DNA of 64,000 nt from Bacteriovorax stolpii (lineage in GTDB: Bacteria > Bdellovibrionota > Bacteriovoracia > Bacteriovoracales > Bacteriovoracaceae), in NCBI GenBank assembly GCA_945905815.1, contig CAMDQH010000005.1, positions 1 through 64,000 on the forward strand, written 5' to 3'. Numbering within the stretch: position 1 is the stretch's first letter; each line of letters opens with the position of its first letter. The position numbers were made by a program, and so were the translations under genes. Below are positions 1 through 64,000 of this stretch, one piece after another. The notes beneath the pieces were generated by a model that was given only the letters and a program-made list of their open reading frames with translations, was not told where the DNA came from and made no database searches.

Positions 1-135
1 AAGTCAGAGGGGGATGAACTCCAAAAAAGTTCACAATAAAGTCCCAGAATCAGTTTAGTTAACCACTAGATTGATTCTCAAATATCCCGCCAAACTAGTT
101 CAATGTTCTCTTCCTCTGCAGGTTATTCTAGATTT

Positions 136-163
136 AAAAAAGCCCTCGAAAGAGGGCTTTTTT
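136..163 (+). terminator. Rho-independent terminator
   Basis: Perfect stem aaaaaagccctc-gaaa-gagggctttttt. Confidence 0.8.
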
Positions 164-181
164 GCTTCTTAATCTTTAAAT

Positions 182-413
182 TGTTCGCAGACAACTGAGG
201 ATAATTGTTTTCAGTCATTTCAATAATTTCCAATTGCCCAAACAAGTCCGAAAGAAACAATTCTGTTTATCAAACAGAATTAATTAGAGGACGCTACAAC
301 TCTGAACCAGTAAGTGCACCTCCATGTCTTAAATGAAAAAGGGAATTTCCACAAGTTTGGTGGAAGACATGGATTTGGGCAATTGGAAATCATCCTCAGT
401 TGTCTGCGAACAG
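182..413. repeat. Nested inverted-repeat element
   Basis: Outer arms 182-240 and 376-413 (tgttcgcagacaactgaggat...atttccaattgccca) with ~21 nt extra in the left arm; inner palindrome attctgtttatcaaacagaat 260-280; inner pair ccatgtctt 322-330 / aagacatgg 364-372. Confidence 0.75.
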
Positions 414-909
414 TTAAAAGTTTTGGGTCACGAGCGAGATCTAGAAGTTGCTATCGCGAATGCCAAGAAATATGGAATTTGAAATAGAAAGTTAAAAAAG
501 GCAAAAAAGTTGGCAAGAAAAAAAAACAAAAAAAAGATGCAATTATTTAATGAAAAGAGTCTTAGAGAAACATCTCAAATAAATCTTTTGATGAAATATA
601 AAACCATGATGAAAGAACTGAGTTTAGAGCTTGAAGATTTTGAATCAATTGAAATGACTAATAAACAATTTCATCGACTTCGGATTACTCTTAAAAAAGT
701 CAGTTATGGTTTAGAGGCGATTGGTCAGATTCGTCCACAGCTTGAGAGGATGCAAGATATCTTGGGACATATGTACTATTTGTAAGTGCTGCAGGGATTG
801 GTGGGGAAAAAAAATAGGATTAAAAAAGATAAACGTTTTGCTAAGAATGATGCTCAGGCCGAGTATCTATCAGTTGTTAAAATAGCGCGAAGAAATTTAA
901 TGAGAATTT
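333..909 (+). pseudogene. Decayed CHAD-domain protein
   Basis: One reading frame with CHAD-like segments LKVLGHERDLEVAIANAKKYG and FHRLRITLKKVSYGLEAIG...LERMQDILG, interrupted by in-frame TGA (480) and TAA (783). Confidence 0.6.
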
Positions 910-1273
910 AGCAGTCCGCGTATTCATAATCTCTGACTTCACATCGGACAGGAAGTGTTTTATCTGCATAATTAATTGTGCCTGAAGTGTTTCCAGTAGA
1001 GTTTTTAAAGATAAGCTTATGCCCACCGCTGAGGTCGTAAATATCCTGTGTATCAGTGAAACTTCTCTTGCCCTTGAAAATACCTTTCATGCCGGAAGTG
1101 AATTTAAGAGACGCGCGACTTACTTTTCGGCAACCATCAAAGTTAGAGTAATAGGTGTAACTAAAGGACCCTCCGCTTGGCAAATTGCCAAAGCAAGATC
1201 CTTCAATCTTCAGGGATGACACTGCCTGTGCAGATAAAGAAACAAGAATGGTCGCTAATATGAGAGTTTTCAA
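908..1273 (-). CDS. Hypothetical secreted protein
   Basis: 121 aa ORF with N-terminal signal peptide (MKTLILATILVSLSAQAVS). Confidence 0.65.
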   Translation of the reverse strand: MKTLILATILVSLSAQAVSSLKIEGSCFGNLPSGGSFSYTYYSNFDGCRKVSRASLKFTSGMKGIFKGKRSFTDTQDIYDLSGGHKLIFKNSTGNTSGTINYADKTLPVRCEVRDYEYADC

Positions 1274-1396
1274 GTTCTTACCTTCTTGTGTTGCCTACCA
1301 TTCAGAGATTAACTAAGTTCTAACATCATTTATACTTAACAAAGCCTAAAGATTTTAGAAAGATGATGTTACCAATCTTAAACAGGTAAAAAATTC

Positions 1397-2428
1397 ATGA
1401 AAAAAATCGTAATTCATAGGGCCGGCGACTATAAAGAACTTAAACTTGAAGAATGTAAGGATCTTAACGCTAAAGACGCCGAGGTGGTGGTTAGTGTCAA
1501 AGCTGCTGGTATTAACTACGCTGACATCATCATTCGTTGGGGTCTTTATGAGTCAGCAAAGAAATTTGTTGGTTGGCCTATTACTCCAGGATTTGAATAT
1601 TCCGGTATCGTAAAAAGCATTGGCCCCAATGTTAAAAATTATAAGGTCGGTGATAACGTTTTTGGTGTTTCACTTTTTAATGCCTACGCTTCGGAAGTCT
1701 GCGTTCCTGAACATCAGCTAAATTTCATCCCAGAGAAAATGACCTTTGAAGAAGCAGCTGGATTCCCGGCCGTTTTTATGACGGCCTATCATGCTTTACT
1801 TCAAATTGTTGTTGTTAGACCTGGCATGGTGGCATTGATTCATTCTGCAGCAGGTGGAGTAGGAAGTTCACTTGTTCAGTTATGTAAAATTAAAGGTATT
1901 AAAACTATCGGTGTGGTTGGTTCGTCTCATAAAGTTCAAAGCATAAAAGACTTGGGTTGTGATTATGTTATTGATAAATCTATAGAAGATCTTTGGAAGA
2001 AAGTAGAAGAATATGCACCTAGAGGAGTTGATCTTGCCTTTGATGCCAATGGTGTAGAAACCATGCAGGGAAGCTATGATCATCTAATGGCTTCGGGAAA
2101 ACTAGTGGTTTACGGAGCGCACTCTATGTTTCCTAAAAAAGGTGGCAAGGTAAACTGGCCTAAGCTTGTGGTGGATTTTTTGAAATCTCCACGTTTTAAT
2201 CCACTAAATATGACATCTGAAAATAAGAGCCTTATAACTTTCAACCTCTCCTTTCTTTTTGAAAGACGTGACCTTTTGGATGAGGCAATGCTGGATTTAA
2301 TCATGTGGTACAATGAGGGGAAAATTAAGGCCCCAATTATAAAAAGTTATCCTCTTGAGAAAGTAGGGGAGGCCCATATGGAGCTAGAGTCTGGGAAGAC
2401 GGTTGGTAAATTGGTATTGATTCCTTAA
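1397..2428 (+). CDS. Zinc-type alcohol dehydrogenase / quinone oxidoreductase-like protein
   Basis: MDR family motifs AAGINYADIIIRWGLY, GFEYSGIV, HSAAGGVGSSLVQLCK. Confidence 0.88.
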   Translation: MKKIVIHRAGDYKELKLEECKDLNAKDAEVVVSVKAAGINYADIIIRWGLYESAKKFVGWPITPGFEYSGIVKSIGPNVKNYKVGDNVFGVSLFNAYASEVCVPEHQLNFIPEKMTFEEAAGFPAVFMTAYHALLQIVVVRPGMVALIHSAAGGVGSSLVQLCKIKGIKTIGVVGSSHKVQSIKDLGCDYVIDKSIEDLWKKVEEYAPRGVDLAFDANGVETMQGSYDHLMASGKLVVYGAHSMFPKKGGKVNWPKLVVDFLKSPRFNPLNMTSENKSLITFNLSFLFERRDLLDEAMLDLIMWYNEGKIKAPIIKSYPLEKVGEAHMELESGKTVGKLVLIP

Positions 2429-2436
2429 TTCTTAAA

Positions 2437-4479
2437 CTACAAATAATATTTCTTCATCACCTTGAGTTGGATTCTTCTTCTCTCAATTGCGATACGAGTA
2501 TTGATGGAATCAAATGATAGGCCGACACGCTGAACCAGTGGGTCTTCTTTTGCGGATTTTATTGCTTCAGCTTCAAGCATATACCAATTATCAATCAGGC
2601 AGTTCTCCCTTTGAGTTTTATACCTCATGCGATTTAGTTGAGTATCCGTTGGGTATGATTTTAGACAACTCTTCGCCTGAGTTTCACCTCTTACCTCAAC
2701 ATCAATAAGTAATTGAGCGAAAATTTTATCTTCGAGTCCTGCTCCCTGAGTTAAGAGCCAGCTCTTATAAGCATCGGATGATTCCACTAACGAACATATT
2801 GTTTTAAGTGATGGTATGTAGATGTCAGGGGTCAAATGATAACGTTGCTCAGGGCCTATTAGTTTGAGCGCTTGTTTTTGACAATCTGAACCAAAGCGAT
2901 CAATGGTGGTGATACTGGCCCAATCGAAATTGGCCTCAAGTTTCCTCTGAATTGAGGCCACATCAGCCGCCGCGATTTTATCGATTTCATCCTTAATGGT
3001 TGAGCAATTCTTAACCAGCCGGTCTTGCATTAAAGGAAAGGTGTCGTGATATTTAAATGAAGATTTGATGAGTGTTTTTGATTTTTCTAAACAGCTTTGT
3101 TGCTTCATCCAGCTGGCTTCGGCCAAAAGTGAGGCGCGTATTGAAATAATTTCTTTTGCTATAATTTCTGGAATCTCGAATTTTTCTGCTTCTTTTGCCT
3201 TTAGATAAGTTAATTCTAAATCAAAGACGACCTTGCTCTTTGTTGTTTCATTTTCAATTTGTTCTGACTCTTGAGCGAGACAGTTTTGAATTTCGGATTC
3301 ATTCTGACATTTATTCCATATACTGCTAGTGATATCCGAGATCTTGTCTTCTGTTGTCGTTTTAGGCCTGTCTTCAAAGTGTGGAATACCAAAATTACAT
3401 TTTTCTTTTAGGTAGGCATCAAATTCAGCGTCAGTTGGAAATTTGAATAAAATAGGACTTACATCAGCTGCAAGCCAGAAATCTGTTTTTGGTCTGCGAC
3501 AGCGTTGTCCTGTTGTTCCGTTGATAATCAAAACGTCTGCGGAGTTTTTTATTCCGTATTCCATGTCGATTTTAGTAGATTCAAATTGTCCCTGCTGTGG
3601 CATCTGGCCTCGGGCATTGGCCCTCAAAAGAATTCCTTTTCCGTTATATTTCAAATCTGCGTATGTCCGTTTGAATCGGTCTGGCCCAATATCGATTGGC
3701 CCTTCTTCAAATACGCCATCAATTAATTCTCCAGACTCGGCAAACATCATCTGTTCGCCGGTTGGAAGTATAACGGTGACTTCTTTGTTATTTAATTCAG
3801 CATAAGGAAGATATTTTCTTGGGAAAAACATAAAGAGACTATGCATAGTATGCGAGACCGTTGAGTTTGGTGCATCAGACATGAAGAGTGAAATATTTTG
3901 TCTCGCTTGCTCATCAAATTGGAATTCAAACTCCCTATAAGAATCTTCCGCATGCGCGATGACATTCTTTCCCTTGTTATCAATTTGAAAGGCTTCGTAC
4001 TGACCTTCTGGGTAGGAGTCTTGCCGAAGGTAAGTTATACCAGAGACCCACTGCATTGTATTACTATTTGATTTTAGTGGAATTAATTTATCTGTGAGTG
4101 GTATCAGTGTGGTTTTTAATTCAATTTCCGGGCCCACCTGATCTTTCCAAATGAGCTTGAACTTTATATTGGAGCTCTTAACCTTAGGTTTAATTATGAT
4201 TTCAAAGGCACCGTTAATAAATTTAAAATTGCCATTTGTGGTGGCAGTGTCGCTAATGACTTTTAAGTCTGCCGCTTGAATTTGTTGCTCGTTTTTCACC
4301 GTAACTTTCAGTCTCACTGAATTAGCACCATTAGCGAAAACACTTTCGGGAATAAGTTTGAGATCAAAAGGTGGTAGGTCTTGACCCTTGGTACTCGCAA
4401 TATTCCGCTGGTAACTTTCCTGACGATTGAAGGTGGAGCAGCTGAACAAAAAAAGTGTCATCAGAATAGCATTTCTCAT
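2437..4479 (-). CDS. Large predicted lipoprotein of unknown function
   Basis: Long ORF; internal start MRNAILMTLFLFSC gives a lipobox. Confidence 0.7.
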   Translation of the reverse strand: MRNAILMTLFLFSCSTFNRQESYQRNIASTKGQDLPPFDLKLIPESVFANGANSVRLKVTVKNEQQIQAADLKVISDTATTNGNFKFINGAFEIIIKPKVKSSNIKFKLIWKDQVGPEIELKTTLIPLTDKLIPLKSNSNTMQWVSGITYLRQDSYPEGQYEAFQIDNKGKNVIAHAEDSYREFEFQFDEQARQNISLFMSDAPNSTVSHTMHSLFMFFPRKYLPYAELNNKEVTVILPTGEQMMFAESGELIDGVFEEGPIDIGPDRFKRTYADLKYNGKGILLRANARGQMPQQGQFESTKIDMEYGIKNSADVLIINGTTGQRCRRPKTDFWLAADVSPILFKFPTDAEFDAYLKEKCNFGIPHFEDRPKTTTEDKISDITSSIWNKCQNESEIQNCLAQESEQIENETTKSKVVFDLELTYLKAKEAEKFEIPEIIAKEIISIRASLLAEASWMKQQSCLEKSKTLIKSSFKYHDTFPLMQDRLVKNCSTIKDEIDKIAAADVASIQRKLEANFDWASITTIDRFGSDCQKQALKLIGPEQRYHLTPDIYIPSLKTICSLVESSDAYKSWLLTQGAGLEDKIFAQLLIDVEVRGETQAKSCLKSYPTDTQLNRMRYKTQRENCLIDNWYMLEAEAIKSAKEDPLVQRVGLSFDSINTRIAIERRRIQLKVMKKYYL

Positions 4480-4641
4480 GTGTATCTTATCGGTAACGGA
4501 GCGGGACTTCTTGAGTGGATTAGTCAATGTTTTGACTCCCTAACCTATTGAAAGCTTTGATAAAAGTAAGAGAAGGTCGGAAGCAATCATTTGCCGTACT
4601 GTTTCGGAACGGTTTAGGATCTATGTCTACAAGGATAGTAG

Positions 4642-5649
4642 GTGTTTATGAAATGGATAATCTTCGGCCTTATTTTAAACCAGTTTGCATTCGCTGAAAG
4701 TTTTCAACCAACTTCGCAAGCGAGCTGTGTAAGTCTTGATTTGCGAGATGAAAAACTTAGAGACATTAGAGATCAAAAACAAGTGGCCTGGTGTTACGCC
4801 TTCACAGCAGCTGATATGCTTACCCATGCCTACGATCTAACAGAAAAGGCTTCGGCTGCAGATGTAGCGATTAATTATAATGAAAGTGACCTAGGGCAAT
4901 TTAGTCGTTGGCTCTTTCGCACATTTGGCAGAAAGCCGACTCAGGGTGAGCAAGATAATTTTATGATGCCTCATCAGACTGGATTCAATAAAGTCGCTCT
5001 TGATCGGGCCATGCGCGAAGGCCATTGTCCTGAGAGAGTTTTCCCCTCTGAATCTTGGGTTAAAATGAACCGTGAAGGGGATAAGTGGCTTGAAGCAAAA
5101 ACAGATCTAAGAACGGCCATGCTGGAAATTTTCGGATTACTCAAAAATCAAGACAATCTAACAGTGGCCAATCTCCCTTTTTATTATCATTTTAAAAATG
5201 TGGAATCCCCGGAAGAGTTTTATAACTTAATTAAGGGACATAATTTCTCAGATTTTTACTCAAATCTGAGAAATGAAGTTTGCAAGCACGATCGGATTAA
5301 ATTCCAAAACCGATACGAATCAGTCATGTACATTAAGGATATTCTCACCTTCCCAGTCATGAATAATCAACTTAATCGGGGACGCGTTGTTGGAATTGAT
5401 TATGACTCGAGACTTTTGACAGACCAAAATAATGATTCTGTCAGTTTTTCTGAGCTCCACACTTCTACGATTGTGGCCAGGCGCTGGAATAAGACCCAAA
5501 ATGAGTGTCAATATCTCGTTCGTGATAGCCATGGCGCTCAATGTTCCAGGTATGATAGCAACTATGGGTGTCTGGGCGGACAGGTTTGGATAGATGAATC
5601 AAAAATATATTCAAATCTTATCTCTTTTGTTTATATAATTAAAAAATGA
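4642..5649 (+). CDS. Secreted papain-like (C1-type) cysteine peptidase
   Basis: Signal peptide; RDIRDQKQVAWCYAFTAADML (Q..C), late His (SELHTSTIV), YLVRDSHG in place of N-S-W-G. Confidence 0.65.
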   Translation: MFMKWIIFGLILNQFAFAESFQPTSQASCVSLDLRDEKLRDIRDQKQVAWCYAFTAADMLTHAYDLTEKASAADVAINYNESDLGQFSRWLFRTFGRKPTQGEQDNFMMPHQTGFNKVALDRAMREGHCPERVFPSESWVKMNREGDKWLEAKTDLRTAMLEIFGLLKNQDNLTVANLPFYYHFKNVESPEEFYNLIKGHNFSDFYSNLRNEVCKHDRIKFQNRYESVMYIKDILTFPVMNNQLNRGRVVGIDYDSRLLTDQNNDSVSFSELHTSTIVARRWNKTQNECQYLVRDSHGAQCSRYDSNYGCLGGQVWIDESKIYSNLISFVYIIKK

Positions 5650-6890
5650 AAATAAAACGACCCGCAACTTTAGCGCTCGATGAAATACTTCCCAAGAAGC
5701 CTATACTTTTGATGGGATCAGGTCCTGTGCCTATCCCTCTTGAAGTGGCAGCCGCAAACTCAATCGTCATTAGTCATTTAGGTGAGACGATGAAACAGAT
5801 TGTTTCTCGCATTAAACTTATGGGACAATATGTTTTTCAAACAAACAGTTCAAAAATTTTTGGAATAGCTGGTCCTTCTTCTGCTGCCATGGAAATGGCC
5901 GTTACGTCTTTATTGTGGCCAGGAAAAAAAGCTCTCGTTTTAAATATGGGAACCTTTAGTGCTCGTTTCGCTGAATTAGCGAAAGGGGTTGGAGCAGAAG
6001 TTACTGAGATTTTTCCTGTTGGACTTTCGCCTTTTAGAGTTCAAGAAGTAAAAGCTGCACTTGAAAATAAACAATTTGATGTTCTGACCTTAGTTCAAGG
6101 TGAGACTTCTTGTGGAATTAAAAATACTGAACTTGAAGCAATTGTTAAGCTTGCCAAGAGTTTTGGGGTCCGGACAATCGTTGACGCTGTTTGCACTTTA
6201 ACTACCATGCCTTGTCCGATGGATGAGTGGGGAATTGATATCCTGATGGTTGGTGGTCAAAAAGGCATTTCGGCTGTTCCCGGTGTTGCTATGATTGCCT
6301 TTTCAGAAGAGACCTTTGACTATATTTCTAAAAGAGAAGAAAGAATGCCCCATTGGTGCCTTGATCCGAGACGGGCGTACCGTTTTTGGGGACTAGGTGA
6401 GTATCACTATACCGCACCAGTTCCGGGTCTTTTGGCCTTGCACGAAGCACTGAGACTTATTTGTGAAGAAACACTTGAGAAAAGATTTGAGAGACATCTC
6501 ACGTCTTCAACAACGCTCCAGCATTGCTTGGAAGTTATGGGACTTGAACTGTTTACTCCAAAAGAATTTCGCCTTAATTCAGTTGTGGCGATTAAAAATC
6601 CGGACAAAGTTGTTACTAAGGAACTAATCAGTTTCCTCATAAAAAATCACCAAGTCGAAATATCAGGAGCATTTGGTCTCGATATTGTGCGTGTTGGCCA
6701 AATGGGCGAGCAGTGTCGACACGAAAATATCAAAAGAACACTTGAAGCGATTGGTGCAGGGTATGAACATTTTGGCGTAAAGCTTAATGTTTATTCTGCG
6801 ATGATTGAATTTGAAAAGTCTCGTGAAAGGGAAAGTGCGCTATATCTTTCACAGATGATATCAGAGGAAACTAAAACTTCGATGGCGTAA
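5646..6890 (+). CDS. Class V PLP-dependent aminotransferase (alanine/serine-glyoxylate type)
   Basis: LLMGSGPVPIPLEV, SSAAMEMAVTSLLWPGKKALVLNMGTFSARF, PLP lysine context VGGQKGISAVPGVAM; overlaps the upstream stop (ATGA). Confidence 0.85.
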   Translation: MKIKRPATLALDEILPKKPILLMGSGPVPIPLEVAAANSIVISHLGETMKQIVSRIKLMGQYVFQTNSSKIFGIAGPSSAAMEMAVTSLLWPGKKALVLNMGTFSARFAELAKGVGAEVTEIFPVGLSPFRVQEVKAALENKQFDVLTLVQGETSCGIKNTELEAIVKLAKSFGVRTIVDAVCTLTTMPCPMDEWGIDILMVGGQKGISAVPGVAMIAFSEETFDYISKREERMPHWCLDPRRAYRFWGLGEYHYTAPVPGLLALHEALRLICEETLEKRFERHLTSSTTLQHCLEVMGLELFTPKEFRLNSVVAIKNPDKVVTKELISFLIKNHQVEISGAFGLDIVRVGQMGEQCRHENIKRTLEAIGAGYEHFGVKLNVYSAMIEFEKSRERESALYLSQMISEETKTSMA

Positions 6891-6906
6891 AAGGGATTAA
6901 AGTTCC

Positions 6907-7224
6907 TTACTCTTCTTCATCATTCTTGGTAAAAGATTTATTACGTATATTAGGTTTTTGCATATTCTTGGTTTGATTCATTGTTCTACTACCGATAGAG
7001 CCACTGACAAATGGCATGGATGATTTTGCTCGTGGTACCTCTGGCGCTTCAGGTTTATCTTCGATAATGGTAAGATCTATGACTGGAATATTGGCCCGCT
7101 GCCCATTCTCAAGAAAGCAGGCGGCATTTTGACGTCCTGAACCATCAACACTGATATTTGTGACTCTGACAGTTTCGCCTTTGTAGCGGCCGCTTACGAC
7201 TGTGGCCTTAATTACTTTACTCAT
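6907..7224 (-). CDS. Hypothetical protein, basic, KOW-like N-terminus
   Basis: 105 aa ORF; KATVVSGRYKGETVRV. Confidence 0.55.
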   Translation of the reverse strand: MSKVIKATVVSGRYKGETVRVTNISVDGSGRQNAACFLENGQRANIPVIDLTIIEDKPEAPEVPRAKSSMPFVSGSIGSRTMNQTKNMQKPNIRNKSFTKNDEEE

Positions 7225-7260
7225 GTTGAATTATTGCCTTGCTGCAGTTATTGTTTATCC

Positions 7261-7701
7261 ATGAATAACAATCATGACTCATCTTTTACCGCTTGGGTAA
7301 CTATTTTCAGTGCCTGGTTGGTTGCATCCGTTGCAACTTTAGGGAGTCTTTTTTTTAGTGAAGTCATGATGTTTCCTCCCTGCGTCTTTTGTTGGTATCA
7401 ACGTATATGCATGTACCCATTAGTTGTGATTCTTAGTGCAGGGCTATTTCCTGTTACTAAAAGTGTCATTAAATTTTCAGTACCACTTGCCCTTATTGGC
7501 TGGATGATTGCTGTTTATCATAATCTACTTTATTACAAGATATTGCCTGAAAGCGCAGCTCCTTGTGTGAGGGGCATTTCTTGTACAACGGTGTATATCG
7601 AATGGCTGGGATTCATAACAATTCCATTGCTGTCACTTCTTGCCTTTAGCGCGATATTAATTTTACTTTTTTTTACGAACAAGGAACTCTCACATGAATA
7701 A
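7261..7701 (+). CDS. DsbB-like disulfide bond formation protein
   Basis: Four TM segments; PPCVFCWYQRICMYPL motif; second Cys pair APCVRGISC. Confidence 0.88.
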   Translation: MNNNHDSSFTAWVTIFSAWLVASVATLGSLFFSEVMMFPPCVFCWYQRICMYPLVVILSAGLFPVTKSVIKFSVPLALIGWMIAVYHNLLYYKILPESAAPCVRGISCTTVYIEWLGFITIPLLSLLAFSAILILLFFTNKELSHE

Positions 7702-8347
7702 AAAAGCCGGTTTGATTATTTTTGCTTCTATCCTGCTCATGGTAGGTATATTTATGATGGCAGCTCGTATTTATAAGAAGCAAGTCTCTGAAGATGTTAG
7801 TTTTAAAACTCAAGATAATTTTAAAATAATGGTTCCTGATTACGCTATTCGCAAAGGTAGTCCGGATGCGAAAGTTTTTGTCGTTGAATTCTTTGATCCT
7901 CAGTGTGAAAGCTGTCGTGCATTTCACACAACGATGCAAACAATTATGCAGGAATATGAGGGGAAAATACAACTGGTCTTGAGATATGCAGCACTTCACG
8001 GTGATTCTATATTTGCCATAAAGATTCTAGAAGCGGCAAAAAAACAAAATAAATATTGGGAAGCCTTAGAAATATTGTTTGAACATCAGCCCGAGTGGGG
8101 GAACCACCATAATCCGAATCCTCAAGTTCTATGGAATTATCTTCCACGACTTGGAATTGATATTGAAAAGATTAAAAAGGATATGGAGGATTCAGAAATT
8201 CAGAAAATTATTGAACAAGACACAAAAGATGGGCTGCAGCTTGAAGTTCGGCAAACACCAACCTTTTTTGTAAATGGTAAGCCATTGCTGGATTTTGGGC
8301 CGGACTATTTGAGACAGGCGATTGATGAGGCGCTTAAAGAAATATAA
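7694..8347 (+). CDS. DsbA-family thioredoxin-fold protein
   Basis: N-terminal TM; FFDPQCESCRAFH active site, cis-Pro TPTFFVNG; overlaps dsbB. Confidence 0.9.
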   Translation: MNKKAGLIIFASILLMVGIFMMAARIYKKQVSEDVSFKTQDNFKIMVPDYAIRKGSPDAKVFVVEFFDPQCESCRAFHTTMQTIMQEYEGKIQLVLRYAALHGDSIFAIKILEAAKKQNKYWEALEILFEHQPEWGNHHNPNPQVLWNYLPRLGIDIEKIKKDMEDSEIQKIIEQDTKDGLQLEVRQTPTFFVNGKPLLDFGPDYLRQAIDEALKEI

Positions 8348-8433
8348 TCAAAGGTTTGCACCCTCTTAACCTGGCACCTTCTTAAGGATTGTGTTGGTAT
8401 TTCATTTTCGATATAATCAAAAATATAATCAAG

Positions 8434-8460
8434 TGGGGATGTGCTGATTACACACCCCCT
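8434..8460 (-). terminator. Probable terminator for the small ORF at 8470-8541
   Basis: Imperfect hairpin ggggtgtgtaatcagcacatcccc on the minus strand, followed by a T-rich tract. Confidence 0.45.
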
Positions 8461-8469
8461 AAAACCTCG

Positions 8470-8541
8470 TTAGCCTCTTAAAATTACAGAAAGCTGTAAA
8501 ATAAGAATAAGCAGAGTCAGTACCCTGATTATGTCATCCAT
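8470..8541 (-). CDS. Small hydrophobic peptide (23 aa)
   Basis: MDDIIRVLTLLILILQLSVILRG; upstream AAGAGG 7 nt before ATG; followed by hairpin. Confidence 0.45.
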   Translation of the reverse strand: MDDIIRVLTLLILILQLSVILRG

Positions 8542-8715
8542 AACAAAACCTCTTTGTTCAAAAGGCTCCCCTTCATTGGGGAGTTATGGAAGACACCTGC
8601 TCTTTTGCAAGAAAGCAGGACAAATAAAAAGATATTAATTGATTGAATTTATGAACAAAATGTCACATCGCTGAAATATTTTTGGCGATTGAATACGGTA
8701 AAAAAGTAGGGAAGG

Positions 8716-9753
8716 TTAAGCTTTAGAATTCAACTGTCCACAGGCCGCCAAGATTTCATCACCTTTAGTGGCACGAATCAGCGTAGGGATTTTATAAGTA
8801 TCAAGAATCGACTTAAAGTGTTCAACCTTAGATAGGTAAGGCCGCTTGTATTCTGTACCCGGAAATGGATTGAAGGGAATTAAGCTGACGTAAGCATTTT
8901 TACCTTCTAGTAACTTTCCTGTCAGGTGAGCATCCTCATCTGAATCATTAAAATCTTGGATCAATAAATACTCATACGTTACAAAACGATTTTTCCCTTT
9001 CGGTATCGCCTGAACATAATTCAAAACTTCTTCCAAAGGGTAGCGCTTATTAATCGGAATCAATTTATCCCGCTTTTCTTTAATCGGGGAATGAAGAGAA
9101 AGCGCAATGTTCACATCAGGCATTTCATCCTTCCAGCGCTCGAGGCCCGGCAAATAGCCCGCAGTAGAAATCGTGATCTTTTGATCGGCCACACTAAGGC
9201 CATGTTGAGAGAGGAAAATTTCACAGGCTGTCTTTACAGCATCAAAGTTATGCAAAGGTTCGCCCTGACCCATGAAAACAATATTAAGAATTTTGTCATC
9301 TTCGGGGCGATGTTTTGAAAGCCATTTTTGACTCTCAGTGAATTGGCCGATAATTTCCTCAGTCTTTAGATTTCTTGATAGACCTTGAATACCAGTATGG
9401 CAAAAGGAACATTTCATGGCACAGCCGACTTGTGAGGAAAGACAGATGGTGTACTTGTTATTAAATGGGATAAGAACTGTTTCTACCTTTAATCCGTCCT
9501 GGAGTTTGAAAAGAAATTTCACCGTTTTATCAGCTGACTCTTGAAGGGTATGGATGACCGGTAAATCGAAGCTCATATTCTCTTCAATAAATGCGATAGA
9601 TTTTTTTGCGAGGTCGATGTGACAAGGTTCAGATTTTCTTTTCTTGTAATGCCAATTAAAAAGAAGGCCTGGGCCAGATGCAGGCAGGTCATTTTTTAGG
9701 AACAGTGCCTGAAGTTCAGGCAGTGCGTATTGGTAGAATGATGTTTTCACCAT
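8716..9753 (-). CDS. rlmN: Radical SAM 23S rRNA/tRNA adenine C2-methyltransferase RlmN
   Basis: SSQVGCAMKCSFCHTGIQGLSRNL, MGQGEPLHNFDAV, C-terminal LAACGQL. Confidence 0.95.
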   Translation of the reverse strand: MVKTSFYQYALPELQALFLKNDLPASGPGLLFNWHYKKRKSEPCHIDLAKKSIAFIEENMSFDLPVIHTLQESADKTVKFLFKLQDGLKVETVLIPFNNKYTICLSSQVGCAMKCSFCHTGIQGLSRNLKTEEIIGQFTESQKWLSKHRPEDDKILNIVFMGQGEPLHNFDAVKTACEIFLSQHGLSVADQKITISTAGYLPGLERWKDEMPDVNIALSLHSPIKEKRDKLIPINKRYPLEEVLNYVQAIPKGKNRFVTYEYLLIQDFNDSDEDAHLTGKLLEGKNAYVSLIPFNPFPGTEYKRPYLSKVEHFKSILDTYKIPTLIRATKGDEILAACGQLNSKA

Positions 9754-9903
9754 GCTTTGTTAGCATGGGTGTAAGATCTTTGAAAGGGAACTGTTTTTAT
9801 CGGCCTTTTAACCCTTTGAAATTAAATATCTTGTTCTTAACAAATCTTTGCATGACTTTGTAAGTAATTCAGTCTGTACGAACTAATTTCCAAAATCATA
9901 CCA

Positions 9904-11595
9904 TTGTTGAAGGTTATATTTTCAGTCAAGGAGTTAGACTTGAAATTTTTTACGACGGTTATTCTATTGCTCGCTTTCCCTATTGTATCTCAGGCATCAA
10001 GCTTGATTTATCCTGAGAGTTCAATCAAGTTACTCGATAAGAGTAATAATCCTCTCCAGCAAGTTTCTGATGAGCTAAATCTTGGGATTAATGCTGCAAG
10101 TTTTAAGCTTACTGTATCTAAGGAGAGTCTACTTGGTACACACAGCTACTACCAACAGACCGTTAATGGTCTTGATGTAGACGGCGCACAAGTGGTTGTT
10201 TCCGTAAACGGTAACAACGAAGTTTTTAAAGTTTACAATTCAACAGTAAATGGATCGATGAAAGCACTTGAAGCTTCAATTCCTTTCTTGTCTGAATCTC
10301 AGGCCTTGGAAACTGCTTGGAGTCATTTGCAAGTTAACGGTAGTTTGAATAGTGCTCCAATTGCAAAGCTCGTTTATTCAAAAAACTTAAATCTTGTTTA
10401 TAAGATCGTACTCAGTACTTCTTCACCTGCTGGCCACTTTGATGTGACTGTAGATGCTCAAGACGGTCGCATTCTTGATGTTTTAGACGCTGCTCTTCCA
10501 AGAATGAAGAGAGCTGAAGCTCCGGCACGTAACAAGGGTAAAGCTCTTTTTGGATCGTTTGCATCAGCTAGAAAAGCTTTTGAGTTTAAAATGATTTCAA
10601 AAGCAATCATGACTAATGAAATCGCTTTCGTTGACGGTACGGCACAAGTTTTTGATCCAAGTCCAGTTGTTACTTTAGGTCGTACAGATCTTCAGGACAA
10701 TTCTGATGCCTCTATTTTTCTTCCTGCTTACAAGACTCAAGATCTGAAAGACATTTCATTTGTTGATGGCGTTTATTCGCTTAAAGGACCTAAAGTCAAA
10801 CTTATCGACTTTGAGAGTCCGGTTGCTGCTCCCTCTACTTCAGCAGATGGATCGTGGATTTTTGAAAGAAGTAATCCAAGGTTCAACGATGCTATGACTT
10901 ATCTTCACATTGACCGCAGTGCTCGTTACATCGAGTCTTTGGGCTTTGTTAATAATCGCCGCGTATTTGCTAATACGATTGAAGTCGATGCAAATGGTGT
11001 TGATGGGGCAGATAACTCTCACTACATTCCTTCTTCTCGTCGTCTCGCTTTCGGTAACGGATGTGTTGATGATAACGAAGACTCAGATGTTATTCTTCAC
11101 GAGCTTGGCCATGCTATTCAACACAACATCAACCCTTCTTGGGGTGGTGGTGATTCAGGTGCTATGGGCGAAGGCTTTGGTGACTATTGGGCAGCCTCAT
11201 ATTCAGTCACAACTGATCATGGTCGTGAAGGGAATGTTAACTGGGTATTCAAGTGGGATGGACATAACTCTTGCTGGCCTGGCCGTAAGCTAGATTCTTT
11301 TACGCCAGCTTATGATCCTAAGCGTACATACTCTGCTCACTCACAAGTTAACGGAGGAGTATCAGATGAACTTTGGTCAACTCCGATTTTTCAAGCTTTC
11401 TTAGAGCTTTATGATAGAGGTGTTGCTCGTGGTGATATCGATAAGATTATCCTTGAAGCTCACTTTGGTCTAGGTCGTGGAGTAACTATGCCAGTTATGG
11501 CAAAAGCGATTGTGAAGACAGCGAAAGCTCTTTTCCCTGATCAAGATTATGATCAGGTTTATACGAGACATTTTAATAAGCAGAAAATGTTATAA
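9904..11595 (+). CDS. Secreted zinc metalloprotease (thermolysin/fungalysin-like with FTP-type propeptide)
   Basis: Signal peptide; VILHELGHAIQHN + GAMGEGFGDYWAAS. Confidence 0.85.
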   Translation: MLKVIFSVKELDLKFFTTVILLLAFPIVSQASSLIYPESSIKLLDKSNNPLQQVSDELNLGINAASFKLTVSKESLLGTHSYYQQTVNGLDVDGAQVVVSVNGNNEVFKVYNSTVNGSMKALEASIPFLSESQALETAWSHLQVNGSLNSAPIAKLVYSKNLNLVYKIVLSTSSPAGHFDVTVDAQDGRILDVLDAALPRMKRAEAPARNKGKALFGSFASARKAFEFKMISKAIMTNEIAFVDGTAQVFDPSPVVTLGRTDLQDNSDASIFLPAYKTQDLKDISFVDGVYSLKGPKVKLIDFESPVAAPSTSADGSWIFERSNPRFNDAMTYLHIDRSARYIESLGFVNNRRVFANTIEVDANGVDGADNSHYIPSSRRLAFGNGCVDDNEDSDVILHELGHAIQHNINPSWGGGDSGAMGEGFGDYWAASYSVTTDHGREGNVNWVFKWDGHNSCWPGRKLDSFTPAYDPKRTYSAHSQVNGGVSDELWSTPIFQAFLELYDRGVARGDIDKIILEAHFGLGRGVTMPVMAKAIVKTAKALFPDQDYDQVYTRHFNKQKML

Positions 11596-11605
11596 TTTCC
11601 AAATG

Positions 11606-11631
11606 AAGGCTCCGAAAGGAGCCTTTTTTTT
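11606..11631 (+). terminator. Rho-independent terminator
   Basis: aaggctcc-gaaa-ggagcctt followed by T-run. Confidence 0.85.
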
Positions 11632-12091
11632 ATTTTAAAATTGGCCTATAACATGGCCACTCTAGTATTTTAAGAGTTCCTTTGTAGCGACTTAAGGGAA
11701 ACAATTTTATCAGCTCAGATTCAGTTGCTCCACCCATCGCTTTGATTCGCACAGGGTTGGTGATTTTAATTTTTATTTGAAACTCTAAAACCATCTCAGG
11801 AGTTACAAGAAACTTAATTTGAGATTTATCATAAGATTCATTAACGTTTTTTAATCGAACCTGATATCTATCAGTCCATGCCTCTGAAACGACATTCGTT
11901 ATTTTGGCTTCATCGACAGGACAATCTGGGTGTATGAGTAATTTGTAGGCCAGGACGTCTTGTTTAATGAGTGCAGAAGTAATTTTAGTCACAAGCTCAT
12001 TTTGCTCCGGACTCATCACAGGAGTTGCAAACCCGACAGTGGGCAGCAAAAAAATGAAAATCTTAAAAAGACCCATAAACCAATTAGCCAT
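11630..12091 (-). CDS. Hypothetical secreted protein
   Basis: ORF with signal peptide from MANWFMGLFKIFIFLLPTVGFA. Confidence 0.6.
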   Translation of the reverse strand: MANWFMGLFKIFIFLLPTVGFATPVMSPEQNELVTKITSALIKQDVLAYKLLIHPDCPVDEAKITNVVSEAWTDRYQVRLKNVNESYDKSQIKFLVTPEMVLEFQIKIKITNPVRIKAMGGATESELIKLFPLSRYKGTLKILEWPCYRPILK

Positions 12092-13121
12092 GTTTTTTGT
12101 TGTAACGAACTGACGACCATAGTGACAACCCAATCAGAATTGCGCCAATTAGCCCAGTAACAACTTCCGGGATATGGGCAACTGTGTTGGTGAACATGAT
12201 CACTGCAAGAGAACCGATGGCATAAAAGGCACCATGCTCAAGAAATCTGAACTCATTTAGTGTCCCTTTATCAACCAGCATAATAGTTAAACTTCGGACA
12301 AACATAGCGCCGACACCTAGACCGATCATGATGATGAAAAGGTTGTTGGTTACGGCAAAAGCTCCAACCACACCATCAAATGAAAACGAAGCATCTAGAA
12401 CTTCTAGGTAAAGAAACATGCCCATACTGGCCTTATTAAGATCCAATTGTTCAGTCTCATCAGGGGATTGTAAAAAGGCACCAATTCCATCCACCGCTAC
12501 GTAAGTAACTAGTCCCCAGATTCCCGAAACTAAGAAAGTCATTTTTTCATGTTCATGCTGATACAGTGAAAAAACATAAAGGGTGATAAGAGTCACTGCA
12601 ATTTCTACCGATTTCATACGACCAAGTTTACTGATCGGTGCCTCGATTATCCGAACCCAGTGGACATCTTTTGTTTCTTCGAAGAAATATTTGAGGGCAA
12701 CCATTAATAGGAAAGCCCCACCATAGGCCGCTATACTAACATGGGCCGAAAGCATGATTTGAGCGTACTCAGCGGGCTTAGTGGCGGCCAAGACGAGAGC
12801 ATCTATTGGGTTAACATGGGCCATGACTCCAACGAGCGCGAGTGGAAATACTAAACGCATTCCAAAAACTGCAATAGCAATACCCCAAGTTAAAAAACGA
12901 TGCTGCCATAGGGGAGTCATTTTCTTTAGGACAATTGCGTTTACAACGGCGTTATCAAAAGAAAGTGAAATTTCGAGAACACTTAGAACTGTGGCCAAAA
13001 AAAGTGCAGATAAAGCACCAGAGATTGTTCCAGTATAGAAGTGCCCAATTCCGAAAGCACATGCGCCTCCGACTAAAGATAATAAAATGGAGCCTTTAAA
13101 GTACTTGAGGATATTTTGCAT
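12084..13121 (-). CDS. TerC/DUF475-family integral membrane protein
   Basis: VLEISLSFDNAVVNAIVLKKM ... LEVLDASFSFDGVVGAFAVTNN. Confidence 0.85.
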   Translation of the reverse strand: MQNILKYFKGSILLSLVGGACAFGIGHFYTGTISGALSALFLATVLSVLEISLSFDNAVVNAIVLKKMTPLWQHRFLTWGIAIAVFGMRLVFPLALVGVMAHVNPIDALVLAATKPAEYAQIMLSAHVSIAAYGGAFLLMVALKYFFEETKDVHWVRIIEAPISKLGRMKSVEIAVTLITLYVFSLYQHEHEKMTFLVSGIWGLVTYVAVDGIGAFLQSPDETEQLDLNKASMGMFLYLEVLDASFSFDGVVGAFAVTNNLFIIMIGLGVGAMFVRSLTIMLVDKGTLNEFRFLEHGAFYAIGSLAVIMFTNTVAHIPEVVTGLIGAILIGLSLWSSVRYNKKHG

Positions 13122-13231
13122 GTAGTCTTAACTCTCGAAAAAATTTTAAAATGTCACTTTATGACAGTCTATGTCTAAAAATCAAGCAGGATGTTGTGGA
13201 TTTTAGATGATTGGCCCGTTAATCTTACATC

Positions 13232-14128
13232 ATGCATTCAAGAAACCGTCATTTGGCCCGATATGATTTTACTCAGCTTACTAAAAGTTGTCCTGAGCTT
13301 GCGCCTCATGTGTTGGTTAATAAGTTTGGAGATGAATCGATTGATTTTGCAAATCCTGAATCAGTAAAATTGCTTAATAAGGCGATTCTCAAAGAATTTT
13401 ATAAAATTAACTGGTGGGATATTCCGCCAAATTATTTATGTCCGCCAATTCCTGGTCGAGCAGATTACCTTCATAATGTTGCGGATCTTTTGTATGGGGC
13501 CAGGGGAAAATCAATTGTGGCGCTGGATATAGGAGTCGGTGCCAATTGTGTTTATCCATTGATTGGGCAGTATGAGTATGGATGGAGCTTTATTGGCTCA
13601 GATATTGATCAAGAGGCGATTACGTCAGCGCAAAGCATTCTGGATCATAATCTAGATCTAAAGGAGCAGATTGAACTTCGCTTGCAAGCAAAGGCAAATC
13701 AAATTTTTAAAGGTATTCTAAAACCGAATGAGTTGATTGATATTTCAATTTGTAATCCTCCATTTCATGCCTCGGCGGAAGAAGCAGCAGCTGGTTCGGA
13801 ACGTAAATTGAAAAACCTTGGGTTGCAAAAAAAGGTTCTCAACTTTGGTGGCAAGAGTCATGAACTTTGGTGCACAGGTGGTGAGAAAGCCTTTATTAAA
13901 AGCATGATTGAGGAGAGTCTTTTGGTGGCATCACAATGTCTGTGGTTTACAACACTCGTATCAAAGAAAGAGAATCTTCCCGATTTGGAAAGAGAGCTTA
14001 AAAGAGTGAAGGCTTTTGACGTTAAAATAATAGAGATGTCTCAGGGACAAAAAATAAGCCGAATCCTAGCATGGACTTTTCAAAACGATGATCAACAAAA
14101 AACATGGGCGAAAAAAAGATGGACTTAA
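13232..14128 (+). CDS. rlmF: 23S rRNA (adenine1618-N6)-methyltransferase RlmF
   Basis: MHSRNRHLARYDF, ALDIGVGANCVYPLIG, SICNPPFHAS. Confidence 0.92.
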   Translation: MHSRNRHLARYDFTQLTKSCPELAPHVLVNKFGDESIDFANPESVKLLNKAILKEFYKINWWDIPPNYLCPPIPGRADYLHNVADLLYGARGKSIVALDIGVGANCVYPLIGQYEYGWSFIGSDIDQEAITSAQSILDHNLDLKEQIELRLQAKANQIFKGILKPNELIDISICNPPFHASAEEAAAGSERKLKNLGLQKKVLNFGGKSHELWCTGGEKAFIKSMIEESLLVASQCLWFTTLVSKKENLPDLERELKRVKAFDVKIIEMSQGQKISRILAWTFQNDDQQKTWAKKRWT

Positions 14129-14469
14129 AAAAAATCAATTCTGAGATTGAGAAATTTGTAAGCGATAGGGACTGGGATCAGTTTCATTCAGTTAAAAATT
14201 TAAGTATGGCACTTAGTGTTGAGAGCTCTGAGTTACTGGAGATTTTTCAGTGGCTTACTGAAGAGCAGTCAAATCAAATTAAGAACGATCCGAAGCTTAT
14301 GGGGAAAGTTGAAGATGAGGTCGCTGATGTGTTTGTTTATCTCATGCGTATCGTGAATAAGACCAATATTGATCTAGAACAGGCCGTGGTCAGAAAAATA
14401 AAGAAAAATGCCGAGAAATATCCGGTTGAGAAATCCAGAGGGAACGCCAAAAAGTACAACGAGCTCTAA
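14104..14469 (+). CDS. MazG-like nucleotide pyrophosphohydrolase
   Basis: RDWDQFHSVKNLSMALSVESSELLEIFQW, EDEVADVFVYLMR. Confidence 0.9.
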   Translation: MGEKKMDLKKINSEIEKFVSDRDWDQFHSVKNLSMALSVESSELLEIFQWLTEEQSNQIKNDPKLMGKVEDEVADVFVYLMRIVNKTNIDLEQAVVRKIKKNAEKYPVEKSRGNAKKYNEL

Positions 14470-14470
14470 A

Positions 14471-15040
14471 TTACATAAGAGGAGCGTTGGCATGGCCAGT
14501 GAAGTTAATCTGACTGAACATTTGCTCTACTAAATCGACAATCAAAATTCCATTCAGATGGTCATACTCATGTTGGGCTATGATCGCTCCAAATCCATCT
14601 AGCTCTTTTGAAATGTATTCGCCCTTGCGGTCAAAATAACTAATATGGATTTTTTTGAACCTGTTGATTTTAAGACTTTTTCCAGGAATTGACAGGCACC
14701 CTTCAGTCGAAGATTTCTTTCCAAACTCTTCAAGATATTCGACTTTGGGATTGATGACGATTGTCAAAGGAACATTGGGCCAACTGCTCTTCATGACAAA
14801 CAAACGTAAAGACTTATTAACTTGAGGAGCAGCAAGACCCACACCGCCGGCCTCACTCATCGTAGTAAGCATATCGTCGATAAGTTTTTGAAACTCTGGA
14901 CTTTGAATATCTGCAAAATTAATTTCTTCAGCTTTTGCTCTAAGGGTCGGATGACCAATCTTAATAATTTCCAGGCTTGCCCCATAAGAAGTGAGTGCGA
15001 GGCAAAATGCTATAAAGACAAACGCAATTTTATTTTTCAT
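14471..15040 (-). CDS. def: Peptide deformylase with N-terminal signal peptide
   Basis: GVGLAAPQ, EGCLS, QHEYDH motifs all present; N-terminus MKNKIAFVFIAFCLALTSYGAS precedes LEIIKIGHPTLR. Confidence 0.9.
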   Translation of the reverse strand: MKNKIAFVFIAFCLALTSYGASLEIIKIGHPTLRAKAEEINFADIQSPEFQKLIDDMLTTMSEAGGVGLAAPQVNKSLRLFVMKSSWPNVPLTIVINPKVEYLEEFGKKSSTEGCLSIPGKSLKINRFKKIHISYFDRKGEYISKELDGFGAIIAQHEYDHLNGILIVDLVEQMFSQINFTGHANAPLM

Positions 15041-15155
15041 AACCGCCAATATTGCATATCTCGTCATGCGAGGCAAGTTAATGCTTTTGGATGTGATTAC
15101 CAATCAGCTCCTAGGTACAATGAGAAATCCCCATCAACCTCAAAAGGAGAATGGC

Positions 15156-15257
15156 ATGAAAGACAAAGGTAAAAAGAAACTCTCGATTAAGGAAAAGCAG
15201 GATCGAAAGAAAGAGAAAACGAAGACTAAGGTAAAAGACGAACCAGCAGATTCGTAA
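15156..15257 (+). CDS. Small lysine-rich protein (33 aa)
   Basis: aaaggag RBS before ATG; MKDKGKKKLSIKEKQDRKKEKTKTKVKDEPADS. Confidence 0.45.
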   Translation: MKDKGKKKLSIKEKQDRKKEKTKTKVKDEPADS

Positions 15258-15282
15258 AATTAAAAAGGTGTCACTCTAAAAA

Positions 15283-15972
15283 TTAGGTGGCACCTATTTC
15301 AGAATCGTTCTCATTGTCTAAGTTCGCGATATATTCTTCCAGTTCATGGTTCTCAGGTGCCTTCTCAATCCAAAGCTCATTAGAACGAAGCTTTTCTCTC
15401 ATGAGTTTAAAATAAATGATACCCAAAATAATCCCCATTCCAAATCCTAGCCCATGAGCTAGATAACTAACATTCTTAACAAAAACTTCCGGAAAAAAGA
15501 GGATCAGAGAAACTCCTGTCGTGATCATGATTCGTCGGTATAAACTCATCTGCCGTTCAAGGCCTACAAACATCGTCATCCAAAACGCCGCCATGAAATA
15601 AATCACACCTGATATCCCTACCAAGTAGATTTGAGGGTCATAAATTTTAAGAGCAATAAGATTAATGATTCCACCCACGACAAAACTTAAAACCGGAAAA
15701 ATCCAAAATCCAAAATATGAATTAAGTAGAACTGAAAAAGCGAGAAAGAAAAGTGTGTTGTGTCCCAGATGGACAAAATCAGCATGCATTAAAGTTGTGG
15801 TGAACGCCTTCCAGTATTCGCCTTTCTCAAAAACGAGATATCCATTGGCCGAGAGATTTTGGTTATCTAATATGAAAACCAGAAGCAAAACCAGATAGCT
15901 AACAAGGCCAACAAGCTTGCTTTGAGGTGATAGTTTTTTCGACAACAATGTTTTTGTTAACTGTAGCTGCAT
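15283..15972 (-). CDS. Rhomboid-family intramembrane serine protease
   Basis: EYWKAFTTTLMHADFVHLGHN, VGISGVIYF (GxSG), SYLAHGLGFGMG. Confidence 0.88.
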   Translation of the reverse strand: MQLQLTKTLLSKKLSPQSKLVGLVSYLVLLLVFILDNQNLSANGYLVFEKGEYWKAFTTTLMHADFVHLGHNTLFFLAFSVLLNSYFGFWIFPVLSFVVGGIINLIALKIYDPQIYLVGISGVIYFMAAFWMTMFVGLERQMSLYRRIMITTGVSLILFFPEVFVKNVSYLAHGLGFGMGIILGIIYFKLMREKLRSNELWIEKAPENHELEEYIANLDNENDSEIGAT

Positions 15973-16030
15973 GCTTTTAAAGATGGGACTTGATTCTAGA
16001 TTGTCAATCTGGACGCATGATTTCAGAGGC

Positions 16031-16270
16031 TTAGTTTAAAGTTCTATTTTCTAATTTCATGCTCTGGTGATTATTCATGAATTTGTAATTTTGGAAAATT
16101 ATCTGAGACGATGAATCATCGGCCATAGAATTATCAGAAAAACTCATAAATTTAAGCTTTCCACAACGACTGCAAACTGACTTATTATCTTCTTCCAAAC
16201 TATAAAAAGTGCCTGAGTTCATGATAAAATCATGACCCCAAAGATGGCAGATGGCTTTTTTGTATTTCAT
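16031..16270 (-). CDS. Small protein with Cys/His zinc-binding-like motif
   Basis: CHLWGHDF...VCSRCGKLKF. Confidence 0.5.
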   Translation of the reverse strand: MKYKKAICHLWGHDFIMNSGTFYSLEEDNKSVCSRCGKLKFMSFSDNSMADDSSSQIIFQNYKFMNNHQSMKLENRTLN

Positions 16271-16405
16271 AGAAGCTCCAAGTAAAAGTAAACCTATCTA
16301 GCGCTCAAACCAATAATCCGTATAGTTCTAACTATTATAAAGTAATTTTTACATTTCGGGTATTTTCCCCCATAATTAAATTTCACTTTTTTAAGAGGGA
16401 TATCC

Positions 16406-17629
16406 ATGCCTAAGTTCGTTAAAGGCCTGTCATTTCAGATAATTCTAGCTTTGATTCTAGGCGCAATCGTCGGGAAGATTTTCGGGACAAATGTCGGGTC
16501 TTTTGGCGAGATTGGGAAGGTGGTAATTACCCTTATTAAGGCAGCTGCAACTCCTTTACTTTTCTTCGTCATTTTAAGCTCTATTTTGACGTCAGAGATT
16601 TCTGGAAAATTGGGATCTAAACTAATCATGATCACGAGTTTTAATTCGATATGTGCACTGACTATTGGAATTGGCCTTTCTTTTATTTTTAGGGCCGGTG
16701 AAAGTTTATCCAAGATTCATAGCACTATGACCACTCCGGCCCAGCTTGCGAAATATGCAGGCCAGAAAATCGACTTCATTGAAAGTTTTAAAGGCTATTT
16801 TCCTGAAAGCTTTGTGAGGCCGTTCGTGGACAATGCTGTGATTAGCTTAATCTTCATAGCGCTACTATTAGGTTTTGCGCTTAGAAAAGTTAGGACTCAT
16901 GCCAGTGAGGAAGAAAAACAACTTATTGGAAGATTTGTACATTTTCTTTCCGTTATGACAAAAATGTTTGAAGTGGCATTGACCTGGCTTGTTCACCTTG
17001 TTCCACTTGCTGTTTTTGGTGTTGTAGCAAAAACAGTTGGAGAGTTTGGTTTTGAGCCACTCAAAGGTTTAAGTCAGTATCTCCTGGTGGGGATGGCCGG
17101 ACTAGCGATCCATGTTCTTGTTGTTTATCAAGGGTGGCTACTTTATAAAGGAATTCCGCTTCGCTATTTTTGGAAAAAAGTGCGCACTACTCTCATATAT
17201 GCTTGGGGCGTGAATTCAAGTCTTGCAACATTGCCCTTGACTCTAAAAAACTTGGACGAATTGAAAGTTTCTAAAAAATCAGCAACTCTTGGTGCTTGTA
17301 TTGGTACCAATCTTAATAACGATGGAATCCTGCTTTATGAAGGTATGGCGGTATTTTTTGTTGCTCAAGCCGCCGGTATTCATATGGATCTTACGACTCA
17401 GTTAACTGCCGCTCTTATTTGTGTCATGGGTACAATAGGTATTGCTGGAATTCCTGAAGCAGGATTTATAACACTATCTCTAGTGCTTACGACTGTAGGA
17501 CTTCCAACCGAAATTCTTCCGATGTTATTAACAGTTGATTGGATTTTGGGCCGCGGTCGTTCTGTAGTAAACGTTCTGGGTGACATGACAGTATCAATTG
17601 CCTTGGATGAAAAGAGGACCAATGTTTAA
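16406..17629 (+). CDS. Dicarboxylate/amino acid:cation symporter (DAACS family)
   Basis: Multi-TM; GTNLNNDGILLYEGMAVFFVAQAAG, DWILGRGRSVVNVLGD. Confidence 0.9.
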   Translation: MPKFVKGLSFQIILALILGAIVGKIFGTNVGSFGEIGKVVITLIKAAATPLLFFVILSSILTSEISGKLGSKLIMITSFNSICALTIGIGLSFIFRAGESLSKIHSTMTTPAQLAKYAGQKIDFIESFKGYFPESFVRPFVDNAVISLIFIALLLGFALRKVRTHASEEEKQLIGRFVHFLSVMTKMFEVALTWLVHLVPLAVFGVVAKTVGEFGFEPLKGLSQYLLVGMAGLAIHVLVVYQGWLLYKGIPLRYFWKKVRTTLIYAWGVNSSLATLPLTLKNLDELKVSKKSATLGACIGTNLNNDGILLYEGMAVFFVAQAAGIHMDLTTQLTAALICVMGTIGIAGIPEAGFITLSLVLTTVGLPTEILPMLLTVDWILGRGRSVVNVLGDMTVSIALDEKRTNV

Positions 17630-18827
17630 ATTATTTTTTCTAGTTTTAATTGCACCTTCAGTCTTTGCTTTATCTTTAACCAGTGTCTCTGGAGATTACA
17701 AGTACGAAGATGCTCCCGAGTATCAAGTAATATTAGGTCAAATTAAATCATTGGGTGAGTTTTCGCAAAAGACGCTTCCGGTTCCTGTTCAGAAAACAAT
17801 GAGTAGGGGAGAACAGGTTGTGGCCGAAGCAAAAGCCCGAAATAAAGCACTTATTGCGCAAAATAATCTTGAAACTAAAAAGTTGAAAGAAAAGAATTCG
17901 AATCTTTCTGAGATGGATAAATTAAAACTGGAAGATCAGAAAACACGTGATGGATGGAAAAAAGAAATTATTGAACAAAGAAAGCTTTGGCAAAAAGAAC
18001 AGGATATTTTCCTTGGCAGGATCAAAGTGTACAAAGAAAACACTTTTGAAATTCCTGTAAAAAAACAAGTTATCATTGAAGCGAAAGTTATTCCTCAGCT
18101 TCCATCCGTTCACATTGTTAACAGTTCGTTCTCAGTACCAGTTAGAGATCAATTCGCTCGTCCAACTTGTTCGGCATTTGCTGGGATCAGGGCGCTTGAA
18201 ATCACATTAGCGCAGAATAAAATAGATCACGATTTATCGGAGCAGTATTTTTATTGGGCCAGTAAGCCCGACTGTCAGAATAGTCCATGTGGAAGCAAAG
18301 GTTCTTGGGTAAATAGTGCTTACCGCTTTTCGCAGAAACATCCCAATTTAGATATTCCAATCGAAAATAATTGTTCTTATCAAACTAAAGGAATGGATCA
18401 AAATGAAACACAAATCCCTCTTCCATCTAATTGTCATCAAGGTGTCGTAAAGGTTTTGACTTTTAAAGACGTGAGAACTCTGGCCGACGTAATAGATAAA
18501 TTAAAACAAAACGTTCCAGTCATAATGGCGGCAAAACTCTCTGAGAATTTTTATAAGAATCAGGGAATCGTGAGTCTAGCTGAAGCTTCAAAAAATATTG
18601 GTGTCACCCTCGATAAGCATGCTCTAGGTCACGCTTTTCTTGCTATTGGAGTCATGGAACTTCCAGAGAAGGTTAAAGCAACTGAAGGTAGCTTTTGCAT
18701 TATTATTGCAAACAGCTGGGGAAAAGGTTGGGGCGCCGGCGGATATTCTTGTTTGACTGAGAAATGGTTGTTGGCATACAGACAGCCCGCTCCTTTTGTT
18801 GCAGTGACTAAAGTAAGTGTAAAATAG
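17622..18827 (+). CDS. Secreted papain-like (C1) cysteine peptidase
   Basis: VRDQFARPTCSAFAGIRALE, GHAFLAIGV, IANSWGKGWGAGGYSCLTEKW. Confidence 0.82.
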   Translation: MFKLFFLVLIAPSVFALSLTSVSGDYKYEDAPEYQVILGQIKSLGEFSQKTLPVPVQKTMSRGEQVVAEAKARNKALIAQNNLETKKLKEKNSNLSEMDKLKLEDQKTRDGWKKEIIEQRKLWQKEQDIFLGRIKVYKENTFEIPVKKQVIIEAKVIPQLPSVHIVNSSFSVPVRDQFARPTCSAFAGIRALEITLAQNKIDHDLSEQYFYWASKPDCQNSPCGSKGSWVNSAYRFSQKHPNLDIPIENNCSYQTKGMDQNETQIPLPSNCHQGVVKVLTFKDVRTLADVIDKLKQNVPVIMAAKLSENFYKNQGIVSLAEASKNIGVTLDKHALGHAFLAIGVMELPEKVKATEGSFCIIIANSWGKGWGAGGYSCLTEKWLLAYRQPAPFVAVTKVSVK

Positions 18828-18918
18828 AGCGCTTGCAAATAACTGACAGCTTTGATCTTTCAAATACTTCTAAATTGGCACTTACGCTCGATTAGATTTT
18901 GTCTATAATCTTCCCATT

Positions 18919-19314
18919 ATGTTACTCGTAAAAACGTTTTTAAAATTTAGCGACATTCATGGTGTCGGCTGTTTCACTTCTGAGGATATTAAGGTCGGGC
19001 AGGCGGTATGGAAGTTTGATCCAATTCTCGATGTAGAGTTGGATGAAGTTAAAATTGCGGCATTCCCCGAATCAGTCAGAAGCTTTCTTCATATGTATGC
19101 TTATGGGCAGCAAACAGGTTTAATGAAAACCTTTATTCTTTGTGGTGATCATGCTCGGCACATGAATCATTCAGATAAACCAAATTTAGTTGAGGCCGGA
19201 GATGGCAATGCTTTGAATCTAGCGGTAAGAGATATTAAGGCCGGCGAAGAACTAACCTGTGACTACAACGCCTTTGATACTGACGCCACGTTTAAGTTAC
19301 AACACAATCAATGA
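18919..19314 (+). CDS. Stand-alone SET-domain protein
   Basis: HGVGCFTSEDIKVGQAVWKFD, HMNHSDKPN, IKAGEELTCDYNAFD. Confidence 0.85.
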   Translation: MLLVKTFLKFSDIHGVGCFTSEDIKVGQAVWKFDPILDVELDEVKIAAFPESVRSFLHMYAYGQQTGLMKTFILCGDHARHMNHSDKPNLVEAGDGNALNLAVRDIKAGEELTCDYNAFDTDATFKLQHNQ

Positions 19315-19715
19315 ATAAAATTCAGGCCGTCACGGTTATTATAGAAAAAGAAGGACGCTATCTTCTTGGCAAAAGAAGTACCTGGAAAACTACGGCACCA
19401 GGATATTGGTGTCCTGTATCAGGAAAAATTGAAGAAGGTGAGACTGAGATTGAAGCAGTTTGTCGTGAAGCCTTCGAAGAGGTAGGCCTCAAAGTGAAAC
19501 CTACGCAGAAGCTGTGCGAGATGGACACCAGAGACGGTTCTTGCAGGCTCCATTGGTGGCTTGTCGAGATACTTGAGGGGGAAGCATTCATTAAAAATGA
19601 TGAACATTCAGAGCTAGGATGGTTTACGACTGACGAGATGGCCTTACTTGATCCAACATTCCATGAGGACCTTAATTTATTTAGCTCTTTAACCCAGAGT
19701 GCCAATAAGATTTAA
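19311..19715 (+). CDS. NUDIX hydrolase
   Basis: Nudix box GKIEEGETEIEAVCREAFEEVGL. Confidence 0.92.
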   Translation: MNKIQAVTVIIEKEGRYLLGKRSTWKTTAPGYWCPVSGKIEEGETEIEAVCREAFEEVGLKVKPTQKLCEMDTRDGSCRLHWWLVEILEGEAFIKNDEHSELGWFTTDEMALLDPTFHEDLNLFSSLTQSANKI

Positions 19716-19776
19716 CTCACGTTTTAGAGAGCTTCGATGTAAATTAACAATAAATTTCGGCCACCAAGGATGTTAT

Positions 19777-20283
19777 ATGCTTTATGAAATCACTGTTCCT
19801 CAATTTACTAAAATGCTTCACAACTTAAGCCGCATTATTGATAAGGCCGTACAAAACTCAACAGAGAGAAAATTCGACATAGATGTGCTTCTCAACTCAC
19901 GTCTTGCGCCTGATCAGTTCAATTTTATCCGTCAGGTTCAGATTGCGTGTGATACAGCGAAACTTTATGCTTCAAGAATGACTGGCAAGGAAGCTCCCGT
20001 GAATGAAGATACTGAAAAAACTCTTCCTGAAGTAAAAGCACGCATTGAACAAACAATTGGTTACTTAAATACTTTTAAGGCAGAAGATTTTAAAGGAGCT
20101 GAAGAAAGAAAAATTTCTCAGCCTCGTTGGGAAGGAAAATATTTGACTGGTTTTGAATTTGCTACTCAGCATGCTATCCCTAATATGTATTTCCATGTGA
20201 CGACTGCTTACGCAATACTTCGTCATAGCGGAGTACCTGTTGGAAAGAAAGATTATCTTGGCGAAATGCCCTACAAAAAATAA
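19777..20283 (+). CDS. DUF1993-family protein
   Basis: MLYEITVPQFTKMLHNLSRIIDKA...FHVTTAYAILRHSGVPVGKKDYLG. Confidence 0.82.
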   Translation: MLYEITVPQFTKMLHNLSRIIDKAVQNSTERKFDIDVLLNSRLAPDQFNFIRQVQIACDTAKLYASRMTGKEAPVNEDTEKTLPEVKARIEQTIGYLNTFKAEDFKGAEERKISQPRWEGKYLTGFEFATQHAIPNMYFHVTTAYAILRHSGVPVGKKDYLGEMPYKK

Positions 20284-20295
20284 ATTGAGGATATT

Positions 20296-21189
20296 ATGAA
20301 ACTAATTCTACTTTTAGTTCTCGCTATTTTCGTTAGTGGCTGTTCTTCTAAGAAGAAAGACAGCAAACATGAAGATGTAAAACCAAATATAGCTTTTGAA
20401 ATCTCTGAAGGGATTTTACATCCTGAATCCATTGTATACTCACCAATACATAGCGCTTTTTTTGTGTCAAATGTCGCTTCAGGGAATCCTTTAGAGACAA
20501 AGCCTGTTGGTTATTTGAGCAAAATCTCTAAAGATGGAAAAGTAATCAATGCGAAGTGGGTTACAGGGCTTCATGCTCCTAAAGGGTTAGCGATTGTCGG
20601 TGACGACCTTTATGTTACTGATGTCACTCGCGTGCATAAAGTTAGTATTTCTAGCTCTAAAATAATGAAAACATTTAAAGTTAAAAACTCAAAGTTTTTA
20701 AATGATGCCGTAGCGGACGCTGAGGGCAATATTTATATTTCCGACATGCAGTCAGATATTATTTATCGCATTCATGATGGAAAGCTTGCTCTATGGGCCC
20801 AAAGTCCAAAACTTGAGAATAGCAATGGTTTGTTTACAGATGGCAAAGAACATCTGCTAGTAGTTAAATGGGGAACTGGACTTGATCCTAAGACATTCAA
20901 GACAGAAGTACCTGGTGAAATGGCCGTAATTCGTCTTGCTAATAAAGATGAAATTACACTAAATCAAGATATTCGCGGTAATCTTGACGGAATAGCTGTG
21001 GATGCCAGTGGAGTGCTTTGGATTTCTGATTGGATGAATGGCGATATCTTTACAATGAATAAACAGGGCAAAGTAAAAAAAATGTTTAATTTTGGACAAG
21101 GCTCTGCTGATCTCTCAGTTGCTAAAGATTTGAATCTTCTTATGATTCCTCAAATGAATCAAAGCAAGATTATTTTTATTCAGTTATAA
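20296..21189 (+). CDS. Lipoprotein, SMP-30/NHL-like beta-propeller
   Basis: Lipobox VSGC; repeated GxIYISDMQSD/LWISDWMNGDIF. Confidence 0.75.
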   Translation: MKLILLLVLAIFVSGCSSKKKDSKHEDVKPNIAFEISEGILHPESIVYSPIHSAFFVSNVASGNPLETKPVGYLSKISKDGKVINAKWVTGLHAPKGLAIVGDDLYVTDVTRVHKVSISSSKIMKTFKVKNSKFLNDAVADAEGNIYISDMQSDIIYRIHDGKLALWAQSPKLENSNGLFTDGKEHLLVVKWGTGLDPKTFKTEVPGEMAVIRLANKDEITLNQDIRGNLDGIAVDASGVLWISDWMNGDIFTMNKQGKVKKMFNFGQGSADLSVAKDLNLLMIPQMNQSKIIFIQL

Positions 21190-21200
21190 AAAGAGCCTCT

Positions 21201-21410
21201 ATGAAAGAAATATTTCTAGGTGATAAACCACACATTGATCTCTGCGACCTTTTAAAGCTCGCAGACATCGCTCCCACTGGTGGCGTTGGTAAACACCTCG
21301 TTGCCGCAGGGGATGTCAAAGTAGATGGAGTCGTTGAGCTTCGTAAGCGGGCCAAGATTCGTACAGGTCAAATTATAGAGTACAAAGGCGAAAAAGTTAA
21401 AGTTGTATGA
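21201..21410 (+). CDS. S4-domain RNA-binding protein (YbcJ-like)
   Basis: LCDLLKLADIAPTGGVGKHLVAAGDVKVDGVVELRKRAKIRTGQII. Confidence 0.88.
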   Translation: MKEIFLGDKPHIDLCDLLKLADIAPTGGVGKHLVAAGDVKVDGVVELRKRAKIRTGQIIEYKGEKVKVV

Positions 21411-22081
21411 TCAATAGATCAGTCTTCTGTGAAGATGCAATCGCATGGCTTGAAGCAAAGGGTGTCCAGATGGGATGCTCCTTTGTGACTTCCATGCCTG
21501 ATATATCCGAATTTCCTGGGTACTCTTTAAATGACTGGAAGACCTGGTTCATACAAACAGCAAAGCTTGTTTTGTCCCGATGTGCCTCAGATGGTGTTAC
21601 TATTTTTTATCAATCTGACATTAAAGTTAATGGAACTTGGGTTGATAAAGGATACCTCTGCCAACAAGCAGCTGAATCACTTGGGCATGAGCTCCTCTGG
21701 CACAAGATTATTTGCCGCTCACCTGCTGGGATTGCGACTTTCGGAAGACCTTCCTATTCGCATATGCTGTGTTTTTCAAAAGAATTAAAAGTGGATATTT
21801 CTAAATCTACTGCCGATGTTATTCCTGATCTTGGGGATAAAACATGGCAACGTGGAATGGGGCTGGAGGCATGTCTCATTGCTGCAAAATTTATTGCTGA
21901 GCAAACTACCACTAAGACAATGATAAATCCCTTCTGCGGTGAAGGAAGCATGCTTGCCGCTGCCAATACCTGTGGTCTTGAGGCCATTGGAATTGAGCGC
22001 AGCCCTAAACGAGCTGAGAAAGCTCGCACACTTAAAATATCAAAAGAAAAATCTGGTTGGGAATTTAGAAATGACTCTTGA
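21407..22081 (+). CDS. SAM-dependent (DNA-type) methyltransferase-like protein
   Basis: MINPFCGEGSMLAAANTCGLEAIGIERSPKRAEKA. Confidence 0.7.
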   Translation: MINRSVFCEDAIAWLEAKGVQMGCSFVTSMPDISEFPGYSLNDWKTWFIQTAKLVLSRCASDGVTIFYQSDIKVNGTWVDKGYLCQQAAESLGHELLWHKIICRSPAGIATFGRPSYSHMLCFSKELKVDISKSTADVIPDLGDKTWQRGMGLEACLIAAKFIAEQTTTKTMINPFCGEGSMLAAANTCGLEAIGIERSPKRAEKARTLKISKEKSGWEFRNDS

Positions 22082-22286
22082 AACCAATGATCTTTATAAA
22101 TTAGCAAATACCACTATGCCATTTGGTAAATATAAAGACGTACGTCTAATTGATTTACCTGAACCCTACGTCGTTTGGTTTTATGATCAAGGTCTACCAG
22201 AAGGACAGCTTGGCAAACTTTTGGGTTTACTCTACGAAATTAAAGTCAATGGCCTCGAGCACTTAGTTGATCCCTTAAAAGTTTAA
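22071..22286 (+). CDS. DUF3820-family protein
   Basis: TTMPFGKYKDVRLIDLPEPYVVWFYDQGLPEGQLGKLLGLLYEIKVNGLEHLV. Confidence 0.85.
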   Translation: MTLETNDLYKLANTTMPFGKYKDVRLIDLPEPYVVWFYDQGLPEGQLGKLLGLLYEIKVNGLEHLVDPLKV

Positions 22287-22510
22287 ATCTTTTCAAAGAT
22301 TTTTGTTTGTTGATCAGTGTGAAGTGCGACCTCTTGAAAATGCTCATGGGGATTGTCAGGATGAGAAGTTTTGCGCTTTGAGATGTCGTCAATTAACTCA
22401 TGGGCTTTTTGTATAGACTCACACCGAACAAGATATTTATTTTCTTTTAAAACCGGAATTGGATAAAGATAGACCACGTCTTTTATGGTCGTAATTTTTA
22501 ATTCTCTCAA
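22283..22510 (-). CDS. Hypothetical protein
   Basis: 75 aa ORF. Confidence 0.5.
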   Translation of the reverse strand: MRELKITTIKDVVYLYPIPVLKENKYLVRCESIQKAHELIDDISKRKTSHPDNPHEHFQEVALHTDQQTKIFEKI

Positions 22511-22513
22511 AGA

Positions 22514-23053
22514 TTAAAAATGGTTATAAGATGGATCGTCAGTACAATATGATTTTACGCCATCAATCGTTTGTACGCACCCAAACTTCAGGTTGAAAAA
22601 GACGCCGTAAACAAATAGTGCAGAAATAGCAATTACAATCCCAGCGACCTGGGCACGAGATGCCGTCCAGCTAGCTCCCTGTTGATAAAATTCAGATGAG
22701 TGATTATTTAGAATCTCAGCAAGATTTTCTGCCGAAGTTGCATTCAGGGCCAGTGCGTTCATTTCTGTTTGTAAATGCGTAAAGGCCTTAGCGTTAGAGA
22801 CTTTCTTTTCTACAAAATCAGTTATGTCTTGGTTGTTTAAACCTTGGGAGATTAGCCTTTCTAATTCATTAAAAAAAAGATTTGTCTGTTCTTGTTTAAA
22901 CGATGCATCTTCTTGGTTCCAGTCAACGGTAATAGAGTATTGATAATCGTTAAAAGCTTGCTCCAGGCCTTCGATGGATCCATTTGCGGCCATAACGTTT
23001 AATGAAATACAAAAAGTCATTAAGAGTGAAATAAATTTCATGGCGTTCTCCAA
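22514..23053 (-). CDS. Hypothetical secreted/membrane protein
   Basis: Signal peptide and one internal TM segment. Confidence 0.6.
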   Translation of the reverse strand: MENAMKFISLLMTFCISLNVMAANGSIEGLEQAFNDYQYSITVDWNQEDASFKQEQTNLFFNELERLISQGLNNQDITDFVEKKVSNAKAFTHLQTEMNALALNATSAENLAEILNNHSSEFYQQGASWTASRAQVAGIVIAISALFVYGVFFNLKFGCVQTIDGVKSYCTDDPSYNHF

Positions 23054-23161
23054 TTATGGACATATTGAAAGTGGCCGGACCTTAGCATCTTCGGAACGAA
23101 GTATTTCCTCTTTTGTAACAAATTCAGAGTCAGAAAATGTTATTTCTGATATTTAAGTTTA

Positions 23162-24136
23162 ATGATTAAAGCACTTAAAGCCGCTCGAGACAGTATTTCA
23201 CCTTGTTCTCCTCCTGTTTGGGCCAAGTTGGGTCATTTACAAACTCTTTTTGGTCACCTTCTTCCATCGCCGGCACTTTCTGAAAAAGGACAAACCTTCC
23301 TTGTTGATCTTAATCAAGATAGCGAACAGATTCATACGACTTATATTAAAGGTAGCACATCAAGTGTTGTTTACCTTTTTCATGGATTAGGAGGAAGTGC
23401 TGATGCCGCTTATATGCAGCGTACGGCACTTGTTGCAAGACTTCTTGGTCATCATGTTTTCATTAATAATCATCGCGGTTGCGGTGATGGAATAGGTCTG
23501 GCAACTGAACCCTATCATTCAGGGCGAGCAGAGGACCTCTCCAAGGTAATAGCATTTGGCCGTAATATGCTTCCGAATCATTTTCATATTGCCATAGGAT
23601 TTAGTCTTAGTGCTAATGCACTATTACTTCTCTCGGCGGGACAGCGAGCCTCGATTTTACCCGACGTTGCTATTGCCGTGAATGCTCCCATAAATCTAAA
23701 TCGTGCTTCAATAAAATTAACTCAAGGGCTGAATAGGATTTATGACAGGAGTTTTGTTTATGAATTATCGAATTATATAAAAAAAAATCGGCCTCAAGAC
23801 ATAAGTCTTCTCAAAACCGTTAAAACCCTCAGAGATTTTGATGAAGTCTTAACTGCTCCTATAGGTGGTTTTTTTAATAGGGATGACTATTACGAAAATT
23901 GTTCTGCAAAAAAATATTTAGGACTCATTAAGATCCCTACAGTGCTCTTAACATCTGAGAATGATCCTTTTGTGAGCTCTATCGACTATAAAGAAGCAAA
24001 GCTATCAGCATCGACTATTTTGCATATTGAATCTCATGGGGGACACATGGGGTACATTGACTCCAAAGGTGTTGGTTACGAGAGATGGTTAGATAACGCT
24101 TTAAAGATTTATATGATGGCTTTGTCGCAATTATAG
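23162..24136 (+). CDS. YheT-like alpha/beta hydrolase
   Basis: VYLFHGLGGSADAAYMQRTALVARLLGHHVFINNHRGCGDG, GFSLSAN. Confidence 0.88.
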   Translation: MIKALKAARDSISPCSPPVWAKLGHLQTLFGHLLPSPALSEKGQTFLVDLNQDSEQIHTTYIKGSTSSVVYLFHGLGGSADAAYMQRTALVARLLGHHVFINNHRGCGDGIGLATEPYHSGRAEDLSKVIAFGRNMLPNHFHIAIGFSLSANALLLLSAGQRASILPDVAIAVNAPINLNRASIKLTQGLNRIYDRSFVYELSNYIKKNRPQDISLLKTVKTLRDFDEVLTAPIGGFFNRDDYYENCSAKKYLGLIKIPTVLLTSENDPFVSSIDYKEAKLSASTILHIESHGGHMGYIDSKGVGYERWLDNALKIYMMALSQL

Positions 24137-24808
24137 CGAAGCTAAAATTTCTGCTTCTAACTTTTTGAGGGACTGAGTGACTTGCTCACATACTTCCTCA
24201 ACTCGCTCTTCATTAGCTGTAGACTCAATTTGTATTGGTTCCCCATATGCCATCGTTATTTTGGCAAATGGCTTAGGAATTTTAAATTTATCCCACGAAT
24301 TAAACTGCCAGTAGCGATTGGCCACACCGGCCACTGGGAGAATGGCAGCACCAGTTTGGCGGGCTATTAAAGCCGCTCCCACTTTGCATTTTTGTCTTGG
24401 ACCTTTTGGTCCATCAACTGTTATTCCGCCGCTTATGCCCATATTTAGTTTTGAGACATATTCCTGGATCGCTTCTTTTCCACCTTTATCCATTCTTCTT
24501 TTTTTAGATGATCCTCTCACGGCAACAAACCCCATCTTTTCTGATATAAAAGCCGCATAATCACCATCTCTGCTTCTTGATGACAAGGCCAAGTATGGCT
24601 CAGTCCAAGCATGTGCGGTTAAAATGCCAAACACTTGTTCGTGCCAAACAGCAAAAATAAATGAACCTTTTGGATTAAGTGCTTTGGCCTTCTCACGGTG
24701 CTCAGTGCCCCTGATTTCTATCTTGTAGGTTGAAATAAGGGCCCTAACCATAAACCAAAGTAGGTACTGAAGACTCAAGTGAAGCCAGTTCAAAATTCTA
24801 TTTTTCAT
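24131..24808 (-). CDS. DUF374/LPLAT-family acyltransferase
   Basis: FAVWHEQVFGILTAH, SSRSRDGDYAA, VRGSSKK, ITVDGPKGPRQK. Confidence 0.85.
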   Translation of the reverse strand: MKNRILNWLHLSLQYLLWFMVRALISTYKIEIRGTEHREKAKALNPKGSFIFAVWHEQVFGILTAHAWTEPYLALSSRSRDGDYAAFISEKMGFVAVRGSSKKRRMDKGGKEAIQEYVSKLNMGISGGITVDGPKGPRQKCKVGAALIARQTGAAILPVAGVANRYWQFNSWDKFKIPKPFAKITMAYGEPIQIESTANEERVEEVCEQVTQSLKKLEAEILASL

Positions 24809-24941
24809 TGACTATAAGAATACCATAAGTTTGTGTACCAAAACAATCAAGACTGTACCTGTCGGAATTAGCTCTTTGCGAGGGAAAGATAAATCATGCC
24901 TAGGTCTTTATAGGAAAAGATATTCATGGTGAAATAGTTTA

Positions 24942-26297
24942 ATGAGGATCCTGATTTCAACATCTTTGTTTTTAATGCTTATGAACGCTGCCAACGCCCA
25001 GAATTGCCAATCTCAAAAGGGAGTCAATTTAAGCAATATTGGTGGCCCTTATCAAGCCCTTTGGCCTAGGGATCAGGGTTCAGTTGGAACTTGTTATGTC
25101 CATTCAGCATCTGACCTTTTGAGTTCTTATATTGGTGGTGGCAATAGATTCAATGTCTATGAGGCCGCCGTTAACGATGATTCGGGTGGTGATGGCGGGC
25201 AGCCTGGTGATATTATGAATGCCCTTATTAGCAGGGGGTGGGCCTGTAAAGATAATGGAAGTTTCGCTAACTTATTTCCCTCTCAGAAAAAGAATATTAT
25301 TTCAGATTTAATGGACGCTGTTGCTTTAAGTGGCATGCCAGTCTTTTACACTAATGATCCCTACAGTGCGGCCGGCGAAGCAAGACAAAAGCGTATCGCT
25401 GATCTCGCTGGGAAAATGGCCATTAATGAAATTAAACCTTGTTGCGCTTACGTGGATGCAAATAAAGGTGTGGAAGACTATAAAAAATTAGAGATTATGA
25501 TTTCAGATATCCAAGATAAGATTAAAAACCTCGAAAATGAAAAAGATACTTTAGACGGATGGTTTGGAACAAGAGAAACGTCAGCTATTAATAAAGATCT
25601 AGTGCCGCTTTTTGCTAAGATGGCAGAGCTTGAAGTTAAGAGTTCCAAAGCGCACCAGAGATATCTTCTAGGGACTGAAATTTTAACTTACGGAAAGAAT
25701 AATCTTGATACCTACTCTGAGAAACAGGCCGCTGAGATTGTTTTTCACTGGGCAGAAGTCACTTATTATAAAGTCCTAGATGTTTTTAAGGCCTATGGAG
25801 CAACCTCATGGGCACCCACCATGCAACAATACATAACAGAAAAAGTTCAAAGAGACCCGGTAACTAATTATCAGTATGCAGGTGCCATGTATCCATACCG
25901 CCTAGTTAAGCGAATGATGAAGAATGCTTGTGTTGGCCCAGATCGAATTAGCATCCCAACAAATTTGAAGACAAAAAAAATGACCGAAGATAAAGACGGT
26001 AAGGCAGCTATTACCAAAAAAGTGGAAACGTTGCTTTCAAAAATACCAGGTCAAGGTGTCGGTATTTCACTTAATGTTTCCAGCTTAAGTCCTCAAACGG
26101 GAAGACACGCCGTAAATATTATTGGTTGTCGAACAGTCGATGGTGTTGAAGAATTTTTAATACACAATTCTTGGGGCCAGGGCTGCCAATCTTATCATTT
26201 GCGCTACCGTGGAGCAGATAAGTGCCAAAATGGGCGAGTCTGGATCCCGGCCTCAAACCTTATGAACAATTCGGAGATTCAATGGCTCGAAAAATAA
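24942..26297 (+). CDS. Secreted papain-like (C1) cysteine peptidase with coiled-coil insert
   Basis: WPRDQGSVGTCYVHSASDLLSS, GRHAVNIIGC, FLIHNSWGQGC. Confidence 0.8.
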   Translation: MRILISTSLFLMLMNAANAQNCQSQKGVNLSNIGGPYQALWPRDQGSVGTCYVHSASDLLSSYIGGGNRFNVYEAAVNDDSGGDGGQPGDIMNALISRGWACKDNGSFANLFPSQKKNIISDLMDAVALSGMPVFYTNDPYSAAGEARQKRIADLAGKMAINEIKPCCAYVDANKGVEDYKKLEIMISDIQDKIKNLENEKDTLDGWFGTRETSAINKDLVPLFAKMAELEVKSSKAHQRYLLGTEILTYGKNNLDTYSEKQAAEIVFHWAEVTYYKVLDVFKAYGATSWAPTMQQYITEKVQRDPVTNYQYAGAMYPYRLVKRMMKNACVGPDRISIPTNLKTKKMTEDKDGKAAITKKVETLLSKIPGQGVGISLNVSSLSPQTGRHAVNIIGCRTVDGVEEFLIHNSWGQGCQSYHLRYRGADKCQNGRVWIPASNLMNNSEIQWLEK

Positions 26298-26647
26298 TTT
26301 TTTTATTATTTCTTATTCCTTTTTCCTCTTGGGCCACAGAGATAAAGTTGAAAGAAGGTGAGAGATCGGCAACTTTGAAACAGATGAAGAATTTCTGGAT
26401 TTCTGCTGACTGTAAAAAATGCGAAGCACAGAGCATTATGGAATCTTCCAGTCCGGAAAAGATCAAGAAGGCACTTGCTCAAGTTCCAGATGGCCGCATT
26501 GCTCCCGGAACTCGAGTCTGTAATGGATTAGGTGGGATGAGCTGGGCCCTAAAAGATGATAAAGGCAGAACCCAAAGTATCTGTGAATTTAAAGACAAGA
26601 GCTACGTCCTGACTGATGATTTGGCAGGACTCATCCCTCAAAACTAA
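26282..26647 (+). CDS. Small secreted protein, DUF333-like C-terminus
   Basis: ATG overlaps the upstream peptidase stop; signal peptide; PGTRVCNGLGGMSW...SICEFKDKSYVL. Confidence 0.6.
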   Translation: MARKIIFLLFLIPFSSWATEIKLKEGERSATLKQMKNFWISADCKKCEAQSIMESSSPEKIKKALAQVPDGRIAPGTRVCNGLGGMSWALKDDKGRTQSICEFKDKSYVLTDDLAGLIPQN

Positions 26648-29600
26648 TCTTTAATCGAAAACGCTTTAAATCTATTCATTCCACCACAAGGGTAAGTCCT
26701 AACACGAACTTGTTCAATAGGACGTGAATCATTGATTGCGAAGGCCACTAGTTTTCCTGCATAGATTTTTACATTCGTTTTCTGTACAAGTTTTATCCAC
26801 TCACCCTTAACCATGCCCTCGACTTCTGACTCAAGTGGATTATTATTCACAAAATAAGTAAAATCCATCACGATATTTTTGACAGGAGCAGTTTTAGCAA
26901 GCTTCACAATGACTTCTTCAAAGTGACCAGGAATCCGGCTTCTGGCCGATTCCATTCCATCAAACATGTTAATAGGTGAGAAAGGTGAAATAACGAGCAC
27001 TGCCGGAGAGTAGTGCTCATCAGTCGCCTTAAGAATGGACGCTCCTAAAGCGGTACTAGCGTTATTATATTCTTCTCCGGATTGGATCACATCCCAATTC
27101 CTCTTAATCTCAGTTTGATCTGGAGAGTATTTAATAAAGAGAGGTTTAGTTGTTTGTGGCACTTTTTCTGTATAAATAACACATTTCGCCTCAGCAGATG
27201 CCGCAAAAGTTGAGGCCATTTCAGCAGGAAGTTCCTGATAAAGTCCCAGACGAGTAAGCCCACCATCCGGGAATATGCTTACTTTTATCTTGGAAAATAT
27301 TTTTGTCTTCGAATCAAGCCTCATTCGAATCTCTGAATGCCCTTCAAGATGCGTCTTAGAAAGGAATTCTTCCCAAGTTTCACTTCCCAAAATTTGGCCT
27401 TCAAGTTTAACCACAGGAGAAAAATTTCCTGTGTGGTATTTTGTGGAAAGTAGAACATATGAAAAAGCAGAAGGTTTTGCAAGATCAGCAGTAAGAGTAT
27501 CTACACCAGAAAGATTGTGTCTTACTGTTTCCCAGCTATCCATGATTTTGCCTTGATCCCCGAAAAGCTCTGGCTCAAAAATAGGCAAGTGATCACTAAA
27601 AAGATTTTCTGCCCTTGCAAAAAGGTCATTAGAAACTTCTAGAACCTTAGCACCAACAACTTTGTTAAAAGAGGCCAGTGGGTCAATCGGTCCCTTATGA
27701 GTGATTCCTTCAGGTCTAGTAGGTAAAAAAGCATTAAAAACGAGATTCTTGTAACCTATATTGACGACCTCATCTTTGGAGAGGTTTTCTGAAGAAAAAC
27801 TTTCTTTAAATTTAGTGGTATCAACTCCCTCGATATTAAATTCCCTGAGAATAATTTGAGCAACTTCAGAATTAAACAAGACACCTTTCAAGTCAGCATT
27901 ACAAAGTACAACCAAACCTTTGCGGCGATCTGGCCCTGCGAAACAATGAAGATAGAGACATCGGAAACCGTCATTGGCCCCTTGGTGAATAGCAAATCGA
28001 TTGAGACCAGCTTCAGCAATAAAAATACCTAACCCCATTTTGCAGCTCATAAAATTCATGCAACCTTTGTCGGTACCAAAAAGCATTTGAATTGCAGTAT
28101 CATGAGAAATAGCAGAATCAGATTTTAAACTATGATAGGCATGTTCGAGGTGTACCAAGAAGGTCGCCATTGACTCTGAGGTGCCCATGGCACCAGCAGC
28201 AAAAGCAGGAAACATCTTGCGTGTGCCTTCAATCACGTTGCCCTCGTCATTAAATCCGTGAGCGTAGCTAGTATTTGGAGAATTTTGCTCAAAACTAAAT
28301 TGATTCATTCCAAGCTCGTTAAGAAATGAACGAGTGAGATTAAAAATAGAGTCGCTCTCAAGCGCCTCTAGCAAATGCTCAAGAACAAGAAAGCCTCCAC
28401 CTGAATACTGAAAAGTCTCACCGGGCGTATTGCTTACTTTAATGGGAGGGTAGGCATATTCAACGTTACCAGTAAGGAGATCCTTAACTTCGGGCATTTT
28501 TTTATTGGCCGGAACACCGTTAACATAATGCATATTTAAAGCACTATGACTCATCAAGTGCGCAACTTGGACTCGCATATCATTTAAACGGAAACTAGAT
28601 GACGTTTTAGAAAGAAGTTCATCCACCGGAGTTGAAAGAGGAATGCTTTTTTTCTTAAAATATTCAAGGGCAAAAGCACTCGCGACTGTCTTACTAAGCG
28701 ATGCCATTTCAAACCACAAATCTGCAGATCCTTTTCCAAATGATAGGTTTTGGATACGATGATCATTTATAATTGAAATTTGAGCATTGTGGATGCCATG
28801 TTTTTTAAAGGAGTTTTCCAGTTTCTCGTAAAGACCGTCCAAAGGATGGGAGTTCATTCTTTTCTTAGTAATTTCCCATAAGGCCAAGCGTGCATTCTCA
28901 ATTTCTTTAGTCTCCGAATTATTAAGTCTCTCCCTTAGGATATTGAGAATTTCTGTTCCTGACTTATCTTTGGCCGAGATTAAAAATTTCATGCCAAACT
29001 TATTTAAATAAGTTTGGCCCATTGCAATTAGTTTCGCTTTGGTTTTCTCATCTTCGCCAAATACTTTTAACTGTTCACTTGTCGCCATCTTGTCGAGAGT
29101 TTTTTTACTCTCTCCAATATCTCCATGAAATGAAGCCGCTTCAAGAATTCCAGCCTTGCTAAAATTCATGATTAAGTCTTCAACTTGCTTTAAATCAACA
29201 GCAGTGTTCTTTGAAAGTGCCTTGGCAAAAGAAAGATTTCCGCACATCTCAAAATAATAATTAAACCGTTTAACTTGTTCCTGCATTTTGAATTTTTTAG
29301 GATCAATAGCTTCAACTGAACTCCATGCGTCCAGAGAACTTCTAACCGATTCAATCGTAAAAGGTAAGAAAAGCTGAGTAGCAAATTCGACAGGATTAGG
29401 ATCAGTCATCAGTTTAACCATGAGATTAAAAGCAACCGGATACCATTTATCTGTCCGCTCATCCCATTTTACTTGGACAATCTTTTTGTCATTAGATTTA
29501 TCTTTGCGGATAAAATGCAACTCTTCGTGAGCAATTTGAAGAAATTCCTCCAAATTGAATCGGCGATGCCGAATTTCATGCCAAACTTCCCAGCGCGAAC

Positions 29601-31308
29601 GCTCAGCAGTCGCAAGGTCATCCATTACGCGCGCCGGAACACCTGCTATTTGAGTTGGAAGTGCTACGCATCCATTTCCTGATAGCCAATCAGTAATATA
29701 TTGAAGTGATTGAAAAACATTGTAGCGAATTTCATCTGGATGGTTATTAGCAATAAAATTAGATTCTTTCATATCTGCCACAATCAGAGATCGAGAGTAC
29801 ATAGGATCATTTTTATCCAGTCCATCAATATCAGGGCCATGAATGAAATCCAGTATTTCTTGGTGATGTTTTTGATCAAGGAGTGAAGTTACCAAAGTGT
29901 TAAGCTTAGAAGAGTCACCCTTCTTATGAATATTCCATGCCTCAACCAACGCAAGACCAAGTCTGACAAAATCCGGGTGAGCAACCCAAAATCCAGTGAG
30001 ATCGCGCTTAAATTGAGTCACGACATCACGAATATAACCTTTGATTGTGACTTGAAAAGAAGGACTCATGAGATCATTTGTTATGGGCAAAATACCATAC
30101 ATACCTCCAACCTTAATTCCTCCGCGAGAACCAACAACTGAGGCCAAAAGATCATGCGACGCCTTGATATATTTTATAACGATATTGGGATCAGCTTTGA
30201 CTGGAATACGGTAATTTGCGTCTTCTTTAAAGAGTCTGGCAGTTGAGGCCAGATAATCATGCCAGCCAAGTGAAGCTCCTACAAAGTATGGATAGAGCTC
30301 ATCCATTATTTCATTTGTACGGAAAATGGCACGAGGATTTTCAAGAACGATCATGACCCGTATCGTTCCTATCTTGTATTCGGGATGAATTTTATTAATC
30401 ATCTTCTCAGCGGTCTCGAGCATGATTCTTATATAGCGGGCCTCTTCTTCGTTTTCAAGTTTAGGCACATAAAAGACCATCGCTTGAGGATTGTGCCAAT
30501 TCTTAAATAAATGTAGCGCAAAATCATAAAGGTGAAGAGGAAGAGGTTTGTTTTTATAAAATAAAAAGAAAGAAGGAAGTGCTAGACCTGGGAAACGTTT
30601 AATCGGATGTGAACGTTTTTCATTAACCAGTTCATATTTTTTGCCAGCGTTTTCATCTGTGAAAGATAAATCACCATCAAGGCATTTTGTTAAATTAACT
30701 CCAGCAGAGATAAGATCTGACCTGAGCGGGGTTTTAGAATCCTCATCATCAGCACCCCATTTCGGAATATTCGTTTGAGTAGATAATAATTCTTCAACAA
30801 TTGCTGGCTCATCTTTTAGTCTTCGGTGATAAGCGTTCATGGCATTGATAGAAAGTTTTGCGTTGTCTGGTGGCCCAAAGAGAGTAACGTGATTTCCCTG
30901 AAGATAATCTGGGACAGGTGCCACGGCGTTTCCAACAGGCGCATAATAATCAGGTCTTTTTGGACCCATAACGATTCGACCTTCACCATCTTCTAAACCA
31001 AAAACTGTTTGGTAGTCTGAACTGCTGAAATCTCTTTTCCAATCGCGATTAAAAGTGGCAAGGGCCTTTGTTCTTTCATCAATGAATTTTCGATCTTTAA
31101 TTCTGCGATTGAGGACAGTATTAAGTTCTGATTCTATGGCCTCATATAAATCACAAAGAAATTTTAATGAGTCCTTGTTCTCTAAGCCGCCAGTTTCTCC
31201 CACTTGAACAAGATTTTGTACGCCATCATATGGCCGAGCTTCCTTAAGAAGGTATGCGAGAAAAGAGTCAGAAATATAATCAGAATAATAGGGGATGGTT
31301 CGTTTCAT
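26644..31308 (-). CDS. Multidomain purine-catabolism fusion: malate synthase-like, OHCU decarboxylase-like, serine beta-lactamase-like, allantoicase-like
   Basis: Single 1554-aa ORF. aa ~1-590: MIVLENPRAIFRTNEIMDEL, GFWVAHPDFV, YITDWLSGNGCV...MDDLATAERSR. aa ~640-820: FNYYFEMCG, FHGDIGES...TSEQ, TYLNKFGMKFLISAKDKSGTEILNILRERLNN. aa ~825-1160: SLSK, YSGGGF, HQG. aa ~1185-1554: DSWETVRHN, TKYHTGNFSPVVKLEG, VSIFPDGGLTRLGLY and second repeat MFDGMESARSRIPGHFEEVIVKL. Confidence 0.88.
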   Translation of the reverse strand: MKRTIPYYSDYISDSFLAYLLKEARPYDGVQNLVQVGETGGLENKDSLKFLCDLYEAIESELNTVLNRRIKDRKFIDERTKALATFNRDWKRDFSSSDYQTVFGLEDGEGRIVMGPKRPDYYAPVGNAVAPVPDYLQGNHVTLFGPPDNAKLSINAMNAYHRRLKDEPAIVEELLSTQTNIPKWGADDEDSKTPLRSDLISAGVNLTKCLDGDLSFTDENAGKKYELVNEKRSHPIKRFPGLALPSFFLFYKNKPLPLHLYDFALHLFKNWHNPQAMVFYVPKLENEEEARYIRIMLETAEKMINKIHPEYKIGTIRVMIVLENPRAIFRTNEIMDELYPYFVGASLGWHDYLASTARLFKEDANYRIPVKADPNIVIKYIKASHDLLASVVGSRGGIKVGGMYGILPITNDLMSPSFQVTIKGYIRDVVTQFKRDLTGFWVAHPDFVRLGLALVEAWNIHKKGDSSKLNTLVTSLLDQKHHQEILDFIHGPDIDGLDKNDPMYSRSLIVADMKESNFIANNHPDEIRYNVFQSLQYITDWLSGNGCVALPTQIAGVPARVMDDLATAERSRWEVWHEIRHRRFNLEEFLQIAHEELHFIRKDKSNDKKIVQVKWDERTDKWYPVAFNLMVKLMTDPNPVEFATQLFLPFTIESVRSSLDAWSSVEAIDPKKFKMQEQVKRFNYYFEMCGNLSFAKALSKNTAVDLKQVEDLIMNFSKAGILEAASFHGDIGESKKTLDKMATSEQLKVFGEDEKTKAKLIAMGQTYLNKFGMKFLISAKDKSGTEILNILRERLNNSETKEIENARLALWEITKKRMNSHPLDGLYEKLENSFKKHGIHNAQISIINDHRIQNLSFGKGSADLWFEMASLSKTVASAFALEYFKKKSIPLSTPVDELLSKTSSSFRLNDMRVQVAHLMSHSALNMHYVNGVPANKKMPEVKDLLTGNVEYAYPPIKVSNTPGETFQYSGGGFLVLEHLLEALESDSIFNLTRSFLNELGMNQFSFEQNSPNTSYAHGFNDEGNVIEGTRKMFPAFAAGAMGTSESMATFLVHLEHAYHSLKSDSAISHDTAIQMLFGTDKGCMNFMSCKMGLGIFIAEAGLNRFAIHQGANDGFRCLYLHCFAGPDRRKGLVVLCNADLKGVLFNSEVAQIILREFNIEGVDTTKFKESFSSENLSKDEVVNIGYKNLVFNAFLPTRPEGITHKGPIDPLASFNKVVGAKVLEVSNDLFARAENLFSDHLPIFEPELFGDQGKIMDSWETVRHNLSGVDTLTADLAKPSAFSYVLLSTKYHTGNFSPVVKLEGQILGSETWEEFLSKTHLEGHSEIRMRLDSKTKIFSKIKVSIFPDGGLTRLGLYQELPAEMASTFAASAEAKCVIYTEKVPQTTKPLFIKYSPDQTEIKRNWDVIQSGEEYNNASTALGASILKATDEHYSPAVLVISPFSPINMFDGMESARSRIPGHFEEVIVKLAKTAPVKNIVMDFTYFVNNNPLESEVEGMVKGEWIKLVQKTNVKIYAGKLVAFAINDSRPIEQVRVRTYPCGGMNRFKAFSIKD

Positions 31309-31313
31309 GAGAT

Positions 31314-31631
31314 CTAAGTTCCTCTGTAGGTAGAGTATCCATAAGGATTGAGAAGTAATGGAACGTGGTACTTACGATCGGTATTCTTCACCTGAAAAAC
31401 TACGGGAGAATTCATAAAGAAATGCTCTTCGTTTTTATAATAATCTTCAATCTTAAATGTCAGACGATAGACTCCCTGCTCTTTAGGACAATTAAAAACA
31501 ATTCTCCCGTCTGCATTGGTTTGATCCGTACCAATTTCTTTCCAGCTGGTATTCGTTTGCTGCTCGAGAGTAACGGTTACTCCCGTTGCTGCACAACCCT
31601 TAGTCGTGTCCAAAATATGAGTACTGATCAT
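31314..31631 (-). CDS. hiuH: 5-hydroxyisourate hydrolase (transthyretin-like)
   Basis: STHILDTTKGCAATGVTV, NADGRI, YHVPLLLNPYGYSTYRGT; terminal YRGT and conserved His/Arg present. Confidence 0.95.
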   Translation of the reverse strand: MISTHILDTTKGCAATGVTVTLEQQTNTSWKEIGTDQTNADGRIVFNCPKEQGVYRLTFKIEDYYKNEEHFFMNSPVVFQVKNTDRKYHVPLLLNPYGYSTYRGT

Positions 31632-31641
31632 TCGTGAATCC

Positions 31642-33273
31642 TTATTTGAAAATAAACGTCAATGGAGTCATGCCATTTTTAGTTACCGCGATTTCTTGTT
31701 TTTGAGTTCCATATACTTCGTGCCAAGCTTCGATAGTATATTTTCCTTCAGGAAGATTCTTGATGGTGAATTCACCTTGAGAATTAGTCACAGAAAAATA
31801 AGGGTGATCCATCACTGCGACGTAGGCACCCATCCAAGGATGGACACTGCACTTTGCTTGGAGAAAAGTTTCAGGTTTATTAAAAATCTTAGTTTCTCTC
31901 TGGCCTTTAGTCGGCATGGCCATATTGAATCTTTGATTAACGGCCGTGATCGAACGAACATTATGAAAAACAGGGTCAGAATTAATAAAAGTCACTTTTT
32001 GGCCAACTCGTGCTCCGACGACTCTTGGAGTGTACATACAGCCATGCTGATCGAGTTCGACTTCTTTCGTGGGAATATCGGTAAATGTTTTTCCCTCAAT
32101 GCCACTGATCACGCGAACTAGAACGTTTTGAAGTTTTCCATTATTCACTATGACTTCGTTTGAATACACCGGACCTTTAAAGTTTTTTGCACAAGCTGCA
32201 GGAAGGTTTAGTCTTTTTCCTTGTGGTATTTTGCCTTGAAAAAGAACTGAGCCAGTAATTGTAACCTCAGCTCCGTTTGTTACTTGCTCAATAGGGGCAG
32301 CGATAGGAGCTGGTGGAGTCTCGAGTGAATCAGATTCTACAGATACAACTGGCGCTGGATTTTCTGCGGGCTCTCGCGAGAAAATAATCACTCCGACAAT
32401 TAAAGCAATACCGATTATGGCAGCTGTCATGGAGCGCTTAGGATTTTTAAGTCTAACCACAAAATATTCGCGAATAGCAGCGCCACCCAAACTTATTACT
32501 AGAAGTATGAGCCAATTGTATTCATGCCCATAGGTCTGAGGAAAATGGTTACTAAGCATGACGAAAATAACTGGTAAGGTGAGATAGGTGTTATGTGTTG
32601 ATCTGTTTTTGGCGTTTTTACCCCAATCTTGGTTAACGGCCTCACCCTTTCTAGCTGCTTCAACCATTTTAAGCTGACGCGGGATGATCCGCATAAAAAC
32701 ATTGGCCGTCATCCATGTACCCATCATTCCACCAATGTGGATATATGCAGCTCGTCCACTCAAGGTATGGCAAAGGAAATAGGACATACCTACTAGCCAC
32801 GCGAGTGTGAGAAGGTGACCTATAATAGGTTTCGTTTTTGTAAATTCTCTTTCCCACACAAAGTCATAAAAAAACCATGAACCGATTAAAGAGAATAGGG
32901 AAATTGCGAGGGCCTGATAATAAGTGATGTTTGATACCGATGAATCCATCAACATGGTACCTTCACCTGAGTAATAGGTAAGGGCCACCAAAATGGCTCC
33001 ACTCATCCACGTCCAATACGATTCCCATTTAAACCAATGAAGATGTTCAGGGACTTTCGTTGGGCCCATGAGAAGTTTTTCAACATGATAAAAACCTCCC
33101 CCATGAAGCATCCAAAGATCTCCGACGTGCCCAGGCTGTGTCGAATTTTTATTAAACTCAAAACTGCGATCTAGCCACATGAAAAAAATGGATGTTCCAA
33201 TCCATGTCACAGCGACAGTGATGTGTAGCCAACGTACGAGTAGTAAAATCCAATCAAAAATATCTTGATTCAT
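31642..33273 (-). CDS. puuD: PuuD-like membrane urate oxidase fused to a C-terminal cupredoxin-like domain
   Basis: Multi-TM N-terminus LLVRWLHITVAVTWIGTSIFFMWLDRSF...GGGFYHVEKLL; C-terminus has type-1 Cu pattern H437 (DPVFHNVRS), C475-S-V-H478-P-W-M481; no CxxCH in the ORF. Confidence 0.88.
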   Translation of the reverse strand: MNQDIFDWILLLVRWLHITVAVTWIGTSIFFMWLDRSFEFNKNSTQPGHVGDLWMLHGGGFYHVEKLLMGPTKVPEHLHWFKWESYWTWMSGAILVALTYYSGEGTMLMDSSVSNITYYQALAISLFSLIGSWFFYDFVWEREFTKTKPIIGHLLTLAWLVGMSYFLCHTLSGRAAYIHIGGMMGTWMTANVFMRIIPRQLKMVEAARKGEAVNQDWGKNAKNRSTHNTYLTLPVIFVMLSNHFPQTYGHEYNWLILLVISLGGAAIREYFVVRLKNPKRSMTAAIIGIALIVGVIIFSREPAENPAPVVSVESDSLETPPAPIAAPIEQVTNGAEVTITGSVLFQGKIPQGKRLNLPAACAKNFKGPVYSNEVIVNNGKLQNVLVRVISGIEGKTFTDIPTKEVELDQHGCMYTPRVVGARVGQKVTFINSDPVFHNVRSITAVNQRFNMAMPTKGQRETKIFNKPETFLQAKCSVHPWMGAYVAVMDHPYFSVTNSQGEFTIKNLPEGKYTIEAWHEVYGTQKQEIAVTKNGMTPLTFIFK

Positions 33274-33424
33274 TAGCGCCTCTTGTCCGGATCGAAAAAG
33301 TAACTCATTAAATCATTACCAGTATGATATTCCAATGTAAAAACAGGTGTTTGTGTGTCCGGTTATTATAGAATATCAGTCAGTTATACGTTCACAATGA
33401 GTCAAAAGTAGGCTAAATCTGTGT

Positions 33425-34000
33425 ATGGTTTTTAGCAAGTCCAGACTCCCCATATTTATCTTCTGTAGCTTGATAGCTCATTTGGCGATAATCGCTATTC
33501 CTATGAAGACTGAATACGACAGAGCACATTCGCCAAAAATCGGCATCATTTTTAACCGAGAAACAAAAGAAGAGGTAAAAGTTAAAGCTGATAAGGTTCC
33601 ACCAAAAGCAAAATCTAAGACCGTTGCCGAATCGGTTGTAGTAAGTGAAACAAAAAGCATTAGTTCTGAAGTTGTGCAGGAATCTGTGTCTAGTGCCGAA
33701 ATTGAAACTGCAAAAAATAAATATCTTCGACTAGTTACTCAATCAATTAATAAGATTAAGAGGTATCCTCGCAAGGCCCAAGCTCTTAACCAGGAAGGTA
33801 CAGTTCTTGTAAGTCTTAAACTTGATATTAATGGAAAAGTTTTAGATTTGAAGGTTCTAAAAGAAAGCCGTTTTGTTTCACTCACAGATGCCACAATTGA
33901 AGCTATCAAAAGTGTTGAAAAATTTCCGATTATCCCAACAGAAATGAATCTTAATGAGATTACTTTAATTATCCCAGTTGAATACGTCATTCAAATGTAG
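33425..34000 (+). CDS. TonB-family energy transducer
   Basis: N-terminal TM; TonB C-terminal YPRKAQALNQEGTVLVSLKLDINGKVLDLKVLKES. Confidence 0.85.
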   Translation: MVFSKSRLPIFIFCSLIAHLAIIAIPMKTEYDRAHSPKIGIIFNRETKEEVKVKADKVPPKAKSKTVAESVVVSETKSISSEVVQESVSSAEIETAKNKYLRLVTQSINKIKRYPRKAQALNQEGTVLVSLKLDINGKVLDLKVLKESRFVSLTDATIEAIKSVEKFPIIPTEMNLNEITLIIPVEYVIQM

Positions 34001-34006
34001 TTGGTG

Positions 34007-34753
34007 TTAATTTTGTATGCGATTGATTTTCAGAAGCCCAAAAAACTCTGCAACGACACAAAGACTATAACCCATATCAAACTCATTCCACTTGACTGAA
34101 AACTTTGCCCGATTTGGGTATTGATGATGGTTATTTTGAAACCCTTCTCCAAATACCAATAGGGCAACAAAATGATTGTTACAAGAATCATCTTGGGTTT
34201 TAAAGTTCTTGCCGCCGTATTTGTGGGCAAGGGCATTAACCATCCAACCTTGAACAGGGTGACTCATTATACCTAAAAAATAACCCGAACCAATCCAGTA
34301 GGAAGAAAAGCTCAAACTAATGACTAGAGCTAGAAAAACATGAGCAAGATAGGGCAACCAGGACAAATTATTTCGATTAACAAACCCAATATCAAAAGGA
34401 ATGTCATCTACAACTTCACTCATTACTTTATCATTTGAAAGCAGGGCATGTTGTATTTTTAGATAGGCCTTGTATTGTCCGGCCCACACTCCCATTACAC
34501 CTAATTGGTTTGGACTATGTGGGTCGTCTTTTGTATCTGAATGCATATGGTGAAGTCTATGCATGCACGCCCAGATTTTTGGATCAAGGCCCGTAAACCA
34601 TGCTCCAGTGAGGCCAATCCATTTCATCATTCTGGGGCCCAGCAGAATTGATTTATGAGTAAGGCCTCGGTGGTAAAGAACGCTGATATAAAACATGTTC
34701 GCCACGTAGCCAAATAAAAAGAATATGAAAGTTGCAAACAAGGTATTATTCAT
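34007..34753 (-). CDS. Fatty acid (acyl-CoA type) desaturase
   Basis: Histidine boxes HRGLTH, HRLHHMHSD, NNHHQYP. Confidence 0.88.
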   Translation of the reverse strand: MNNTLFATFIFFLFGYVANMFYISVLYHRGLTHKSILLGPRMMKWIGLTGAWFTGLDPKIWACMHRLHHMHSDTKDDPHSPNQLGVMGVWAGQYKAYLKIQHALLSNDKVMSEVVDDIPFDIGFVNRNNLSWLPYLAHVFLALVISLSFSSYWIGSGYFLGIMSHPVQGWMVNALAHKYGGKNFKTQDDSCNNHFVALLVFGEGFQNNHHQYPNRAKFSVKWNEFDMGYSLCVVAEFFGLLKINRIQN

Positions 34754-35297
34754 TCTTTAAGATCTCTTCTTGTAAATGTTTCGTAGGAGGGTTCTTCCCA
34801 AACCAAATAGAAAGAAAGCTTTTCTGGAATTCCTTGCCCTGAATCTCGCCTTTAAGTTCTCCATTCTCATAAACCTTTGTTGCGTCTTCAGTTAATGAAA
34901 AGCTCTGTCTACGATCACCCTTGATTTCTCCAAAAAACTTTTTAATATCCATAATATGATCCTTCAGATTTGGGTATTGGTACTGAGCACTTTCTTCAAA
35001 TTGAAAGTCCCAAGCTTTATCGACATCTTCATTGTCGAATGCCCGAAGATAGGTCATTTCAAAGCATAGGGGACGTTGATCTAATTCACTACCTGTTCCA
35101 GTTTTAATTTTTTGAGGTGCATAGATAGCAAGCACGAAAATCCTAACTTTTAAAAAAGTCGCAGTTCTAACTCCTGCACCGCTGATAGGAATATCTTTTC
35201 CTTCACACTTCAAAGTAGGAGCTATTTTAACGCCCTCTACTTCCCGAGCGTGTACAGTAAGAGACAAAAAAAGGAGACTTAAAACGAGGGTTTTCAT
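34746..35297 (-). CDS. Chalcone isomerase-like domain secreted protein
   Basis: Signal peptide; CEGKDIPISGAGVRTATFLKVRIFVLAIYAPQ. Confidence 0.8.
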   Translation of the reverse strand: MKTLVLSLLFLSLTVHAREVEGVKIAPTLKCEGKDIPISGAGVRTATFLKVRIFVLAIYAPQKIKTGTGSELDQRPLCFEMTYLRAFDNEDVDKAWDFQFEESAQYQYPNLKDHIMDIKKFFGEIKGDRRQSFSLTEDATKVYENGELKGEIQGKEFQKSFLSIWFGKNPPTKHLQEEILKNE

Positions 35298-36337
35298 TTT
35301 TTGGAAAACAGGTAATGTGAAACGGCCCATTCTTGTCCTTTTGCATACCCGAAGAGTTCCGCGCATGACATGAAGAAAATTCGCCATCTGTTAAACCATT
35401 CTTTACTATCATCACCATAAGTTTTATTAAAAATGGCCATAATCGCTTCGCTATGATTGTCCATATTTCTTAACCAGTCTTCTGATGTCTTTTGATAATG
35501 TATTCCATCCCAAATCCAAGACTGTTGTAAATAGAGGTCTTTTTGAAACGAGTAGAGAAGATTGTGGGCCGGCATTTGACCACCAGTGAAAAAATATTTC
35601 CCCATCCAGTTATCTTCACCGTCAACTTCAAAGGGGTAGGAGTAATCTTTATGTGTAAATATATGCACAAATAGTTTCCCCTCAGGTGAGAGAACATTGG
35701 AGATCTTTGAGAGAAGTAATTCATAGTTTTTGAAATGTTCAAACATTTCAATACTCATGACACGGTCAAATGATTCAAACTCGAGCGCAAGACTTTCAAG
35801 TTGCGAAATATCTCTAGTTAAAACCATTACATTCTTAAGACCTCTTTTTTTGGCTTCACTATCGATGTAAGTTTTTTGCGAAGAAGAGTTGGAGATCGCA
35901 ACAATCTTAGCATTAGGGAATTTCGTTGCCATGAAAAGCGTTAATGAACCCCAACCACACCCTAATTCCAAAATTCGCATGCCATCTTTGATCTCAGCTC
36001 TTTGGCAGCTAATTGTTAAGGCCGAATCTTCAGCATCATCCAGAGAAGTTGTTGAATCAGGGTAATAGGCGGAGCTGTATTTTAAGTTCTTTCCAAGAAC
36101 TCTTAAGAAAAAGTCTGCTGGCAATTCATAATGTTGCTCATTTGCATCTTTGGTGTGGACTGCAAGCGGAGAATTTATTAGGCCAAGTCGATATTTTTCT
36201 GCCTCTGCTTGTGTCTTACATAACGAATGAGTATCTAGTTCATCTAATCTAGTTTTACATAATTTTCTAATACCGAAACGAATTGCCGTATCTGGAATTT
36301 GACCCTTTTCCATCGCCTTAATAAAATGTTCAATCAT
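35294..36337 (-). CDS. SAM-dependent methyltransferase of CFA-synthase/coclaurine N-methyltransferase type
   Basis: ILELGCGWGSLTLFMATKFPNAKIVAISNSSSQK, MSIEMFEHFKNY. Confidence 0.85.
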   Translation of the reverse strand: MIEHFIKAMEKGQIPDTAIRFGIRKLCKTRLDELDTHSLCKTQAEAEKYRLGLINSPLAVHTKDANEQHYELPADFFLRVLGKNLKYSSAYYPDSTTSLDDAEDSALTISCQRAEIKDGMRILELGCGWGSLTLFMATKFPNAKIVAISNSSSQKTYIDSEAKKRGLKNVMVLTRDISQLESLALEFESFDRVMSIEMFEHFKNYELLLSKISNVLSPEGKLFVHIFTHKDYSYPFEVDGEDNWMGKYFFTGGQMPAHNLLYSFQKDLYLQQSWIWDGIHYQKTSEDWLRNMDNHSEAIMAIFNKTYGDDSKEWFNRWRIFFMSCAELFGYAKGQEWAVSHYLFSKK

Positions 36338-37611
36338 AGAAGACTCCTGTTACGGTAATTTGTTTTAGTTAAAGTCATTTGAGAAAGTCCGATCGCCCTT
36401 TCGCGAAATCCGCCCTCACAATATGAGAAGTAATACTGCCATAAGCGGTAAAGAAAATCAGGATAACCTAATTTGGTAATTTCAGCTTTGTTTTTGCCTA
36501 GGCGAACAGACCAGTCTTTGAGAGTATGAGCATAATCTTCTGCAAAGTCTTTTTGATCAATTAAAACCATGTCTGTTTTATTTGTTATAGAATTCATAAT
36601 TGCATTTACAGACGGTATACCTGTCCCAGGGAAGATATGGCGCTGGATAAAATCGACGGATTTCCTAGCATTCTTATAATACTGATCACGAATAGTAATA
36701 GCTTGCAGAACCATTATACCATTGGGCTTAATGAGGCTCGAGCATTTCGCAAAGAATACATCAAGATTATCAAGCCCTACGGCCTCAATCATCTCAACTG
36801 AAATCAATTTATCATACACTCCAGTCAGTTTTCGATAGTCATCAAATAAAACAGTGATTCGGTCTTGTAGCCCGGCATGCTTAACCTTTTCAGTAGCATA
36901 GGTAAATTGTTCTATTGAGATGGTAGTCGTCGTAACACGACAACCAAATGTTTTAGCGGCATAAATTGCGAGAGACCCCCAACCTGTTCCAATCTCAATT
37001 AAATGTTCTTCAGGTTTTAGGTCCAGCTTTTGACAAAGGGTCATTATTTTTAATTCTGAAGCCTCATGAAGCGTAGAATCTTTATTTTGATATACTCCTG
37101 AACTATACATCATGGTTTCGTCGAGGAAGAGCTTAAAGAAATCATTTCCAATGTCATAGTGGGACCGAATATTTGCAAGACTTCCGTTAATCGTATTGCC
37201 CCTCAGTCCGTGAAAGACACGTTGAATCGGTTGTAGTAAACTCCCAATGCCACCGTCAATTGATTGTAGAAGATCTCGATTGATAACAAAAATTCTGACT
37301 AAATTCGTTAAATCATCAGTGTCCCAGTCGCCATCTACATAACTTTCACCATTCCCAATGCTTCCACCCAAAAGTGTACGAGAATAGAAACTGCTGCGAT
37401 AAACGATAATTTTACATTGTAAGGCCGCATTAGATTCCCCAAACGTATATTCAGCATGAGTTTTTGCAGACCGATCAGAAATGATCAAATAACCATTCTT
37501 AAGATCTGTAAACTTATTTACAAGACCAGATATGCACCATTTATCTAAAGCAGGTAAATTAGCTACAAACTTACTGAGCGACCTATCTTTAGGTAGAACT
37601 TGAACTGTCAT
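36334..37611 (-). CDS. Cyclopropane-fatty-acyl-phospholipid synthase family protein
   Basis: HYDIGNDFFKLFLDETMMYSSGVY, LIEIGTGWGSLAIYAAKTFGCRVTTTTIS, RHIFPGTGIPS. Confidence 0.92.
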   Translation of the reverse strand: MTVQVLPKDRSLSKFVANLPALDKWCISGLVNKFTDLKNGYLIISDRSAKTHAEYTFGESNAALQCKIIVYRSSFYSRTLLGGSIGNGESYVDGDWDTDDLTNLVRIFVINRDLLQSIDGGIGSLLQPIQRVFHGLRGNTINGSLANIRSHYDIGNDFFKLFLDETMMYSSGVYQNKDSTLHEASELKIMTLCQKLDLKPEEHLIEIGTGWGSLAIYAAKTFGCRVTTTTISIEQFTYATEKVKHAGLQDRITVLFDDYRKLTGVYDKLISVEMIEAVGLDNLDVFFAKCSSLIKPNGIMVLQAITIRDQYYKNARKSVDFIQRHIFPGTGIPSVNAIMNSITNKTDMVLIDQKDFAEDYAHTLKDWSVRLGKNKAEITKLGYPDFLYRLWQYYFSYCEGGFRERAIGLSQMTLTKTNYRNRSLL

Positions 37612-38386
37612 GAAACTTCTCCTTCAAGGGATGCGTGTAGAAAGGCATTCTTTTGATCAATAATATGAGTGCTTGAAAATAAATAGCGAGCATTGTTTTA
37701 AAAGTTACAAATGGAAACTGGATAAAATATCTAAGAATATTCCCTGCGGTCAGAGGTTTCTTTTTCAATTGTAATGTGGTGTCGAAAATAACTCTTGTTT
37801 CTCCATGGTTTCGATTCTGCATGTAGACGTAAAGATTATCATTTGGATTGTGAAAAACCCAGTTGTAGTCAATGCTCATCGGCATAAATGGTGATACATG
37901 AAAATCTTTAGGGAATTGAAAAGTATTTATTTGCTCTTTAGTTGTCTTAAATACCTGGGCGTGTTTTTCGCCCCAAGGAGTGTTCGTGATTTCAGATACT
38001 ATAAATTGTAGGGTTTCTCCATCTTCTTCATAGCAGTAATAAAAAGTCACAGGATTGAAGCAAAACCCAAAATAAGAAATATTGCAAAGGATTCGAATTG
38101 GACCAGTACATTTTTGTTGCGTCTTTTCGAAAATAAGATCTCTTACGCTATCATCAAGACCCTTTGCCTCTTGTCCTAAATAATCTTTACGCCAAAAGGA
38201 TAAAATACCGGGTTGATTAAAAGTAAACAGAAGTGGAATATTGAATATGAGTGGAATTTCTTTTAAATCCAAAAAGTAATAACAAACACGATAGTTGAAT
38301 ATATTTGTTCGTGGAGAAAGTCTTCGATGTTCTGAAGTTCCAACGTAGATGGAGCTTTTCAGGGTCATAAATATTCCCCAAAACAA
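37589..38386 (-). CDS. DUF1365-family protein
   Basis: YVGTSEHRRLSPRTNIFNYRVCYYFLDLKEI, FGFCFNPVTFYYCY, NTPWGEKHAQVF. Confidence 0.92.
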   Translation of the reverse strand: MFWGIFMTLKSSIYVGTSEHRRLSPRTNIFNYRVCYYFLDLKEIPLIFNIPLLFTFNQPGILSFWRKDYLGQEAKGLDDSVRDLIFEKTQQKCTGPIRILCNISYFGFCFNPVTFYYCYEEDGETLQFIVSEITNTPWGEKHAQVFKTTKEQINTFQFPKDFHVSPFMPMSIDYNWVFHNPNDNLYVYMQNRNHGETRVIFDTTLQLKKKPLTAGNILRYFIQFPFVTFKTMLAIYFQALILLIKRMPFYTHPLKEKFHDSSSST

Positions 38387-39612
38387 GAACTTACATTTAA
38401 TGCACTTTTAACTCCATCTTCGTGGAATCCATTGCCCCAATAGGCACCACAGAAATGTGTACGTGTTTGAATTGTACTTATTGTTTTCCATAAATCTTGA
38501 GATTTTATTGCTTCTTGATTATAGACTGGATGGGAGTATGATATTTTTTTTATAACTTTTTTTGAGTCAATCAAATGATCCATATTTAATGAGACTAAAA
38601 ATGTTTCAGGTGATGAAATGCCTTGAAGAATATTCATGTGGTAGGTGACGGCCACTCGATCTAGTTGTATTTTTGGTAAATAGTAATTCCAACTAGCATG
38701 CCCAGCTTTGCTCTTAGGTAAGACAGTAGTATCCGTGTGCAAAATGACATCGTTAGGGCGGTAAGAGAAACCACTCATGACATTTCGCTCTTGGGCCGAT
38801 GGATCCTTCAAAATTTCTAAGGCCTGATTGGCATGGCACGCAAAAATAACGTGATCAAATTTGAGATCATTATTGATAATAACTTCGTCACTGGTTCTTG
38901 TGACTGATGCGACGGCCGTATTTATATGAATGTTTTGAGCAAAACTGGCAGTCAGTTTTGGGATATAGGAGCTGGAGCCGCCTTTGAGCACTCGCCATTT
39001 TGGCCGATTATCTACGGTTAACATTCCATGATGATGAAAAAAACGCACAAAAAAATGTAGAGGAAACTTTTTCATTTCGTTTCTGCTCGCAGACCATATT
39101 GCGGCCCCCATAGGCATCACATAATGTTCAATGAATTCATTTGAGAAATTATTTCTAATTAAATAGTCCTCGAGTGTCATATCGTCTGGTGACTGGTCCC
39201 TATATTTTAAAAAATACTCAGTGGCGCTTTTATTAAAGCGTAGAATGTCTTTTATCATCCTGTAAAATGATGGTCTAAATATGTTTCTGCGCTGGCAGAA
39301 TAAAGAGTTAATACTGGTTCCGTTATATTCGAGGCCGTTTTTTTCAACCTTAACACTAAAACTCATATGGGAATCTTTGGTTTCTATTCCAAGTTTCTCC
39401 ATAAGTTTTATGAAATTTGGGTAGTTCCTATCGTTGTGGACAATAAAACCAGTATCAATTAAGTATTCTCCTGAAGGGACCTGGATTCTATGAGTATGTG
39501 TGTGGCCTCCCAAACGAGGACCTGACTCAAATAAATGAACTTCATGCTTTGGGGCTAACATGTGGCCGCAAACCATCCCTGAAATCCCACTACCAATAAT
39601 TGCTATTTTCAA
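38365..39612 (-). CDS. FAD/NAD(P)-binding amine-oxidase-like protein
   Basis: KIAIIGSGISGMVCGHMLAPKHEVHLFESGPRLGGHTHT. Confidence 0.92.
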   Translation of the reverse strand: MKIAIIGSGISGMVCGHMLAPKHEVHLFESGPRLGGHTHTHRIQVPSGEYLIDTGFIVHNDRNYPNFIKLMEKLGIETKDSHMSFSVKVEKNGLEYNGTSINSLFCQRRNIFRPSFYRMIKDILRFNKSATEYFLKYRDQSPDDMTLEDYLIRNNFSNEFIEHYVMPMGAAIWSASRNEMKKFPLHFFVRFFHHHGMLTVDNRPKWRVLKGGSSSYIPKLTASFAQNIHINTAVASVTRTSDEVIINNDLKFDHVIFACHANQALEILKDPSAQERNVMSGFSYRPNDVILHTDTTVLPKSKAGHASWNYYLPKIQLDRVAVTYHMNILQGISSPETFLVSLNMDHLIDSKKVIKKISYSHPVYNQEAIKSQDLWKTISTIQTRTHFCGAYWGNGFHEDGVKSALNVSSCFGEYL

Positions 39613-40415
39613 TTACGCCTCATTTCATCTTTATTTATTCCGAGAATCAATTTTACGCTTGGGATAAGCACTGGTGTTTTTTCTTTGTAAGCAATATATT
39701 CGGGATTTTTCTCATGTCTTTTTTCAACCAAAGGTACGCCAGACACTTTCCAAAGGAGGAAAGTTAAAAATGCTGGGCCTATAATGGCCCAAAGATTTGT
39801 TCCATCAAGAGACACTAGTGATATTCCCCACCATAAAAAGGCTTCACCAAAGTAATTTGGGTGTCGACTATAGGCCCATAATCCACTTTGTAAAACCTTC
39901 GTCTGGTTCTTAACATTTGCCTTAAACCGACTTTTTTGTAAATCAGCAACTGATTCCCATATTAAACCTGTGAGCCAAATGGCCATTCCAAGATAATTGA
40001 ACCACATTAGATTTTGATTATTATTCAAATGAGAGGCAAAGAGTGGGGTGCCTACTATTACCATTAAGCCAAACTGCAATAAATAGACTTTGAAATAGGC
40101 AATAATATTGGTTTTTTGACCCCATTCTTTTCGCCAATTTGCATAACGGAAATCTTCGGGCTTCCCACTGTTACGAAAATGAATAAATGAGGTTAAACGT
40201 ATTCCCCAAATAGTAACGAGAAGCATGACTATATTTTCTCGAAGATTATTCCATCCGTTCAAAAAACAACCCGTCAAAGTAATGAAGATAAAACCAAGAC
40301 CCCAAGCTGTATCTATCACGCTTAAATTTTTCTTTATCACTGCCGTAATAAAAAAAATGTGAATAAGGACTAAAGGTCCAACAATCATGTATAACTGGTC
40401 ATTCATAACGTGCAT
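39609..40415 (-). CDS. DUF1295-family membrane protein
   Basis: SVIDTAWGLGF, YSRHPNYFGEAFLWWGI. Confidence 0.9.
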   Translation of the reverse strand: MHVMNDQLYMIVGPLVLIHIFFITAVIKKNLSVIDTAWGLGFIFITLTGCFLNGWNNLRENIVMLLVTIWGIRLTSFIHFRNSGKPEDFRYANWRKEWGQKTNIIAYFKVYLLQFGLMVIVGTPLFASHLNNNQNLMWFNYLGMAIWLTGLIWESVADLQKSRFKANVKNQTKVLQSGLWAYSRHPNYFGEAFLWWGISLVSLDGTNLWAIIGPAFLTFLLWKVSGVPLVEKRHEKNPEYIAYKEKTPVLIPSVKLILGINKDEMRRN

Positions 40416-40504
40416 ATTTTCTCAAATTAAGAAGGCTTCTGCACTAGACAATGCATGAACAGAATGTGTTGAATGACGAGATGCGTTTAATATAGTATTT
40501 CGAC

Positions 40505-42385
40505 ATGAAAGAAAACAACTCTGCAAAATATAAAGGCCTCTTGGCCTTATCCGCTCTTGGCGTAGTTTATGGTGACATTGGAACCAGTCCATTATACGCA
40601 TTAAAAGAATCATTTCATCATGCTCATAATATTGCTGTGGCACCTGAGAATATTTTCGGGATTCTTTCTCTCATCTTTTGGTCACTCATTATTGTAGTTT
40701 CAGTCAAATATCTAGTTTTCATTGTTCGTGCTGACAACCAAGGCGAAGGTGGCGTTTTAGCGCTTACGGCACTGCTTGGCACAATTAGTTTAAAATCACC
40801 TCGTACATTACGCATTTTGACTCTGCTTGGAATTTTTGGGACTGCTCTCCTATACGGAGATGGAATCATTACGCCAGCGATTTCTGTTCTTTCGGCGGTA
40901 GAAGGACTTGAGTTTGCGGCCCCCAAGCTTCATGACTTTATTATTCCAATAACCGTCGCTATTTTGATCGGTCTATTTTCTATTCAAAAACATGGAACAA
41001 CCAAGGTTGGAAAGGTCTTCGGGCCAATTACTTTGCTTTGGTTTTTTATCTTAATTATTTTAGGACTTTCAAAAATTATTGAGCGACCTGATATCTTGAT
41101 GGCGGTAAATCCTTATTACGCTGTTAAGTTTTTCATGATTAACCAGTGGAAAGGTTTTGTAGTCCTAGGTTCTGTTTTTCTCGTCGTGACGGGCGGGGAG
41201 GCCCTTTATTCAGATCTGGGACACTTTGGAAAAAGCCCCATTCGAATTGCTTGGTTCGTTGTAGTTTTACCAGCATTAATTATAAATTATTTTGGACAGG
41301 GAGCTTTGCTCTTACAAAATCCAAGTGCCATTGAAAGTCCTTTTTTCTTAATGGCGCCTTCATGGGCACTTATTCCATTAGTTATTATTGCGACTCTTTC
41401 AACTTGCATTGCTTCTCAGGCTTTAATCACTGGAGTCTTCTCTTTAACCATGCAGGCAGTTCAACTTCAATACATTCCTCGTCTTACAATAGATCACACT
41501 TCGAGTGAAGAGTTCGGTCAGATTTATGTCAAAACTGTGAACACTTTTTTGATGGTTTCTTGCATAGCCTTGGTCTTAGCTTTTAAATCTTCCAGTAATC
41601 TTGCAGCGGCCTATGGTATTGCTGTGACTACTACCATGGTGATTACGACCATTCTTTTCTACTTTGTAGCGGTCTATAGCTGGAATTGGTACAAAGTACC
41701 TGCTTTTCTTTTGTGCGGATTCTTTTTAGTAATCGAAGGGTCTTTTTGGGGTGCAAACTTACTTAAAGTCATTCATGGTGGTTGGTTTCCACTAGTTGTT
41801 GGCGCCATCATTTTTACCATCATGACAACTTGGTACAAGGGACGTCAGATTCTTTCTTCTCGTATGCTTGAAATCATTACTCCAATTAGTGATTTTCTTC
41901 ATAATATACGGACAAATCCTTCACACAGAGTGCCAGGTGTTTCAGTCTATATGTCTGGTCATCCACAATATACTCCACCAACTTTAGCGCAAAGCTTTAA
42001 GCATTTCAAATGTATCCATGAGCATGTGATTATTCTTTTTATTCAAACAGTAGATATTCCCCATGTTCCTGAATCAAACCGCGTAAGACTTCAGAACATT
42101 GGCCCGCATATTTATAAAGTTGTTATCCAATACGGCTTTATGGATCTTCCTAATGTGCCTTTGGCGATGAAAGGGCTTCAGCTTGATGGTGGTCTACTCT
42201 TTGATGCCGATCATTCAACATTCTTTTTAGGAAGGGAACATATCATTGCGACTAAGCGAAAAGGGATGGCACTCTGGCGGGAAAAACTTTTTGCTATGAT
42301 GTCCAGGAATGCTCAGCCGGCAACTCACTTTTTCCAGATTCCACGAAATAGAGTTTTTGAAATAGGCTCAATGATCGAACTTTAA
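40505..42385 (+). CDS. kup: KUP-family potassium uptake transporter
   Basis: GVVYGDIGTSPLYALKESF, NQGEGGVLALTALL, GGEALYSDLGHFGKSPIRIAW. Confidence 0.95.
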   Translation: MKENNSAKYKGLLALSALGVVYGDIGTSPLYALKESFHHAHNIAVAPENIFGILSLIFWSLIIVVSVKYLVFIVRADNQGEGGVLALTALLGTISLKSPRTLRILTLLGIFGTALLYGDGIITPAISVLSAVEGLEFAAPKLHDFIIPITVAILIGLFSIQKHGTTKVGKVFGPITLLWFFILIILGLSKIIERPDILMAVNPYYAVKFFMINQWKGFVVLGSVFLVVTGGEALYSDLGHFGKSPIRIAWFVVVLPALIINYFGQGALLLQNPSAIESPFFLMAPSWALIPLVIIATLSTCIASQALITGVFSLTMQAVQLQYIPRLTIDHTSSEEFGQIYVKTVNTFLMVSCIALVLAFKSSSNLAAAYGIAVTTTMVITTILFYFVAVYSWNWYKVPAFLLCGFFLVIEGSFWGANLLKVIHGGWFPLVVGAIIFTIMTTWYKGRQILSSRMLEIITPISDFLHNIRTNPSHRVPGVSVYMSGHPQYTPPTLAQSFKHFKCIHEHVIILFIQTVDIPHVPESNRVRLQNIGPHIYKVVIQYGFMDLPNVPLAMKGLQLDGGLLFDADHSTFFLGREHIIATKRKGMALWREKLFAMMSRNAQPATHFFQIPRNRVFEIGSMIEL

Positions 42386-42398
42386 AGGATAATTAGAC

Positions 42399-44342
42399 AT
42401 GTTTTTAATTTTTTTGCCTCTGCTTTTTTTGCCGGCTTTTGCCGATGAACTTCTTGATACCATTAAGATTATCCACCAAAGCACTCCAAGTACTCTTGTC
42501 GATTTTGTTCCAAGTGCTGTGAACCTAAAAAAAAATGAATTGAGAAAACGTCGCGAAAGCACTTTGGGTGATACTTTAAAAAATGAAGCCGGTGTACAAA
42601 GCACATCATTTGGTCCCAATGCTTCCCGACCCATCATCCGTGGTTTGGACGGCGACCGCATTCGTGTTTTACAAAATGGACTAGGTGTCTTGGATGCGTC
42701 TTCACAAAGTGCTGATCATGCTGTGCCTGTAGATACTCTTGTGATTGATTCCGTTGAAGTTGTACGAGGTCCTACGAGTATGCTCTACGGTTCGAGTGCT
42801 GTTGGCGGAGTTGTGAACATTGTCACCAATCGCATACATTCAACATTTGAAGAGGGAAGTCTGCAGGAAGTACAGGTGCAAGGGGATTCATCACAGGACA
42901 CCTTAAGTACAGGGGCGAAGATTGATTACGGCGCTAATAAATGGATGTTCCATTTTGATGGTGGCTATAGAAATGCCAATGATCTGAACGTTCCCAAAGC
43001 AGATAAAAAAGAGCGAGTCAGCGATCCTGGCGAGATCATGAATGTTGAAAAAATTCCTAATACCGGTAGCGTTCAAAAATCTGCCGCTTTAGGGGTATCA
43101 AAAATATTTGATAACGGCTTTTTAGGAATGTCATATAACTTCTATGATAATTTCTATGGATCAGTGGCAGAACCTAGCGTTGATATTAAAATGAAACAAA
43201 ATCGTCTTGAACTAAATGGCGAGTATTTGGTCAAGGGTGATCTTCTTAAAACGATTCAATTGAAAACGGCGCAGTCAGATTATTCCCACAAAGAATTTGA
43301 ATCCGGTCTGGTTGGCACCACATTCAGTAATGAAGGCAATGAGACTCGTTTAGAGTTTTTGACAGAGGCATCAAATATAAAAGGCGTTAGTGGTCTTCAA
43401 ACTCAGATCTTTAATTTTAAAGCGGCGGGTGATGAAGCCTTCTTGCCACCTTCTCGAAATCAAATACTATCCGCTTTTACATTGCAAGAATTAGCGAGTG
43501 GTAGCAGTTTTTATAGTTTTGGCACACGCATAGAGTCCGCAAATATTGATAAGCAAACTTCAGGAGAAAAGGAAAAAAACTTTACCGGCCTGAACGGGTC
43601 ATTAGGTTTACGTCATCAATTTTCTGAGACCCATACTGGACTTGCCACTTTTAGTTACACCGAACGCCTGCCAAACTTCCAAGAGCTTTACGCAGATGGA
43701 TTTCATGTGGCCGCCGGTACTTTTGAGCAAGGGGATGAAAATCTTAAAAAGGAAAAGGCATTTTCTCTTGATATGCAGTTAAAATATAAATCTGATTCTG
43801 TTGAGACTAGTTTTAGTATTTATGGTCAGAAATTTAAAGATTACATTTCTCTTTTCTTCACAGACACACCGTCTTCAGAGCCGGGTGTGAATGTTTCTGA
43901 ATTCCAGCAAGTCGATGCGATTTTTTACGGAGCTGAATTTGAAGGTAAAAAGAGATTAGGTTATTCTCCTTATCACTTAGTTACCAGAGCGGATATTGTT
44001 CGAGCCAAAGATCAAGATTCGGGAAAAGATCTGCCACGGATTTCGCCTCCAAGATTCGCTCTTGGACTAGAAATGGCAAAAGATCGATGGGTTTGGGATG
44101 TTGAGGCACAACACAGTTTTGAGCAAACCAAGACTGCTGACAATGAAACAAACACAGATGGCTTTACCTTGCTTAATGCTGGTATGACTTATGATTTGGT
44201 CAAAAATAATGGCAAGTGGAGTTTCTTTGGTCGATTTAGAAACATTTTCAACCAGGTAGCGAGACTTCATACTTCAACTGTTAAAGACATTGCTCCTTTA
44301 GCGGGACGTAACGTTGTTGCAGGTGTGCAGTACTCTTTCTAA
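42399..44342 (+). CDS. TonB-dependent outer-membrane receptor
   Basis: Plug GPNASRPIIRGLDGDRIRVLQNGLGVLDASSQSADHAVPVD..VEVVRGPTSMLYGSSAVGGVVNIVT; C-terminal aromatic YSF. Confidence 0.92.
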   Translation: MFLIFLPLLFLPAFADELLDTIKIIHQSTPSTLVDFVPSAVNLKKNELRKRRESTLGDTLKNEAGVQSTSFGPNASRPIIRGLDGDRIRVLQNGLGVLDASSQSADHAVPVDTLVIDSVEVVRGPTSMLYGSSAVGGVVNIVTNRIHSTFEEGSLQEVQVQGDSSQDTLSTGAKIDYGANKWMFHFDGGYRNANDLNVPKADKKERVSDPGEIMNVEKIPNTGSVQKSAALGVSKIFDNGFLGMSYNFYDNFYGSVAEPSVDIKMKQNRLELNGEYLVKGDLLKTIQLKTAQSDYSHKEFESGLVGTTFSNEGNETRLEFLTEASNIKGVSGLQTQIFNFKAAGDEAFLPPSRNQILSAFTLQELASGSSFYSFGTRIESANIDKQTSGEKEKNFTGLNGSLGLRHQFSETHTGLATFSYTERLPNFQELYADGFHVAAGTFEQGDENLKKEKAFSLDMQLKYKSDSVETSFSIYGQKFKDYISLFFTDTPSSEPGVNVSEFQQVDAIFYGAEFEGKKRLGYSPYHLVTRADIVRAKDQDSGKDLPRISPPRFALGLEMAKDRWVWDVEAQHSFEQTKTADNETNTDGFTLLNAGMTYDLVKNNGKWSFFGRFRNIFNQVARLHTSTVKDIAPLAGRNVVAGVQYSF

Positions 44343-44602
44343 AGACCACGCCTATAATATCCTTCATTTTCATAAAGCATTTTCTGTTTTTCCAGATCAT
44401 GCTTTATTATTTCATCATCTTTGTTTTTTTCTTTCTCAAACTCGTCACTTCTAGCGCTCCCAAGAGTCGTGGTTGATGGTGCATGTTCCATCTTTTGCTT
44501 TTCTTTCGTATTAATGGGCCTCGCTTCAATTTGCTCAGTGTTCGCAAAAATCGCTGAATTAATGGAGTAAAAAACAAAGGGCAACAAGATTGATCGGATC
44601 AT
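44339..44602 (-). CDS. Hypothetical small secreted protein
   Basis: Signal peptide MIRSILLPFVFYSINSAIFA; charged tail. Confidence 0.5.
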   Translation of the reverse strand: MIRSILLPFVFYSINSAIFANTEQIEARPINTKEKQKMEHAPSTTTLGSARSDEFEKEKNKDDEIIKHDLEKQKMLYENEGYYRRGL

Positions 44603-44718
44603 GAGAACCTCCTGTTCGTAACAGGATAAGGTTTTGCAACTCACGTGCCGCACTTCTCAGGTTTCAAGTCATGGGATAAAGGTTGAATAGTAACTGAGTG
44701 ATCTGGAAATAGAAAAAA

Positions 44719-44742
44719 AAAAGCCACCCGAAGGTGGCTTTT
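44719..44742 (-). terminator. Rho-independent terminator for the downstream metalloprotease gene
   Basis: gccacc-cgaa-ggtggc stem; long A-run on + strand is a T-run on - strand. Confidence 0.75.
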
Positions 44743-44754
44743 GTACTCGTTAAC

Positions 44755-47007
44755 TTATTCGCATTTCAATTGTTCAGCACTATAAACAGCAACTTCAAGA
44801 GTCTTCTCTTCAACAGCTTTCTTAAGCGCATCCAAATTGTCTTGAGCAGTTTTAATCGCTTCGGTCGACTCTTTAGCACTAATTAATTCTGCTAATTTAG
44901 GGTTACAGATTTTTTTCTTTATTGCGCCTAGAACAAATTCTTTTATTCCTGCAGCGTCATCTTTATCAGGACGCTCACCTTTGCCGAAAAAATTAGTCCA
45001 AGTTGAAGCAGTCTTCTCGGCACTCGCAGCATAGGCCGTTAGACCAGTAACAGCTTCATCGATTTGTGAATTAACTTCTGCTGTTGTCCAAACTGGAGCG
45101 CTCGCTGATTTTGTGTCAATTATAAGATCAATCACACGATTCAAACGACCTTCCCAAAATGAGAATGGATCACTTGTTGCATCTGATTTTGTACACTCAG
45201 GGGATTTTACAGCAAAAGAAATTTTGTCTGTTCCTTGATCTTCATCGGTACAAAACCAATTAAGATTCTTAGGAGCAACACCTCTATATCCGTAAGAAAT
45301 CGCCATTTTATCATAAAGACCAATCGCGCTTATATGACGGTAAGGACGACCAAGGTATTCCATAATTGAACGAGAAACAGAACCTTTTTCGCCGGTTTCA
45401 TATGCCCCAAGGTTACCTTTAAAGTTGTGGCGTAGACCTAAGTTGTGCCCAAGTTCATGTTCAAGCATTTCTGTGAAGTATCCAGTCATGTAGTTTTCAA
45501 AAGTCACCCCAGCGGGAACTATTTCAAAATGGTTTTTAATCATAGGATCTTCGAGCTCAACTTTCTGAGCATGAACATTCATATTTAGACCACCGAGCGT
45601 AACGGCAAACTTCACTTTACTTCTGTTTGCAATTTCAGCAGAAGCTTCTTTGTTGAAGCTTGCAACGATTTTATTCGCCTCAGCTGTACGACCTTGGGCC
45701 ATTAAGTTACTTGCAGTTTGAGAAAGGGCAAACCATTTAGTATATAGACTGATGATTGTAGGGCCCTGAATAAGAACGTTGGCTGAAAGAGTTTCACCAG
45801 TAAACTGGTTCGCGATGGATGGGCCAAGACCTCCATAAGGAGCAATATTGTTAAGATCCCATTCCATAACGTTGTAACGAATATCTCCGGCAATAATCTG
45901 CTCTGATCTAGCATCTGTAGCATCAATGAACTCATAGCTTAAAAGGTCACGACCAATTATTTTTGTGAACTCAATATTCCAATTATCAAATGCTTTTGCA
46001 AAAACAGGTTTAAATTGTTCAGGGACGTTCTTGATATAGTATTTAACAGATCTTCCAAAGTCAGTTGTAGAAAAGCGAGTGATTTTTGAAATTGTACTAC
46101 GTTCAGTCTTGAAAAAACCAACACCCTCAGTTGCTTCACGAGAAATAAAAGCAGGATTTGAAGCAGAGTTAAGTTTTAAATACCAACGAACAGTAAATTC
46201 TGTTTTTGGAGCATTTGCAATATCGGTAGTACCTTTTGGAACCATCGTTGAAACTATATCAAATACAAGAGTTGAAACAGAGTAATCCATTGTTGTAGCA
46301 GCAGAAGATACTGAAACTAATTTTGTATAATTTCCTTGTGGATCGAGCATTTTAATTAAATCGAGGCTGCCACCGAGCGCTGATAGGTCAAGATAAATTG
46401 TATCCATGTTTTCGCTAACGTTTACAATTGGGATGGCAATAAGTGACTGCTGCTCTGAAGTTTCGTCACATTCAGATGCACAACCAACTAGAGATAGATA
46501 CAGATCATCTCCATCAGCAGCAATTAAAGTTCTTACATGTAGGGGACTTAAATCTGTAAGCTTAAGGCCTCCGAGGGTATCACTTGTTTTATCTGTTACT
46601 TTCGTTATTACTGCTCCAAAAATATTTTGTTCGCCGACTAACCCTGTAGGAAAACCAAGGACTAGAGACTCATCAGACATTTTTAAAGAATTTAGTTTGT
46701 TTTTACTTGAATTTTTTGGAGCTTCTGAAGAATGAGGGACGCTTTTAAGAAGCATCTTCGCATTAATTGAATTTATATCTTGGATTTTACCACCCAATTT
46801 CATTAATCCGAGTTCGTTTTGCGAAAGGACATGAAGCTTAACTTTCTCATCACCAATGTGCTGATTTACCGCACCGGTTTTGTTATTAACGTAGTTGCTT
46901 TTGTTACGACTATTGGTTGGAGTACTCCCAATTTTTACATCTATACATGCGGTTGCAAATACGGCCAGAGCAAGAACAGATATCATAGACGATTTAATTT
47001 TCTTCAC
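44755..47007 (-). CDS. Zinc-dependent metalloprotease lipoprotein
   Basis: EMLEHELGHNLGLRHNFKG; GTG start preceded by AGGAG; lipobox ATAC. Confidence 0.85.
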   Translation of the reverse strand: MKKIKSSMISVLALAVFATACIDVKIGSTPTNSRNKSNYVNNKTGAVNQHIGDEKVKLHVLSQNELGLMKLGGKIQDINSINAKMLLKSVPHSSEAPKNSSKNKLNSLKMSDESLVLGFPTGLVGEQNIFGAVITKVTDKTSDTLGGLKLTDLSPLHVRTLIAADGDDLYLSLVGCASECDETSEQQSLIAIPIVNVSENMDTIYLDLSALGGSLDLIKMLDPQGNYTKLVSVSSAATTMDYSVSTLVFDIVSTMVPKGTTDIANAPKTEFTVRWYLKLNSASNPAFISREATEGVGFFKTERSTISKITRFSTTDFGRSVKYYIKNVPEQFKPVFAKAFDNWNIEFTKIIGRDLLSYEFIDATDARSEQIIAGDIRYNVMEWDLNNIAPYGGLGPSIANQFTGETLSANVLIQGPTIISLYTKWFALSQTASNLMAQGRTAEANKIVASFNKEASAEIANRSKVKFAVTLGGLNMNVHAQKVELEDPMIKNHFEIVPAGVTFENYMTGYFTEMLEHELGHNLGLRHNFKGNLGAYETGEKGSVSRSIMEYLGRPYRHISAIGLYDKMAISYGYRGVAPKNLNWFCTDEDQGTDKISFAVKSPECTKSDATSDPFSFWEGRLNRVIDLIIDTKSASAPVWTTAEVNSQIDEAVTGLTAYAASAEKTASTWTNFFGKGERPDKDDAAGIKEFVLGAIKKKICNPKLAELISAKESTEAIKTAQDNLDALKKAVEEKTLEVAVYSAEQLKCE

Positions 47008-47242
47008 GCATTCTCCTGTCGGTTTGAATCCGCTGAGAATATCTTCGTTTTGCTTTGACATGTAAACATTAGATAATTCTTACACGCCCATTTGTGACAA
47101 AATGTTAGACCCGCTTACTTTTCAAAACCTTTATTGGTCCTAACCTGACACCACATTTGGAATTTAACTGGCATTTTTTACATCATTAGCGACGAACAAA
47201 TACCAAGGTGGTTTAACGGCTTTTTACAAAAAAGGACACTTT

Positions 47243-47761
47243 ATGAAAATTCAGGCAATTGTTCTTGGCCTTGTGCTTTCTTCTGGGGCGCTTGCTGATG
47301 GTCTGCTGATTAACCGAACAGGTTCCACTGCTAACCTCATGGGATCATTCATCGGCGCTAGTTCTGAAGTTTTCGATATTGTTGCCAGAGCTTATGAACA
47401 TGGTTTCAAAGATTCTCAAGGTGCTGACTTCTTTATAAAAAAAACTTTAAGACAGGGCATGCGGTCACACACGACCTATAGAAGCAGGAACCTTAGCGTT
47501 TCCCTTGATTCGGCCTTTACTGTTATTTATAGCTTAGATCTTAAGGGAAAAGCGGGCGAGATCAGTACGGATGCAAGCAAGAAACATGTAATCATTAAAG
47601 GTCAGGTTGCCAAGCTTCTAATGGATGCTCTTATTACGGCCAATGGGATTGATCAGAGTCGGCCGCTTGGCGTTGGTCGGGTTCAAACTAAATCAGGAAA
47701 GGTTGTTTGCAGTAGGATTGTGGCGCTAAGGGCCGTTCCAAGTTGTACTTTAACTTTATAA
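47243..47761 (+). CDS. Hypothetical secreted protein
   Basis: Signal peptide MKIQAIVLGLVLSSGALA. Confidence 0.65.
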   Translation: MKIQAIVLGLVLSSGALADGLLINRTGSTANLMGSFIGASSEVFDIVARAYEHGFKDSQGADFFIKKTLRQGMRSHTTYRSRNLSVSLDSAFTVIYSLDLKGKAGEISTDASKKHVIIKGQVAKLLMDALITANGIDQSRPLGVGRVQTKSGKVVCSRIVALRAVPSCTLTL

Positions 47762-47768
47762 TAAAAAT

Positions 47769-48632
47769 ATGATTAAAATATTAGGTTTACTTTTTCTATT
47801 CACGCTCACTGCACACGCCTACATTTTGGAAGGATTCCAATATCCTGAAGACCGTGAGTACACTCAGGCAGATCGGGGTATGAGGGCCTATAGAGCTCTT
47901 TCATTGTATAAAACAGGTACCTTTGCCTTAACCTTTGATGATGGCCCACACCCTACAAGAACCGCAAAGATGCTAGATGTGTTAAAAAAGCATAATGTGA
48001 AGGCGATTTTTTTCGTTCTCACTTCTCAAATCGATAATTCAACTTTTCCTTTAATTAAACGAATGTTGGATGAGGGTCATCTCGTCGGTTCACATGGTTT
48101 TACCCATGACCGAGCAAGAGATCAGGACCATGAATTGTGGAAATCAAAAATTAAACAATCCTTTTTAGATCTCGCTAAATGGTACAAGCTTGCAGGCCAT
48201 GAATTTACGAAACACTATTACCGTTTTCCTTACGGAGATTATGGAACCAGGACAGATTATCATCATATTAATGCCCTCAAAGAGGTCTCAAAAGAACTGA
48301 TGGGTGATAATTGTATTAATATGGCATTTTGGGATGTCGATACTGCGGACTGGGTCCCAGGTATGACTGGAACTGAGATAGCCAATAACATTATCGTTCA
48401 TAATGATGGCGGGACTTACATTGATTTTAAGAAAGTTGGAAATACGTACGTGAAAAATCCGATTGAATTGCTTAATCCCCCAGCTGGTGGAGTCGTGTTG
48501 CAGCATGATGTGCACGAGGCTTCAATCGAAGCAACAGACCTTTTTATTCAGTATGCTAAATCTCGAGGGCTCCTATTACCTCGAATTGATGAAGTTGAAG
48601 AGTTTAGAATTACGAAAAACTGTCGCCTATAA
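47769..48632 (+). CDS. Polysaccharide deacetylase (NodB-like)
   Basis: FALTFDDGPHPTRT, VGSHGFTHD, YRFPYGDYG. Confidence 0.9.
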   Translation: MIKILGLLFLFTLTAHAYILEGFQYPEDREYTQADRGMRAYRALSLYKTGTFALTFDDGPHPTRTAKMLDVLKKHNVKAIFFVLTSQIDNSTFPLIKRMLDEGHLVGSHGFTHDRARDQDHELWKSKIKQSFLDLAKWYKLAGHEFTKHYYRFPYGDYGTRTDYHHINALKEVSKELMGDNCINMAFWDVDTADWVPGMTGTEIANNIIVHNDGGTYIDFKKVGNTYVKNPIELLNPPAGGVVLQHDVHEASIEATDLFIQYAKSRGLLLPRIDEVEEFRITKNCRL

Positions 48633-48719
48633 TAGAGGACAAATCCGCAAAAAAATCTTGCCCCTTGTATTTTCTGAATGCGCACTTTTATGATTCAGAA
48701 AACAACAAAGGGTGGGTTT

Positions 48720-49194
48720 ATGCTACGACTCCTAATTTTCGTTTTTATTTTAACCAGTTGCTCTAGTAACGAGCGCACAAAATACCAAGCCTTTTCAGTA
48801 TCCCAATGTTGAAGTTGTTTATGAGTGCGCAAATGAAGTTTATGGGCCTCTGGTAGCGTTTCGGGAGGTTCCCGCAGAAGATATGAAGCATTTGATAAAA
48901 GACCTGAGAGGGGGCCTTCAGATTGAAAAGTTTACTAAAGATTCACTCAATACAAAGGATCTTAAGGTCGGAGATATCCTCAAACGCGCTAACGACATAC
49001 GCATAGAGCACATCTATCATATTTTATCACTTTTTCACACAAGCCTGGATCATAAGATAAAAGTGGATGTCTTGAGGGATGGAAATATTAAATCCGGAAT
49101 CATGTTAACTGGGCTCGATGTATCAGCAAACATTTTAGAGACTCAGAAAAAGATTATAAAGTCTACCTGTAAGTATAAGGCGCTTTGTAAGTAA
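48720..49194 (+). pseudogene. Frame-split lipoprotein with PDZ-like domain
   Basis: 48720-48812 encodes MLRLLIFVFILTSCSSNERTK..., then the +1 frame reads KPFQYPNVEVVYECANEV...LKVGDILKRANDIRIEHIYHILSLFHTSLDHKIKVDVLRDG. Confidence 0.55.
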
Positions 49195-49197
49195 CTC

Positions 49198-49848
49198 TTA
49201 AATCGCTCTGTAAAATGCAATATAGCGTTTCATTACATGCAAAGGATAATCTTTTGGCCATACATGTTTTCCAAGCGCATTTTTTACTGATTTTGCACCC
49301 ATGTTGTAAGCAGCGAGATAAAGCTGGCCATGGTTATCAAATTTCACCCTAAGCCATGCTAGGTAAGCAGTTCCAAGTTTAATATTTGCAACAGGATCTC
49401 TAAGCGTTTTATCACCCTTCCATTTAAATTTAATTTTTTCTGCCATCCACTTTCCAGTACTAGGACGTATTTGCATCATCCCAATTTCTCCAACTGGGCC
49501 AACTGCCAATGGATTAAAACTAGATTCTCCTGAAATAACGGCCATAACAAAATAGGGATCCATACTGTGAACTTTTGCTTCTTTGAATATGGCATCAGAT
49601 ATGAGCTTCGCTTGTGATTTAAATTTTTTCGGAAGGCGTTTTTGAATAGTCTCTAAAATGTTTTTTTCAAAACCTTCATGCTTTTCAAATGTAGAGACGA
49701 TACTTCTCTTATATCGCTTCCCTAGTAGCTCGCGAGCATGATCTACTCTTTGGATACTAGCTAGAGATCTGGAGACATCAACCTTTGCTTTTGCTATTGC
49801 AACAGAGTTAATGACAAAAGAAAGAAGGATTAAAATGTATGTTTTCAT
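49198..49848 (-). CDS. Lytic transglycosylase (SLT domain)
   Basis: ISGESSFNPLAVGPVGEIGMMQIRPST, LAAYNMG. Confidence 0.92.
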   Translation of the reverse strand: MKTYILILLSFVINSVAIAKAKVDVSRSLASIQRVDHARELLGKRYKRSIVSTFEKHEGFEKNILETIQKRLPKKFKSQAKLISDAIFKEAKVHSMDPYFVMAVISGESSFNPLAVGPVGEIGMMQIRPSTGKWMAEKIKFKWKGDKTLRDPVANIKLGTAYLAWLRVKFDNHGQLYLAAYNMGAKSVKNALGKHVWPKDYPLHVMKRYIAFYRAI

Positions 49849-49978
49849 ATGAGACTTTAAAGCAAGGGAGATGCCAAATATTGTCTGTGTAAGGTATTGA
49901 AATTGATGATTGAATTGCTGTAAATTTGGGCAGTGATTAAGATTTTGTCAGAAGGGGAAGTGATAACAATTGGTTATG

Positions 49979-50215
49979 TTATTCGGCTAAATCGCTAGTT
50001 TTTTTAGGCTTAGTCTGAGGGTTTTTAAGTTCGGGGCCCATAAGATCCAGCGTCGCCTTGGCAAGTTCAGCAAAATGATAGGGACTTCTTTCAAGTGATT
50101 CAACAGACTTTAAAAGGATTGCTTTTTCTTCAAGCACGTCATCCTGCTCAATTTCCATTGCCCAGCTTGAATTGAGACAAAGCCCTAATAAAGCAGTCCA
50201 GATAATATATTTCAT
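49979..50215 (-). CDS. Hypothetical small secreted protein
   Basis: Signal peptide; 78 aa. Confidence 0.5.
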   Translation of the reverse strand: MKYIIWTALLGLCLNSSWAMEIEQDDVLEEKAILLKSVESLERSPYHFAELAKATLDLMGPELKNPQTKPKKTSDLAE

Positions 50216-50336
50216 GGCCTATTTATATTAAAAATACTTAATTCGATCAACCTGAGAGCACGCTCCTCGTAATTTCTACCTGACAACATCTTGGGCATTT
50301 TCTGCAATTTATAGGGTTTATCTACGCAGTCTCATC

Positions 50337-50489
50337 TTACTCGGTAAACTCTTCTTCCTGGGCTTGCTTTAAAAGTTCTTTTTCTTTCTTAAGGGACTGG
50401 CCCTCTTTATTGTTCTCTTGCTTTGTGCCACAGCTAGAGCAAATGATTGCTCCTAGCATTATGACAAAGGTCATGTTTCTTATTCGCAT
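50337..50489 (-). CDS. Small lipoprotein (50 aa)
   Basis: MRIRNMTFVIMLGAIICSSCGTKQENNKEGQSLKKEKELLKQAQEEEFTE; lipobox; purine-rich region upstream. Confidence 0.55.
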   Translation of the reverse strand: MRIRNMTFVIMLGAIICSSCGTKQENNKEGQSLKKEKELLKQAQEEEFTE

Positions 50490-50726
50490 ATTTCTTCCTT
50501 CTTTGTTCACTTAAACGAAGAAGCAAGTCAGATGCCAGCCTCTCGAACTTTTCCTAAAGGCAAACTACCTCACGGCTGACGTGCTTGCTCATGATAATAT
50601 GTGCCTTGAAAGTTTGGCAGAGCTAGAAATGGATGTGTAAATTGTTTTTGGCAGACTATGATTACAAGTATTTCGTGCCTCATGAAATGATTGAGAAGTT
50701 TTTTGAAAGTGGTATGCTAGTCACCT

Positions 50727-51452
50727 ATGAAAAACAAACCACTCATTTTTACTTTGATCTCTATCCTCTGTATCATCGAACCTATTATTAAAATTCTCTA
50801 TTTCAAAGCGATCACTCATTTTGACTTTATGGTGATTATGACTAATCTCGTTGCCAAAAATTCTTTTAGAGACGTCTTTGATTTCTGGTTGGTCTATCCT
50901 CTGTCCGGGATTTTACTTTTTAAGCTCAGGAAGTGGACCTATTTTGCGTTCATGAGTCTTCTTGCTTATATCGTATTCAACATTATGACGTATGAGAAAT
51001 ACACGTGGCCTTATAATAGTGATTCACCGTTCTTATACCATTACGTCGTTGTGGTTATGACCGTAATGGTTTTTATGGCATTCCTCTTGCCAGGAGTATG
51101 GGAGCCGTTCTTTGATCGACGTGTGAGATGGTGGGAGCCTAAAGTACGTTACCCCGTTGGCATTAACTGCTCTTTAAAAAATGAATCTATTATCTTCTCA
51201 AGTGAAATTATAAATATTTCTCTTTCGGGGGCTTTTCTCAAAGGGTCATCATATTTTAAAGTTGGGGATAAACTTGATTTGGAATTTAATTTTCTAGGAA
51301 AAGACATTTCTTTGCCGGTAACAGTGATACATAAGCACTCTCTGCATGGTAGACATGGATATGGCGTCCAATTTAGTTTTAAATCATTTAAACAAAATGT
51401 CGTTGTGGCACGAATTATTAATGTGCTTAAGCAATCTACAAAGAGTGCATAA
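50727..51452 (+). CDS. Membrane protein with C-terminal PilZ domain
   Basis: EPKVRYPVGINC...IINISLSGAFLKG...FKVGDKLDLEF...HGYGVQFSF. Confidence 0.8.
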   Translation: MKNKPLIFTLISILCIIEPIIKILYFKAITHFDFMVIMTNLVAKNSFRDVFDFWLVYPLSGILLFKLRKWTYFAFMSLLAYIVFNIMTYEKYTWPYNSDSPFLYHYVVVVMTVMVFMAFLLPGVWEPFFDRRVRWWEPKVRYPVGINCSLKNESIIFSSEIINISLSGAFLKGSSYFKVGDKLDLEFNFLGKDISLPVTVIHKHSLHGRHGYGVQFSFKSFKQNVVVARIINVLKQSTKSA

Positions 51453-51463
51453 CCTAATTGGTT

Positions 51464-52189
51464 TTAAGTCCCATCATCTATTTGACCGGGTGGGATTAAT
51501 ACCTTCTTGATTATACCACACACGATAGGTAATGATTGGTGTGCAGAGCTTCTGCCCACTGATCTGACTGTATCTGGCAACCCTGAGGCTTCATCTACCC
51601 CCTGAATTACGACGACTCTGCCATCAATATTCAAAGGTTCTTTTGCTTTAAGTTTTATATAACCTTCGTTGTTTTCAGGGTCCCTTAGATCTTTCATGAA
51701 TTGACTAAATGCTGTGACTTTCGAATAAATGTAATTTCCATAGATATCGCCTTTTGGAAATTCTCCATCATGACTGGATTGAGAGGATATATCACCATCT
51801 AATGGGAAGAATACTTGTCCGTAAACAGCTTCACCTTCTTTATCATCCAGTATTCCATCTTGATTGAGATCATCATCCAAGTTTGGGCACCGATTTCCGA
51901 CTCGCACGGACTGAGAGTGAACAAGATCAGGCCCTGCGTTATTGATTCTTACGTCTCCAACAAGTTCATCGTTAAATTGTTCAACTGAAAATGTAAAGGC
52001 ACCGCTTATCTTACTTGTAATTTGTGGATTGAGAGTTTCAAACACGGCGAGATATTGTCCTTCAATCAATGAGTCGATATCTAGCTTCATTTGTGTTTTA
52101 GATCCTCTCTGGCCAGGTTGGCCTTTGGTACCTCCATTACAGGATGAAAGGAGTAAGAGTGCTACGAGAGAGAATGATTTTAATTTCAT
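51464..52189 (-). CDS. Predicted lipoprotein
   Basis: MKLKSFSLVALLLLSSCNGG lipobox. Confidence 0.65.
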   Translation of the reverse strand: MKLKSFSLVALLLLSSCNGGTKGQPGQRGSKTQMKLDIDSLIEGQYLAVFETLNPQITSKISGAFTFSVEQFNDELVGDVRINNAGPDLVHSQSVRVGNRCPNLDDDLNQDGILDDKEGEAVYGQVFFPLDGDISSQSSHDGEFPKGDIYGNYIYSKVTAFSQFMKDLRDPENNEGYIKLKAKEPLNIDGRVVVIQGVDEASGLPDTVRSVGRSSAHQSLPIVCGIIKKVLIPPGQIDDGT

Positions 52190-52197
52190 TGTTGTCC

Positions 52198-53040
52198 TCA
52201 CAAGACTTCATCGAAGGCTTCTAAATAGGCCTGTTTTATTTCGGTATCATACCAATTGGCCTTCACCGTTTCCCACGTCTCTTTGCTTTCGATATCTATA
52301 GGTTGGTAATAGAACATGCTTGTTCTCATGGTGTAACAACTTCCCGACTCTGGAAAATTAGCGTACTCTGAATATACTTTTACGAGAGGACAGTTTGCAT
52401 CATCTCTCATGAAAATGTCGGTCCATTTCTTTGGATCAAGAGGGCCACGGGCATATTTGGCGTCCATAATTTTTTCTCTTTCAATCCCATCTTCAATTAC
52501 GCGAACTGATGGTGAAACGTGGAACCACCAGTCAAATTTAAATTTTCTGATGTAGCGGCGGGTAAAGAAAATCCAAGTCTTGTTTGAGTTTATAGATCTT
52601 TTGATAAACCATTCATAACTCCAGATATGGGCACGATTAAAGCATTGGGATTCTTTGTTTATATATCTTGATTCCTTAAAATAGGTATTAACTAAATCCA
52701 TATTTGCGATAATAGTTGGAGTGTAAGTTTCATTACTTCTTTCACTAGACCCAAACTCCTTATTCATTTTAGGAGAACTATAAGGCAAGACATTGTATCT
52801 TTCTATCTTGTGATGATTGCTCAAGGTCATATTAAGAGATTGATGACGTACTTTGGCATTTTTCAGATCATGTTCAATCGCTGTTTCATTTTTGTTAATT
52901 CTTACCACGTGACCTGAAGTCAAAAAAATTAATGTTTCATTTGGATCCGAATCGTCAATGTCATGGATTTCAGTTTTAATTTGAAATGAAGCTTGGGCGG
53001 TAAAACAAAATAACAAATATAGTGTAAGTAACAGTGACAT
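52198..53040 (-). CDS. Secreted protein-glutaminase-like protein (Cys-His-Asp)
   Basis: Signal peptide; CFNRAHIWSYEW, FDWWFHVSPSVRV, IMDAKYARGPLDPKKW. Confidence 0.6.
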   Translation of the reverse strand: MSLLLTLYLLFCFTAQASFQIKTEIHDIDDSDPNETLIFLTSGHVVRINKNETAIEHDLKNAKVRHQSLNMTLSNHHKIERYNVLPYSSPKMNKEFGSSERSNETYTPTIIANMDLVNTYFKESRYINKESQCFNRAHIWSYEWFIKRSINSNKTWIFFTRRYIRKFKFDWWFHVSPSVRVIEDGIEREKIMDAKYARGPLDPKKWTDIFMRDDANCPLVKVYSEYANFPESGSCYTMRTSMFYYQPIDIESKETWETVKANWYDTEIKQAYLEAFDEVL

Positions 53041-53220
53041 GAAACCTCCGTTGTCCTCTACACATCAAACTCAGTTATAATGGCCAAATTTGAACATTCT
53101 TGTCACCTAAAGCTTAAATAAAGAAAAGCAAAACACACGAACAATTCTGGCGCGGCACTGTTTATGCAACACTGAATGTGGTCACATTATAAAGTGTGAA
53201 GCACTAACATGGAGGGTCTT

Positions 53221-53355
53221 ATGACTACGGAAAAACTAAAGCAGCTTAGTGAGAGAAGTAAAAAAGCCCTTATTGATATGAAGCAGGGGGCACAGGAAAC
53301 AATTAACAAGATTAGGGGTAATATCCGTAAAGGTGACCAGAAAAAAGAGCACTGA
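53221..53355 (+). CDS. Small basic amphipathic protein (44 aa)
   Basis: ATG preceded by GGAGGG; MTTEKLKQLSERSKKALIDMKQGAQETINKIRGNIRKGDQKKEH. Confidence 0.5.
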   Translation: MTTEKLKQLSERSKKALIDMKQGAQETINKIRGNIRKGDQKKEH

Positions 53356-53640
53356 CCTGTTCAAGTTGCAACGATGATGAGGGCGTTCATGGCCTAATCA
53401 AACGTTCGGACATGATATGTTCTACTCATTGTTGTAGCCAAAGTGTTCTTCAAATAGATACTGGGTAAATTTTTGACAAACGATAAAGATACCAGAGAGT
53501 TGATGGTTTGCTTTTAATTTTTTTTGAAAAGAATAAAAGATTAATTATGCATGTTACATTTTGCCCCAAAATAAACAACTTTATCTGGCGAGATAATTGC
53601 AACTGCTTTTTGTGGCACTGATCATTTTCAGGGAGTTTTT

Positions 53641-54270
53641 ATGTATTGGGATAATAAAGAACGTAAAAGTAAGAAACATAAAGTCAGTCATAACGGTTTT
53701 CGTCAGACACATGGTGGCAGCAATCAGTTTCCTGGTGGTGAATGGGGGACCAGTAGTGAATTTGGACATTACTGCGATTACCATGAATCAGATTCCTCTA
53801 ATAGGTTCCATGAGGAAAACGATGTTGAGCGTAGTTCACGAGATGATAATCTTTATGATCGAGAATATAATCGTTCGCGTTTTGCTGAACCATATACGAC
53901 CGGGCAATTTGCCCGTAGCCAGTATGGTTTGGGAGGTCAATACCAAAGTGATCTATTTAACATCTCTGGCACAGGATGGGGGCCGAGAGAGGGAGGAAAT
54001 ATTGGGAAAGGACCAAAAGGGTATAAGCGATCTGATGAAAGGATTCACGAAGAAGTGTGTGAAGCTCTTTATCGAAATCAGATTGTGAATGCCTCTAACA
54101 TAGAAGTTAAAGTCGAAGGTGGTGTTGTTATACTCTCAGGCACCGTTGCAAGTCGCTATGCCAAACGCGAAGTTGAAAATTGCATCGAAAATCTTTCTGG
54201 TATTGTGGATATTCGTAATGAAATCCAACTGAAAGATTTTGTTAATGAAAAAAAACACCAGGAGCACTAA
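53641..54270 (+). CDS. BON-domain protein
   Basis: GKGPKGYKRSDERIHEEVCEAL...VKVEGGVVILSGTVASRYAKREVENCIENLSGIVDIRNEIQL. Confidence 0.85.
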   Translation: MYWDNKERKSKKHKVSHNGFRQTHGGSNQFPGGEWGTSSEFGHYCDYHESDSSNRFHEENDVERSSRDDNLYDREYNRSRFAEPYTTGQFARSQYGLGGQYQSDLFNISGTGWGPREGGNIGKGPKGYKRSDERIHEEVCEALYRNQIVNASNIEVKVEGGVVILSGTVASRYAKREVENCIENLSGIVDIRNEIQLKDFVNEKKHQEH

Positions 54271-54273
54271 TGT

Positions 54274-54696
54274 ATGAATTTAAATAAATTGTCCAGAGTC
54301 AGCTACAAAGATGATGATCATTCACGGTTTTCAGGGCCTGAATACTTAGACAGAGTATCGTTAAGTAAGGGCTTAAATAATTTAAAAGTACCTGGTATTC
54401 GCCATGGTAAAGGTCCTAAAGGTTATCAACGGCCCGACGCTAGAATATATGAAGATATTTGCGAAACACTCTTAAATGATCCGGTTATAAATGCGACAGA
54501 CATTGAAATAGAGGTACATGATGGAATCGTTACCCTCAGGGGGGCAATTGATGGGCGTGCGATGAAAAAAGAAGTGGAGACATGTATTGAACACATTCCC
54601 GGGGTTAAAGATGTATTTAATATGATCGATCTTTATGAATTCAGTGATGCCGGTGCTAATGGATTGGTCAAAAATCAGGCACGCATTCAGCCCTAA
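54274..54696 (+). CDS. BON-domain protein (tandem paralogue)
   Basis: GKGPKGYQRPDARIYEDICETL...EVHDGIVTLRGAIDGRAMKKEVETCIEHIPGVKDV. Confidence 0.85.
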   Translation: MNLNKLSRVSYKDDDHSRFSGPEYLDRVSLSKGLNNLKVPGIRHGKGPKGYQRPDARIYEDICETLLNDPVINATDIEIEVHDGIVTLRGAIDGRAMKKEVETCIEHIPGVKDVFNMIDLYEFSDAGANGLVKNQARIQP

Positions 54697-54780
54697 CTGT
54701 CAAAAATATATACATGAAATAAACTCTCATCCCTCCGATTCTTTTGGTCGATAGGAATATATGTATTCGGGGGGAGACTA

Positions 54781-56022
54781 ATGAAGCCTTACCATTTTTA
54801 TGTCGCATTCAATCCACTATTTAATGAAGATAGTAATTGGAAAACTCAGGCACATGAGTTTTATCAAACGCTGAAATTTAAAAAAGAAAAAAATAAAGAT
54901 GCTCACATGTACTGGGGCAAAATTCAAATTTCTGAACATTCTGAATCTTTGAATATGAAAACTTTTGAGCAAGTCGTTTCAGAAAATAGCGAAGTTCAAA
55001 TGGATAGCCATCTTTTCATTACTGACTACCAACATATGTGGGTTGGTAAAGTTGCAGATGTTCTAAAAGAAATCCCAGATTCTGAGAACACATTAGCCTT
55101 CTATAAAAATAAAAAAGTTGAAGTTTGGTTTAAAGTCGTTGATTTTGATTTAATTTCAAATAATGCGGCTGAGACATTGGCCATCCTTAGCCGTCTCCAT
55201 GTCGAAAATGAGTATTACAATTACAAAATTAAAGAGATGACTCCGTTCACTAGTGGCATTCGATTCCCCATGATTATTCAGGACAAGACTCAGGAAAGAT
55301 ATTTTAAATCGATCAGCAATGATTATGGTCTTCGAATTTTAAAAGAAAACCCGTTATTAACAACTAAGGGCGAGGCAATGAAATTGAATAGCGTTATTCA
55401 TTCATTTGTTATTCCCGAAGATACCTTCCGTCGTATACCTGAATATATCAGGACGCAGATTATTCATGCCGAAATTCTTCTTCTTGAAGCCCAGGCCGGA
55501 GGAAAGAAAGATCGGTATAAATTAGAACAGGCAATGTTGACTTATTTGAAATGTCTTGAAAGCTTGTTAAATGAAACATTCGTTGCTTATCTTAAAAGAG
55601 AGGAGGGTCATCGCATTTGGGTTACCAAAGATTGCTCTGCCCCCAAGTTTATAAGGTCGGTTTTAGATAAGGATAAAAGTTCATTAATCAGGCTTAAAGA
55701 TTCAAAAGAAGTATTTAATCTTTCTCAAATTAAAATGTTGCTTGATACCCCTTCGTTCTTTCCTCATACCTCACTTGATTTTGTTTTTAGAGGAAAAAAA
55801 AGCTTTTGGGAATATTGTCGACTAGAACTAAGGCCGACTTTGAAGAATGAATCTTTGATTGAATTAAAAAATCTTCTTTCGACACATGCACATGTTAAGG
55901 CTCATGACCGTGAACTACTCTTAGTTAGAAATATACTTCTTGGAGTTGGCGGCAAAGGCGTCTTTAATAATATAATTGAATCTTGGTATAAAATTCCAGC
56001 GGCTAAAAATAAAGCTGCTTAG
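54781..56022 (+). CDS. Hypothetical protein of unknown function
   Basis: 413 aa ORF with no signal peptide. Confidence 0.65.
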   Translation: MKPYHFYVAFNPLFNEDSNWKTQAHEFYQTLKFKKEKNKDAHMYWGKIQISEHSESLNMKTFEQVVSENSEVQMDSHLFITDYQHMWVGKVADVLKEIPDSENTLAFYKNKKVEVWFKVVDFDLISNNAAETLAILSRLHVENEYYNYKIKEMTPFTSGIRFPMIIQDKTQERYFKSISNDYGLRILKENPLLTTKGEAMKLNSVIHSFVIPEDTFRRIPEYIRTQIIHAEILLLEAQAGGKKDRYKLEQAMLTYLKCLESLLNETFVAYLKREEGHRIWVTKDCSAPKFIRSVLDKDKSSLIRLKDSKEVFNLSQIKMLLDTPSFFPHTSLDFVFRGKKSFWEYCRLELRPTLKNESLIELKNLLSTHAHVKAHDRELLLVRNILLGVGGKGVFNNIIESWYKIPAAKNKAA

Positions 56023-56026
56023 TTGC

Positions 56027-56845
56027 TTACAGCAGCTGCCCTATTGTTTTCTGGATATAGTCAGTTGAAAAAGCAAAACCTTTAGTCTTTGACTTAATTC
56101 TATCAATAAGCTCATCATTGGGATCTCTTATTCTATTGTTCGAAGATGCAAAAATGAGCCCAATAACATTTTGATTTTCATCTAAAACTGGTGACCCTGA
56201 GTTTCCAGAGATCACAGGACAGTCACCTAACTGGGCGACCCCGTACTTAGCGATCAGCTTATCCACTTTGCATTCTAGTTTAGTGATTCGAGCATTAAAT
56301 CCGCCCATTTGGTCAACTACAACTGGAAATACTTTTGAGCCTGGTTTAATGCCTCCCTTGACCAACTTCAGTGGAGTCAGAGGAATTTTCCAGTCTAATT
56401 TAACAAGAGCAAAATCATTGTCTCCATCACGATAAAAATGTCTCCCATCTTGACGATTATCACGCCACAGGATTTCTGAGCACTGGGCAGTATACGATAG
56501 GCCATGGGCCGGAAATACAAAAAACAAACCCGAACAGATTTTTTTTAGACTAAATTTCTGGCCATACACGCAATGTGTGTTTGTCATAACGACATCTTGT
56601 GAAATAAGAAAAGCTGAACATGTGGAACTGTTATTTGCATCCTCAAAATTAATGGCGAACATACGAGCAATTCCTTCAGGGCAAAAATCCGCGTCGCTAC
56701 AAGTGATATTTTGATTCGCTAGTATAAGTGACATCTGTTCTGCAGTAATTCGAATTTTTTGTCGGGCTATGCTTTTAGACTCAGGTTTTCCACACGCGCT
56801 AAATAGAACAGCTATACTGATAAGGAGAAGGATCTTGAGTTTCAT
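56027..56845 (-). CDS. Trypsin-like serine protease, lipoprotein
   Basis: Lipobox FSAC; NTHCVYG, NDFALVKLDW, ISGNSGSPVLDENQNVIGLIFAS. Confidence 0.88.
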   Translation of the reverse strand: MKLKILLLISIAVLFSACGKPESKSIARQKIRITAEQMSLILANQNITCSDADFCPEGIARMFAINFEDANNSSTCSAFLISQDVVMTNTHCVYGQKFSLKKICSGLFFVFPAHGLSYTAQCSEILWRDNRQDGRHFYRDGDNDFALVKLDWKIPLTPLKLVKGGIKPGSKVFPVVVDQMGGFNARITKLECKVDKLIAKYGVAQLGDCPVISGNSGSPVLDENQNVIGLIFASSNNRIRDPNDELIDRIKSKTKGFAFSTDYIQKTIGQLL

Positions 56846-56919
56846 TGTGGAAGTACATATCCCAGAAAGGGATTTATAAATGATGTTATGTAAAAGATTT
56901 ACGGTTAGGGTAACTAAAA

Positions 56920-56942
56920 CAGGCCACCCTCGAGTGGCCTGA
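56920..56942 (-). terminator. Rho-independent terminator
   Basis: caggccactcgagggtggcctg followed by TTTTAGTT on the minus strand. Confidence 0.65.
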
Positions 56943-56973
56943 TTCAATGGTTTATAATAAGAAAGTGATTAAC

Positions 56974-57048
56974 CTAGCCTGGACTGAAATCCTGAAGCTC
57001 AAGCATAATCATATGGCACCAACTAAGATATGTGGTTTCTGATTTCAT
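56974..57048 (-). CDS. Small ORF (24 aa)
   Basis: GGAGG 8 nt upstream of ATG; MKSETTYLSWCHMIMLELQDFSPG; terminator downstream. Confidence 0.4.
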   Translation of the reverse strand: MKSETTYLSWCHMIMLELQDFSPG

Positions 57049-57212
57049 TATACGTACCTCCTAATCAAAAAACCGTCCCGCGAACAAACTCATTATGCGG
57101 TCGAATTGAAAATCTACAAAGCCTCATCAACTATCATGAACTTATAGATGAAGTGATAAAATGAAATCTATTGAAAAAAGGGGGTTTTGCCCTCAATGTA
57201 TGGCAAAGGGGG

Positions 57213-57584
57213 CTAAAGACCGTTAATTATCAGATCGGCAGTTGCCTTATTACATGCCATCGGGATGTTATAAACAGCTGCTATTCTTAATAGTGCCTTT
57301 ACGTCTACGTCATGCGGGTGTGGAGCAAGGGGATCCCAGAAAAATACGACGGCATTAATGCGGCCTTCTGCAATGCCTGCACCGATTTGTTGATCTCCGC
57401 CAAGGGGACCACTTTTATACTTAGTAATGGGCAGGCCTGTTACATCCTCAATCCGCTTGCCGGTTGTACCTGTGGCAAAAAGTTCAAAAGTAGAAAGCTT
57501 CACGTAGTGGGTCTTAGACCATTCAATCATGTCATCTTTAAGATTATCGTGAGCAATAAGGGCGATGTTTTTTTTCAATTTCAT
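57213..57584 (-). CDS. mgsA: Methylglyoxal synthase
   Basis: IALIAHDNLKDDMIEW, LFATGTTG, GPLGGDQQIGAGIAEG, FFWDPLAPHPHDVDVKALLRIA. Confidence 0.95.
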   Translation of the reverse strand: MKLKKNIALIAHDNLKDDMIEWSKTHYVKLSTFELFATGTTGKRIEDVTGLPITKYKSGPLGGDQQIGAGIAEGRINAVVFFWDPLAPHPHDVDVKALLRIAAVYNIPMACNKATADLIINGL

Positions 57585-57591
57585 TTGAAGA

Positions 57592-57708
57592 TCAGATCCC
57601 CATGAATGATGAGAAAAATTGGACGTGAAATATCAGGACAACAATGACAAGTGCTATAATTCTTAAAAACCAATCTTGATTTGAGAACTTATCAATTACT
57701 TTTTCCAT
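57592..57708 (-). CDS. Small single-TM protein (38 aa)
   Basis: MEKVIDKFSNQDWFLRIIALVIVVLIFHVQFFSSFMGI; ends 8 nt upstream of mgsA. Confidence 0.4.
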   Translation of the reverse strand: MEKVIDKFSNQDWFLRIIALVIVVLIFHVQFFSSFMGI

Positions 57709-57892
57709 TTGGCATTCATATAAAAAATAGAATCGGATATCAAGGACTCAGTTCGCCAAAAAGAATAGATTGACCTCTTACTACCAAAGATCAATGGATT
57801 AGAAGATGTCAGTTCTTATATTGAAAGATTTAATTATAAATTTTATATGGTTTCTAGATGAATAAAAGATTGATTGCTTTGCCGAAAGAAAT

Positions 57893-58936
57893 CTACCGAT
57901 TCTTGGATGCTATGCTGTCAGAAATAAATTCTAGGATTTCATTTGTTGAGCCTTCAAATATAATCTGACTTGCTTGGCGTTTAATATCTCTTTCATAGAA
58001 AGGGTCATAGTAATAACGAAGTAGGGCGCTGATCCAACCCGCATGTGAATCGATGGTTTTTGGTTTCTCAAAGGCAAGCTTTAATTCTTCTGTCACTTCC
58101 TTGAATCTTGCTCCACCAAGGCGTCTAGCTATTCGCTCTAGTGCATTATTCATAGTCAAGAATTCTGACGCGACAACGTATTCCTCAAAAATATTTTTAA
58201 TCCGAGTCTCTTCATTACTTTTTAAAACGATGAGGGGAGAGTTTCGCATATGCAAAAAAAATCTTTTTGGAATAGTGAGCTTCCCTATGACAGCACTTTC
58301 ATCTTCAACAATTGTAAAATCTTGTGCCTTCATCATCTCTAAGGATAGTTCGTTCTCAAAACGAACCTGACTTGGTTGAACACCATTGTCTCCAAAAGCG
58401 GAACCACGATGTGAAGCGAGCTTTTCCAGATCAATTGCATTTTTAATTTGATGAAGAACTTGCGTTTTGCCTGAACCGGTACAACCACCGAGGCGAAATA
58501 GCGGCAGTAAAGGAGCTTCTTCAATTTTCGACAGAAAAAAACGTCGCATTTTCTTAAAGCCACCTTCAATTGGTTGCCTCTCAATTCCGGCTTCTCTCAT
58601 CCATTGACAACTTATTTGTGAGCGAAGGCCTCCGCGAAAACAAAAGACCTGAGTTTCAGGATTAGCATTGATGTAATTTGCCCAGGCCTCAATTCTAGAT
58701 TGTTTTATGGCGCCACTTACAAGTTCGTGACCAAGTTTCATGGCCGCTGCTTGGCCCTTCTCTTTATAGCAGGTTCCAACCAAAGTTCTTTCTTCATCAT
58801 TCATGATTGGGAGATTTATTGAATGAGGAAGGGAGCCTTCTTTGAATTCAACAGGAGACCTGACATCTATCAGTGGTGTCGAAGCAAGGAATAATTTTTT
58901 TAAAGCTGTGTCATTCCACATAGACGTAGAACTCAC
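57893..58936 (-). CDS. mnmH: tRNA 2-selenouridine synthase
   Basis: PLIDVRSPVEFKEGSLPHSINLPIMNDEER, VFCFRGGLRSQ, RLGGCTGSGKT P-loop. Confidence 0.93.
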   Translation of the reverse strand: MSSTSMWNDTALKKLFLASTPLIDVRSPVEFKEGSLPHSINLPIMNDEERTLVGTCYKEKGQAAAMKLGHELVSGAIKQSRIEAWANYINANPETQVFCFRGGLRSQISCQWMREAGIERQPIEGGFKKMRRFFLSKIEEAPLLPLFRLGGCTGSGKTQVLHQIKNAIDLEKLASHRGSAFGDNGVQPSQVRFENELSLEMMKAQDFTIVEDESAVIGKLTIPKRFFLHMRNSPLIVLKSNEETRIKNIFEEYVVASEFLTMNNALERIARRLGGARFKEVTEELKLAFEKPKTIDSHAGWISALLRYYYDPFYERDIKRQASQIIFEGSTNEILEFISDSIASKNR

Positions 58937-59948
58937 TTTGTTTCTCTACCGAACCTACGATATTAGTTTTAGGAAATGCCAATTTGAGTTTTTTAAGAAT
59001 TCCCTGGGCCGATTCAGGGGAGACACTCAACAAAAGACCACCACTGGTTTGTGGATCAAAATAAATTTGTTTTTCAACTTCATCAATATTTTGAAACTGA
59101 ATTACATCTTGTGTGTATTCGGCATTACTACGATGGGCCTTAGTCAGATTTGAAGCCTTGAGTGATGCCAGAGTCAGATCAAAAAGAGGCAAACTTTTGT
59201 GTGAGAATTTAAGCGAAACGTTTGAGGCCTTGGCGACTTGATAGCTATGCCCGGCAAGTCCAAAACCTGTCACATCGGTTGCTGCATGAATTTGCTTAAG
59301 TTCTTCAGTTGAAAGGTAATCAATGACGTTATTTAAACGCTTCATGGATGAGAGGGCCTCTTTAGCATCAGATTCAGAATAGGTTTCTTTTTTTATGCCA
59401 GCACAGATTGTACCCGTACCAAGTGGCTTGGTCAGAATTAGGGTGTCGCCAACTTTAGCTCCTTCATTGGACCAGACGTGCTTGGTAGAAACGAGACCGG
59501 TAACTGAAAGACCAAATTTAAGTGTGTCATCATCAATAGAATGCCCTCCCACTAGAGAGGCTTTCGCTTCAGTCATAATATCGCAGGCACCTTGTAAAAC
59601 TTCCTGGATTACGTGATATTCCATGGTCGCCATTGGTGCCGCCAGAATGGCCAGACACGTCTTAGGCGTGCCTCCCATGGCATAAACATCGCTTAAGGCA
59701 TTGGCAGCAGCTATGGCACCAAATGTATAAGGTGAATCAACTATAGGTGTAAAGAAGTCCAGTGTCTGAACCAAGGAAATATTCTCATCGATTTTAAAGA
59801 TCGCAGCATCATCAAAATGATCGCCATCAATCAGAACACCGGGAATTTTGGGCGGAAATTTAACACCGGAAAGGATTTCTTTTAAAACCATCGCCGGAAC
59901 TTTGGCAGCACAGCCGCCTTTTTTCACTGTTTGGGTAAGTTTTATCAT
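58911..59948 (-). CDS. selD: Selenide, water dikinase
   Basis: VKKGGCAAKVPA, DDAAIFKI, VGGHSIDDDTLKFGLSVTG, DVTGFGLAGH. Confidence 0.95.
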   Translation of the reverse strand: MIKLTQTVKKGGCAAKVPAMVLKEILSGVKFPPKIPGVLIDGDHFDDAAIFKIDENISLVQTLDFFTPIVDSPYTFGAIAAANALSDVYAMGGTPKTCLAILAAPMATMEYHVIQEVLQGACDIMTEAKASLVGGHSIDDDTLKFGLSVTGLVSTKHVWSNEGAKVGDTLILTKPLGTGTICAGIKKETYSESDAKEALSSMKRLNNVIDYLSTEELKQIHAATDVTGFGLAGHSYQVAKASNVSLKFSHKSLPLFDLTLASLKASNLTKAHRSNAEYTQDVIQFQNIDEVEKQIYFDPQTSGGLLLSVSPESAQGILKKLKLAFPKTNIVGSVEKQSEFYVYVE

Positions 59949-61142
59949 TTACCATTTATACTCGAAGGTTTAGGTTCCTGTATGGCCAAAAAATTACCTT
60001 CTGGACTCAAATTGATGGGGATTTCCCCGAATATATTGCTTAAGAATGTGGAGAACACTGCTCCATTTTTATTTCAGGGTGAAATTGAGACTTCCGGGCC
60101 TAATCGAGCCTATCTGGCCAAGCTGGTCTTTTATAAGAAGAATCTGAAAGCTTTGGCCCATATCGATTTAACGGAATACTTCCATTTATGCCTGGCCGCT
60201 CATTGGGCCTCTGCAGGAACCTTTGTTCCAACAGATGTGGATAACCAAATTCGCGAAGGCTTGTGGCGCCATGAGACAGTTGGTGCACACATTCAAAAGA
60301 TGGCGAAACTGACGATTGAATCCTGGCAATGGGATTATGAACAGGTCACGAATCGTAAGTCTTATAACTCTGCTAGTAGTCAGGTGATGAGTACACACGA
60401 AGGAACTTGGCTTTCAGTTGCTATTGGCGCCTACAATGCTCTGATAAAAAATAAATTCCCTAAGCTTGCCCAAGATGTAGCAGATGTGATTTTGGCCGAA
60501 ATTGATAAGGAAGAAAAACTTCTGCTTGAACTCAGAGAAAAAAAAGATCACATTAATTTTTTGCGTTCAACTGCGCTGATGGCGCATAACTTTGGTGATC
60601 TTGATCGGGTAATAGATCAGTGGCAAATGAGTCCTGATGATCCATTTCATCAGCGAATTTACAAATTAGGTCATAATTTGAATGCGAATTATTCCCCAGT
60701 TCTGGTTTATGCAGGGCAGGTGAATAAAGCTTTTCTAGCTAATGAGAATCACCGACATATGTCAATGAGGCAGCCTAGAGGCATCAGGAAATCTCATAAA
60801 TTTCTTATTCCTGTTGGCCCGTTTATGGATGATTGGGGGAAAGTCTTAGGGGAGAGTAATGTTCTTTCTCCGATAGAGAAGATCGAAATTATTGCGGCTT
60901 TTCATGATGGTTACAATCGGCAAGACCTGGCGTTTGGATATATCCGGGCATTCAAAGGACTCATCAGCGCACTTCCACAAGGACTCGAAAGTCTAGAACG
61001 GGATTTGCCGTTTGATTTCTATCAAACATTAAAAAAATCTAAGTTTGCGACGATGGCCGAGCAGTCAAAAGATGAATTTGAAGACATATTTAAAAATAAA
61101 CTCGAAGAATTTGTTTGTCCGATGACTCAGATTAAATTCTAG
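59931..61142 (+). CDS. Conserved hypothetical protein
   Basis: 403 aa uninterrupted ORF; downstream ATG near 59983 also plausible. Confidence 0.6.
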   Translation: MGKFYHLPFILEGLGSCMAKKLPSGLKLMGISPNILLKNVENTAPFLFQGEIETSGPNRAYLAKLVFYKKNLKALAHIDLTEYFHLCLAAHWASAGTFVPTDVDNQIREGLWRHETVGAHIQKMAKLTIESWQWDYEQVTNRKSYNSASSQVMSTHEGTWLSVAIGAYNALIKNKFPKLAQDVADVILAEIDKEEKLLLELREKKDHINFLRSTALMAHNFGDLDRVIDQWQMSPDDPFHQRIYKLGHNLNANYSPVLVYAGQVNKAFLANENHRHMSMRQPRGIRKSHKFLIPVGPFMDDWGKVLGESNVLSPIEKIEIIAAFHDGYNRQDLAFGYIRAFKGLISALPQGLESLERDLPFDFYQTLKKSKFATMAEQSKDEFEDIFKNKLEEFVCPMTQIKF

Positions 61143-61255
61143 GCACAATCAATAAATACAAGCACTTAATACTGGTTAAAATCAAGATCTTAAGTGTAAG
61201 GCTTTGTTCCTACATAGGGTCTAGTGATTTTGATTCAAGTGAGCTAAAAAATTAT

Positions 61256-61612
61256 ATGAAAAAATACCTTATAATACTTCTCGTTCTCATTTCTTTTCAG
61301 GCCTTCACAATAACTGAGGACTACCGATGTAGTGTTCGCCAGTACACTGTGGATATAACAATTACTCAAGATACTTCAACTAGTATGTGGCTTAGTGAAT
61401 ATCATAATGTTCTTGCCATGGGGTATGCGAAGTCAATTGAAAGAAAAGATGGCAAAACAATTTATCACTTCTATCCTCAGTTAGGGCCAACTGATTATAC
61501 TTTTAAAACTCAAGATACGATTGATTTACCAAAAAAACTTTCTGGTTGGATTCATGTTAATGCCCCATTTTTTGTTTTGTGGGATAAATTGGAATGCACG
61601 AGAACTTACTAA
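61256..61612 (+). CDS. Hypothetical secreted protein
   Basis: Signal peptide MKKYLIILLVLISFQAFT. Confidence 0.6.
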   Translation: MKKYLIILLVLISFQAFTITEDYRCSVRQYTVDITITQDTSTSMWLSEYHNVLAMGYAKSIERKDGKTIYHFYPQLGPTDYTFKTQDTIDLPKKLSGWIHVNAPFFVLWDKLECTRTY

Positions 61613-61646
61613 GCCGTACGGCCTTTATTATAGGGGTAATGAATTT

Positions 61647-62351
61647 CTATATTTTTTTCACCAGCAAACTAATCTCTTTGCCCAACTTCTGCGCTAATTT
61701 GTATTCAGTAAGATAGATACTGTCACTGCAGCTTGGCACTTTGGTTAAAGAAAGCTTTCTCATGACCTGAATCTCTTCCAAACTGCTTTTCAATTTATTC
61801 TCAATTTGATCAAGATCTGGTTTTATCTTTTTATCAATCAGGCCATTTATCACAAGTGATTTTAAAGTAATCTGAACCACAGAAAGTTCGCCCAAAGATG
61901 AGCTCTTGAATGAGTAAAAGCGGATCATCTCTAGAGTATTATCTAAGGCCAGTGCTTTGGTATCAGCAGACCATTTTTCTGATTTTACAGTGTTAATAAG
62001 GCCATTAAAGTATTTGAACTCGGAGAAAATATAGTGACAAGGTTCATCCAGTACTGAGTCTTGCCACTGCTTAATTTTATCTTGTGTGCAGGCCTCAGCA
62101 ACAGCTTTTAAGCTTTCGAGACGAGGCTGAGAAAGATAGTGTTTAGTAGAGTATTCTTTTAAAAACTTAGTGGCCTCTTCTTCATTGGTCTTAAAACCAT
62201 AAACAATCTCATCTTTAATTTCATTTACGGTTACAGCTGCTTCCAAAACGTTCTTTTTATATTGGTTGCAGGTATTAATTGGATCTATTGAAAGTGTGGG
62301 AGCGGATTTATTGCAGCCAATCACGAGCATTAAAACAACGAACAACTTCAC
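61647..62351 (-). CDS. Hypothetical lipoprotein
   Basis: MKLFVVLMLVIGCNKS lipobox; overlaps the upstream deaminase gene. Confidence 0.6.
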   Translation of the reverse strand: MKLFVVLMLVIGCNKSAPTLSIDPINTCNQYKKNVLEAAVTVNEIKDEIVYGFKTNEEEATKFLKEYSTKHYLSQPRLESLKAVAEACTQDKIKQWQDSVLDEPCHYIFSEFKYFNGLINTVKSEKWSADTKALALDNTLEMIRFYSFKSSSLGELSVVQITLKSLVINGLIDKKIKPDLDQIENKLKSSLEEIQVMRKLSLTKVPSCSDSIYLTEYKLAQKLGKEISLLVKKI

Positions 62352-63601
62352 AAAGTGACGCCGTGTTTTTTAGCAATCTCATCAAAGTGAATCATCACTC
62401 GTTTCGCCCAATTGCGTTTATCAATATAGTCGCCAGGATAGAAACTCTTTTTAAAGCCGTAGGCCACGATGTCTTTGAGGTGTTTCATCGGGACTTCAAA
62501 ATTATTTAACAAAAGTCCGTATTCATTAGATACAGTTGTATCAGATACCAAGCGGTTATCTGTACAAATGGTCACGGACATACGGTTTGCTAGCATATGC
62601 TTAATATTGTGGTTCTTAATGTTTTTGATTTCAGGATTGGTCTGAAGGTTTGAAGTTAAGCAGACTTCAATCGTCGTTCGTTTATCAGCGACAAAAGAAA
62701 TCAGATCACTGATGTATTTTTTCTTATCGATAATTTTTGGATCTACGACTTTGTTTTCATCAAACAAATAATAACCGTGACCAATTCGATCTGCGTAGCA
62801 CTCTGTGATCGCTTGAAAAATACTTTCAGCGCCGTATGCCTCACCAGCGTGAACAGTTTTATGCATGAAGTTTTTATGAGCATAAGCGTACACATCATGA
62901 AACTTGCCGCAAGGGTAACCTTCTTCTTGCCCTGCGAGATCAATACTCACAATCGGAATCGCTTTTTCGTCGCGGATTTTGACGGCGGCCCTAACCATCT
63001 GAAGAGCAGCGGCTTTGACTATTTCAATATGCTTTGAGTATTCCATCGTCTTGTAAAAGCCGGTGTAGTAAGGGGAGTAACCCTTGGGACCAAAGTTTCT
63101 CATGGCACAGCTGATAATGCCGTAGTGGAATTCTGGGCGAGTCCCACTTTTAACGTCAGATCGATTATTGTGTTCTTTTTTGGCACGATCAAGGCCTTTG
63201 TAGGCGGCCTCCATAACCGTTTCCAAGGTCAGGCCAGCTTCAACATCCATCATGAGCTGGGGAGCAAATCGTGGCTCAATATAGTAGACGTTTTCGTTTT
63301 GGTTATCGATGGCAAGTTCATAGGCCACGCGCTCAATATTTTCCAAGTCGCGAAGAGCGGCACAGGTATATTGAAAGCCATGAAGATATTCTCCGAGGTT
63401 TGAATAAGCTGATTTAAAAACCAGCTCTCTTAGACCTTCTTCCGTGTAGGACGGCATCTTAATGTTATTCTTTTTGGCCATCTCAATCAAAGTGGGGATC
63501 CTGAGGGATCCATCTAGATGGAGGTGAAGGTCAGACTTGGGCATGTCATGGATAAATGCGTCAGAGTATTTTGTCATAAGTGACTTAAAATACTCCCGCA
63601 A
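62348..63601 (-). CDS. Adenosine deaminase-family amidohydrolase
   Basis: KSDLHLHLDGSLRIPTLIEMA, VHAGEAYGAESI, DRIGHGYYLF, CLTSNLQT, VTICTDNRLVSDTT. Confidence 0.88.
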   Translation of the reverse strand: MREYFKSLMTKYSDAFIHDMPKSDLHLHLDGSLRIPTLIEMAKKNNIKMPSYTEEGLRELVFKSAYSNLGEYLHGFQYTCAALRDLENIERVAYELAIDNQNENVYYIEPRFAPQLMMDVEAGLTLETVMEAAYKGLDRAKKEHNNRSDVKSGTRPEFHYGIISCAMRNFGPKGYSPYYTGFYKTMEYSKHIEIVKAAALQMVRAAVKIRDEKAIPIVSIDLAGQEEGYPCGKFHDVYAYAHKNFMHKTVHAGEAYGAESIFQAITECYADRIGHGYYLFDENKVVDPKIIDKKKYISDLISFVADKRTTIEVCLTSNLQTNPEIKNIKNHNIKHMLANRMSVTICTDNRLVSDTTVSNEYGLLLNNFEVPMKHLKDIVAYGFKKSFYPGDYIDKRNWAKRVMIHFDEIAKKHGVTL

Positions 63602-63626
63602 AAGCTATTAGCAAATATCTTTTTGA

Positions 63627-64000
63627 TTAGAAGCGTGATTTTTGAAGCTTAGAGATATCAAAACCGTCTTTTTGTGCCAAATCTAGGTACTCTTTAACCA
63701 CCGCTTCAGGAATTTCAACCGGTGAACGTGACATGAGCCATAAAGATTTACGGTTGATTGACCCAACTAGGACATATTCATAATTAGGGTCGAGCTTCAT
63801 AATATTGTAATCACCCTTGACTCGGAAAAGACGAGTGAAGAAGTTGTTAAATGTTACTTCTAGTTCAGCATTTGTTTTTGTATTGGTGATAACGGCTTGG
63901 CCTTTAATCGTCGTGTCGCCTTTATTTTTTAAGCAAGTATTGAACACGCTGATCTTCTTAGCATTAATGATCTCATACTCTGCAGTTTGACCCTTACACT
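63627..64000 (-). CDS. Bacterial lipocalin (Blc-like), 5' end beyond window
   Basis: CKGQTAEYEIINAKKISVFNTCLKNKG...RVKGDYNIMKLDPNYEYVLVGSINRKSLWLMSRSP...DGFDISKL; frame open to window end. Confidence 0.85.
   Translation of the reverse strand, partial: CKGQTAEYEIINAKKISVFNTCLKNKGDTTIKGQAVITNTKTNAELEVTFNNFFTRLFRVKGDYNIMKLDPNYEYVLVGSINRKSLWLMSRSPVEIPEAVVKEYLDLAQKDGFDISKLQKSRF

Follow-up and report, generated by a model that had tools for sequence, protein, structure and literature searches.

The four-part reading frame and its urate operon

The window (the whole 64,000-nucleotide stretch of Bacteriovorax stolpii DNA analysed here) carries on its minus strand an open reading frame of 1554 aa, with an ATG start and zero internal stops, which combines four enzyme-like parts. 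Two further genes lie directly upstream. The features are as follows:

26644..31308, minus strand, four-part fusion (malate synthase-like / OHCU decarboxylase / beta-lactamase-fold hydrolase / allantoicase)
29239..31308, minus strand, malate-synthase-like part (aa 1-690)
28834..29238, minus strand, OHCU decarboxylase part (aa 691-825; H728, E745, Q746, R817)
27724..28833, minus strand, serine beta-lactamase-fold hydrolase part (aa 826-1195; S870-x-x-K873, Y968-S-G, H1108-Q-G-A-N)
26647..27711, minus strand, allantoicase part with two repeats (aa 1200-1554)
31314..31631, minus strand, HIUase (5-hydroxyisourate hydrolase; PF00576), 5 bp upstream of the fusion
31642..33273, minus strand, PuuD-type membrane urate oxidase (Urate_ox_N, E 2e-105), 10 bp beyond HIUase

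PuuD and HIUase are encoded on the same strand with gaps of only 5 and 10 bp, so that the three genes form a compact urate operon in which the fusion comes third (puuD - HIUase - fusion). The HIUase scored 121 bits against TIGR02962, above the cut-off of 87. The C-terminus of PuuD (31642-33273) displayed weak plastocyanin-like and carboxypeptidase-regulatory-like matches, not the usual cytochrome c, while the PuuD of genus g45 (described below) has a weak haem-binding match at this end instead.

Of 53 fusion loci, 39 have HIUase directly upstream and 32 have PuuD in the second upstream position. A xanthine dehydrogenase operon adjoins the fusion in some other loci, and in the one Planctomycetota-labelled locus checked (L064) a cofactor-free uricase replaces PuuD. 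The purine context assumed in the original prediction is strengthened by these neighbours. In L064 (5593-16553) the genes for uricase, HIUase, the fusion and XdhA/B/C are adjacent, and have the appearance of a complete xanthine-to-malate gene set. Elsewhere in the window, an adenosine deaminase (62348-63601) and a class V aminotransferase (5646-6890) possibly belong to further purine or glyoxylate metabolism; the aminotransferase is 33% identical to that of the g45 ureide cluster. The region 34007-40415 encodes, on one strand, a fatty acid desaturase, a chalcone-isomerase-like protein, two cyclopropane synthases, DUF1365, a flavin amine oxidase and DUF1295, and judging from these gene products it is probably a fatty-acid modification cluster.

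The fusion protein or its parts are encoded in 50 of the 129 genomes searched in the same order. The named genome collection yielded 69 loci, and an alignment was made of 54 distinct full-length fusions (42-74% identical). Within Bdellovibrionota the hosts are Bacteriovoracaceae, Halobacteriovoraceae, Oligoflexia and Pseudobdellovibrionaceae; the others are several Planctomycetota-labelled bins and one contig grouped under Myxococcota by the tree program. We place high confidence in the four-part architecture and its urate operon.

Properties of the individual parts

Five Pfam models, all above their curated cut-offs, place the four families in the order originally predicted: MS_TIM-barrel (PF01274; aa 241-453; E 1e-18, 67.7 bits, cut-off 26.4), MS_C (PF20659; aa 525-645; E 1e-10, 42.6 bits, cut-off 23.1), OHCU_decarbox (PF09349; aa 707-819; E 6e-18, 66.2 bits, cut-off 24), Beta-lactamase (PF00144; aa 835-1140; E 2e-18, 66.9 bits, cut-off 27) and Allantoicase (PF03561; two repeats from aa 1219; E 2e-41, 142.1 bits, cut-off 27). 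The residues named in that prediction (H728, E745, SLSK with S870/K873, YSG with Y968, HQG with H1108) were located at the expected positions, and AlphaFold models of the malate-synthase-like and hydrolase parts matched the expected folds. In contrast, none of the four parts reached the cut-off of its NCBIfam equivalog: TIGR01344, malate synthase A (140.4 bits vs 594.5; 123.5 for a stand-alone relative), TIGR03180 for the OHCU part (66 vs 139.4), NF033085, class C beta-lactamase (20.2 vs 415) and TIGR02961 for the allantoicase part (160.2 vs 277.9). Family names alone therefore cannot fix the reactions, and the predicted assignments hold at the level of superfamily or fold, the exact reactions being putative.

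The malate-synthase-like part retains R238, E323, D351, D564, D187/E189 and C547, which in an alignment to AceB and GlcB correspond to R338, E427, D455, D631, D270/E272 and C617 of E. coli MSG; from MSG structures we take these to include the catalytic Arg, the Mg-ligand Glu and Asp, and the base Asp. R238, E323, D351 and D564 were invariant among 50 sequences. The AF2 model (pLDDT 92) superimposes on E. coli malate synthase A (3cv2_B) with a Z score of 35.3 and an rmsd of 2.3 over 496 residues. The fold, the catalytic Arg/Glu/Asp/Asp set and the MS_C domain are thus shared with AceB (PDB 3cuz/3cv2), but the identity is only about 26%, the fused part has a longer N-terminus and inserts, and the AceB motifs RGLHLPEKH and GRWDY appear in it as PGLALPSFF and GWHDY. 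Because the window's own genome also encodes an ordinary malate synthase separately, next to an isocitrate-lyase gene, the fused part can be regarded as a dedicated copy.

Stand-alone malate-synthase-like genes (57-60% identical) were detected in allantoin operons of Desulfobulbaceae together with AllC and AllE, and in two of the three operons also with PuuE and a hydantoin-racemase-type protein. These genes (about 700 aa; L089:6992-9058, L091:6965-9076, L100:6989-9061) lie between transporter/racemase genes and AllE/AllC. Their location links the malate-synthase-like part to ureide degradation without reference to the fusion. A tree of stand-alone and fused forms had a very long outgroup branch and did not show which of the two is older. 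Plasmid records among the matches listed contained ordinary malate synthases only.

The OHCU part shares PF09349 and the catalytic His and Glu (H728, E745) with OHCU decarboxylase (UraD; PDB 5uou/3o7h/2q37), from which it differs in being embedded in a fusion and in its sub-threshold TIGR03180 score. Similarly, the allantoicase part has the two repeats and the conserved motifs of allantoicase (yeast Dal2; PDB 1sg3/1o59), namely DSWE..RH (1257-), H.GN (to 1295), PDGG (1347-) and M.DG.E.aRsR (1448-); a canonical allantoicase of the same order scored 441 bits, as opposed to 160 for the fused part.

In the hydrolase part the motifs ASLSK, YSG and HQGAN are kept (S870, K873 and H1108 invariant, Y968 in at least 90% of sequences). 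Its AF2 model (pLDDT 94) matched esterases, R61 DD-peptidase, LACTB and D-amino acid amidase (Foldseek, VIA; 13-19% identity). The fold and the SxxK, Y-S and HxG motifs are common to PF00144 serine hydrolases (R61 DD-peptidase, LACTB, D-amino acid amidase, EstB-type esterases), but the part is distinguished by its fusion in front of an allantoicase. The "class C beta-lactamase-type" label of the original prediction is correct as to motifs and fold, but not as to class C membership, given the 20.2 of 415 bits. A role in antibiotic resistance was rejected on this score and on gene context. The models of the metal-dependent allantoinases AllB (TIGR03178) and PuuE (TIGR03212) were not among the matches listed for the fusion protein; these enzymes are unrelated to it in sequence and resemble the hydrolase part only in the proposed reaction and pathway position. 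We know of no allantoinase with a beta-lactamase fold.

Missing steps and a proposed route

The urate route requires urate oxidase, HIUase, OHCU decarboxylase, allantoinase, allantoicase and usually ureidoglycolate lyase. Allantoicase was encoded in 59 of the 129 genomes of the order, in 47 of them within the fusion and in 9 as a separate gene (g45 was set apart). AllB above cut-off, PuuE, the ureidoglycolate lyase AllA and DUF6986 were all absent from the 47 fusion genomes, whereas the 9 genomes with separate allantoicase contained AllB (8 genomes) or PuuE (1 genome), and in every case DUF6986; OHCU decarboxylase and HIUase genes accompany the separate allantoicase in each of the six operons inspected (L118-L121, L127, L135). 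For AllB/PuuE this difference gave a Fisher p of 1.3e-10 when counted by genome, although kin genomes are not independent points; by genus (0 of 13 with the fusion, 5 of 5 with separate allantoicase) the value calculated by hand was about 1e-4.

AllA and AllB above cut-off were likewise absent from 26 further fusion genomes, as was PuuE from 47 fusion genomes obtained outside the order search, some of which may share species with that search. The one-contig genome G104 had neither AllB above cut-off nor PuuE, and a single amidohydrolase match; amidohydrolases below the AllB cut-off exist in many fusion genomes, and might include an unrecognised allantoinase. The AllA domain (PF04115) was detected neither in the fusion protein nor in any fusion genome searched.

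As relatives lacking the fusion carry AllB or PuuE and a separate allantoicase, the beta-lactamase-fold part stands where an allantoinase is missing. Operons without the fusion contain no such hydrolase, and in the fusion the part is flanked by the enzymes acting before and after allantoinase, from which we infer that it is an allantoinase; our confidence in this reading is moderate. The original prediction had given the part no role, and the genome comparison makes it the prime allantoinase candidate. The route from OHCU to malate predicted at that time agrees with the four families and the purine context, but it left the conversions of allantoin to allantoate and of ureidoglycolate to glyoxylate unfilled.

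Judging from conserved residues and gene context, PuuD and HIUase would convert urate to OHCU, which the OHCU part would decarboxylate to (S)-allantoin. The beta-lactamase-fold part would then open the hydantoin ring to give allantoate by acyl-serine chemistry (Ser870 as the nucleophile, Lys873 as the base), in place of AllB and PuuE; such an opening would chemically resemble that of a lactam. The allantoicase part would split allantoate into ureidoglycolate and urea, and ureidoglycolate would break down to urea and glyoxylate, either by itself or on the enzyme. Spontaneous decay of ureidoglycolate has been described (PMC3793230). Finally, the malate-synthase part would condense glyoxylate with acetyl-CoA to malate, thereby disposing of a toxic aldehyde.

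On balance, we lean slightly towards a multifunctional uric-acid-degrading enzyme, encoded in the operon puuD - HIUase - fusion, whose hydrolase part is a non-homologous allantoinase. A fuller version, in which the fusion contains a metal-independent allantoinase of a third class, with the fold of serine beta-lactamases, and one polypeptide leads from OHCU to malate, its malate-synthase part perhaps accepting ureidoglycolate directly, is more tentative, and we stop just short of adopting it. Channelling from OHCU to malate along the chain is suggested with low confidence.

Alternative readings, parallels and significance

The malate-synthase-like part might instead act on ureidoglycolate, as a Mg-dependent lyase or as a lyase-plus-synthase that frees urea and hands glyoxylate to acetyl-CoA within a single site, and thus fill the AllA step. 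In keeping with this, AllA was found in none of the fusion genomes searched, nor in the three Desulfobulbaceae genomes that carry the gene on its own, and the Mg and Arg site for glyoxylate would presumably suit the hydroxyacetate half of ureidoglycolate. In genus g45, AllA was present only in G122, in which no malate-synthase-like gene was seen; G120 and G121 present the opposite pattern, but all three assemblies (G120-G122) are incomplete. Moreover, in operons lacking the fusion (AllB-allantoicase-OHCU decarboxylase-HIUase, without AllA) the corresponding place is taken by DUF6986, which weakly resembles malate synthase/HpcH TIM barrels. Against this reading, the part keeps the complete malate synthase architecture together with the base D564, beyond what a lyase would need, and we consider it unlikely.

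DUF6986 (PF22484) adjoins HIUase in L118:10716-12059, L119:3477-4808, L120:1-1341, L121:4247-5551 and L127:1474-2814. It has a malate-synthase-like FDDAAT motif; hhalign of the malate-synthase-like family against it gave a weak local match (probability 2.7) aligned on the Glu/Asp metal motif, and a sequence comparison with the PDB gave no match. Ureidoglycolate or glyoxylate may be its substrate.

It is similarly doubtful that the beta-lactamase-fold part is an accessory hydrolase of another substrate (a ureide, amide or ester), allantoin being opened by an unrecognised enzyme. The fold family is promiscuous, its nearest members being esterases, peptidases, amidases and lactamases, and in g45 AllB co-occurs with the hydrolase. 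In this genus the genes are split into a malate-synthase-like gene, a hydrolase-allantoicase gene and, in G120 and G121, an AllB-OHCU decarboxylase fusion (AllB above cut-off in G120, partial in G121), and G121 and G122 also carry a canonical separate allantoicase. The hydrolase is thus present not only where AllB is absent. Although g45 can be read as having two redundant allantoin-to-ureidoglycolate modules, this weakens the argument for an allantoinase. Against an accessory role, the hydrolase-allantoicase pair in G121 and G122 would duplicate AllB/allantoicase step for step (AllB being found in G121 only). Furthermore, the hydrolase subfamily, present in 69 of the 369 genomes of the Bdellovibrionota search, occurs only fused in front of allantoicase (except for contig-end fragments and split reading frames), and G104, with its single amidohydrolase match, offers neither AllB above cut-off nor PuuE.

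Two other genes were noted: the AllB-OHCU decarboxylase fusion of G120 and G121 (617 aa, followed by HIUase; L111:6877-8730 and L113:2-1273), which looks undescribed, and that of a single-repeat allantoicase-like protein of 166-179 aa (L112:8387-8926, L109:3071-3571), which has class V aminotransferase genes on one side and the malate-synthase-like gene on the other.

That one or more parts form a catalytically dead scaffold for assembly or regulation is highly improbable. Low scores against equivalog models would fit such a role, as would the 1405-aa fusion of L196 (4409-8626; G349), in which the malate-synthase part is shortened and GNGCV is replaced by GNANA (the other three parts look intact). 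However, L196 still keeps the R/E/D/D set, and in all four parts the catalytic motifs rank among the most conserved positions of the 54 aligned sequences, where they are invariant or nearly so. The dN/dS ratio was 0.04-0.14 where the synonymous rate was estimable, with dS near saturation. A dead malate-synthase part in particular was thought unlikely because of its invariant catalytic set. An assembly or gene-calling artefact, which the original prediction had itself raised, is scarcely credible: many relatives are metagenome bins and the reading frame is split inside the OHCU or hydrolase part in L197 and, perhaps by a frameshift, an assembly error or a genuine division, in L124:6652-11260 (G007) and L123:6036-10671 (G085), but the 54 distinct full-length versions come from independent projects and assemblies, including the one-contig genome G104, and rule out a chance join.

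The multifunctional uric-acid-degrading enzyme that we favour has partial parallels. Ureide-enzyme fusions are a known kind, as neighbouring enzymes are joined both in NF040771 (bifunctional allantoicase/ureidoglycine aminohydrolase) and in the AllB-OHCU decarboxylase of L111, and the present protein is a variant with two unusual members. To our knowledge, no ureide fusion joins four parts or includes a malate synthase or a beta-lactamase fold. The S. cerevisiae DAL cluster contains, beside ureide genes, the DAL7 malate synthase for allantoin-derived glyoxylate, but unlike the fusion it consists of separate proteins, with DAL1 allantoinase and DAL3 ureidoglycolate lyase. In the open-licence literature on allantoicase/malate synthase fusions, DUF6986, urate or allantoin in Bdellovibrio, and replacements of ureidoglycolate lyase we found no description of the fusion architecture, as originally supposed.

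If correct, the proposed route would explain how many predatory-type bacteria and their relatives complete the breakdown of uric acid although they have neither a known allantoinase nor a known ureidoglycolate lyase. A non-homologous serine-hydrolase allantoinase would be added to a step so far credited to unrelated metal enzymes, and DUF6986 emerges from this comparison as a candidate for ureidoglycolate or glyoxylate. The fusion would then be a natural four-enzyme assembly line for a pathway in which OHCU and ureidoglycolate are unstable intermediates and the end product, glyoxylate, is toxic.
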